From: Planctomycetota bacterium
GTDB lineage: Bacteria > Planctomycetota > J058
Length of the DNA stretch: 34,315 bases
Direction of reading: 5' to 3'
Assembly (NCBI GenBank): GCA_024711205.1
Contig: JANJTH010000939.1
Location: forward strand, 1 to 34,315
Numbering within the stretch: position 1 is the first letter of the stretch; each line of letters opens with the position of its first letter. A program made the translations under genes and the position numbers. The notes under the pieces were generated by a model. The model ran no database searches, was not told the DNA's origin, and saw nothing but the letters and a program-made list of their open reading frames with translations. This document shows positions 1 through 34,315 of this stretch, piece by piece.

Positions 1-187
1 TGTCGCGAGGCCGGGGGCCCCGCCGCCGGTGGGTCGATCGGGCGCGGCCTGGGCCACGCGCGGCCCGGGGGGCAGGGGACCGCCGCGCGTGGCCGGCGTC
101 GTCGCGGTCGCGGAGCACGAGCGCCGCGAGGGCCGCGGCGACGAGCGCGGCGACGCACGCCGCGGCGAGGGCGGGCTGACGGGGCAC
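1..187 (-). CDS. Start of an exported or membrane-anchored protein, truncated by the window edge
   Basis: Reading leftward from a GTG at 187, about 62 codons stay open to the window edge. The first 30 residues form a hydrophobic Ala/Val/Leu segment (roughly residues 5-24) followed by charged residues LRDRDD, as in a signal anchor or signal peptide. The rest is rich in Arg, Pro and Gly. A Shine-Dalgarno sequence GGAGG lies about 10 nt upstream on the minus strand (plus positions 198-203). It would be divergent from the aconitase-class gene, sharing the 188-382 gap. No family can be named from so short a piece. In DNA this GC-rich an open frame of 62 codons can occur by chance, so the call rests on the hydrophobic start and the ribosome site. 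Confidence 0.4.
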   Translation of the reverse strand, partial: MPRQPALAAACVAALVAAALAALVLRDRDDAGHARRSPAPRAARGPGRARSTHRRRGPRPRD

Positions 188-382
188 GGTCGGGTCGCCT
201 CCGGAGGGCACAGCGTATCGCGGGTGGCGGGCGCCGCGGGAGCGCGGCGCGAGCTCCTGCGCTCGCATGCGCCCGCGGGCCGCCGGGCCAAAGTCTGCCG
301 GTATGCTCCCCGAGAGGCCAGGGCCCGCGCGGGACGCGCGGTCGGCGCGAGGGCGCGCGGGTCCGGCGAGGAGGGTCCCGAG

Positions 383-2374
<1,992 letters not shown>

Positions 2375-2377
2375 GAG

Positions 2378-2610
2378 CCGGCCTGGACCCCACGGATCTT
2401 CGACGCGGCGCGGGGGACGCGAACGGACGCGAGGCAGGGCCTGCAGGCCGGGCGCACGGAGGTCCACGAGGCGCGCCGTCGCTGGGGCGAGGGCGACCGG
2501 CGGGAGGTGGTGCCTCCGCATTGGCCCCTTGCCCTGGCCTTTCTCCACGGGGCCCGCGTCGCTGGGTCTGCGCAGGCCACAAGCGCCGGGGACGGCGGCA
2601 CCGGAGAAGG
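2378..2610 (+). pseudogene. Decayed C-terminal remnant of a REP-associated tyrosine transposase
   Basis: Directly after the aconitase-class stop, and in the same frame, the plus strand encodes a stretch that matches the C terminus of the intact transposase at 4535-5770. Matching pieces in order are RQGLQAGRTEVHEARRRWGE (intact copy: IQGLQAWRKEVHETRRLWRE), then a counterpart of the VVFPHGTF segment reading VVPPHWPL, then FLHGARVAGS (intact copy: CFHGARVAKA), then a Gly/Asp-rich tail. There is no start codon, HUH motif or tyrosine domain, so it is a fragment of about 75 codons. It lies opposite in orientation to the intact gene. Its junction with the aconitase-class gene is only a few bases past the stop codon. 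Confidence 0.7.
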
Positions 2611-2790
2611 TCCCTCGCGCACCCGCACAGGTCGAACTCGGGCCCCGCTGCGGCGCCCCCTGTCGACGCCCTGGGCGGCCTCGCGCCGACCGCACTGCCC
2701 GGGACTCTCGCGGGCGAGAGCCCCCGCTCTGGAGGCGCACGGGGGCGCGCGCGATCGGGTGCACCGAGGAGGAAGGAGGTGGGAGTATCC
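2611..2790 (+). repeat. Degenerate, inverted copy of the transposase-linked 178-bp repeat
   Basis: Past the transposase remnant the similarity to the intact element appears to continue. GGGCCCCGCTGCGGCG, TGTCGACGCCCTGGG, GCCGACCGCACTGCCCGGGA and GGGGGCGCGCG follow in the same order as their counterparts on the minus strand downstream of the intact gene (4501 back to about 4390). The unit is therefore in inverse orientation to the copies at 3253, 3435 and 4323. The alignment was made by eye and has many mismatches, and the far end (about 2770-2800) is uncertain. Confidence 0.4.
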
Positions 2791-2825
2791 TCGACGGGCC
2801 AGGGACTCTCGCCGCCAGGGGCGCC

Positions 2826-3203
2826 ATGACTATCGACGAAACGCTCATGCGCTTTGACGGTGGGCGCGCAAGACTCATGGAGTATCGCGCGACTCACTCG
2901 ACGTTCACGGTGCGCTTGACGAAGCCATCTGCGTCGAGCGTAGGCGCGTACGACGAAGTGAACGTCGTCTGCGTGGGTACCAACTGGATCGCAGCACATG
3001 TTCACTGGATGCCCTGCGAACTGCGCCTCAGCCGGACTTCGTCCGAGAGCCCATGGCCAGACAGCTGGCACCTGCAGGACGCCGCCGCCGGGTTCAGCCT
3101 GTTTTGCCTCTTCGTTCATGTATTCGAATGCACTTGGGGAGGGCCGAGCGATGACGAGCCACCCCGATCAGGAGCGACGCCCCGCGCTGATGAGCCGGGC
3201 TGA
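2826..3203 (+). CDS. Small hypothetical protein, possible island passenger gene
   Basis: A 125-residue open frame from ATG; AGGGG lies a few bases upstream. Not recognised. It contains a mixed region with several Trp and Cys residues (VNVVCVGTNW, HVHWMPCELRLS, FSLFCLFVHVFECTW) and ends in an Asp/Pro/Arg tail, DEPPRSGATP, that recurs in the gene at 3863. Codon use differs from the flanking chromosome: codons such as ACT, ATC, GAA, TTT, GTA, CAT, TCA and GGA are common where neighbours use G/C endings. That argues for recent acquisition rather than a shadow frame. An imperfect inverted repeat surrounds its stop codon. No function is proposed. Confidence 0.5.
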   Translation: MTIDETLMRFDGGRARLMEYRATHSTFTVRLTKPSASSVGAYDEVNVVCVGTNWIAAHVHWMPCELRLSRTSSESPWPDSWHLQDAAAGFSLFCLFVHVFECTWGGPSDDEPPRSGATPRADEPG

Positions 3204-3230
3204 AGGATCGGGCTCCTGCCGGGTGGGGCA
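3153..3230 (+). repeat. Shared gene-end element, copy 1, with imperfect inverted repeat
   Basis: The last 17 codons of the gene at 2826 (3153-3203) are nearly identical in their first 28 bases to the last codons of the gene at 3863 (4127-4177), beginning GACGAGCCACCCCGATC. Downstream bases fold back on it: CAGGAGC at 3169-3175 pairs with GCTCCTG at 3212-3218, and the outer GCCACCCCG pairs imperfectly with sequence to 3229. It may act as a terminator or be the end of a mobile unit into which both reading frames run. Confidence 0.55.
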
Positions 3231-3252
3231 ACACTCTATGTCCCTTCCAGTA

Positions 3253-3431
3253 TCATCACCCCTCCCAGGTTTGTGGCTCGTCCAGGCCCGCCGCAGGCCT
3301 CCGGCGGGCCTCTCGTCCCGCTTTCTGACCCCATTCGCGCCCCTACCCGCGCACATCCCTGTACGCGCCGCGAGCCCGGGCCACTCACGGGTCCCGGGCT
3401 GCTCGGTCGGCGGAGGTCGGCCAGCGCATCG
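3253..3431 (+). repeat. Transposase-linked repeat unit, copy 1 (179 bp)
   Basis: Copy 1 is identical to 4323-4501 except for two substitutions. It starts with TCATCACCCCTCCCAGGTTT, has an internal TTCTGACCCCATTCGCG, and then a hairpin-forming segment in which AGCCCGGGCC faces GGGTCCCGGGCT. It ends GTCGGCCAGCGCATCG. The same unit lies 33 bp beyond the stop codon of the transposase gene, which links the repeat to that enzyme. No gene is seen in 3204-3862 apart from these repeats. Open frames through it are by-products of GC content. Confidence 0.9.
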
Positions 3432-3434
3432 CAC

Positions 3435-3611
3435 CATCACCCCTCCCAGGTTTGTGGCAGGGCCCGCCCGCCGGGGTCGCCCTGCTGCCCGAGTGCGCCG
3501 CCTTCTGACCCCATTCGCGCCCCTACCCGCGCACATCCCCGTACGCGCCGCGAGCCCGAACCCCTCGCGGGTCCCGGGCTGCTCGGTCGGCGGAGGTCGG
3601 CCAGCGCATCG
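3435..3611 (+). repeat. Transposase-linked repeat unit, copy 2 (diverged middle)
   Basis: It begins with the same CATCACCCCTCCCAGGTTTG block and ends with the same GTCGGCCAGCGCATCG block as copies 1 and 3, with TTCTGACCCCATTCGCG in the same place. Two internal segments differ: about 45 bases after the first block, and the hairpin arm, which here reads AGCCCGAACCCCTCGCGGGT. The pattern of conserved ends and changed interior suggests an older copy or recombination between units. Confidence 0.85.
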
Positions 3612-3743
3612 GCGAGCCCGAACCCCTCGCGGGTTCCAGGCTGCACGGTGCCATCACCCCTTCGGCGAGCCCGAACCCCTCGCGGGTTCCGGGCTGCGCG
3701 GTGCCATCACCCCTCCCAGGTTTGTGGCAGGGCCCGCCCGCCA
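3611..3743 (+). repeat. Two short tandem partial repeat units
   Basis: Two consecutive short units begin GGCGAGCCCGAACCCCTCGC at 3611 and 3664. Each contains a hairpin in which AGCCCGAACCC faces GGGTTCCGGGCT (or its variant). The first stops after CATCACCCC at 3660; the second runs into a full CATCACCCCTCCCAGGTTTG block at 3705 and 15 more bases shared with copy 2. They look like hairpin-only derivatives of the 178-bp unit. Confidence 0.75.
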
Positions 3744-3862
3744 GTGTCTGAGTGTCCGCTCTGTCCACAGCCTTCAAGCGAAATGCGGGTTGGTACTCTA
3801 TGGCTCTTGCCCTGAGTGCCATCCGGGCGGCTACAACGTCATCACCCAGGGAGTGCAAACAA

Positions 3863-4177
3863 GTGGGCCCAAAAGATATCGCAGCGGCCGCTGAGAGCTT
3901 GAAGCCGGGGGAGCGCGCAGTCATAGAACTCGCCAAGTTCCCCGGCGACCTCTGCACAATCTTGTTTGACAGTTGGAGTCCGGCTAGCAGCAGCATCCAC
4001 TTTGCATACGTGGATGCCGAATCCGGAGCAGTCATTAGCCCGCACTTTGTTCTTCCATTGAGTGTAGTCTCGGCTCTAAGGAGGATTCAGGGGGGCGGGC
4101 CGTCGACCTCTGAAGGACCGGACGTAGACGAGCCACCCCGATCCGGAGCGACGCCGCCCTCGGCTGAGCCGGGGTGA
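3863..4177 (+). CDS. Small hypothetical protein, possible island passenger gene
   Basis: A 104-residue frame. The frame is open from 3752, but the GTG at 3863 has AGGGAG at 3848-3853, nine bases upstream, and earlier candidates have no ribosome site. Not recognised. The N-terminal half (KDIAAAAESLKPGERAVIEL) looks like a folded alpha/beta start, followed by a mixed region with FDSWSPASSSIHFAYVDAES. The C terminus ends DEPPRSGATP plus a few residues, as in the gene at 2826. Codon use is again low in G/C endings (ATA, AAA, TTT, AGT, CTA, GCA), unlike the surrounding chromosome. It is flanked on both sides by transposase-linked repeats, so it may be a passenger of the island. Confidence 0.5.
   Translation: MGPKDIAAAAESLKPGERAVIELAKFPGDLCTILFDSWSPASSSIHFAYVDAESGAVISPHFVLPLSVVSALRRIQGGGPSTSEGPDVDEPPRSGATPPSAEPG
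4127..4177 (+). repeat. Shared gene-end element, copy 2
   Basis: The final codons of the gene at 3863 repeat the gene-end element of 3153-3203, with GACGAGCCACCCCGATC and GGAGCGACGCC identical. CACCCCG can pair with CGGGGTG at 4170-4176, so the fold is shorter than in copy 1. The repeat covers the coding end and the stop region rather than the gene bodies, which are unrelated. Confidence 0.55.
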
Positions 4178-4290
4178 CGGAGCAGGCGCTCGCCGAGCGG
4201 GGGGCGCGCGTTGTCACGTGCGCGTTGTGGAGGAGCCGGTCCATGGCGTCGATGGTACGGCCGTGCTCGAAGGAGGCCCGTCGTCGCCGG

Positions 4291-4346
4291 CGTCATCACC
4301 CCTCCCAGGTTTGTGTCACCCGTCATCACCCCTCCCAGGTTTGTGG
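4291..4346 (+). repeat. Tandem duplication of the repeat terminus
   Basis: CGTCATCACCCCTCCCAGGT occurs twice with a period of 30 bp (4291 and 4321). The second copy begins repeat unit 3. A single extra terminus without a body is what repeated insertion or slippage at one target would leave. The rest of 4178-4534 holds only repeat unit 3 and short spacers. Confidence 0.8.
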
Positions 4347-4501
4347 CTCGTCCAGGCCCGCCGTAGGCCTCCAGCGGGCCTCTCGTCCCGCTTTCTGACC
4401 CCATTCGCGCCCCTACCCGCGCACATCCCTGTACGCGCCGCGAGCCCGGGCCACTCACGGGTCCCGGGCTGCTCGGTCGGCGGAGGTCGGCCAGCGCATC
4501 G
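4323..4501 (+). repeat. Transposase-linked repeat unit, copy 3, at the 3' end of the transposase gene
   Basis: This unit differs from copy 1 by only two bases in 179. It lies 33 bp beyond the stop codon of the minus-strand transposase gene, so the gene plus this repeat probably form the parental unit, while copies at 3253 and 3435 are gene-less derivatives. The near-identity of copies 1 and 3 indicates recent duplication. Confidence 0.9.
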
Positions 4502-4534
4502 ACGACGAGCGTCGCAGCGGGGCCGGGGCCCAGG

Positions 4535-5770
4535 TCAGGGCGGCGCGCGCGGGGGGCTGCCGTCTCCGCGGCCGCCGTCGTCGCCCGCTTCCGTGCTCTC
4601 CCCGGCCTTCGCGACGCGCGCCCCGTGGAAGCAGGGCAGGCCGAAGGTGCCATGCGGGAACACGACCTTGCGGTTGCCCTCGCGCCAGAGGCGGCGGGTC
4701 TCGTGGACCTCCTTGCGCCAGGCCTGCAGGCCCTGGATCGCCTCGATCCGGGCCTCTCGGTCCTTGCAGGCGATCCGCGGGTTCCGGGCGAAGGCAGGGA
4801 AGCAGTCGCCGACGCTCCGCCGCGGATCCTCGAGCAGGATCTTCTCGAGCCCGATCGGGGCCCGCAGGCCTGCGAGACGGCGCTCCTCGCGGGCCTTCGC
4901 GAGCCCCTCGTCGAGGAGACGCTGGAAGTGCGCCCGGACCTCGGCCAGGCTCATATGCTCGTAGCCGGGCGGCGGCACGGGCCGGACCACGACCCGGTCG
5001 GGCAGCTTCGAGCGGACCCGCTCGGGCCGCGGCGCCCGCTCCTTGCGCTTGGCGGCCCGGCGGCGCTTGGCCTTCCGCCGCTCGCGCGCCACGTCGAGCT
5101 GCTGCTGCCGCCGCTTCGACCGCCCGCGCCGCGCGTCCTGCTCGCGCTCCGCCCGGCGCCGACGCGCGTCCTCCTCGTGCGCCTCGCGCTCCTCGCGACG
5201 CAGCTCCTCGAGCCGGGCCTCCTCCGCGCTGATCGAGCCCTCGCGGACACGCTTCGGCCGCTTGCCCCCGAAGAACGCCGACTTCGGCTTGTCGAAGGCG
5301 AGCTCGGTCCCCCAGTGCTCGGGGAGGACCTTCACCCCGGGCCAGTCCTCGAGCCGGTCGACGATCCCGTCCTTCACGACCTGGACCCAGGTGTAGACGA
5401 GCTGCTGCTCGAGGGCGGCGCGATCGTGGACCTCGACGTTGCCGTAGCTGCCCTGCTGGAAGAGCGCGCCGCCGCGCCCGAAGCGGGCGTTGATCGCGCG
5501 CGCGCTGAGCCCGAAGAGGTGCTGGTGGAAGCGGGGCAGCGAGGAGTGCTCGCCCGCGCCGGGCAGGTCGGTGCAGTTCTCGTGCACGTGCGTCGTGTGC
5601 TGCATGAAGGCGTGGAGCCGCACGCCCGGGTTCTGCTCGGCCGCGCGGCCGAGCGCGTAGCCGAGGATCTGCACGACCTCCTCGTGCGGGTTGAGGTACG
5701 GGCGTCGCTCGACCGTCCGCCGCGTGACGGCGTGCGTCCTCCTCGACTCCAACCGGCGCGGCAGCGACAT
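4535..5770 (-). CDS. REP-associated tyrosine transposase (RAYT, Y1_Tnp/IS200-like superfamily)
   Basis: A 411-residue single-strand DNA transposase-like enzyme. ATG at 5770 is preferred over the upstream GTG at 5821 because the family fold begins at MSLPRR. Residues 1-140 are the Y1 domain. THVHENC gives the metal-binding HUH pair His61 and His63, and YTWVQVVKDGIV, with Tyr126 as the likely nucleophile, matches the YIHLNPVRAGLV-type helix of RAYTs. Residues about 165-265 are an extremely Arg/Lys/Glu-rich, probably helical region, unusual for RAYTs, which are often 150-250 residues. The C-terminal part carries IQGLQAWRKEVHETRRLW and VVFPHGTF, also kept in the remnant at 2378, so it is probably functional. 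It is transcribed toward the repeat array. Confidence 0.85.
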   Translation of the reverse strand: MSLPRRLESRRTHAVTRRTVERRPYLNPHEEVVQILGYALGRAAEQNPGVRLHAFMQHTTHVHENCTDLPGAGEHSSLPRFHQHLFGLSARAINARFGRGGALFQQGSYGNVEVHDRAALEQQLVYTWVQVVKDGIVDRLEDWPGVKVLPEHWGTELAFDKPKSAFFGGKRPKRVREGSISAEEARLEELRREEREAHEEDARRRRAEREQDARRGRSKRRQQQLDVARERRKAKRRRAAKRKERAPRPERVRSKLPDRVVVRPVPPPGYEHMSLAEVRAHFQRLLDEGLAKAREERRLAGLRAPIGLEKILLEDPRRSVGDCFPAFARNPRIACKDREARIEAIQGLQAWRKEVHETRRLWREGNRKVVFPHGTFGLPCFHGARVAKAGESTEAGDDGGRGDGSPPRAPP

Positions 5771-5967
5771 GGCAGGACCCGGCAGGCGCACGGCGTGCCG
5801 GGCGCGCGCCCCCGCGGCCACGGGACTTGACCTCGGCCCGTGCGGACGTCGCCCGCTCCGTGGCTACCGGACGAGCAAGTCCTTCCCTCCGACCTCCACG
5901 ACGAGACGCAGCGCCTCACGGGGCTCGGGTCGCAGATGAGGCCGGCGGGCCGTCGGCGTCGCGCGCG

Positions 5968-6510
5968 CTACCGGCGCTTCTTCGGCCGCGGCGCCTTGCC
6001 GCGCAGCGCGGCCTTGCGCTCGTCGTCCTCGCCGGCCTCGGCCGGATCCTCGGTCATCGCCTCCCTGGCCGCCTCGAGCCAGGGAAGCTGCTCGAGGTAG
6101 CTCATGCCCTTCTCGTTGAGGCGGGCCTTCGCGCCGAGGACCTTCCCCGTGCGGAAGTCGAGCCCGCACTTGGTGCAGATCACCTGGTCCATGTCGATCC
6201 GGTGCCGGCAGGCGGGGCAGTGGAACTTCGACGGCCGCACCTGCGCCTGCCGCTCCCAGGCCTCCTCGGCGTCGGTCGCGAGCATGAGCTTGGACGGCAT
6301 GACGACCGGGCGCGGCGGAGGCCCGCGGTCCTCGAAGTAGGCGAGGTACTCGTCCCAGTGCGGGGGAGGCCGGAGCTGGATCTTCTCGCGCGGCGGCGGC
6401 GCGCCGGGCACCTCGACCGGGCCGCCGCAGTGCGGGCACTTCCCGCGTCGGCCCTCCGTGCCCGGGGGGAAGCGCACCCGCTTGCCGCAGTCGTGGAACA
6501 GCTCGGGCAC
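5968..6510 (-). CDS. Zinc-ribbon protein of planctomycete type
   Basis: A 180-residue cytoplasmic protein with two zinc-binding regions and a basic tail. GTG at 6510 is chosen because the first recognisable motif starts at once; ATG at 6597 would add 29 Arg-rich residues without family character. HDCGKRVRFPPG followed by KCPHCGG forms the first ribbon, and CPACRHRI with CTKCGLDFRTGK forms the second. The latter resembles the C-x2-C-G-x-DFRTGK zinc ribbons common in Planctomycetota proteins of unknown function. The C terminus (RKAALRGKAPRPKKRR) is strongly basic. It is divergent from the zinc-binding gene at 6666. Binding to nucleic acid or protein is possible, but the role is unknown. Confidence 0.7.
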   Translation of the reverse strand: MPELFHDCGKRVRFPPGTEGRRGKCPHCGGPVEVPGAPPPREKIQLRPPPHWDEYLAYFEDRGPPPRPVVMPSKLMLATDAEEAWERQAQVRPSKFHCPACRHRIDMDQVICTKCGLDFRTGKVLGAKARLNEKGMSYLEQLPWLEAAREAMTEDPAEAGEDDERKAALRGKAPRPKKRR

Positions 6511-6665
6511 GGCGGGCTCGCCCCCCTGTCGGCGCCGCGCGGCGCGACGCCGGCGCGATGCTACGCCGGGCCGGTCTCCGGGGCCAGCCGAAGGCATCCG
6601 ACCGGCGTGGACGACCCGCCGGGCCCCCCGTGCTCGACCGGCCCGGGCGTGCCAGAATCCGGGGC

Positions 6666-7094
6666 ATGCAGCTCAAGGTGCGTTGCCGCTGTCAGGTGAC
6701 CCGCACGATCGACACGGGGAAGGTCGGCCCGTTCCGCCTGCGGTGCAAGCAGTGCGGGGACGTGCTGTTCGACCCGCGCGCCGAGGCGGCCGAGCCGGTG
6801 GTCCTCGACGACCGCCCCGGAGTCGAGGACTCGACCTTCTTCCGCCGCCTCCAGGAGTCGGCCGAGATCAAGGTCCTCATGTCGAGCGACGGCGAGGAGT
6901 CGCCGCCGTGCCCGAAGCACCCCGACCGTCGGGTCGTCGCCGCGTGCACGCGCTGCTCGCGCCTGCTCTGCAAGCGCTGCCTCGACCGGATCGACGACGA
7001 CTTCGTGTGCTCGTCGTGCGTGGCCGAGGCCGCCGGGGCCAAGCCCCCGCCGGGCGGCCTCATGGCCTGGTTCCGGCGCGTCCTCGGCGGCTGA
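6666..7094 (+). CDS. Small zinc-binding protein with B-box-like Cys/His cluster
   Basis: A 142-residue protein. Near the N terminus, RCRCQ and RCKQCGDVLFD make one zinc knuckle. Residues about 80-120 contain CPKHPDRRVV, CTRCSRLLCKRCL and CSSC, the spacing of a B-box-like treble-clef region. The end, GGLMAWFRRVLGG, is a short amphipathic or hydrophobic helix that could touch a membrane. The ATG at 6666 lies only 8 bases after a CAGAAT box at 6653-6658, so the message could be nearly leaderless; GGGG just before ATG is the only ribosome-site candidate. Bacterial B-box-like proteins often have membrane segments or rhomboid partners, but none is encoded here. Function is unknown. Confidence 0.75.
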   Translation: MQLKVRCRCQVTRTIDTGKVGPFRLRCKQCGDVLFDPRAEAAEPVVLDDRPGVEDSTFFRRLQESAEIKVLMSSDGEESPPCPKHPDRRVVAACTRCSRLLCKRCLDRIDDDFVCSSCVAEAAGAKPPPGGLMAWFRRVLGG

Positions 7095-7095
7095 C

Positions 7096-7126
7096 CCGGG
7101 ACCGGGCCAACGGGCCCCCGTCCCGG
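7096..7126 (+). terminator. Hairpin after the B-box-like gene
   Basis: Immediately after the stop codon, CCGGGACCGGGCC faces GGGCCCCCGTCCCGG with a short loop around 7109. The stem is GC-rich with minor mismatches and no T-tract, so it fits this genome's hairpin-only style of gene end. Confidence 0.5.
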
Positions 7127-7223
7127 ACGTATCCGTGACGCACCCTCGGTCCGCGCGGCCCGCCCCCCGACGCCGGGGCCCGGGCCCGCCGCGGCGGGTG
7201 GGAACCCCGGACGGGAGGCAGTC

Positions 7224-8051
7224 GTGACGAGACGGACGCACGTAGGCGCGCTGGCCGGCTGCGTGGTCGCCCTGGGCCTCGCGGCCCCGGCCGCGGCGCA
7301 GGACCCGGGCGGTCGCGGGCGCGGCCAGCAGGGCGAGGGGGAGGGGCAGCAGCGCCGGCGCGGGCCCCCGTTCGCAGACCCGAACTGGTCGAACGACGCG
7401 GTGGAGATGCTCAAGGCCGAGCTCGACCTCGACCCGGGGCAGGTCGTCGAGGTCAAGAAGGCGCTCGACGAGGGCATGCGCGCGGCCATGCAGCAGGCGG
7501 CCGAGCTGTGGAACCCCGACCAGGGGTTCCAGCTCCCCGACCAGAACCGCATGCGCGAGGTGTTCGAGAAGGCGCGCGTCGACATCGCGAAGCGGATCGA
7601 CGCCGTGCTGACCCCGGCGCAGCGGCGCGAGTTCGAGGCGCTCGTCGACCAGTTCGACCGCCGCTCGCAGGAGTTCGCGCAGCGCCGCCAGGCCTGGGAG
7701 GACCCGACCGCGCTGTTCGACCCGCCGCCGATCTCGCGGCGCGTGCTGCTCGACAAGGCCGAGCGCTCGCTCTTCCTCGGCCCGGACGAGACGCAGGTGA
7801 TCATGCCGTTCATCGCGCGCGTCGTGGACCTGCGGATCGCGCTCAACGAGGGCCGGAAGGTCCGCCGGGACGACCTGCGCAACGCGATCGAAGGCGGCGC
7901 CAGCCCCAAGGAGGTCGACCAGCGGGTCGACGAGATCCGCGCGGCGGCGGAGTTCCAGCGGCTCGAGCTGGCGGCGGCCGAGCAGGCGCTCCGCGAGCTG
8001 CTGACGGTCGAGCAGGAGGTCCGTCTGGTCGCCATGGGGGTCCTGGAGTAG
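7224..8051 (+). CDS. Exported helical protein with LTXXQ-like motif (Spy/CpxP-like)
   Basis: A 275-residue protein. GTG at 7224 follows GGGAGG. Residues 1-25 are a signal peptide (basic MTRRTH, hydrophobic core, cleavage site APAAA before QDPG), then a Gly/Arg/Gln-rich spacer to about residue 50. The mature part is almost wholly helical. ELDLDPGQVVEVKKAL and LTPAQRREFEALVDQF correspond to the paired LTXXQ helices seen in Spy/CpxP-type periplasmic proteins, followed by a further helical segment with SLFLGPDETQVIM. A chaperone or stress-sensing role in the periplasm is an inference from this weak similarity. The next gene follows after 53 bases in the same direction and may be co-transcribed. 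Confidence 0.75.
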   Translation: MTRRTHVGALAGCVVALGLAAPAAAQDPGGRGRGQQGEGEGQQRRRGPPFADPNWSNDAVEMLKAELDLDPGQVVEVKKALDEGMRAAMQQAAELWNPDQGFQLPDQNRMREVFEKARVDIAKRIDAVLTPAQRREFEALVDQFDRRSQEFAQRRQAWEDPTALFDPPPISRRVLLDKAERSLFLGPDETQVIMPFIARVVDLRIALNEGRKVRRDDLRNAIEGGASPKEVDQRVDEIRAAAEFQRLELAAAEQALRELLTVEQEVRLVAMGVLE

Positions 8052-8104
8052 AAGGACCGACCGCGCGGGCCACGTCAGGGGCCGCAGGCGGGAGCAGCCC
8101 CAGC

Positions 8105-8683
8105 GTGAACGACGCGGCGACCTCGACCCGGATCCTCGACACCTACCTGCGCGGGATCGAGCGCCTCGCCGCGGTCGCGGTCGAGGTCGAGGCCCTCGAG
8201 CGCGAGGTGGCCGGGCGCGAGGCCGAGGCGCTCCGGGCCCTCCTCGACGCGCTGCGCCCGCTCGTCCCGCAGCTCGCGCGGCCGGTGTCGATCCGCGAGC
8301 CGTGGCTCGGCTCGGGCGTGGACCGGCCGTTCCGGGAGCGCGGCGTGCCGGTCACGCAGAGCTTCCAGCAGGACCGCGAGGCGGGGGGCCGGATCACGCA
8401 TCACGGCGAGGTCCTCCTCCTGCTCGAGGACGGGCGGCTCCTCGAGCTGCAGCTCCACGGGAGCTGGCGCGAGGGCCCGCCGGTGACCGAGGCGACCTGG
8501 CGGGTCGAGGCGAGCGAGCGCGCGCTCACGCCCACGTGGGCGCGCGCGAACCTGCGGGCCGTCCTCGTGGGCTTGCTCGACTGCCTGCGCGAGGCGCTCG
8601 TGAAGGGGCGGGCGGAGCGCGACGCCCTCCGCGCGCGGCTCGACCTGCTCGAGCAGGTCGACGCCCTCCTGCGCGAGGGCTGA
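8105..8683 (+). CDS. Hypothetical protein with N- and C-terminal coiled coils
   Basis: A 192-residue cytoplasmic protein; GTG at 8105 has GGGAG about ten bases upstream. Residues about 10-60 form a Leu/Glu-rich coiled coil (VEVEALEREVAGREAEALRA). Residues about 75-140 look like a beta-rich region with GRITHHGEVLLLLEDG and ELQLHGSW. Residues about 150-192 form another helix or coil (ERDALRARLDLLEQVDALL). No family was recognised. Its stop is 3 bases before the endonuclease III start, so the two are probably translated from one message, but nothing in the sequence indicates DNA binding. Confidence 0.75.
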   Translation: MNDAATSTRILDTYLRGIERLAAVAVEVEALEREVAGREAEALRALLDALRPLVPQLARPVSIREPWLGSGVDRPFRERGVPVTQSFQQDREAGGRITHHGEVLLLLEDGRLLELQLHGSWREGPPVTEATWRVEASERALTPTWARANLRAVLVGLLDCLREALVKGRAERDALRARLDLLEQVDALLREG

Positions 8684-8686
8684 TCC

Positions 8687-9445
8687 GTGGCGGCGGGCGG
8701 CCAGCGCGGGCCACGGGTGCGCGCTCGCGCGGGCACCCGGGGGCGGTCACGGGCCGCGCGGCGGCCGCCCCCGGGCGACGGCCCCCGCGCGGGGACCTTC
8801 CCCACGGGCGAGGTGCTCGCGACGCTCGCGCGCGAGGCGCCGGGCTGGGGCGCCCCGGTCGTGGCCTTCATGGGCCGCGCCGGCGCCGATCCGTTCAGGA
8901 TCCTCGTGTCGTGCCTCCTGAGCCTGCGGACGCGCGACCAGGTGACGGCGGCGGCGAGCGCGAGCCTGTTCCGTCGGGCGCGCACGCCGCGCGGGCTGCT
9001 CCGCCTCGACGAGGACGCGCTCGCGGCGCTGATCCGCCCGGTCGGCTTCTACCGGACGAAGGCCCGCACGCTGCGCGAGGTCTCGCGGCTCCTCCTCGAG
9101 CGCCACGCCGGGCGCGTCCCGCGCGACCTCGACGCCCTGCTCGCGCTCCCCGGCGTCGGGCGCAAGACGGCGAACCTCGTCGTGACCCAGGCGTTCGGCG
9201 ACCCGGGGATCTGCGTCGACACGCACGTCCACCGGATCCCCAACCGCTGGGGCCTCCTCGCGACGCGGACGCCCGAAGAGAGCGAGGACGCGCTCCGTCG
9301 CCTCGTCGAACCCGCCTGGTGGGTCGACCTGAACCCCCTCCTCGTCGCCTTCGGCCAGACGATCTGTCAGCCGGTCTCGCCCCGGTGCTCGACCTGCCCG
9401 GTCGCCCCCGCCTGCGCCCGGGTCGGGGTCGTTCACAGCCGGTGA
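8687..9445 (+). CDS. nth: Endonuclease III, base-excision DNA glycosylase/AP lyase
   Basis: A 252-residue helix-hairpin-helix GPD enzyme that removes oxidised pyrimidines and cleaves the abasic site. LPGVGRKTANLV supplies the hairpin and catalytic Lys160. VDTHVHRI supplies catalytic Asp178. Cys227, Cys234, Cys237 and Cys243 have the exact C-x6-C-x2-C-x5-C spacing of the Nth [4Fe-4S] cluster. The N-terminal 35-40 residues are Arg/Gly/Pro-rich and absent from the E. coli enzyme (211 residues). An internal start could shorten them, but no better ribosome site is seen. It begins 3 bases after the coiled-coil gene and ends before the hairpin at 9471. Confidence 0.95.
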   Translation: MAAGGQRGPRVRARAGTRGRSRAARRPPPGDGPRAGTFPTGEVLATLAREAPGWGAPVVAFMGRAGADPFRILVSCLLSLRTRDQVTAAASASLFRRARTPRGLLRLDEDALAALIRPVGFYRTKARTLREVSRLLLERHAGRVPRDLDALLALPGVGRKTANLVVTQAFGDPGICVDTHVHRIPNRWGLLATRTPEESEDALRRLVEPAWWVDLNPLLVAFGQTICQPVSPRCSTCPVAPACARVGVVHSR

Positions 9446-9470
9446 GCATTGCCCTAACAGGACTTGCGAT

Positions 9471-9490
9471 CCCGGCGCGGTCGCGCCGGG
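9471..9490 (+). terminator. Hairpin between nth and rpsL
   Basis: CCCGGCGC, loop GGTC, GCGCCGGG form a perfect 8-bp stem 26 bases past the nth stop. No T-tract follows; G-rich sequence does. It separates nth from the rpsL promoter region. Confidence 0.5.
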
Positions 9491-9541
9491 GGGCCCGGGG
9501 GGCCCGCGCGCGACGTGTTCCGACGCGGGGCTGGTCGGGGG

Positions 9542-9559
9542 TTGACGCGCCCGTATAAT
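9542..9559 (+). promoter_or_regulatory. rpsL promoter: consensus -10 with a misplaced -35-like box
   Basis: TATAAT at 9554-9559 is a perfect -10 box about 100 bases before rpsL. TTGACG at 9542-9547 is only 6 bases away, too close for one sigma-70 contact. At the proper distance the sequence is CTGGTC (9531-9536), a poor -35. The same TTGACG/TATAAT pair occurs before rpsJ with a 16-base spacer, so this one looks like a version lacking about one helical turn. Confidence 0.5.
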
Positions 9560-9658
9560 CCCCGGCTTCCCGCGGGGGTGCACCTCGCGGTCGCGCCGCT
9601 CGTTCGCGGCCGACCCGCGCCGGACGGCCCCCCTCGCAGTCGCCAACGAAGGCTCGTC

Positions 9659-10033
9659 ATGCCCACGATCAATCAGCTCATCCGGAACCCGCGCAAGCGC
9701 GTCGAGTGGAAGTCGAAGAGCCCCGTGCTCGAGGGCTGCCCGCAGAAGCGCGGGGTGTGCCTCCAGGTCAAGACCATGACCCCGAAGAAGCCGAACTCGG
9801 CGCTGCGCAAGATCGCGCGCGTGCGCCTGAGCAACGGCCGCGAGATCACGGCCTACATCCCGGGCGAGGGGCACAACCTCCAGGAGCACTCGATCGTGCT
9901 CGTCCGTGGCGGCCGCGTGCGCGACCTCCCGGGCGTCCGCTACCACATCATCCGCGGCACCCTCGACACCCTCGGGGTCGACGGGCGCAAGCAGAGCCGC
10001 TCGAAGTACGGCGCGAAGCGGCCGAAGGCCTAG
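9659..10033 (+). CDS. rpsL: 30S ribosomal protein uS12
   Basis: A 124-residue protein of the decoding centre and the first gene of the str cluster. It begins [13 protein letters not shown] and keeps [11 protein letters not shown], where the lysines equivalent to E. coli Lys42/Lys43 are unchanged, so no classical streptomycin-resistance substitution is visible there. [11 protein letters not shown] is represented by [11 protein letters not shown], and the end is [15 protein letters not shown] lies 7-8 bases before ATG. The frame is open upstream to 9464, but the conserved start fixes it here. rpsG follows after 11 bases. Confidence 0.98.
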
Positions 10034-10044
10034 GAGCACCCGTC

Positions 10045-10518
10045 ATGCCCAGCAAGTACCGCTCGACGAGCCGGTTCATCCAGCCCGACCCGCGCTACCG
10101 CCACCTGCTCGTGGCGAAGTTCGCGAACTGCATCATGCGCGACGGGAAGAAGCGCACGGCCTACACGATCGTCTACGACGCGATGGACGAGATCGCGACG
10201 CGGATCAAGGACCGTGAGCCGCTCGAGGTCTTCGAGTCGGCGGTCGCGAACGTGAAGCCCATGATCCAGGTCCGCTCGCGCCGCGTCGGCGGCGCCACCT
10301 ACCAGGTCCCCATGGAGGTGAAGAAGAAGCGGGCCACGGCGCTGGCGATCCGCTGGATCCTCGAGGCCGCCCGCAAGAAGAAGGGCCGCCCCATGTTCAA
10401 GCGCCTCGCCGACGAGCTCGTCATGGCGTACCGCAAGGAGGGCACGGCCATGTCGACGCGCGACAACGTGCACAAGATGGCCGAGGCCAACAAGGCGTTC
10501 GCCCACCTCACCTGGTAG
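10045..10518 (+). CDS. rpsG: 30S ribosomal protein uS7
   Basis: A 157-residue primary 16S rRNA-binding protein that nucleates assembly of the 30S head. It keeps the basic N terminus, KFANCIMRDGKK, the hairpin region VRSRRVGGATYQVPMEV, the RWILEAARKK helix and the end HKMAEANKAFAHLTW, close to the usual length of about 156. GGAGCACCCGTC precedes ATG. The 135-base gap to fusA contains the self-complementary GGCCGCGGCC twice (10595-10616), a possible attenuator. Confidence 0.98.
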   Translation: MPSKYRSTSRFIQPDPRYRHLLVAKFANCIMRDGKKRTAYTIVYDAMDEIATRIKDREPLEVFESAVANVKPMIQVRSRRVGGATYQVPMEVKKKRATALAIRWILEAARKKKGRPMFKRLADELVMAYRKEGTAMSTRDNVHKMAEANKAFAHLTW

Positions 10519-10653
10519 GCCGGTCCGGCCGCGCGGCGCCCCCGTCGACCCACGCGAACGAGCGGGGGGCCCGGGGGCGTCGGTCCGTACCGGCGGCCGC
10601 GGCCGAGGCCGCGGCCCCGCACTGACGGCCCCGCGCCGGGGCAGGAGCCAGCC

Positions 10654-12786
10654 GTGGCGAAGAAGCAGGGCCCGAAGGGCTTCCCGATCGAGCGGATCCG
10701 CAACATCGGGATCATCGCGCACGTCGACGCGGGCAAGACGACCACGACCGAGCAGATCCTCTACTACTCGGGCAAGCAGCACCGGATCGGCGCGGTCGAC
10801 GAGGGGAACACGACGACCGACTACCTGCCGGAGGAGCAGGAGCGCGGGATCACGATCGTCGCCGCGGCCGTCACGACGCACTGGACGCCGAGCACGAGCG
10901 GGGTCGACCACCGGCTCAACCTGATCGACACGCCCGGGCACATCGACTTCACGGCCGAGGTCGAGCGGTCGCTGTCGGTGCTCGACGGCGCGATCGGCGT
11001 GTTCTGCGGCGTCGCCGGCGTCCAGGCGCAGTCCGAGACCGTCTGGAAGCAGGCCTCGCGCTACCGCGTCCCGCGGATCGCCTACGTGAACAAGCTGGAC
11101 CGGAGCGGCGCGTCGTTCCAGGCCGTGCTCGAGGACATCGAGGCGCGGCTCGACGGGCTCCCGCTCGCCGTGCAGCTCCCGATCGGCGCGGAGCGCGACT
11201 TCAAGGGCGTCGTCGACCTGCTCACGCTCGAGGCGTGGACCTGGACGGACGGGGACCCGCCGCCGCCGCCCGAGCGCGGCGCGCCGCCGCCGGACGTGCT
11301 CGAGGAGGCGCAGCTCTGGCGCGAGCAGCTCGTGGAGCGGCTCGCGGACCTCGACGAGGAGGTCGCGGCGCGCTTCCTCGAGGAGCAGCCGTGCGACGCG
11401 GCGCTCCTGCGGGCGGCGATCCGCCGCGTCACGCTCTCGCGGCGCGCGTTCCCCGTGCTCTGCGGCGCCTCGTTCCGGCACAAGGGCACGCAGCCGCTCC
11501 TCGACGCGATCTGCGACTACCTGCCGAGCCCGCTCGACCGCCCGCCCGTGCAGGGCAAGCGCCCGAAGGGGCGCAAGGGGGCGCTGCGCCACGACGACCC
11601 GGACGCCTGGCTCGAGGCCGAGCGCCCGCCCTCGCCGACGGCGCCGTTCTGCGCGTTCGCCTTCAAGACGATCTCGAACCCGACGGGCGACCTGACCTTC
11701 CTGCGCGTCTACTCGGGCACCTCGGACGGGAGCGAGCAGCTCCTGAGCGGGCGCGAGGGCAAGAAGGAGCGCCTGGGGCGGATCTACGTCGTCGACGCGA
11801 GCAAGAAGACGCCGGTCGAGCAGTGCTGCGCGGGGGACATCGTGGGCGTCGTCGGGCTCCGCTACACGCGCACCGGCGACACGCTCTCCGACCCCGACCA
11901 CCCGATCCTGCTGGGCGCGATCGTGTTCCCGCTCCCCGTCGTGTCCATGGCGGTCGAGCCGAAGACCTCGGCGGACCGCGACAAGCTCGGGCAGGTCCTC
12001 GAGACCATGGCCAAGGACGACCCGACCTTCCGGGTGCGGCTCGACGGCGAGACCGGGCAGACCGTGATCTCCGGCATGGGCGAGCTCCACCTCGAGGTGA
12101 TCGCCGACCGGATCAAGCGCGAGTGGAAGGTCGAGTGCAAGGTCGGCAAGCCGCGCGTGAGCTACAAGCAGCGCTTCGCGGCCGCGGCGCGCGGGCGCGC
12201 CACCTACGAGGTCGAGCACGCCGGCAAGCGCATGTTCGCGAGCGTCGAGCTCGAGGTCGAGCCGGTGCCCGAGCTCCCGGGCGGGCTCCAGGTCGAGCTC
12301 ACGGCGCCGCCCGAGCAGGTGCCCGAGGAGTTCCACAAGGCGATCGAGGACGCGCTGCGCGCGAAGGCGAGCGGGCTGGGCGAGTGGGGCGACCCGCTGA
12401 TCGACGCGCGGATCCGCGTGACGGGCGGGACGTTCGACCCGCAGGACTCGTCGGAGCCGGCCTACGCGGCGGCCGCGAGCCGCGCGCTCGAGGACGCCGC
12501 CGAGCGCGCCGGCCTGGTCTCCCTCGAGCCGGTCATGACCCTGAGCGTCGACGTGACCGAGGACCTGTTCGGGACGATCATCCAGGACATGCAGGGCCGG
12601 CGGGCCGAGATCCTCGCGACGACCGTCGTCAAGGACCTGCGCCGGATCACCGCCGCCGTCCCCCTCGCCGAGATGTTCGGCTACGCCTCCGACATCCGCT
12701 CCCGGACCCAGGGCCGGGCCAGCTTCACGCTCGAGCCGCGCAGCTACGCCGTCGTGCCCGAGGGCAAGCGGCCCAAGCTCTTCTGA
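10654..12786 (+). CDS. fusA: Elongation factor G, divergent and EF-G2-like
   Basis: A 710-residue translational GTPase in the fusA position of the str cluster; GTG start with AGGAG. The G domain is intact: AHVDAGKT (22-29), ERGITI, DTPGH from residue 92 and NKLD (146-149). Domain II, domain III (GELHLEVIADRIKREW) and domain V (PLAEMFGYASDIRS) are present. Domain IV departs from standard EF-G. The GGRGQYGHV loop is replaced by YEVEHAGKRMFASVELE, and the tip loop reads GGTFDPQDSSE, with Asp595 where E. coli has His583. These features and the switch region (GNTTTDYLPEEQERGITI) resemble mitochondrial EF-G2, the ribosome-recycling class. Whether it translocates or recycles cannot be told from this gene alone. 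tuf does not follow. Confidence 0.93.
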   Translation: MAKKQGPKGFPIERIRNIGIIAHVDAGKTTTTEQILYYSGKQHRIGAVDEGNTTTDYLPEEQERGITIVAAAVTTHWTPSTSGVDHRLNLIDTPGHIDFTAEVERSLSVLDGAIGVFCGVAGVQAQSETVWKQASRYRVPRIAYVNKLDRSGASFQAVLEDIEARLDGLPLAVQLPIGAERDFKGVVDLLTLEAWTWTDGDPPPPPERGAPPPDVLEEAQLWREQLVERLADLDEEVAARFLEEQPCDAALLRAAIRRVTLSRRAFPVLCGASFRHKGTQPLLDAICDYLPSPLDRPPVQGKRPKGRKGALRHDDPDAWLEAERPPSPTAPFCAFAFKTISNPTGDLTFLRVYSGTSDGSEQLLSGREGKKERLGRIYVVDASKKTPVEQCCAGDIVGVVGLRYTRTGDTLSDPDHPILLGAIVFPLPVVSMAVEPKTSADRDKLGQVLETMAKDDPTFRVRLDGETGQTVISGMGELHLEVIADRIKREWKVECKVGKPRVSYKQRFAAAARGRATYEVEHAGKRMFASVELEVEPVPELPGGLQVELTAPPEQVPEEFHKAIEDALRAKASGLGEWGDPLIDARIRVTGGTFDPQDSSEPAYAAAASRALEDAAERAGLVSLEPVMTLSVDVTEDLFGTIIQDMQGRRAEILATTVVKDLRRITAAVPLAEMFGYASDIRSRTQGRASFTLEPRSYAVVPEGKRPKLF

Positions 12787-12848
12787 GGCTCCGGGGCCCG
12801 GCGGACCGGGCTCCCGGCCCAGGCCCCGCGCCGCGTTCGGCGTGAAGA

Positions 12849-12875
12849 TTGACTGCCAAGCGCGGAGGCCGTAAT
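12849..12875 (+). promoter_or_regulatory. Possible upstream rpsJ promoter
   Basis: TTGACT at 12849-12854 and CGTAAT at 12870-12875 are separated by 15 bases. The -35 is good; the -10 and spacing are sub-optimal. It precedes the strong promoter by 130 bases, and GCGGAGG/CCTCCGC (12861-12884) could form a hairpin around its -10. The remainder of 12787-13098 holds no gene. Confidence 0.35.
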
Positions 12876-12978
12876 CTCCTCCGCGATACGCGGCGCGGTG
12901 CCTCTCCACCCCTCGGGGCGGGGGCGTCCCGTGCGGCGCGACGCAACCCGAGTGTCCGAAGTTACTTCGGCGTGCGAG

Positions 12979-13006
12979 TTGACGTTCGAGCGGCGCAGCC
13001 TATAAT
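12979..13006 (+). promoter_or_regulatory. Strong sigma-70 promoter of the S10-spc gene cluster
   Basis: TTGACG at 12979-12984, a 16-base spacer, and TATAAT at 13001-13006. Such a consensus pair stands out in DNA this GC-rich. A perfect 6-bp inverted repeat CCGAAG-TTA-CTTCGG (12956-12970) sits just upstream and could be an operator or the end of the fusA transcript. The predicted 5' leader of rpsJ is about 85 bases. Confidence 0.8.
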
Positions 13007-13030
13007 CTGCGCTTTCGCGTCGTCCCCAAT

Positions 13031-13073
13031 CGCTGCATAACTACCTACGCCGCAAGGGGTAACGTACCCAGCG
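13031..13073 (+). promoter_or_regulatory. Structured leader of the S10 cluster, candidate autoregulatory site
   Basis: Within the rpsJ leader, GGGTA-ACG-TACCC (13057-13069) is a perfect small hairpin, and CGCTG (13031-13035) can pair with CAGCG (13069-13073) to enclose it. S10-operon leaders in gammaproteobacteria bind uL4 for feedback control. This structure is in the right place but shares no recognisable sequence with those. Confidence 0.35.
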
Positions 13074-13098
13074 GCCGGGTCAGGTCAGGCAAAGAGTC

Positions 13099-13413
13099 AT
13101 GGAACGCATTCGGATTCGCATGGAGGCCTACGACCACGAGGTCCTCGACCAGTCGGCCGCGGAGCTCGTGAACAAGGCCAAGGAGACCGGCGCGCGCGTG
13201 TCGGGGCCGATCCCGCTGCCCACGCGGGTCGAGCGCTACACCGTGCTCCGGTCGCCGCACGTGGACAAGAAGTCCCGTGAGCAGTTCGAGATGCGGACGC
13301 ACAAGCGCCTCATCGACATCACCGAGGCCACGGGCCGGACGGTGAACGCGATCACGCTGGTGCAGATGCCCGCGGGCGTCCACATCAGCGCCAACATCAC
13401 CGCCCAGGCGTAG
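13099..13413 (+). CDS. rpsJ: 30S ribosomal protein uS10
   Basis: A 104-residue protein of the 30S head, which also acts as NusE in antitermination in other bacteria. [33 protein letters not shown], the loop [19 protein letters not shown] and the final beta strand are all present at normal length. It is the first gene after the strong promoter, with an 85-base structured leader. Only a weak purine run (AAAGAG) precedes ATG, so the leader fold may affect initiation. Confidence 0.98.
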
Positions 13414-13425
13414 CGGAGAGCAGCC

Positions 13426-14085
13426 ATGGTCACCGCGCTTCTCGGACGCAAGCTGCGCATGACGCAGCTCTGGGACCAGGACGGGAACGTCAAGCCCGTC
13501 ACGGTCATTCAGGCCGGCCCCTGCCGCGTCGTGCAGGTCAAGGGCAAGGACGGCCGCGAGTCGTACACGGCCGCGCAGCTCGGCTTCGAGGAGCTGCCGA
13601 ACAAGAACGGCGGCAAGGGCGACCCGCGGGTCAACAAGCCCATGCTCGGCCACTTCAAGAAGCACGGCACGACGCCCTACCGCGTGATCCGTGAGGTCCG
13701 CACGGCCGACGCGAAGTCGCTGCCGGAGTCGGGCGCCCTGCTCAAGGTCGATCAGGTGTTCGCCGGCGTGAAGCGGGTGGACGTGATCGGGACGAGCAAG
13801 GGCCGCGGCTTCGCCGGGTGCATCAAGCGCCACAAGTTCGGCGGCGGCCGCGCGACCCACGGCTCGAAGAACCACCGCGAGCCGGGCGCGATCGGGCAGA
13901 ACCAGAGCGGTCACAGCATCATCCGCGGCAAGCGCCTGCCGGGTCACTTCGGCCACGCCAAGCGCACGGTGCGGAACCTCGAGGTCGTCAAGGTCGAGGG
14001 CGAGCACGACCTGCTCTACGTGCAGGGCGCGATCCCGGGGCCCCCGGGCGGCCTCGTCTACGTCCGCAAGTCGATCCGGAGCTAG
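13426..14085 (+). CDS. rplC: 50S ribosomal protein uL3
   Basis: A 219-residue protein that reaches the peptidyl-transferase centre. LLGRKLRMTQLWDQDGNVKPV opens the fold, GTSKGRGFAGCIKRHKFGGG and THGSKNHREPGAIG form the long central loop, and GKRLPGHFGHAKRTV follows. His replaces the Gln that E. coli methylates in this last motif. GGAGAG precedes ATG, 12 bases after rpsJ. Confidence 0.97.
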   Translation: MVTALLGRKLRMTQLWDQDGNVKPVTVIQAGPCRVVQVKGKDGRESYTAAQLGFEELPNKNGGKGDPRVNKPMLGHFKKHGTTPYRVIREVRTADAKSLPESGALLKVDQVFAGVKRVDVIGTSKGRGFAGCIKRHKFGGGRATHGSKNHREPGAIGQNQSGHSIIRGKRLPGHFGHAKRTVRNLEVVKVEGEHDLLYVQGAIPGPPGGLVYVRKSIRS

Positions 14086-14095
14086 AGGCGACACC

Positions 14096-14797
14096 ATGGC
14101 GATCGAGCTGAAGACGATCGACGCGACCGGCAAGCCCGCGGGCTCGGTCCAGGTCGACGAGGCGGCCCTGGGGGGCATGGTCAAGCACCGGCTGCTCCAC
14201 CAGGCGGCCGTGATGTACCACGCCAACCTGCGGCAGGGCACCCACTGCACGAAGACCCGGGCCGAGGTCAGCGGGTCGACGAAGAAGCTCTACAAGCAGA
14301 AGGGCACCGGCCGGGCGCGCGCGGGCAACCGCAAGAGCGGGACCCGGGTCGGCGGCGGCGTGATCCACGGCCCGAAGCCGCGCGACTACTCGTTCAGCAT
14401 GCCCCAGAAGCAGCGGCAGGCGGCGCTGCGCGCGGCGCTCCTCGGCAAGGCCAAGGACGGCGAGCTGCACATCGTCACGAGCCTCGCCTTCGAGGCGCCG
14501 AAGACGAAGCAGATCACCGGCCTGCTCGCGAGCCTCGGCCTGACCGGCCAGACGGTCCTCGTCGGGACCGACGGCCTCAAGCGCAACGTCCACCTCTCGG
14601 CGCGCAACGTGCCCGGGGTGACCGTCGTCCCCGCCGCCGAGGTGAACGCCCGGCAGGCCCTCGTCCACAAGCACCTGCTCCTCGAGCAGGCCGCGTTCGA
14701 GCGCCTCACGGCGCCGGCCGCGCCCATCAAGCGCTCGCGCAAGCCGAAGGGCACGCGCAAGGCCGCCGCCGGCACCGTCCGCGGCGCGGAGGGTTGA
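14096..14797 (+). CDS. rplD: 50S ribosomal protein uL4
   Basis: A 233-residue exit-tunnel protein. HANLRQGTHCTKTRAEVSGS and KKLYKQKGTGRARAGNRKSG make the extended tunnel loop, followed by the conserved GPKPRDYSFSMPQKQRQAAL. The C-terminal 35 residues are rich in Lys, Arg and Ala and extend past the E. coli end (201 residues). In enteric bacteria uL4 is the feedback regulator of this operon; whether that holds here is unknown. Confidence 0.96.
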   Translation: MAIELKTIDATGKPAGSVQVDEAALGGMVKHRLLHQAAVMYHANLRQGTHCTKTRAEVSGSTKKLYKQKGTGRARAGNRKSGTRVGGGVIHGPKPRDYSFSMPQKQRQAALRAALLGKAKDGELHIVTSLAFEAPKTKQITGLLASLGLTGQTVLVGTDGLKRNVHLSARNVPGVTVVPAAEVNARQALVHKHLLLEQAAFERLTAPAAPIKRSRKPKGTRKAAAGTVRGAEG

Positions 14798-14800
14798 GCC

Positions 14801-15082
14801 GTGCACCTCGATCCGTACACGATCATCAAGGCCGCGCAGATCACCGAGAAGCTCACGACCGCCAACGAGCGGTCGAACGTCTACGGCTTCAAGGTCGACC
14901 GGCGCGCGAACAAGATCCAGATCCGGCAGGCCGTCGAGTCCATCTGGGGCGTGAAGGTCGTCGGGGTCCGAACCATGATCCGCAAGGGCAAGCCGCGCCG
15001 GGTGAAGGCCAACTGGACCCACCAGCCCGACTGGAAGCGCGCCCTGGTGAAGCTGGCCGAGGGCCAGCGGATCGAGAGCTGA
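14801..15082 (+). CDS. rplW: 50S ribosomal protein uL23
   Basis: A 93-residue protein at the tunnel exit, the docking site for signal recognition particle and trigger factor. [30 protein letters not shown] and [17 protein letters not shown] are the typical strands and loop. GTG start 3 bases after rplD, with GGAGGG inside the rplD end, so translation is likely coupled. Confidence 0.95.
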
Positions 15083-15086
15083 GGCC

Positions 15087-15938
15087 GTGGGCATCCGCAA
15101 CCTGAACCCGACGTCGCCTGGCCGGCGGGGCATGCAGGTCTCCGACTGGTCGGACCTGACGAACAAGAACCGCAACCAGCCCGAGCCGTCGCTGCTCGAG
15201 AAGATCTCGAAGAGCGGCGGGCGCAACCACCACGGGGTGGTCACGGCGCGCGCGCGCGGCGGCGGCCACAAGGCCATCTACCGCAAGGTCGACTTCAAGC
15301 GCGACAAGGACGGCGTGCCCGCCAAGGTCGTGCAGGTCGAGTACGACCCGAACCGCACGGCGCGGATCGCGCTCCTCGCCTACGCGGACGGGGAGAAGCG
15401 CTACATCCTCGCGCCGGTCGGCCTCGAGGTCGGCCAGACGATCATGTCGGGCGAGACCGCCGAGCCGCGCGTCGGCAACGCGATGGCGCTCCGGCAGATC
15501 CCGACCGGCCTCGAGATCCACAACGTGGAGCTCCAGCCCGGGCGCGGCGGTCAGCTCGGGCGGGCCGCGGGCACCCTGATCAAGCTCATGGCGAAGGAGG
15601 GGCGTCACGCGACGATCCAGCTCCCGTCGGGCGAGACGCGCAAGGTGCCGATCGAGTGCCGGGCCACGATCGGGCAGCTCGGCAACACCGACCACAACAC
15701 GATCGTGCTCGGGAAGGCGGGCCGGCACCGCTGGCACGGCTACCGGCCGATTTCGCGCGGCTCGTGCCGCAACCCGCACGACCACCCCATGGGCGGCGGC
15801 GAGGGCAAGCGGGCCGGCGGCCGGCACCCGGTCGGCCCGAAGGGCACGATCGCCAAGGGCGGGAAGACCCGCAAGGGCAAGGCCCGGTCGAACAAGTTCA
15901 TCGTCCGCAGCCGCAAGAAGCAGGGCGGAAGGGGCTAA
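15087..15938 (+). CDS. rplB: 50S ribosomal protein uL2
   Basis: A 283-residue protein needed for subunit joining and peptidyl-transferase activity. It has the N-terminal arm ([11 protein letters not shown]), the RNA-binding OB/SH3 core with [20 protein letters not shown], and the catalytically important loop [20 protein letters not shown] containing the conserved His near the active centre. The end is Lys/Arg-rich. GTG start; the gap from rplW is 4 bases. Confidence 0.97.
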
Positions 15939-15941
15939 GCC

Positions 15942-16217
15942 GTGAGTCGCTCGCTCAAGAAGGGGCCGTTCGTCGACGCGAAGCTGCTGCGCAAGGTGCA
16001 GACGCAGAAGGAGACGGGCGATCGCCAGCCGATCAAGACCTGGGCGCGGGCCTGCACCGTGGTCCCCGAGTTCGTGAACCACACCTTCGAGGTCCACAAC
16101 GGCAAGGTCTTTCACAAGGTGTTCGTGGTCGAGGACATGGTCGGGCACAAGCTCGGCGAGTTCTCGCCGACCCGCGTGTTCCGCGGGCACACGGGCAAGA
16201 AGGTCAAGGGGGCCTGA
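15942..16217 (+). CDS. rpsS: 30S ribosomal protein uS19
   Basis: A 91-residue protein of the 30S head that forms inter-subunit contacts with uS13. [36 protein letters not shown] and [20 protein letters not shown] cover the whole family at its normal length. GTG start with GGAAGGGG in the rplB end, 3 bases after the rplB stop. Confidence 0.97.
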
Positions 16218-16219
16218 AC

Positions 16220-16666
16220 GTGGCTGGCAACAAGCGGCGTCGCAACGACGCCCCCGACGCGCCCGAGTTCCGCGCGTCCCATCGCTACGCCAAGATCTCG
16301 CCGCGCAAGGCCCGGCTGGTCATGGACGCCATCCGCGACCTCCCGGTCTCGCGGGCGCTCGACCAGCTCCGGCACATGCCGCAGCGGGGCGCGGCCCTGA
16401 TCGACAAGGTCCTCAAGAGCGCGATCGCGAACGCCGACCGCGCGATCGAGGACGAGCGCGTCCGCGACCCGGGCGGCGTCAAGATCGAGCCCCAGCCGGC
16501 CGTGGACGTCGACGACCTGTACGTCCACGACGCGCGCGTCGACGAGGGCCCCCGGCTCAAGCGCTGGATGCCGCGCGCGCGCGGCTCGGCGTACCCGTAT
16601 CGCAAGTTCTACTCGCATCTCGTGATCGGCCTGCGGCCTCGCACGTCCGCCGGCCGGGAGGGCTGA
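16220..16666 (+). CDS. rplV: 50S ribosomal protein uL22
   Basis: A 148-residue tunnel-wall protein. It starts at GTG 16220, 2 bases after rpsS. After about 20 charged residues (NKRRRNDAPDAPEF) it shows RYAKISPRKARLVMDAIRDL, an N-terminal helix bundle, and the tunnel beta-hairpin with GPRLKRWMPRARGSAYPYRK, where macrolide-resistance changes occur in other species. No deletion is visible in that loop. The N-terminal extension and an insertion around VRDPGGVKIEPQ make it longer than the E. coli protein (110). Confidence 0.95.
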   Translation: MAGNKRRRNDAPDAPEFRASHRYAKISPRKARLVMDAIRDLPVSRALDQLRHMPQRGAALIDKVLKSAIANADRAIEDERVRDPGGVKIEPQPAVDVDDLYVHDARVDEGPRLKRWMPRARGSAYPYRKFYSHLVIGLRPRTSAGREG

Positions 16667-16668
16667 CC

Positions 16669-17376
16669 GTGGGGCAGAAGGTTCGCCCGACCGGCTTCCG
16701 CGTCGGCGTCACCGACGACTGGCGCTCGCGCTGGTTCGCCAAGAAGAAGGACTTCGGGACCCTCCTCGTCGAGGACCAGAAGATCCGTGACGCCGTGAAG
16801 CGGGAGTACGGCTTCGCCGGCATCCCGCGCGTCGACATCGAGCGCAAGACCGAGGGCGGCGCCGTCACGGTGATCATCCGCACGGCGCGGCCGGGCGTGA
16901 TCATCGGGCGCAAGGGCGCCAAGGTCGACAAGCTCAAGGACGAGCTGGCGACGATCACGAAGAAGACCGTCGACCTGAAGATCCAGGAGATCGACCGGCC
17001 CGAGCTCGACGCGCAGCTCGTGGCCGAGGGTGTGGCCGAGCAGCTCAAGAAGCGCATGAGCTTCCGCCGCGTGCTCAAGAAGTCGCTCGAGCTCACGATG
17101 GGGGCGGGGGCCAAGGGCTGCCGGCTCATGGTCTCGGGGCGGCTCGGCGGCCACGACATGGCCCGCTGCGAGCACGCCCACGAGGGCTCGATCCCGCTCA
17201 GCACGCTCCGCGCGGACATCGACTACGGGCAGGCGCTCGCGGTCACGACGCACGGCTCGATCGGCGTGAAGTGCTGGGTCTACCGCGGCCTGCTCAAGCA
17301 GGGTGAGCGGCGGCGCGCGGCCTCGATCCCGGCCGTCGACCCGAACGAGGCCCACTTCGGCGGCGGGGAGGGCTGA
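16669..17376 (+). CDS. rpsC: 30S ribosomal protein uS3
   Basis: A 235-residue protein at the mRNA entry channel. GQKVRPTGFRVGVTDDW begins the family. The KH domain GVIIGRKGAKVDKLKDEL is intact, with GXXG as GRKG. The C-terminal domain has GCRLMVSGRLGGHDMARCE and STLRADIDYGQALAVTTHG. The tail (VDPNEAHFGGGEG) is Gly-rich. GTG start 2 bases after rplV, with GGGAGG in the rplV end. Confidence 0.97.
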   Translation: MGQKVRPTGFRVGVTDDWRSRWFAKKKDFGTLLVEDQKIRDAVKREYGFAGIPRVDIERKTEGGAVTVIIRTARPGVIIGRKGAKVDKLKDELATITKKTVDLKIQEIDRPELDAQLVAEGVAEQLKKRMSFRRVLKKSLELTMGAGAKGCRLMVSGRLGGHDMARCEHAHEGSIPLSTLRADIDYGQALAVTTHGSIGVKCWVYRGLLKQGERRRAASIPAVDPNEAHFGGGEG

Positions 17377-17379
17377 GCC

Positions 17380-17796
17380 ATGGCCCTGATGCCGAAGCGG
17401 GTCAAGCACCGCAAGGTCATGCGCGGGAGCGTGCGCGGGTTCGCGCACCGCGGCAACCGCGTCGTGTTCGGTGATCACGGGATCCAGGCCCTCGAGGCAG
17501 GCTGGATCTCGGCGCAGGTGATCGAGGCGGCGCGCATCACGGCGAACCGCTTCCTGGGCGGCGAGGGCCGCCTCTACATCCGGCTGTTCCCCCACAAGCC
17601 GCTGACCTCGAAGCCGCTCGAGGTGCGCATGGGCACGGGCAAGGGCGAGCCGGAGTACTGGGCGGCCGAGATCCGCCCGGGTCAGGTCCTCTACGAGATC
17701 GCCGGCGTGCCGGAGGAGGTCGCCAAGCGCGCCTTCGCCCGCGTCGCCCACAAGCTGCCGCTCAAGGTCCGCTACGTGCCCCGGAGGACGCAGTGA
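17380..17796 (+). CDS. rplP: 50S ribosomal protein uL16
   Basis: A 138-residue protein positioned at the A-site tRNA elbow. MPKRVKHRKVMRGSVRGFA opens it, LYIRLFPHKPLTSKPLEVRM includes the Arg that RoxA-type enzymes hydroxylate in some bacteria, and GKGEPEYWAAEIRPGQVLYE follows. Its stop overlaps the rpmC start by 4 bases (GTGA). Confidence 0.97.
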   Translation: MALMPKRVKHRKVMRGSVRGFAHRGNRVVFGDHGIQALEAGWISAQVIEAARITANRFLGGEGRLYIRLFPHKPLTSKPLEVRMGTGKGEPEYWAAEIRPGQVLYEIAGVPEEVAKRAFARVAHKLPLKVRYVPRRTQ

Positions 17797-18002
17797 CGCT
17801 CGAGGAGATCCGAGGCCTCGCCACGGAGGACCTCGCCAAGGCCAGCGCCACGGCCCGCGAGGAGCTGTTCAAGCGGCGCTACGCCATGCAGACCGAGGCC
17901 GTCGAGAACACGGCCGCGATCCGCGACCTGCGCAAGCGGATCGCCCGGATCGAGACGATTCGCGCCGAGCGCACCCGCGTCGCCGCGAAGCAAGGGAGCT
18001 GA
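17793..18002 (+). CDS. rpmC: 50S ribosomal protein uL29
   Basis: A 69-residue two-helix protein near the tunnel exit. It has LEEIRGLATEDLAKASATAR, FKRRYAMQTEAVENTAAIRD and the RKRIARIETIRAER signature. GTG start overlapping the rplP stop by 4 bases implies translational coupling. rpsQ follows after 3 bases. Confidence 0.95.
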   Translation: MTLEEIRGLATEDLAKASATAREELFKRRYAMQTEAVENTAAIRDLRKRIARIETIRAERTRVAAKQGS

Positions 18003-18005
18003 TCC

Positions 18006-18320
18006 ATGAGCGACGCCGCTCCGGCCGGGACCCCGGCCAAGAACAAGCAGTACCGGGACAGGTCCCGCGGCGAGCGCCGCGAGGTCCAGGGGCTCGTCGT
18101 GTCGACGAAGATGGAGAAGACCATCATCGTCGAGACCGAGCGCATGATCCGGCACCCGAAGTACAAGAAGTTCATCCGGCGCCACTCGAGGGTCTACGCC
18201 CATGACGAGAAGGGCGAGGCGAAGGTGGGTGACCTGGTCCGCGTGACCGAGGCGCGCCCCATCTCCAAGCTCAAGCGCTTCTCGCTCGCCGCCGTCGTCA
18301 AGCGGGCGGGGGAGGCCTGA
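18006..18320 (+). CDS. rpsQ: 30S ribosomal protein uS17
   Basis: A 104-residue primary 16S-binding protein. The core is [39 protein letters not shown] and [19 protein letters not shown]. About 20 N-terminal residues ([20 protein letters not shown]) are extra compared with the E. coli protein (84). ATG with GGGAG inside the rpmC end. Confidence 0.96.
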
Positions 18321-18321
18321 C

Positions 18322-18696
18322 ATGATCCAGATGGAGACGATGCTCGACGTGGCGGACAACACCGGCGCCAAGAAGGCGAAGATGATCCGCTCGCTCGGGC
18401 GCTCGAACAGCCGCATCGCCCAGCTCGGCGACATCATCGTCGCCCACGTGCGCACGGCCACCCCCGGCGCCGAGGTCAAGAAGGGCGACGTCGTGCGCGG
18501 CGTGATCGTCCGTCAGCGCAAGAAGTACCGGCGCCCCGACGGGAGCTGGATCCGGTTCGACAAGAACGCGATGGTGATCCTCCAGGACGTCGAGTCCCGC
18601 AACCCGAAGGGGACCCGAATCTTCGGCGCCGTGGCCCGTGAGCTGCGGCAGAAGAAGTTCACGAAGATCATCTCGCTCGCGGCGGAGGTCGTCTGA
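18322..18696 (+). CDS. rplN: 50S ribosomal protein uL14
   Basis: A 124-residue protein at the inter-subunit face, the site bound by silencing factor RsfS in other bacteria. [39 protein letters not shown] and the [11 protein letters not shown] end are canonical. ATG lies 1 base after the rpsQ stop, with GGGGGAGG upstream. Confidence 0.97.
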
Positions 18697-18698
18697 CC

Positions 18699-19004
18699 GT
18701 GGCTCACACTGGCAAGGGGCAGAAGCGCTTCCTGCGCGCCCGCCGCGCGGCGGCGGTGGCCGGCACGAAGCACCTCGAGAAGCTCCACGTGAAGAAGGAC
18801 GACGAGGTCGAGATCATCAGCGGCACCGAGAAGGGCAAGCGCGGCAAGGTCATGCGCGCGATCCCCTCGGCCGGGCAGGTCGTCGTCCAGGGCGTGAACC
18901 GCCGCTGGAAGCACCTCCGCCGCACCCAGCAGAACCCCCAGGGCGGCCGGGTCGAGCGCGAGTGCCCGATCCCCGCCTGCAAGGTCAAGAAGGTCGGGGC
19001 GTAG
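18699..19004 (+). CDS. rplX: 50S ribosomal protein uL24
   Basis: A 101-residue assembly-initiator protein with a KOW motif: HVKKDDEVEIISGTEKGKRG followed by KVMRAIPSAGQVVVQGVN. PQGGRVERECPIPACKVKKV matches the family end, with one Cys that may be unpaired. About 20 basic residues precede the core. GTG start 2 bases after rplN. Confidence 0.96.
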   Translation: MAHTGKGQKRFLRARRAAAVAGTKHLEKLHVKKDDEVEIISGTEKGKRGKVMRAIPSAGQVVVQGVNRRWKHLRRTQQNPQGGRVERECPIPACKVKKVGA

Positions 19005-19008
19005 CGCC

Positions 19009-19701
19009 ATGGCGAAGAACAAGACCAGCGGGGGCGGCGGGGGCGGCAAGGTCGAGGGGAGCAGCAAGATCTCCTTCAAGGCCAAGCCGAAGAAGAAGAC
19101 GGCCGGGCCGCCGAGCGAGCCGCCGCCGGCGCCTCGGCTCCGCGCCCACTACGAGGCCGTCGCCCGGCCCGCGCTCATCGAGAAGTTCCAGCACAAGGGC
19201 CCGATGTCGGTCCCCCGGCTCACGAAGATCGTCGTGAGCATGGGCATCGGCGACGCGAACGAGAACCCGCGCAAGCTCGAGGCCCTCGTCGACGACCTCG
19301 AGACGATCACGGGGCAGCGCCCCGCGGTCACGAAGGCCCGCGTCTCGATCGCGAACTTCAAGCTCCGCGAGGGCATGGCGGTCGGGTGCCGCGTCACCCT
19401 CCGCGGCGCGCGCATGTGGGAGTTCTTCGACCGCCTGGTGACGGCCGTGATCCCGCGGCTCCGCGACTTCCGCGGCCTCTCGTCGAAGTCCTTCGACGGG
19501 CGCGGCAACTACGCCATGGGCCTGCCGGACCAGATCTGCTTCCCGGAGGTCAAGGCCGACCGGGTCGAGTTCTACAACGGGATGAACCTCGTCATGTGCA
19601 CGACGGCCCGGAGCGACGAGGAGGCGCGCGAGCTGCTGCGGCTGCTCGGCCTCCCGTTCGTGAACCTCCCCGTGCAGGTCCTCGGCGGAGCCAAGGAGTA
19701 G
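19009..19701 (+). CDS. rplE: 50S ribosomal protein uL5 with a long N-terminal extension
   Basis: A 230-residue 5S rRNA-binding central-protuberance protein. The family core starts at about residue 44 (PRLRAHYEAVARPAL) and contains TKIVVSMGIGDANENPRKLE, KARVSIANFKLREGMAVGCR and FRGLSSKSFDGRGNYAMG. The first 43-45 residues are an unusual low-complexity Gly/Lys/Pro/Ser arm (KTSGGGGGGKVEG, KAKPKKKTAGPPSEPPPAP). E. coli uL5 is 179 residues. ATG has GGGG upstream, and no later start with a better site was found, so the arm is probably translated. Confidence 0.95.
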   Translation: MAKNKTSGGGGGGKVEGSSKISFKAKPKKKTAGPPSEPPPAPRLRAHYEAVARPALIEKFQHKGPMSVPRLTKIVVSMGIGDANENPRKLEALVDDLETITGQRPAVTKARVSIANFKLREGMAVGCRVTLRGARMWEFFDRLVTAVIPRLRDFRGLSSKSFDGRGNYAMGLPDQICFPEVKADRVEFYNGMNLVMCTTARSDEEARELLRLLGLPFVNLPVQVLGGAKE

Positions 19702-19704
19702 CCC

Positions 19705-19890
19705 GTGGCCAAGACGTCCATGCGCGTGCGGGCCAGCCGGCCCGCGAAGTTCTCGACGCGGCGGTACAACCGCTGCCAGCTCTGTGGGCGGGCGCACGCC
19801 TACTACCGCAAGTTCCAGATCTGCCGGATCTGCTTCCGGAACCTCGCCCTGCAGGGCCGGATTCCGGGCGTTCGCAAGGCGAGCTGGTGA
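19705..19890 (+). CDS. rpsN: 30S ribosomal protein uS14, zinc-binding type
   Basis: A 61-residue short form of uS14 (rpsZ type). Cys24, Cys27, Cys40 and Cys43 form the CxxC-x12-CxxC zinc site ([20 protein letters not shown]). The longer zinc-free form, common in Gammaproteobacteria, is not seen here. GTG start with AAGGAG in the rplE end, 3 bases after the stop. Confidence 0.97.
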
Positions 19891-19902
19891 GGGCCTGAAG
19901 CC

Positions 19903-20316
19903 ATGATGACCGACCCGATCGCCGACATGCTGACCCGGATCCGCAACGCCACGCGGAACCGCCGGCGCAGCGTCCGGATCCCCAAGTCCTCCCTCAAGGT
20001 CCAGCTGGCGGACGTCCTCCGTCGCGAGGGCTACATCGCCGCGCACCGCGTCCTCGACTCGAAGCCCGAGGACGGGATCGGCGCGCAGGGCTGGCTCGAG
20101 ATCGACCTCAAGTATGGCCCCGACGGCGAGGACGTGATCAGCCACCTCCAGCGCGTCTCGAGCCCCGGTCGCCGCACCTACCTCAAGGCGAAGGAGCTGT
20201 TCCGGGTCATGAACGGCCTGGGCGTCAACATCCTGTCCACCTCGCAGGGCGTCCTGTCGAGCCGCGAGGCGCGCGCCCGCGGGGTCGGCGGCGAGGTCCT
20301 GGCCCAGGTCTACTGA
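19903..20316 (+). CDS. rpsH: 30S ribosomal protein uS8
   Basis: A 137-residue protein that binds central-domain 16S rRNA and represses the spc operon in E. coli. It has DPIADMLTRIRNATRNRRRS, the KSSLKVQLADVLRREGYI helix, and the C-terminal STSQGVLSSREARARGVGGE. Two ATG codons are adjacent at the start and either could serve. A 49-base gap to rplF is one of the longer spacers of the cluster. Confidence 0.97.
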   Translation: MMTDPIADMLTRIRNATRNRRRSVRIPKSSLKVQLADVLRREGYIAAHRVLDSKPEDGIGAQGWLEIDLKYGPDGEDVISHLQRVSSPGRRTYLKAKELFRVMNGLGVNILSTSQGVLSSREARARGVGGEVLAQVY

Positions 20317-20365
20317 TCCATCACGCGGTCCTCAACGCGCCCCTCGGGCGCGGAGCGAGCTCGTC

Positions 20366-20920
20366 ATGTCCCGCATTGGCAAGAAGCCGGTCGATATCCC
20401 CCAGGGCGTCAAGGTCGCCGTCGCGGACCGCCACGTCAGCGTCGAGGGCCCCAAGGGGAAGCTGGAGCACACCTTCCCCGGTGAGGTCGCGATCGCCGTG
20501 GACGGTGGGCGCGTCGTCGTCACCCGGGGGGGCGACACGAAGCGGCATCGGGCGTTCCACGGCCTGACCCGCGCCCTGATCAGCAACATGGTCACGGGCG
20601 TGAAGCAGCCCTTCGAGAAGATCCTCGAGATCCACGGGACCGGCTTCGCGGCGAACGACGCGGGCCGGAAGCTGGAGCTCGACATCGGGTTCTCGAACAA
20701 GGTGATCCTGCCGATCCCGGCCGGGATCGACGTCAAGATCGACAAGGGGCGCCCGGTCGTGGTCACGCTGATCGGCGCCGACAAGCAGAAGGTCGGGCAG
20801 TTCGCGGCGGAGATCCGCCGCCGCCGGCCCCCGTCGCCCTACGGCGACAACAAGGGGGTCCGGTACCGCGGGGAGACGATCCGCAAGAAGGCCGGCAAGG
20901 CCTTCGGCGAAAAGAAGTAG
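20366..20920 (+). CDS. rplF: 50S ribosomal protein uL6
   Basis: A 184-residue protein near the factor-binding site, made of two similar alpha/beta domains. [19 protein letters not shown] and [19 protein letters not shown] are in the first; GTGFAAND, a longer loop, and [20 protein letters not shown] are in the second. Length is close to normal (177 in E. coli). GGAG precedes ATG. Confidence 0.97.
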
Positions 20921-20954
20921 CGCGGCCCCAGGCCGCTTCGAATCGAGGACGTCC

Positions 20955-21326
20955 ATGAGGCGCGACAAGCAGAAGTCGCTGAACCGGACCCGCCGTCACT
21001 GGCGCGTCCGGACGCGAGTCGAGGGCACCGCAGAGCGTCCGCGCCTGTGCGTGTTCCGCAGCAACAAGTATCTCTACGTGCAGGTGATCGACGACCTGGC
21101 GGGCAAGACCCTCGCCGCCGCCGCGACGAGCCAGAAGGCGATGCGCGAGCAGCTCGGCGGGAAGTGCTCGAACCTCGCCGCGGCCTCGCTGCTCGGGAAG
21201 ACCATCGCGGAGCGGGCCAAGGAGCGCGGCGTCGCGAAGGTCTGCTTCGACCGCGGTGGCTACAGGTATCACGGCCGCGTGAAGGCGATCGCCGACGCGG
21301 CCCGGGAGGCTGGCCTTGAGTTCTGA
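20955..21326 (+). CDS. rplR: 50S ribosomal protein uL18
   Basis: A 123-residue 5S rRNA-binding protein. The basic N terminus ([20 protein letters not shown]), [18 protein letters not shown], and the C-terminal [20 protein letters not shown] are canonical. Its 3' end overlaps rpsE by 11 bases. GAGG precedes ATG. Confidence 0.97.
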
Positions 21327-22017
21327 GGAGATGACCGAGGGGGCCTCGGGCGGGCAGGAGACCGGGTCGGAGCGCGGCGGTGACCACCGCGGCGGTCCGC
21401 GCGGGCGCGGCGGCGACCGCGGTCCGGGCGGGCGCGGCGGCGACCGTGACCGCGAGGACCGCGGCGACAAGCTGATCGAGAACGTGGTGCGGATCAACCG
21501 CTCGGCCGCGGTCGTCAAGGGCGGCCGCCGGTTCAGCTTCTCCGCGCTCGTCGTGGTCGGCGACGGCAAGGGCCGGCTGGGCATCGGCTACGGCAAGGCG
21601 AACGGCGTCCCGAACGCGGTCGAGAAGGGCGTCAAGGACGCCAAGAAGCACATGTTCCGGATCCCCCTCGTCGAGGGGACGGTGCCGCACCCGTTCAAGG
21701 GGCAGTACCGCGCGTCGTCGGTGATCTTCGAGCCGGCGTCGCCTGGAACGGGCATCATCGCCGGCGCGAGCGTCCGCGCGGTGTGCGAGGCGGCGGGGAT
21801 CAAGAACATCCTCACGAAGTGCCACGGCTCGGGCAACCCGCTCAACGTGGTCAAGGCGGCCGAGGTCGCGCTCAAGTCCATGCGGACCCGTGAGCAGGTC
21901 GAGCGGCTCCGCGGCGTCAAGCTCGACCCGATCGCCGGGACGTGGCGCCTCAAGCAGCTCAAGTCGAGGAAGTCGAGCACGGCCACGGTCGGCACGGCCG
22001 AGGGGCAGGCGCAGTGA
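21316..22017 (+). CDS. rpsE: 30S ribosomal protein uS5 with an RGG-rich N-terminal extension
   Basis: A 233-residue protein at the mRNA entry site, involved in accuracy and helicase activity. The start is TTG 21316, set by GGGAGG seven bases upstream. An ATG at 21331 has its only purine run directly abutting it. The core begins near residue 50 ([20 protein letters not shown]) and includes [20 protein letters not shown] and [19 protein letters not shown]. The first 48 residues include repeated [20 protein letters not shown], an RGG-like basic arm absent from E. coli (167 residues). rpmD does not follow. Confidence 0.95.
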
Positions 22018-22571
22018 ACCTCCACGAAGTCAACCAGCACGTCGCCGCCTGGCCCGAGCCCTTCCGCGTCGGGCGCGGCGCGGGCTCGGGCAACGGCTGC
22101 ACCGCCGGCCGGGGCAACAACGGCGCGAACTGCCGGAGCGGCGCGAAGACGAAGTTCTACCGCGAGGGCGGCCAGATGCCGTTCGTGCGGCGGATCGCCA
22201 AGCGCGGCTTCAACAACAAGCGCTTCGCGAAGGTGTGGGCGTTCGTGAACCTCCACGACCTGAACGCGTTCGCCGACGGCGACGTCGTGACGGCCGAGGA
22301 GTGCCTCAAGCGCAACCTGATCCCGAAGATCCGCTCCGGCCTCAAGGTCCTGGGCGTCGGGACCCTCGAGCGCAAGGTCACCGTCCGCTGCTGCCGCGCC
22401 TCCGACACGGCCAAGGCCGCGATCGAGGCCAAGGGCGGGGCGATCGAGCTCCTCCCTGCCCAGGGCGACCTCGCCAAGGCGCAGTGGAAGGAGAAGCGCG
22501 GCAAGGGCAAGTCGACGGTCCGCCGCAAGGCCGGCCAGGCTCGCGCCAAGGCCCGCGCCAAGAAGAAGTAG
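22014..22571 (+). CDS. rplO: 50S ribosomal protein uL15 with an altered N-terminal arm
   Basis: A 185-residue late-assembly protein. GTG overlaps the rpsE stop by 4 bases (GTGA), so rplO takes the place where rpmD (uL30) usually stands. The N-terminal arm normally reads like GRGxGSGxGKTxGRGHKGQ; here it is RGAGSGNGCTAGRGNNGANC, with the usual Lys replaced by Cys and HKGQ by NNGA. YREGGQMPFVRRIAKRGFNN then follows as in the family. The tail is Lys/Arg/Ala-rich. It is followed by a terminator-like hairpin. Confidence 0.93.
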   Translation: MNLHEVNQHVAAWPEPFRVGRGAGSGNGCTAGRGNNGANCRSGAKTKFYREGGQMPFVRRIAKRGFNNKRFAKVWAFVNLHDLNAFADGDVVTAEECLKRNLIPKIRSGLKVLGVGTLERKVTVRCCRASDTAKAAIEAKGGAIELLPAQGDLAKAQWKEKRGKGKSTVRRKAGQARAKARAKKK

Positions 22572-22577
22572 TCGGAC

Positions 22578-22607
22578 GTCACGGCGCGGCCCGGTCCGCG
22601 CCGTGAC
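22578..22607 (+). terminator. Hairpin at the end of the ribosomal-protein operon, before secY
   Basis: GTCACGGCGCGG, a 6-base loop CCCGGT, then CCGCGCCGTGAC: a perfect 12-bp stem 6 bases after the rplO stop. No T-tract follows. It may terminate or attenuate the S10-spc transcript ahead of secY. Confidence 0.6.
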
Positions 22608-22663
22608 CCCGCGAGCGCGGCGGCCACGTGAAGCGCGGCGCGCGCGGTTCGGCAGGGCCGGGG

Positions 22664-22669
22664 TAGACT
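22664..22669 (+). promoter_or_regulatory. Possible -10 box of a secY promoter
   Basis: TAGACT, 37 bases before the secY ATG, is followed by CCCCGG, the same context as the rpsL -10 (TATAAT-CCCCGG). There is no convincing -35 box at the expected distance. Confidence 0.3.
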
Positions 22670-22706
22670 CCCCGGCCCGACGTCATCCCGGCGAGCGAGG
22701 ACCTCC

Positions 22707-24050
22707 ATGCTCCAGGCGTTCCAGAACATCTTCAGCATCCCCGAGCTCCGGCGGAAGATGCTGGTCACGGCCGGGTTCCTGATCCTGTACCGCCTCGGCA
22801 GCTACGTGACGCTCCCCGGGATCGACCGGGTCGCGCTCGCGAAGATGGCCCAGTCGGGCGAGGGCGGGCTCGCCGATGTCCTCGCGATGATCAGCATCCT
22901 CACGGGCGGCGCGCTCGCGCAGTGCACGGTGTTCGCGCTCGGGATCATGCCGTACATCTCGGCCTCGATCATCTTCTCGCTCCTCGTCAAGGTCATCCCG
23001 GCCCTCGAGGCCGTCTCGAAGGAGGGCGAGAGCGGGCGGCAGAAGATCAATCAGTACACGCGCTACTCGACGCTGCTGCTCTGCCTGATCCAGTCCGGCT
23101 TCATCATCATGTGGATCAGCAGCCAGGGGCTCGTGCGCGAGCCCGGGATCGGCTTCTGGCTCATGACGATCCTCACGCTCACGACCGGCACGATCTTCCT
23201 CATGTGGATCGGCGAGCAGATCACCGAGCTGGGGATCGGCAACGGCATCTCGCTGATCATCATGGGCGGCATCGTGGCGGCGCTCCCCGGCGCCCTCTAC
23301 ACGTTCTTCAAGGACGTCCAGACGGCCGCCGCGGCGGGCGAGAACGTCCCGATCGAGGTGCTCAAGTTCATCGTCTTCCTGGCGCTGTTCGTGGGCGTCG
23401 TCGTGGCCGTCGTGATCATGCAGCAGGGCCAGCGCCGGATCCGGATCCAGCAGGCCAAGCACACGCGCGGGCGCCGGGTCTACGGCGGGCAGCGGCACTA
23501 CCTGCCCCTGCGCGTGAACGCCGCGGGCGTCATGCCGGTGATCTTCGCCGAGTCCCTGATCATCCTCCCCTCGGCCGTGCTCTCGCAGATCTGGCCGAGC
23601 CTCAACGACTACTTCTCGCGCGGCGACTCGTTCTGGTACCTCGCGATCTACATCTCGATGGTGATGTTCTTCACCTACTTCTGGGTCTCGCTCACGTTCA
23701 ACCCGGTCGAGATGGCCGGGAACATGAAGGAGCACGGCTCGTTCGTCCCCGGCATCCGGCCGGGCAAGAAGACGGCGGAGTACCTCGAGACGATCATGAC
23801 GCGGATCACCTTCGTGGGCGCGCTGTTCCTCGCGTTCATCGGCGTGTTCCCGACCGTCGTGAGCAAGGCCATGGGGATCAACCTGATGCTCGCGCAGTTC
23901 CTGGGCGGGACGGGGATCCTGATCGTGGTCGGCGTGGCGCTCGACATCGTCCAGAAGGTCGAGTCGCACCTGCTCATGCGACACTACGAGGGCTTCATGA
24001 AGACCGGCCGGATCAAGGGCCGGCGGGGCGCCGGGGCCGCCGGCATGTAG
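22707..24050 (+). CDS. secY: Protein translocase channel subunit SecY
   Basis: A 447-residue inner-membrane channel that with SecE and SecG moves unfolded proteins driven by SecA. The N terminus IFSIPELRRKMLVTAGFLIL leads into the first of about ten membrane segments. The plug/second-segment region (LGIMPYISASIIFSLL) and the conserved cytoplasmic loops (QQGQRRIRIQQAKHTRGRRV and FNPVEMAGNMKEHGSFVPGI) are present. The short Lys/Arg/Gly tail ends the protein. GAGGA precedes ATG. It follows its own hairpin-bounded gap, so it may be a separate unit with map. adk, usually next, is absent. Confidence 0.97.
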   Translation: MLQAFQNIFSIPELRRKMLVTAGFLILYRLGSYVTLPGIDRVALAKMAQSGEGGLADVLAMISILTGGALAQCTVFALGIMPYISASIIFSLLVKVIPALEAVSKEGESGRQKINQYTRYSTLLLCLIQSGFIIMWISSQGLVREPGIGFWLMTILTLTTGTIFLMWIGEQITELGIGNGISLIIMGGIVAALPGALYTFFKDVQTAAAAGENVPIEVLKFIVFLALFVGVVVAVVIMQQGQRRIRIQQAKHTRGRRVYGGQRHYLPLRVNAAGVMPVIFAESLIILPSAVLSQIWPSLNDYFSRGDSFWYLAIYISMVMFFTYFWVSLTFNPVEMAGNMKEHGSFVPGIRPGKKTAEYLETIMTRITFVGALFLAFIGVFPTVVSKAMGINLMLAQFLGGTGILIVVGVALDIVQKVESHLLMRHYEGFMKTGRIKGRRGAGAAGM

Positions 24051-24092
24051 GCGGGGACGGGGGAGGCGCGCTCCCCCGCGCGAGGAGGCGAC

Positions 24093-24944
24093 GTGCTGCA
24101 GCGGACCGATCGGGCGAGCCTCAAGAGCACCCGCGAGCTCGAGCGCATGCGCGTGGCCGGCCGCATGGTGGCCGAGGTCCACGCCCTCATGCGGCAGATG
24201 GTCAAGCCCGGGGTCACGACCGGCGACCTCAACGAGGCCGCGGGCGCGAAGATCCGCGAGCTGGGGGGCACGGCGTCCTTCTTCGGCTACGTCGTCGGCC
24301 GCAACGCCTACCCGGCGAACATCTGCGTGTCGATCGACGAGGAGGTCGTGCACGGGATCCCCGGCCGCTGCCAGTACCGGGGCCGGATGACCCCCGACCG
24401 GACCCTCGAGGCCGGGCAGGTCGTGTCGATCGACTGCGGCGCGATCTACCAGGGCTACCACGGGGACTCCGCGGTGACGCTCCCGGTGGGCGAGATCGCC
24501 CCCGACGTGGCCGAGCTCCTCGCGGTGTGCCGCGACGCCTTGTGGGCCGGCATCCGGGCCGTCCAGCCGGGGGCGAAGGTCTCCGATGTGGCGCGGGCGA
24601 TCGAGGCGGCGATCCGCGGCCGCGAGAAGGACGGCCTGCGCTACGGGATCGTCGAGGAGTACGTCGGGCACGGGATCGGGCAGCGCCTCCACGAGCCGCC
24701 GCAGGTCCCGAACTACTTCAACGCGTCGATGCTCCGCAACGACGTCGTGTTCAAGCCCGGCCTCGTGGTCGCGATCGAGCCCATGGTGAATCTGGGCACG
24801 AACAAGACGCGCACGCTCGCGGACGGCTGGACCGTCGTGACCCGCGACAAGAAGGCCTCGGCCCACTTCGAGCACACGGTCGCCTGCACGGCCGACGGCT
24901 TCGAGGTCCTGACGGTCCGCGAGGACGGCTCCGCGACCCATTGA
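24093..24944 (+). CDS. map: Methionine aminopeptidase, type I
   Basis: A 283-residue enzyme that removes the initiator methionine from new proteins. The dinuclear metal site is complete: Asp114 in SIDCGA, Asp125 in YHGDSA, His193 in VGHGIG, Glu229 in AIEPM and Glu260 in FEHTV, with the 11-residue spacing between the two Asp usual for the family. GTG start with GAGGAGG, 42 bases after secY. No N-terminal zinc-finger or SH3 extension is present. The stop codon overlaps the first bases of a long perfect hairpin, and none of the usual downstream genes (infA, rpmJ, rpsM) follows. Confidence 0.97.
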   Translation: MLQRTDRASLKSTRELERMRVAGRMVAEVHALMRQMVKPGVTTGDLNEAAGAKIRELGGTASFFGYVVGRNAYPANICVSIDEEVVHGIPGRCQYRGRMTPDRTLEAGQVVSIDCGAIYQGYHGDSAVTLPVGEIAPDVAELLAVCRDALWAGIRAVQPGAKVSDVARAIEAAIRGREKDGLRYGIVEEYVGHGIGQRLHEPPQVPNYFNASMLRNDVVFKPGLVVAIEPMVNLGTNKTRTLADGWTVVTRDKKASAHFEHTVACTADGFEVLTVREDGSATH

Positions 24945-24993
24945 GGGCTCTTGCGCGGGGCGCGCCTTTGGCGCGCCCCGCGCAAGAGCCCTC
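24943..24993 (+). terminator. Perfect 24-bp hairpin starting in the map stop codon
   Basis: The left arm 24943-24966 starts with the GA of TGA and reads GAGGGCTCTTGCGCGGGG onward. The loop is TTT (24967-24969). The right arm 24970-24993 is its exact reverse complement. There is no T-tract after it. As a transcript end it would rely on the stem alone; as DNA it is a 51-bp perfect palindrome with a 3-base centre. Confidence 0.7.
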
Positions 24994-25175
24994 CATGGGA
25001 TGGTCTCCGCTGAGACGCGGGCGTCTTGCGGCATCGAGGGCGCCAGGCGCGTCGAGGCCTCCGGTTCGTCATCGGCTTGCAAGAGCGGGGCCGCTCGTAG
25101 CCCGTATGGCGCGCGGGCGGTATGCTGGCGGGAATTCCGGCGGCGCCTCGCGGCGCCCCACGACGGAGCACCGCG

Positions 25176-26078
25176 ATGAACACCCGCGCCCGCGCGCTGG
25201 CGGCTGCCGCGTCCCTCGTCCTCGGCCTGGCGTCGACCGGTGTGGTCGATGCGGCCGCGGCGGCGCGGCTGCGCATCATGACGTTCAACATCCGTTACGA
25301 CTTCGAGTCCGATGGCTCGAACCGCTGGCAGCACCGGGTCGCCGCGGTGGCGCAGGTGATCCGCGGGTCGGGCGCCGCCGTGATCGGCCTGCAGGAGGAC
25401 AAGGGCGAGCAGATCGACGACCTCCGGCCCCTGCTCCCCGGCTACGAGCTCCTCGGGCGGGGCCGCAACGCGACCGGCTCGGGCGAGCGGTGCTCGATCG
25501 CGGTGAAGGCGGCGGACGTGCGCGTCCGCGAGTCGGGCTCGTTCTGGCTCTCGGACACGCCGGAGGAGCCGGGGAGCAACACGTGGGGCGACAAGTACCC
25601 GCGGGTCGTGACCTGGGCGCTCCTCGAGCCGAAGAAGAGCAAGGTCAAGCTCTGCGTCCTCAACACCCATCTCCCCGAGGGGAACGACGGGCGCGCGCAG
25701 GACCTCCGCCGGCGCGGCGCCGCCGTCATGCACGCCTGGATCCGCGCGCGGCTCCGCGGCAAGGAGAAGGAGAAGCTCGCCTTCGTGCTCCTCGGCGACT
25801 ACAACTCGCAGCCCGACGAGGAGGTCCGCAAGGCGCTCCAGGGCGAGGACGGCGCCGCGCTCCCCCTGCGCGACGCCTACGACGAGGCGCGCCCGAAGGA
25901 GCGCTGGCCGGGGACCGTGAACAACGAGTTCTCGGGCGCGACGAACAACTCGCGGATCGACTGGATCCTCCTCGCGGGGCCGATCCGCGCGCTCGCGTAC
26001 CAGAAGTTCGACGAGCAGGTCGAGGGCCGCTGGCCGAGCGACCACTACCCCGTCCTCGCCGACCTCGAGCTCCGGTGA
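25176..26078 (+). CDS. Exported endonuclease/exonuclease/phosphatase (EEP)-family enzyme
   Basis: A 300-residue protein. ATG at 25176 has GGAG upstream and starts a signal peptide (NTRARALAAAASLVLGLAST, cleavage near VDAAAAA). The mature part is a complete EEP fold: MTFNIRYDF (Asn), VIGLQED (Glu), LNTHLPEG (His), LGDYNSQPDE (Asp/Asn), RIDWILL (Asp) and PSDHYPV (Asp-His). These Mg-dependent enzymes cleave phosphodiesters in nucleic acids, inositol phosphates or sphingolipids. The substrate is not evident. It acts outside the cytoplasm. A possible -10 TATGCT is at 25121. A second EEP enzyme lies at 30898, but the two share little outside the motifs. Confidence 0.88.
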   Translation: MNTRARALAAAASLVLGLASTGVVDAAAAARLRIMTFNIRYDFESDGSNRWQHRVAAVAQVIRGSGAAVIGLQEDKGEQIDDLRPLLPGYELLGRGRNATGSGERCSIAVKAADVRVRESGSFWLSDTPEEPGSNTWGDKYPRVVTWALLEPKKSKVKLCVLNTHLPEGNDGRAQDLRRRGAAVMHAWIRARLRGKEKEKLAFVLLGDYNSQPDEEVRKALQGEDGAALPLRDAYDEARPKERWPGTVNNEFSGATNNSRIDWILLAGPIRALAYQKFDEQVEGRWPSDHYPVLADLELR

Positions 26079-26275
26079 GGATTCAGGGGATCGGCCCGCC
26101 CATGGCCCGCTCGGTCGCGGCTGCCCGAGCGTCGGGGTGGGCTCGCCTGCGAGGGGCCCGGTCCACCGAGGGTGGGCCCGGTCCATCGAGGCCACGCGGC
26201 TCCCCGTGGTGCGCTGATCAATCCGAGGGGCAGCGGCGCCCTCGCTGATCGACCGCTGGCCCCATCCCCATCTGG

Positions 26276-26316
26276 AATCGAGGGGTATCGCGGCGAAGCC
26301 GCGATACCCCTCGATT
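26276..26316 (-). terminator. Perfect 19-bp hairpin abutting the stop of the caspase-like gene
   Basis: Arms 26276-26294 and 26298-26316 are exact reverse complements (AATCGAGGGGTATCGCGGC) with the loop GAA. The right arm touches the minus-strand stop codon at 26317. It probably ends that gene's transcript and may also stop transcription from the plus-strand gene ending at 26078. The sequence between 26079 and 26275 holds an 18-base near-tandem repeat (GGGCCCGGTCCACCGAGG and GGGCCCGGTCCATCGAGG) and no gene. Confidence 0.65.
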
Positions 26317-27213
26317 TCACAGCCAGAAGCGGCCGCCGCGGTAGATGACGGGGGTGTAGGAGATCGGTCGCTCGGCGCGCCAATGCTGGACGTGGTGGAG
26401 GAGGTTCGTCCAGAACCCGCCGGCGCGGGGGAGCTCGACCCGCGAGAGGTCGAGCACGCGGGCGGGGTCGTTCGCGTAGAGCTCGAGGAAGGCCGCGACG
26501 ATCGCCGTGGTGCCCGCGGGCTCGTGGGGCGTCGTGGTGGTGCCGCGCGGACAGGCCGCGATCACGACGCCGTCGAGGTCGCCGCGGGCCGCGGCCGCCT
26601 CGGCGAAGACGCCGGACTCGCAGGCGTTGATGAGCACGGCCTTCGAGCCGGCGAGCCGCGCCAGGGCGTCGAGCAGGGTCGCCGGGTCGAGCGTCGAGGC
26701 GGCGGGCATGACGAGGCGCCCGGGGGCGATCCGCATCGAGCGCGTCCGCAGGCCGCGGGCGTCGCCCTCGCCGGAGTAGGCGAGGAAGGTCCGCGTCTCG
26801 GCGTCGGACACGGTCGCGAGCCGGTCGAGCACTGCGAGCGCGGTCTCGACGCCGACCTGCCCCAGGTCGAGCCGGTAGACGTCGTAGCCCTTGGCGAGGA
26901 GCAGCCGCTCGAGCTGCGCCACGTCGCCGGCGACCCAGGGGTCCTCGAGCGGGCGGCCGCGCTGGAGGTCGTCGGGCGTCGCGACGAGCCGCCCGTCGCG
27001 GGGGGGCTCGAACACGCGGCCGCTCATCAGCAGCGCGTAGCGGTTCGTGGGCGCGCGGCGGGGCGGCGCGTAGTCGAGGTCGACGACCTCGAGGGCCACC
27101 GCGTCGCCGGCGGGCGGGAGCGGGCCGATCGGGAGGGTGACGGCGCAGCCGCTCGAGGCGAGGGTCGCGGCGAGGATGGCGGGCAGGAGGAGGTCGAGGC
27201 GGCGGTGGGTCAC
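26317..27213 (-). CDS. Caspase-fold lipoprotein lacking the catalytic His
   Basis: A 298-residue protein from GTG at 27213; the frame is open to 27282, but the signal peptide begins here. THRRLDLLLPAILAATLASS precedes GC, giving a plausible lipobox with Cys23. The C-terminal two-thirds look like a caspase/C13-type alpha-beta fold: RYALLMSG, a helix with LERLLLAKGYDVYRLDL, FLAYSGEGDARG and VLINACESGVFAEAA. Cys198 sits where the nucleophile should be. The catalytic dyad His (normally YSGHG) is Glu149. The 49-residue spacing fits. It may be a non-peptidase relative, or the His may come from elsewhere. Location is probably the outer periplasmic side of a membrane. Confidence 0.7.
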   Translation of the reverse strand: MTHRRLDLLLPAILAATLASSGCAVTLPIGPLPPAGDAVALEVVDLDYAPPRRAPTNRYALLMSGRVFEPPRDGRLVATPDDLQRGRPLEDPWVAGDVAQLERLLLAKGYDVYRLDLGQVGVETALAVLDRLATVSDAETRTFLAYSGEGDARGLRTRSMRIAPGRLVMPAASTLDPATLLDALARLAGSKAVLINACESGVFAEAAAARGDLDGVVIAACPRGTTTTPHEPAGTTAIVAAFLELYANDPARVLDLSRVELPRAGGFWTNLLHHVQHWRAERPISYTPVIYRGGRFWL

Positions 27214-27373
27214 GGCGGTTCCAGGTGGCTCAGGGGCCCGGGGCGCGGGCCGCTCCCCCTCACCCGACGATGGCAGCGCCAAGGCGATCGTGCACGGGCC
27301 ACGGCTGCTTCAGCCAGGTCGCCGGATCGGCCGATACCCCTGGGGAGGCCCGTCGGGCCGCCGGGAGGTCGCG

Positions 27374-28345
27374 ATGAAGCTGTTCGGCAAGAAGGACGAG
27401 CTGTTCGAGCTCATGAGCAACGGCCGGGGGCGCCGTGGCCAGCCCGGCAGCGGCGCCCAGCCGGCGCGCGGCGCGGGTCCCTCCCCCGGGGGCGAGGGCG
27501 CCGCGGACGGCGCGGCCGAGCCGCCCTCGGGGCCCCCCGCCGGGCCGCGGGGACGCTCCAGGCCGGCCAGCGTCACGCCAGGGCCCGCCGCGAAGCCCGC
27601 GAGCCGCGGCGTCGCCGGTCGATCGACCGAGCTCGCCCCGGGGGCCTCGACGGGCCCGTTCTCGCGCTCGCCGCGCGGGGTCGCGCGCCCGGAGCCGAGC
27701 GCCAGCGAGCTGTTCGAGGTCGAGGGCGACGCGCTCGTCGTCGTCGACGACGGCTGGGACCCGCCGGTCGTCGAGTCGGGCGCCACGCTGTTGCTCCGCA
27801 AGGACACGGCGATCGTCGGCGGGCTCGTCGCGGGGGCCCTCCTCGTGGGGGCCTTCCTCGTCGGGCGCACGACCACGAGCGAGCCGGCGACGGCGGCCGC
27901 GCCGCCCCAGCTCGTCGTCACGACCGTCCCTGCGAGCGTGGGCGTCGAGCAGGGGACCACGGCGTTGCCCGCCTCGGCCCCCCGGATCCAGGCCACGGCG
28001 GTCGCCGCCGGAGCCCCTGTCCAGCCCGCCGAGCCGGCGCCCCCCGCCGCCGCGCAGGCCCCCGCCCAGGAGGCCCCCCGGGCGGCCGCGCAGGGCAAGT
28101 ACGTGATCCGGGTGTGCACGACGACCCCGGAGAAGGCGGTCGAGGTCGTCAAGTGGTTGAACGAGGCGCCCCGATCGCCGATATTCGGCCGTGGAGAGCT
28201 CGAGGCGTCCGCCAAGGGAGGGAGCGTCCGCATCCAGGGGTTCGTGCGTCGGGAGCCGGACGTGCTCTCGCGGGTGCGGGCCACGGCCGATCCGACCGGC
28301 GGATCGGGGACCTTCCACGACGCCTTCTGGGACTCCGCGCGCTGA
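27374..28345 (+). CDS. Single-pass membrane protein with a C-terminal SPOR-like domain
   Basis: A 323-residue protein. ATG at 27374 follows GGGAGGTCGCG. Residues 1-17 (MKLFGKKDELFELMSNG) are a conserved-looking basic start, then about 90 residues of Pro/Gly/Ala/Arg disorder, then an acidic patch (LFEVEGDALVVVDDGWD). A single membrane helix spans residues 145-168 (TAIVGGLVAGALLVGAFLVG). A Pro/Ala linker of about 80 residues leads to a compact end, KYVIRVCTTTPEKAVEVVKW onward, with the beta-alpha-beta look of a SPOR domain, which binds denuded peptidoglycan. The SPOR call is from layout rather than a matched signature. The DUF89 gene starts 9 bases later. Confidence 0.7.
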   Translation: MKLFGKKDELFELMSNGRGRRGQPGSGAQPARGAGPSPGGEGAADGAAEPPSGPPAGPRGRSRPASVTPGPAAKPASRGVAGRSTELAPGASTGPFSRSPRGVARPEPSASELFEVEGDALVVVDDGWDPPVVESGATLLLRKDTAIVGGLVAGALLVGAFLVGRTTTSEPATAAAPPQLVVTTVPASVGVEQGTTALPASAPRIQATAVAAGAPVQPAEPAPPAAAQAPAQEAPRAAAQGKYVIRVCTTTPEKAVEVVKWLNEAPRSPIFGRGELEASAKGGSVRIQGFVRREPDVLSRVRATADPTGGSGTFHDAFWDSAR

Positions 28346-28354
28346 ACGAACCCC

Positions 28355-29344
28355 TTGAAGCCTCGCCCCGCCTGCCTCCCGTGCATCCTCCAGCAGACCT
28401 ACCGGGTGGCCCGGGAGGCCTCGCAGGACGACTGGTCCCAGCGCAAGGTGCTGTCCGAGGTCATGAAGGGCCTCGACGACACGGCGTGGAACCGCAGCCC
28501 GGCCGAGGTGCTCGGCGACGCGATCGGGCAGGCCCGCCAGACGCTCAAGGCGGCCGACCCGTTCGCGAGGCACCGCGCCGACGTCCAGAAGGCGACGCGC
28601 GCGCTCGCCGAGCGCTACCGCGAGCGCGTGGCGGCGGCGCCCGACAAGCTCGCCTTCGCCGCGATCTGCGCGGCCGCGGCGAACGTCGTGGACGCGCTGA
28701 TCCTCCGCGACGTGGACCTCGAGGCCGAGCTCGAGGCCCTCGTCGCGCGCGGCTTCTCGCTCGGGAAGGCGGCGACGCTGCGCGAGGCCGTGGAGCCGGC
28801 CGGCCAGGTCGTCTACCTGCTCGACAACGCAGGCGAGGCCCGGTTCGACGTCCTCCTGATCGAGCAGCTCCGGGCGCTCGGCAAGCGCGTGCGCGTGTTC
28901 GCGCGCGGGGCGGGGCTCCTCCACGACGCGACCCTGTCCGAGGCGGCCGAGGCCGGGCTCGGGCGGGTGGTCGAGGTCGAGGTCCCCGAGGGCGGGCCCA
29001 CCGACTCGGCCGAGGGCCGGGTCGACGACGACCTGCTCGAGCTGTCCGAGGGCGTGCTCGGGACGCAGCTCCCGGGGCCGCGGAGCCTCAAGGAGGCGCT
29101 CGTCGCCGCCGACGTCGTGATCGCCAAGGGCTCCGCCAACTACCAGACCTTCTCGGCGAAGGCGGCTCGCGTGCCGACCGTCCTCCACCTCCTCCACGCG
29201 AAGTGCGAGCCGGTCGCCCAGTCGCTCGGCGTCGAGGTCGGCGCGCTCGCGCTCGTCCGGCAGGTCGGCCAGCCCCGCACGGGCGTGCTCAAGCGCGCCG
29301 ACGTCATGCCGGCGCCGCCGCCGCCGGCCGACGGCGAGGGCTGA
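28355..29344 (+). CDS. DUF89/ARMT1-like metal-dependent damage-control phosphatase
   Basis: A 329-residue protein of the DUF89 family, whose characterised members dephosphorylate damaged or over-reactive phosphometabolites. The N terminus has the Cys pair ACLPC (Cys7, Cys10) followed by ILQQTYRVARE, typical of the prokaryotic subfamily. LLDNAGEARFDVLLIEQL gives the metal-binding Asp157/Asn158 region. VVIAKGSANYQTFSAK is the second conserved active-site segment, and HAKCEPVAQSLGV the end. The TTG start has little ribosome site of its own, but lies 9 bases after the SPOR-like gene, so coupled translation is likely. The true substrate is unknown. Confidence 0.85.
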   Translation: MKPRPACLPCILQQTYRVAREASQDDWSQRKVLSEVMKGLDDTAWNRSPAEVLGDAIGQARQTLKAADPFARHRADVQKATRALAERYRERVAAAPDKLAFAAICAAAANVVDALILRDVDLEAELEALVARGFSLGKAATLREAVEPAGQVVYLLDNAGEARFDVLLIEQLRALGKRVRVFARGAGLLHDATLSEAAEAGLGRVVEVEVPEGGPTDSAEGRVDDDLLELSEGVLGTQLPGPRSLKEALVAADVVIAKGSANYQTFSAKAARVPTVLHLLHAKCEPVAQSLGVEVGALALVRQVGQPRTGVLKRADVMPAPPPPADGEG

Positions 29345-29460
29345 CCCCGGCGGTCCCGCGGGGCTCGCCTGCCGACGCGCGGAGGTCGGCGCTGGAGGCG
29401 GGGGCCCTGTCGTGGCATGCTCCCGCCGCCCTGCCACCAGCGCGGGGCGAGGAGCCGCCC

Positions 29461-30549
29461 ATGACCGCGCCCGCCCGCCCCGTCGCCCTCGCGTCGCACC
29501 GCCGCCTCGGCCGGAGCGGGCTGCGCGTCTCGCCGATCTGCCTCGGCGCGGGGACGTTCGGCCAGGCCTGGGGCCCCGGCTGGCAGACCGAGCGCGAGAC
29601 GGCCCGCGCGCTCCTGAACGGCTACCTCGACGCGGGCGGCAACTTCGTCGACACGGCGGACGGCTACCACAAGGGCGAGAGCGAGGCCTGGCTCGGCGAG
29701 CTCCTGCGCGAGCGCGGCGACCGCGACCGCGTCGTGCTCGCGACGAAGTTCTCGTTCGGGACGCGCGAGGGCGACCCGAACGCCGGCGGCAACGGGCGCA
29801 AGCACATCGTCGCCGCCTGCGAGGCCTCGCTCCGCCGGCTCGGCACCGACTACGTCGACCTGTACTGGCTCCACTGCTGGGACAGGACGACCCCGGTCGA
29901 CGAGGTCATGGCGACGCTCGACCGGCTCGTGCAGCAGGGCAAGGTCCGCCACGTCGGCATGAGCAACGTCCCGGGCTGGTACCTCGGGCGCGCCCAGACC
30001 CTCGCGCAGTGGCGCGGCTGGGAGCCGGTCGCCGCGCTCCAGCTCGAGTACTCGCTGATCACCCGCGAGGTCGAGCTCGAGTACGCGTCCGCCGCCGAGT
30101 GGCTCGGGGTCGGCCTGTGCCCGTGGAGCCCGCTCGCCAACGGCCTCCTCACGGGGAAGTACCGCCCGGGCCCCGACGGGAAGCTCGAGGGCGACGGGCG
30201 CCTCGGCCAGGGCGGCTTCGCCACCGGGGTCAACTCGGACCTGCGCGAGCGCAACGCGCGGATCGTCGCCGCCGTCCTCGAGGTGGCCGCGGAGTCCGGG
30301 CTGACCCCGGCCCAGGTCGCGATCCAGTGGGTCACGAACCGCCCCGGCGTCTGCTCGACGACGATCGGCGCGACGAGGCCGTCCCAGCTCCAGGACAACC
30401 TCGCCGCGCTCGACCGCCCGCTCCCGCAGGCCGCGCTCGCGCGCCTCGACGAGGTCAGCGCGCCCGCGCTCCAGTACCCCGCCGGGTTCTTCACGCCGGC
30501 CATGCAGGAGGTCGTCCACAACGGTCCGCCCCCTCAGGTCGTCGTCTAG
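29461..30549 (+). CDS. Aldo/keto reductase
   Basis: A 362-residue NAD(P)H-dependent oxidoreductase with the full catalytic tetrad: Asp64 and Tyr69 (NFVDTADGYHKGES), Lys96 (LATKFSF) and His138 (LYWLHCWD). The start RRLGRSGLRVSPICLGAGTF and the cofactor-binding end (TTIGATRPSQLQDNLAAL) place it with the YajO/Tas-like or voltage-channel-beta-like subfamily. ATG has GAGGAG upstream; the frame is open far upstream by GC bias only. A TATGCT-like CATGCT at 29416 may be a promoter. Its stop codon is the first base pair of a 160-bp foldback element. Confidence 0.92.
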   Translation: MTAPARPVALASHRRLGRSGLRVSPICLGAGTFGQAWGPGWQTERETARALLNGYLDAGGNFVDTADGYHKGESEAWLGELLRERGDRDRVVLATKFSFGTREGDPNAGGNGRKHIVAACEASLRRLGTDYVDLYWLHCWDRTTPVDEVMATLDRLVQQGKVRHVGMSNVPGWYLGRAQTLAQWRGWEPVAALQLEYSLITREVELEYASAAEWLGVGLCPWSPLANGLLTGKYRPGPDGKLEGDGRLGQGGFATGVNSDLRERNARIVAAVLEVAAESGLTPAQVAIQWVTNRPGVCSTTIGATRPSQLQDNLAALDRPLPQAALARLDEVSAPALQYPAGFFTPAMQEVVHNGPPPQVVV

Positions 30550-30707
30550 TGTCCCTCGCCAGAAGTCCACGCGCCAAGTCCGGGCCCTCGTCGCCGCTGG
30601 CTGCGTTGCTCGTCGGCCATCATGCGCCGCATGGGTGGCCTCCTCGCGCCTTGCCAGCGGCGACCATGCCTCCGGACTTCGCTGCGGGGCTCCTGGCTCG
30701 GGACACT
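30548..30707. repeat. 160-bp foldback element starting in the reductase stop codon
   Basis: The whole stretch folds on itself. AGTGTCCC (30548-30555) pairs with GGGACACT (30700-30707). GCCAG in the left arm pairs with CTGGC in the right. AAGTCCGG (30576-30583) pairs with CCGGACTT (30672-30679). GTCGCCGCTGGC (30590-30601) pairs with GCCAGCGGCGAC (30653-30664). CATGCG-C-CGCATG forms the tip. Arms are about 70 percent complementary overall. It may be a terminator, a small RNA, or a MITE-like remnant. The rest of 30550-30897 shows no gene. Confidence 0.65.
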
Positions 30708-30897
30708 CGCCGCCCGGCGCAGGGGCCCCTCGCTTCGCGCGTCCGCGCGGGCGCCTCGGCGCGTCGAGCTCGGCCCAGGAGGTCTCGCCGCCCGACGGTC
30801 CGCGCCCGCGACCCCAGGCCCGGTGTGGAGCCTCACGGCCTCGGACGAGAGGTGAGGCGGCGCCCGCGCCGCGCGGCGCGGCGCGGGGAGGACCCGG

Positions 30898-31872
30898 CTA
30901 CGGGACCTGCTGCCAGGCCACGTCGACGTGGACGGCGAGGTGGTCCGAGAGGTCGCCTCCGGCCGCGTCCTTGAACTCGTCGGCGAAGCGCCACAGGACG
31001 GGCGTCAGGTCGACGCCCTGCCCGCTGCGGAGGAGCACGCGATCGATCGACTCGGCGCCGCTCAGCGCGCGCGCGGCGTCGGTCAGCCCGACCCGGCCCA
31101 TGAAGTCGACGAGGATCGTCTCGTCCTGCGGGCGGCGCTGCCCGTTCAGGTTCGTGTCGCCCGCGACGATCAGCGCGCGGCCGGCCGAGAAGTGGAGGAC
31201 GTAGCGCGCGAGCTGCTCGAAGTTCTTCGCGCGGGCGGCGATGTCGCCCTGGTCGCTGCCGGCGTCGGCGTGGACGTTGTAGACGTCGACCTCGACGCCC
31301 GGCGCGAGCTCGTGACGCGCGAACGAGAAGCCCTTGCTCGAGAGCGCGTCGTTCGCGTGCCCGGTCACCCCGTGCATGTCGGTCCACTTCACGCGCGCGA
31401 GCGTCCCGACGAACGGCGCGCGCGAGAACCGCGTGAGCCCGTCGCCGACGAGCGTCGAGTAGCCCGTGAGCGGCGTGCTGCGGAACGGGTGGAGCGCCTG
31501 CCGCGCGAGCTCGCCCTGATACCAGAAGTTCTCCTGGCAGAGCGCGAGGTCGTAGGCGTTCAGCTTCGGGCTGATCTGCGGGATGTTCCGCACGGGGTCC
31601 GACGAGCTGAACCAGGCCGGCAGCCCGGCCACGTTGTAGGAGAGCACCTTGAGCGTCCCGCTCGCGAGCGCGGGCGGCGCAGGCGCGACGGACGTGGGCA
31701 CGGGCGCCGCAGGCGCGCTCGTCTGCGGGGCGACCGAGCCCGAGGTCGTGGGCGCGGTCGTCGACGCCGCCCCGCCGCCGCGGCTCGAGCCCCCGCCGCA
31801 GCCTGCGAGGAGCGCGGTCACGAGGGCGGCGGAGGCGAGCGCGACGGGCCGGACGGCGAAGTGCAGGCGCAT
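30898..31872 (-). CDS. EEP-family phosphodiesterase lipoprotein
   Basis: A 324-residue lipoprotein. ATG at 31872 follows GGAGG on the minus strand. ALASAALVTALLAGC is a signal peptide with lipobox LAGC, then a 60-residue Gly/Ser/Thr/Ala/Pro linker. The enzyme domain has VLSYNVAG (Asn), LCQENF (Glu), VYNVHADAG (His), VAGDTNLNG (Asp/Asn), SIDRVLL (Asp) and LSDHLAV (Asp-His), the complete EEP set. The arrangement resembles the sphingomyelinase/inositol-phosphatase branch more than nucleases, but the substrate is not certain. It is anchored in a membrane and faces the periplasm or outside. It is divergent from the kinase gene at 32079. Confidence 0.87.
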   Translation of the reverse strand: MRLHFAVRPVALASAALVTALLAGCGGGSSRGGGAASTTAPTTSGSVAPQTSAPAAPVPTSVAPAPPALASGTLKVLSYNVAGLPAWFSSSDPVRNIPQISPKLNAYDLALCQENFWYQGELARQALHPFRSTPLTGYSTLVGDGLTRFSRAPFVGTLARVKWTDMHGVTGHANDALSSKGFSFARHELAPGVEVDVYNVHADAGSDQGDIAARAKNFEQLARYVLHFSAGRALIVAGDTNLNGQRRPQDETILVDFMGRVGLTDAARALSGAESIDRVLLRSGQGVDLTPVLWRFADEFKDAAGGDLSDHLAVHVDVAWQQVP

Positions 31873-31917
31873 GGTCGACCTCCGCACGCGTGCGCTCGGG
31901 GCACGTGGTGGTCGTCC

Positions 31918-31947
31918 GTTGTACAGAGACCGTCCAGGCGTGGGCAA
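31918..31947 (-). promoter_or_regulatory. Possible promoter of the EEP lipoprotein gene
   Basis: On the minus strand TTGCCC (plus 31942-31947), an 18-base spacer and TACAAC (plus 31918-31923) lie about 45 bases before the ATG. The match to sigma-70 consensus is moderate. The divergent gap also holds GTAAG-ACGTCG-CTTAC (32011-32026), a partial palindrome on the kinase side. Confidence 0.3.
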
Positions 31948-32078
31948 GCAAAACCCGAAGGGGTACAGCGGGTTGCGACGCGACGCGTCAAGCCGAGGGG
32001 GCGACGCCAGGTAAGACGTCGCTTACGATCGGGCGGACGGGCAGGGGGCGGGAAGCGCCCGACGGTCGGGAGGCGGCG

Positions 32079-34315
32079 GTGCAGCTCGGCCCCTACGTGA
32101 TCGAGGCCGAGCTCGGGCGGGGGGGCACGAGCGTCGTCTACCGGTCGCAGGGGCCCGACGGGCGGCCCGTCGCCGTGAAGCTGCTCGCCCGCGGGGTCGC
32201 CGCGCCCGACGACGTGGCCGCGCGCCGGTTCGAGCGCGAGCGCGCGCTCCAGGCCGAGCTCGGGCTCGCCGAGGGGTTCGTGCCGCTCCTCGACGAGGGC
32301 GAGAGCCCGCGCGGGCCCTTCCTCGTCATGCCGCTCGTCGAGGGGGGGACGCTCCGGGAGCGGCTCGCGCGCGGCCCCCTCGCGCTCGACGACGCCGTCG
32401 AGCTGGCCCGGCGGCTCGCCGACGCCGCCGGGCGCGCGCACGCGCGGGGCGTCGTGCACCGCGACCTGAAGCCCGAGAACGTGCTCTTCACGCGCGCGGG
32501 CGCGCCGCTGATCGCCGACCTGGGCCTCGCCAAGCGCACGGGCGAGGGCGCCGGGCTCGCGCTCTCGCGGACGGGCGAGATGCGCGGGACGGCCGGCTAC
32601 ATGGCGCCCGAGCAGATGGAGGACGCGAAGTCCGCGGGCCCGCAGGCCGACGTGTTCTCGCTCGGCGCGATCCTCTACGAGTGCCTCACGGGCGAGGCGG
32701 CGTTCGTGGGCGACAACCCGCTCGCCGTGATCGCGCGCGTCGACACGGGCGAGTTCGCGCCGGTCCGTCGGCTCCGCCCCGACTGCCCGCGCTGGGTCGA
32801 GGCCGTCGTCACGCGCGCGCTCGCGCGCGCCCCGGAGGGCCGCTTCCGCGACGGCGCCGCGCTCGCCCGCGCGCTCTCGGGCCTCGGGCTCGAGGGGCGG
32901 GCCGGCGGTCGGGGGGGCCGATCGGTCGCCCTGTCGCTCGCGTCCTCGCTCGGGCTCGCGGCGCTCGGCGTGGTCCTCGGGGTGGCCCTCGAGCGACGCG
33001 GCCTCGTGCCCGGCGCGCGGCCCGCGCCCGCCTCCGCGCGGCTGCCCGCCGGCTCGGACGCGGCGTCCGGGCCGGGGCCTTCGGCCTCGATGCCGCCGGC
33101 GCCCGCCGACCCGAGCGCAGCCTCCCTCGGGCCCTCGGTGACGCCGCCGACCGAAGGTCCGCCCGTGGAGCCCTCGCCGGGCCCGCCCGCGGTCGACCCG
33201 GTCCGGCCTGCCCCCGCGCCGGCGTCCGAGGAGGCCGCCCCCGGCGCGCTCCGCGACGCCGCGTCCCCGGCGGGCGAGCCCGCGCCGGCCGGGCCGCTCG
33301 GGTCGCTCGCGCTCGACCGCGACCTCGCCGCGTCCGCGCGGCTCGCGCTCGTCCGGCGCCACGGAGACCCGCGCCTCCGGCACACGGGCGACGTGACCGG
33401 CGTGGCCCTGCTCATGAACAGCTTGCTCGAGGCCCGCGCGCTCGCCGCCGACGAGCACGGCTTCGCGCGGCCCTGGTCGCTCGTGACCGGGGCCCCGATC
33501 GGCCCGCCGATCGAGCTCGCGGGCGGCTTCGCGGGCGTCCTCGCCGTGACGCCCGGCGGGGACGCGCTGGCCTGGGCGCAGGCCGACGGGCAGGCGCGGA
33601 CGCTCGCGCTCGAGGGCGGGGCGTCCGTGACGATCGACACCGAGGGCGACCGCACGACGGCGCTCGCCTGGAGCCCGGACGGCCGGCTCCTCGCCGTCGC
33701 CTGCGCGGGCGGCGGCCTGTTCGTCCTGGACATCGCGGCGCGGTCCCTCGTCCGGCGGGTGAACCACGAGGCCGCCGTGACGGCCGTCGCGTTCTCGCCC
33801 GACGGCGCGCTCGTCGTCACGGGGACCGCGGCGGGGTCGCTCCACGCGCTCCGGCTCGCCGACTGGGCGGAGGCGGGCGCGCTGCGCCCGACGGGGGGGC
33901 CGATCCGCGGGCTGTCCGTCGGGCGGGCGCTCGTGGCGGCGTTCGTGGAGGGCAAGGGGCCGTGCCTGTGGCGGCGCGCGGAGGGTCAGGCGACGATCCT
34001 CCAGGACCTCCCGCGGACGGACCTCCGCGCGCTCCGGGTCGCCCCCGACGACGCGCGCGTCACGCTCGTGGCCGGCGGCGCGCTCGTCCAGCTCGAGGCC
34101 GACGCGGGCTCGCCGTTCGGCTTCGCGCTCGAGGCAAACCGCCGGCTCCCCGCGGCGCCCGGCGCCGCCGCGGTCCTGCCCGACGGGCGCGTCGTCGTCG
34201 CCACGGGGACCTCGCTCGCGCTGCTCGACGCGACGACCGCCGCGCCCGTGGGGCCGCGGGCGGTCGGGCACGCGGGCTGGACGCTCGCGGCCGCCGCGGC
34301 GGGCGCGCGCGTCGT
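32079..34315 (+). CDS. Membrane Ser/Thr protein kinase with beta-propeller-like sensor domain, 3' end beyond the window
   Basis: At least 745 residues from GTG at 32079 (GGGAGG five bases upstream); no stop before the window ends. Residues 1-270 are a complete Hanks-type kinase: Gly-rich loop LGRGGTSVVY, Lys34 in VAVK, HRDLKPEN at 127-134, ADLGLAK (DLG for DFG) and GYMAPEQ. A membrane helix follows at about 282-305, then about 100 residues of Pro/Ala/Ser linker. The extracytoplasmic part has repeats of WD40/propeller type, with ALAWSPDGRLLAVACAGG and AVAFSPDGALVVTGTAAG as the clearest blades. This layout is frequent in Planctomycetota and Myxococcota. The ligand and target are unknown. Confidence 0.93.
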   Translation, partial: MQLGPYVIEAELGRGGTSVVYRSQGPDGRPVAVKLLARGVAAPDDVAARRFERERALQAELGLAEGFVPLLDEGESPRGPFLVMPLVEGGTLRERLARGPLALDDAVELARRLADAAGRAHARGVVHRDLKPENVLFTRAGAPLIADLGLAKRTGEGAGLALSRTGEMRGTAGYMAPEQMEDAKSAGPQADVFSLGAILYECLTGEAAFVGDNPLAVIARVDTGEFAPVRRLRPDCPRWVEAVVTRALARAPEGRFRDGAALARALSGLGLEGRAGGRGGRSVALSLASSLGLAALGVVLGVALERRGLVPGARPAPASARLPAGSDAASGPGPSASMPPAPADPSAASLGPSVTPPTEGPPVEPSPGPPAVDPVRPAPAPASEEAAPGALRDAASPAGEPAPAGPLGSLALDRDLAASARLALVRRHGDPRLRHTGDVTGVALLMNSLLEARALAADEHGFARPWSLVTGAPIGPPIELAGGFAGVLAVTPGGDALAWAQADGQARTLALEGGASVTIDTEGDRTTALAWSPDGRLLAVACAGGGLFVLDIAARSLVRRVNHEAAVTAVAFSPDGALVVTGTAAGSLHALRLADWAEAGALRPTGGPIRGLSVGRALVAAFVEGKGPCLWRRAEGQATILQDLPRTDLRALRVAPDDARVTLVAGGALVQLEADAGSPFGFALEANRRLPAAPGAAAVLPDGRVVVATGTSLALLDATTAAPVGPRAVGHAGWTLAAAAAGARV

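Follow-up and report, generated by a model that had tools for sequence, protein, structure and literature searches.

A repeated DNA block at the 3′ ends of unrelated small genes beside a RAYT-like transposase in a Planctomycetota draft genome

Two neighbouring small genes in a Planctomycetota draft genome end in closely similar DNA, which we found to be part of a repeated block of about 100–165 bp. The block is present in five copies, has a constant left edge, is alike at the DNA level and lies beside RAYT-like transposase genes and RHS/immunity genes. The gene-end fusion is real and unusual and looks like a recombination scar. We consider it moderately likely that the two genes are orphan immunity-type genes lying in an RHS/RAYT rearrangement zone, which were fused in frame to a shared 3′-flank block by recombination. 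The stretch of DNA analysed here (hereafter the window, 34,315 nucleotides) is an entire contig, C420, of a 6.77 Mb draft assembly of 962 contigs that is 86% complete. The features surrounding the two genes are listed in Table 1.

Table 1. Annotated features of the window around genes 1 and 2.
Feature	Positions	Strand	Basis
C-terminal remnant of a second, degenerate RAYT-like transposase gene	2381..2569	+	tblastn-type match to residues 328-388 of the window RAYT, E 1e-10
Decayed copy, in inverse orientation, of the RAYT element 3′ flank	2582..2762	.	Reverse match to window 4461-4744 and to the RAYT 3′ ends of L040, L041 and L039
Gene 1 body, low GC (60%), immunity-type by context	2826..3131	+	ORF; no match in Pfam, NCBIfam or PADLOC
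Tail block copy E, giving gene 1 its last 23 residues and TGA (3201-3203)	3132..3228	+	
D1 copy, equal to the RAYT element 3′ end	3253..3431	+	99% to 4323-4501; same unit behind the RAYT genes of C592, C719 and C636
Second D1 copy, diverged	3433..3615	+	86% to 3254-3431
Partial D1 pieces: two 53-nt tandem units and a motif copy	3602..3748	+	
Gene 2 body, low GC (58%), immunity-type by context	3863..4105	+	ORF; PepSY match below cut-off
Tail block copy A, giving gene 2 its last 23 residues and TGA (4175-4177)	4106..4224	+	
D1 of the complete RAYT element, forming its 3′ end	4323..4501	+	Partial motif copy at 4295
RAYT-like Y1 transposase gene, convergent to genes 1 and 2	4535..5770	-	HVH motif, candidate catalytic Tyr; NF047646 E 3.9e-6, below cut-off

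Gene 1 (2826-3203, ATG start, 125 aa) and gene 2 (3863-4177, GTG start, 104 aa) have bodies that are dissimilar to each other and have a GC content of 58–60%, compared with 73% for the window. Their final 17 codons (3153-3203 and 4127-4177) are identical at 44 of 51 bases, and the ungapped match between the two gene ends spans 89 nt (3140-3228 and 4114-4202) at 78% identity (69/89), continuing for 25 nt beyond both stops. Dinucleotide shuffles of both regions gave a mean of 41 and a maximum of 46 matching bases (n = 300), and in the 30 bases 5′ of the block the two genes agree at five positions. The first-pass annotation had described unrelated bodies with near-identical ends, and these figures confirm that description. 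It had also noted a foldback across the first stop: an imperfect foldback is indeed present, but composition alone explains its strength (z −0.37, with 59 of 200 shuffles folding equally well). The foldbacks of copies A and B were likewise within composition expectation, that of copy C was slightly stronger (z −1.47), and the range across the tested copies was −0.2 to −1.5.

A whole-block search of the assembly placed copies A and E in the window and copies B, C and D on a second contig (C636); a strict sequence pattern recovered only A and E from the same genome. On both contigs the block adjoins RAYT-like (Y1) transposase genes. The left edge is the same in each of the five copies, at ACTTCTGAAGG or a closely similar sequence, and the 30 bases preceding this point agree at the chance level of 4–9 positions in most pairs, the exceptions being B–C (15/30) and B–D (12/30). 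Three different genes are ended by the block in one frame (copies A, E and D), while copies B and C end none. The gene ended by copy D is membrane-protein-like, uses the same frame as genes 1 and 2 and immediately follows the region coding for the C-terminal tip of an RHS protein (1966 aa), the gene for which passes TIGR03696. The tip itself (L039 7914-8780) carries an HEFAH motif, is without a Pfam match and is perhaps a metallopeptidase toxin. Copy B, 204 nt beyond copy D, stands in a frame that is open back to the stop of D through a repeat, and copy C is situated about 100 nt past the stop of a Transposase_31 (Rpn-type nuclease) gene (L039 3115-4287), which itself lies between a RAYT gene and copy C. 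The suggestion that the reading frames of genes 1 and 2 continue into a repeat, which supplies their stop, is thus supported by the five copies and by a third unrelated gene, behind RHS, ending in the same frame. The associated expectation that further copies would each end a different small gene held only in part: three more copies exist on C636, but copy D alone among them ends a gene, and none was found in relatives.

Copy D was found to be chimeric, switching after 63 nt to a different block of 43 nt (98% identity, one mismatch). On a third contig, C719, this 43-nt block (L041 4429-4471) begins 3 nt past the stop of an Imm21 gene (L041 3841-4425; E 3e-17) that adjoins another RAYT. The block therefore lies outside the Imm21 gene on C719 but gives gene D its stop on C636; gene ends in RAYT/RHS zones are thus patched from short shared blocks. 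A search of 148 relatives for the tail block returned, outside its own genome, only short matches at chance level, so that there is no before/after pair for the joining. Rfam gave no match.

The copies resemble one another as DNA and not as protein, because changes fall at all codon positions, amino-acid replacements equal or exceed silent codon changes in every copy pair and the similarity passes the stop (21/24 past the stop for A–B). Changes at codon positions 1/2/3 numbered 2/2/3 for A–B, 5/5/4 for A–C and 2/6/8 for A–E, with no consistent third-position bias. These patterns bear directly on the idea that the tail is a functional C-terminal peptide, such as an interaction or degradation tag, selected on several immunity proteins. 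All three genes do use the same frame and frame-shifting indels are absent from four copies (A, B, C and E), as such a tag would require, but neither tail shows regular structure in models (that of gene 1 being of low confidence) and two of the five copies end no gene. We regard a peptide tag as very improbable and dropped it on the balance of replacements over silent changes, the past-stop similarity and the two copies without a gene. Chance could also account for the one frame of the three fusions (about 0.1, given the first), a point that counts against the explanation preferred below. In copies A, B and D each of the two alternative frames is closed within roughly 25 bases of the left edge; joining in either of them would thus add few residues to a gene and would escape notice.

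The constant left edge also suits a small mobile element in its own right, either MITE-like or derived from part of an insertion sequence, inserting at or just behind gene ends. Copies B and C have about 165 bp in common, as an element of this kind might, and part of the right half of copy B (51 nt) recurs at C636 13953-14003 within an ORF that by eye resembles a DDE-type transposase. This ORF, however, has no Pfam match, the right edges of the block vary between copies, neither terminal inverted repeats nor target duplications were seen by eye, and the block is confined to two contigs of this genome with none in relatives. Independent mobility thus appears unlikely; of the earlier proposal that a mobile sequence supplies the stop, the part that stands is a repeated block that gives codons and stop. 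The DDE-type transposase-like fragment on C636 (L039 5954-6060, GRSWARLASGPHTVNGFLNDCTHLILDRDPLYTQ), the first 51 nt of which recur in the right half of copy B, has short partial matches in relatives.

The DNA between and around genes 1 and 2 is dominated by remains of RAYT-like elements. The transposase encoded in the window scores 26.8 bits against NF047646, below the cut-off of 80, and its translation contains, as read by eye, an HVH motif and a candidate VYTW...DWPG stretch; 21 RAYT-like matches were identified in this genome. Repeats of a type that we call D1, which contain inverted repeats, occur in multiple copies 3′ of RAYT genes on four contigs (C420, C592, C719 and C636), where the same 180–260 nt follow the transposase gene. 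No D1 motif was found in the genome_contigs database when its own genome was left out. The repeats between genes 1 and 2 are copies of this RAYT element 3′ end, and a second, decayed RAYT 3′ end (2381-2762) faces the complete one (4535-5770); with a complete RAYT and a decayed RAYT fragment in the window, the two genes sit between two convergent RAYT 3′ ends. The tandem arrangement of the genes and the 99% identity of the D1 copies behind them might indicate duplication of a whole gene whose body later diverged or was replaced, leaving only the tail alike. The tails, however, are 78% identical and the D1 copies 99%, which argues against a single recent duplication of gene, tail and repeat, and we discarded that variant on this ground. 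As the bodies share no similarity and the block is also found without a gene, we consider any origin by whole-gene duplication improbable.

Genes 1 and 2 gave no match above cut-off in Pfam, NCBIfam or PADLOC, and neither matched an immunity family; a PepSY match to gene 2 fell below cut-off. Among 392 genomes of the phylum they were found in their own genome only, apart from one marginal match to gene 1, which had no relatives in the genome_contigs database; gene 2 was not found in plasmids. A structural model of gene 2, built with no alignment, predicted with moderate confidence a helix-strands-helix body followed by an unstructured tail and had no PDB match at E 0.001, and the corresponding model of gene 1 was too poor to use. 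The window contains no RHS gene, and the two genes are not directly behind an RHS gene or toxin tip. With no family match and no relatives above chance, the immunity label comes from context, and on that footing they are most likely orphan immunity-type genes. They form a tandem pair of small, low-GC genes without a toxin, with a putative immunity role.

A different reading of the common gene end is that of integron-like cassettes, in which the tail would be an attC-like site before which a recombinase gathers genes. The gene-end position, the imperfect foldback and the presence of two genes in one array are all in keeping with it. There is, however, no tyrosine recombinase (PF00589) on C420 or C636. 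Four are encoded on other contigs of the genome, the two strongest of which resemble XerC/XerD, and none of the four reaches the TIGR02249 integron-integrase cut-off, a result that applies to the domain stretches scanned and to an assembly that is 86% complete. By eye no attC R″/R′ core pair was seen, the foldback lies within composition, two of the five copies follow no cassette gene and no larger arrays of tail-block genes exist in the genome. An integron-like origin is extremely improbable, and attC sites were rejected as contradicted by the recombinase and copy evidence. The gene-capture system put forward in the first-pass annotation is not supported, on the same points, and the companion check for a recombinase gene near larger arrays found no such arrays and, in the domain stretches scanned, no tyrosine recombinase on the two contigs with the block.

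Fusion by recombination in an RHS/RAYT zone, the explanation that we prefer, could have proceeded as follows. The block would be part of the DNA that flanks RHS toxin/immunity loci on their 3′ side, where RAYT-like elements and copies of their 3′ ends are also found. Recombination there may have fused the 3′ ends of genes 1 and 2 in frame with the block, a copy of which would since then have provided each gene with its last 23 residues and stop. The joining probably accompanied turnover of toxin/immunity cassettes, with old cassettes displaced and the block serving as homology or junction, rather than the action of a dedicated enzyme. The joints may have arisen by homologous or illegitimate recombination, as has been proposed for CDI/Rhs orphans (PMC3150448) and for immunity arrays of Vibrio (PMC5361080).

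The company that RAYT genes keep was surveyed in this genome and six related genomes, which were not selected for RHS. The 3′ flank of the RAYT gene was lower in GC than the 5′ flank in 17 of the 21 cases that allowed the comparison (Wilcoxon p 0.0007), the copies without lower 3′-side GC in the stretch measured being L039, L144, L153 and L164. By hand count, seven of the 30 copies for which 4 kb or more of 3′ flank was available (L039, L136, L137, L140, L145, L147 and L159) have an RHS gene, always convergent, no more than 4 kb from the RAYT 3′ end, against none on the 5′ side, within the same distance, among the 21 copies with 5′ flanks of 4 kb or more. In one relative an Imm5 gene lies behind a RAYT (E 1.4e-6), and RAYT/RHS loci also carry several small low-GC genes without an assigned function. 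In a relative, the low-GC flank on the 3′ side of a RAYT contains a gene with a PIN_8 domain (L138 5778-7217). A limited literature search for ‘REP-associated tyrosine transposase’ together with ‘Rhs’ found no paper pairing the two, which is weak evidence of novelty. The association of RAYT with RHS may prove more useful than the tail fusion. It is conceivable, and in our estimation quite unlikely, that the RAYT-like Y1 transposase is a working partner of RHS toxin/immunity loci in this bacterial family, such that the repeats at its 3′ end would mark the receiving end, single-strand recombination there would import or reshuffle cassettes, and gene-end blocks of the DEPPRSGATP type would be the standard joints for new immunity genes.

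For the mechanism by which RHS and related loci acquire toxin/immunity cassettes, a genome family with 3′ ends of RHS loci that repeatedly face a Y1 transposase, together with blocks fused to gene ends, offers concrete junctions for study. The fusion also illustrates that, in a GC-rich genome, unrelated genes can receive a tail and a stop from a repeat, and such tails should not be taken for protein domains.

Elements of this arrangement are familiar from several systems. The Rhs elements of E. coli consist of an RHS gene, a variable tip and downstream ORFs, followed by the H-rpt insertion sequence. The order of RHS, tip, ORFs and an insertion-sequence-like unit is comparable here, except that the unit is a RAYT-like Y1 element convergent to RHS. 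In RAYT/REP systems an HUH Y1 transposase is accompanied by multi-copy end repeats that contain hairpins, and the elements described here resemble them in their repeats and in a candidate HUH motif; in contrast, the transposase described here falls below the NF047646 cut-off and has a long C-terminal extension. The likeness to integrons is limited to the placing of unrelated genes before a common end. Behind cdiA and rhs, orphan toxin/immunity modules are remnant cassettes, joined at short conserved sequences with IS remnants nearby, and immunity genes build up downstream of the main toxin gene (PMC3150448). The conserved junction of those orphans lies 5′ of the toxin tip (VENN), whereas here a shared block closes immunity-type genes at their 3′ end and gives them codons and a stop. 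Polyimmunity loci contain tandem unrelated immunity genes without a toxin, some of them beside recombinase genes (PMC3482391), and differ from the present locus, which has two genes only, no known immunity family and a Y1 transposase as neighbour. Orphan immunity arrays of Vibrio result from sequential effector displacement, which leaves distinct immunity genes arrayed in tandem on the 3′ side of the toxin locus; they have been explained by homologous or homology-facilitated illegitimate recombination, and a parallel to integrons without an integrase has been drawn (PMC5361080). Those arrays lie within T6SS clusters (PMC5361080), whereas the genes described here are accompanied by RAYT 3′-end repeats and are fused to a common tail.

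Follow-up and report, generated by a model that had tools for sequence, protein, structure and literature searches.

Directly downstream of an aldo/keto reductase gene in the window (the whole stretch of 34,315 nucleotides of DNA analysed here), the sequence folds back on itself in a large palindrome, and the question raised by this locus is what such a palindrome is and how it came to stand at the very end of a gene. The first-pass annotation had offered a MITE, a structured RNA or a transcript stabiliser; among these, the MITE gained support: the copies are scattered and sharply bounded, their termini are inverted repeats, the target is CTAG/TA, and at the secA gene an occupied site could be set against unoccupied ones. 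The foldback is best read as a non-autonomous transposable element, most likely a MITE of the IS630 (Tc1/mariner) type, with a probability of roughly 0.7.

The foldback itself was borne out by RNA folding, in which positions 30547-30708 form one continuous imperfect hairpin whose paired blocks follow the order first described. The folding energy was -101.5 kcal/mol on the plus strand, against a mean of -69.6 for shuffled sequences (z -8.9), and -111.8 on the minus strand (z -9.8); on neither strand did any of 200 shuffles fold as well. Alignment of the copies in the same genome placed the edges within two bases of the 30548-30707 originally proposed. The TA-flanked element is sharply bounded at 30549-30706 (158 bp), with ends that read C-TA-GTGTCCC...GGGACAC-TA-G, and the locus comprises the following features.

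29461-30549, plus strand: gene for an aldo/keto reductase, which looks full length and has a stop codon that forms the element's left edge
30546-30549, no strand: left target site, CTAG, of which the TA at 30547-30548 is the presumed target duplication
30547-30549, within the left CTAG: TAG stop of the aldo/keto reductase (reading frame 29461-30549)
30549-30706, no strand: palindromic miniature element, MITE-like, 158 bp (copy alignment with sharp edges, own-genome copies, fold)
30549-30569, plus strand: left terminal inverted repeat, GTGTCCCTCGCCAGAAGTCCA (copy alignment, fold)
30583-30675, plus strand: inner core common to several phyla (match of covariance model R1)
30603-30616, within the inner core: conserved core motif GCGTTGCTCGTCGG
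30640-30655, within the inner core: conserved core motif CTCCTCGCGCCTTGCC
30687-30706, minus strand: right terminal inverted repeat, reading GGGCTCCTGGCTCGGGACAC on the plus strand (copy alignment, fold)
30706-30709, no strand: right target site, decayed to CTCG (copy alignment)

The genome that holds the window (G000) has roughly 75% G+C and is available as 962 contigs, at 86% completeness. The search for other genomic copies that the first-pass annotation had suggested was carried out with a 261-base query and gave 30 matches. Twelve of them form the window subfamily in query orientation, namely the window copy and eleven others that are 89-99% identical; six belong to a sister subfamily, similar in the core only (77-79%); and the remaining twelve fall on those loci a second time, by way of the palindrome's opposite strand. 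When aligned, the twelve copies of the window subfamily have common edges and unrelated flanks, and the eight full-length ones are 91.5-99.4% identical in pairwise comparison (28 pairs). The left edge with its flank is present in nine copies (CTAG in eight, CTGG in one), contig ends having cut the rest, and the right edge in ten, six with CTAG and four, including the window copy, with one base altered. Exact CTAGTGTCCC sites number 19 in this genome, and 18 are ends of these elements; the nineteenth opens another sequence sharing the first 15 bases, and a reversed control pattern occurred at a single site. The element is thus short, bears terminal inverted repeats and occurs in many dispersed copies with sharp edges, as is general for MITEs.

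Further repeats were seen in the same sequences. A CTAG-ended repeat starting with CTAGAGGCCCGGCCGGAAACGCC, resembling the ends of the G002 element, lies at L010:161-212 and at L024:679-730 and 2120-2171. The window also contains two short inverted repeats, at 24937-24999 and 26258-26334, with arms of 30 and 37 bases that are 97% and 78% complementary and a 3-base loop; no second copy of either was found in the own-genome sequence examined.

The position of the element at a stop codon recurs. An end was counted as a coding stop when the frame was open for at least 60 codons and its third-position GC was at least 0.93 and the highest, and by this measure 13 of the 18 elements in the own genome have an intact CTAG end that serves as a coding stop. 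Among seven elements with one decayed CTAG end (C704 included), the intact end is a coding stop in four and not clearly coding in three. Other CTAG sites in the same sequence are coding stops in 11 of 20 cases (Fisher p 0.33 against the elements), or in 7 of 15 (p 0.17) when five sites carrying the end of another repeat are set aside; the first ten bases of the CTAGAGGCCCGGCCGGAAACGCC-type repeat occur at those five, four of which are coding stops. CTAG as a whole is depleted, with 37 sites, element ends included, in 103.6 kb compared with 225 expected from base composition. Because the share of CTAG sites at stops is almost as high in the background, targeting of CTAG suffices to explain where the elements stand. 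Strict targeting of stop codons was dropped as an explanation, since the excess over background CTAG is not significant and the counts in Kofleriaceae are also low, with a coding stop at the same GC3 level in only 4 of 13 copies.

What such an insertion does to the gene can be read from the bases at the junction. The first base of the element is G, and insertion into TAG therefore re-forms TA plus G at both edges; the upstream gene is left intact, now ending in a long hairpin. In the window, residues 12-342 of the 362-residue reductase align to residues 22-348 of the 363 in 7utf_A (phmmer against solved structures), and as this alignment with a solved homologue runs nearly end to end, the gene does not look truncated. 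In G002 (L049), an element lies between two convergent frames of coding composition, each closed by a TAG that belongs to the element. The orientation of the core relative to the gene was one way in eight of 13 elements and the other way in five, with no clear bias.

Insertion was also examined by comparing occupied and unoccupied sites in sphingomonads. In Sphingomonas sp. CFBP 13720 (L345), the element starts inside the stop codon of secA. In a search of 61 genomes, that of CFBP 13720 itself included, with five flanks joined into one query, 44 gave a match to some part of it. In all 19 relatives compared, the secA frame terminates, by TAA or TGA, no more than one residue from the corresponding position, and neither strand carries a core within 400 bases of that end in any of these 19 genomes, which belong to other species. 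The comparison, of the secA copy and across species, shows insertion while leaving the exact duplicated bases unproven. Three sphingomonad copies have unequal edges (CTAG/CTAA in L345, TTAG/CTAA in L130 and TTAG/CTAG in L170), and these unequal tetranucleotides fit a duplication of TA inside YTAR.

The family extends well beyond the source genome. Among 39 genomes (the own genome and 38 relatives, mostly from other families of the phylum), DNA search matched ten, two of them weakly, and a covariance model trained on 39 sequences of the core matched 12, including all six other genomes of the family. Matches in G008 (one) and G033 (three) lie near the limit of the model, and the two weak DNA matches, G014 and G018, aligned poorly, the model backing G014 and not G018. 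A pattern of the two motifs, with 30 fixed bases, found at least 115 stretches in a species-level genome collection. Titles among the 80 matches listed include Planctomycetota, Acidobacteria, Verrucomicrobiota, Myxococcota (Kofleriaceae), Actinomycetota, Proteobacteria (Sphingomonas, Ectothiorhodospiraceae), Desulfobacterales, Bacteroidota and one record titled Bacillus, which we take to make up about eight phyla. Nineteen genomes chosen from the pattern loci, and thus selected for holding the pattern, gave from 2 to at least 73 model matches each, two of the genomes standing at the upper figure. Several core-bearing titles are those of isolates (Sphingomonas), and contaminated metagenome bins by themselves therefore do not account for the spread. 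The record titled Bacillus sp. 2B10 (L130, L136, L142) bears the sphingomonad subfamily, and its label may be wrong.

Alignment across lineages separated two parts of the element that behave differently. Alignment A1 started from 153 sequences thinned to 40, of which 39 were aligned and one, L139, was left out because it has no outer stem. The outer stem varies by lineage yet stays paired: all five outer pairs are changed on both sides, each in 11-17 of the 39 sequences. The covariance check across relatives suggested by the first-pass annotation accordingly gave strong covariation, with an outer-stem score of 0.292 against a shuffled mean of 0.080 (0 of 500 as high) and of 0.034-0.100 when the partners were slid, for a structure derived from the same alignment on which it was scored, which favours it. 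Inverted repeats of MITEs covary anyway, and this result therefore does not show an RNA role. The core motifs barely vary in A1, partly by construction, because the pattern itself was used to retrieve most of the sequences; independent support for the core comes from BLAST and covariance-model hits whose cores have diverged.

The ends, in contrast to the core, differ. As read in part from boundary scans that over-extended many stems, they are GTGTCCC in the own genome, GTGGTCC in G004 and G006, GAGGCCC in G002, GAGCGGTTTCC in sphingomonads and AGGGCYCG-like in Kofleriaceae, Desulfobacterales and others. In G051, similar ends bound both the core element and a different palindrome of 180-204 bp that has no core, and similar ends around two different interiors are what is expected if the ends drive mobility. 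This second interior was seen in L295, L299, L301-L303 and L305. From these sequence comparisons, ends and interior appear exchangeable. An ordinary MITE should conserve its ends over its interior, whereas here the interior is common across phyla and the ends differ, which counts against the IS630 MITE reading. A tentative alternative, which we consider possible without favouring it, is that the inner core is an independent functional module, either a recognised hairpin or a structured RNA or DNA motif, that was repeatedly captured by different transposon ends and spread through many phyla; stop codons would then be a recurrent safe landing site, and selection would keep the core and not the ends.

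The assignment to the IS630 type is inferred from the target and the end sequence. Going by the title of a 1991 paper of Tenzen and Ohtsubo, IS630 reportedly prefers the TA in 5'-CTAG-3'. Transposases of this type (DDE_3) occur at three loci in the own genome and gave matches in 12 of 24 other core-bearing genomes, many of whose assemblies are incomplete; the 12 genomes without a match count against the assignment. A generic search for TA-anchored inverted repeats over the retrieved loci, in which many of the 39 pairs returned were unrelated repeats, pointed to the IS630 ends. The follow-up assumed that the match starts near base 1501 and may have missed loci cut by contig ends; 22 of 32 DDE_3 loci gave a TA-anchored end pair. 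In all six loci scoring at least 16 of 24, C precedes and G follows the TA at both ends (in L317, at the outer pair); the script demanded the TA itself, and not the CTAG context. A duplication of TA has also been reported for ISY100 (PMC2170065).

Similarity of the ends themselves was found between genomes. Eleven consecutive terminal bases, GTGGTCCGTCA, are common to an IS630 end of G040 and the element end of G004, and a second 11-base terminal match, GAGCGGTTTCC, joins an IS630 end of G043 to elements of other sphingomonads; the IS630 ends concerned come from L321 and L322, where the locus's own end pair reaches just 13 of 24, and the ends for comparison were hand-picked, so that these matches are suggestive and are not a formal test. 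Of the 16 element ends listed, five agree with some IS630 end at 11 or more of 14 positions, compared with 9 of 7350 in a shuffle control. Matches of 11 bases occurred only between different genomes, and no IS630 shared the full ends of an element of its own genome; in G004, one IS630 locus has its first seven bases in common with the G004 element. In G002, the terminus of an IS630-type element (L336, near 2109) is immediately adjoined by an end like those of the core family, as if one CTAG had served both.

Against the IS630 reading, searches for an autonomous partner in the own genome yielded no longer element bounded by these ends, and the three DDE_3 loci there show no CTAG and no convincing matching ends. 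Direct scans of IS630 loci for the listed MITE ends gave only weak or adjacent matches, and a plasmid search with two element queries gave no match. Paired ends in Kofleriaceae G039 revealed no autonomous partner, 12 of 13 paired copies being 159-160 bp and one 128 bp, and no transposon was demonstrated inside the wider-spaced end pairs of G051. By the IS630-type reading, a transposase supplied in trans probably acts on the terminal inverted repeats, and the element would insert at the TA of CTAG, duplicating the TA. In a genome where CTAG is rare, about half of the CTAG sites examined are TAG stops, and a hairpin inserted at the end of a gene could affect its mRNA. The default assumption is that of a selfish element, harmless where it lands.

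Other sources of mobility were weighed against this reading. The main rival is that the element is a MITE of the IS5 type, which would duplicate four bases (YTAR) as MITEPsy1 of Pseudomonas syringae does. The edges of the element are indeed YTAR, but the unequal edges of L345, L130 and L170 fit TA better unless they have mutated, and it is the IS630-type ends and sites that match; with RAYT and DDE_3 as the transposase families searched, we regard an IS5-type origin as unlikely. Somewhat less probable still is that a RAYT moves the element as a kind of REP, with the core hairpin as the structure recognised. The core hairpin carries a TT bulge that recalls the E. coli REP, and the core is the conserved part, as expected of a hairpin substrate; the window moreover holds a weak RAYT-like gene (NF047646, E 3.9e-6, 26.8 bits, under the 80-bit cut-off) whose relatives in the own genome amount to 21 matches, itself included. 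Across genomes, however, RAYT matches at E 0.001 are not associated with the core, being present in 24 of 31 core-positive and 18 of 27 core-negative genomes, with the family cut-off exceeded in only 16 of the 58. The seven core-positive genomes without a match include that of L105, with 45 core matches and a 6.1-Mb chromosome record. None of 40 RAYT loci examined contains the core, although 24 of them come from core-positive genomes, and two other RAYT-like loci of the own genome bear a different repeat array, the one that adjoins the RAYT-like gene of the window. The element, at 158 bp and with CTAG on both sides, also differs from REPs in length (20-40 bp) and has no one-sided GTAG tag. For want of co-occurrence and adjacency, RAYT mobilisation was rejected. 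PF01797 had no match in the own genome.

The RAYT-like gene of the window has repeats of its own. It lies at 4535-5821 on the minus strand, and four other copies in the own genome share 91-93% identity with it along extended stretches. A repeat array at 3253-3740 and 4323-4501 stands beside it and recurs at two other copies (L027, L030); the gene and the array look like a REPtron-style pair.

It is also improbable that the element is kept for a function, as a terminator, a 3' mRNA stabiliser or a structured RNA, and was spread by selection and not by selfish transposition. Its very stable fold on both strands, its position immediately at stop codons, and the conserved inner core with a covarying outer stem across phyla would all suit such a role. 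Against this, the clean insertion boundaries and the near identity of scattered copies point to recent mobility, the orientation relative to the gene shows no clear bias (8 to 5), the covariation is of the kind that MITE inverted repeats show without an RNA role, and Rfam gave no match at the gathering threshold in the window.

Several known systems resemble the element in part. RUP of Streptococcus pneumoniae is 107 bp long and inserts at TA, and an IS630-type transposase acting in trans has been proposed to move it (PMC2229807). Like RUP and IS630-derived MITEs, the present element is short and non-autonomous and probably inserts at TA, with mobilisation in trans proposed; unlike RUP, it has a core shared across phyla and stands at stop codons, features absent from the available portion of the RUP description (PMC2229807), and no cognate IS was found in its own genome. 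MITEPsy1 is described as a miniature element that inserts after CTAG or YTAA (PMC3189936), and it differs in its length of 100 bp, its four-base duplication and its ends, which are like those of ISPsy2. That the termini of REPs can supply a TAG stop is already in print: GTAG REP termini often do so for flanking ORFs (PMC3733652). The element resembles GTAG REPs and the RAYT system in being a repetitive palindrome near gene ends, and differs from these 20-40 bp repeats, tagged at one end, in its 158 bp, its two-sided CTAG and its lack of RAYT association. CGTC-tagged REPs are small palindromes of several phyla without a known transposase (PMC3733652), but with 8-9 bp stems, a one-sided CGTC tag and mostly a CCA tail, they do not fit in size or ends. 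Among the open-access papers listed, no description of this palindromic family was found; the core motifs, searched as text, brought up five papers, which to judge by their titles all concern osteoclasts or bone loss.

The element is a member of a widely distributed palindromic family, distinguished by a core that crosses phyla with exchanged ends and by a first base that restores the stop codon. Three features are linked in it, namely a CTAG target, the rarity of that target outside stops in GC-rich genomes, and the preservation of the stop by the first base of the element. Such a combination of widely shared core and exchanged ends would not be expected of a MITE and raises the question of what recognises or keeps the core.
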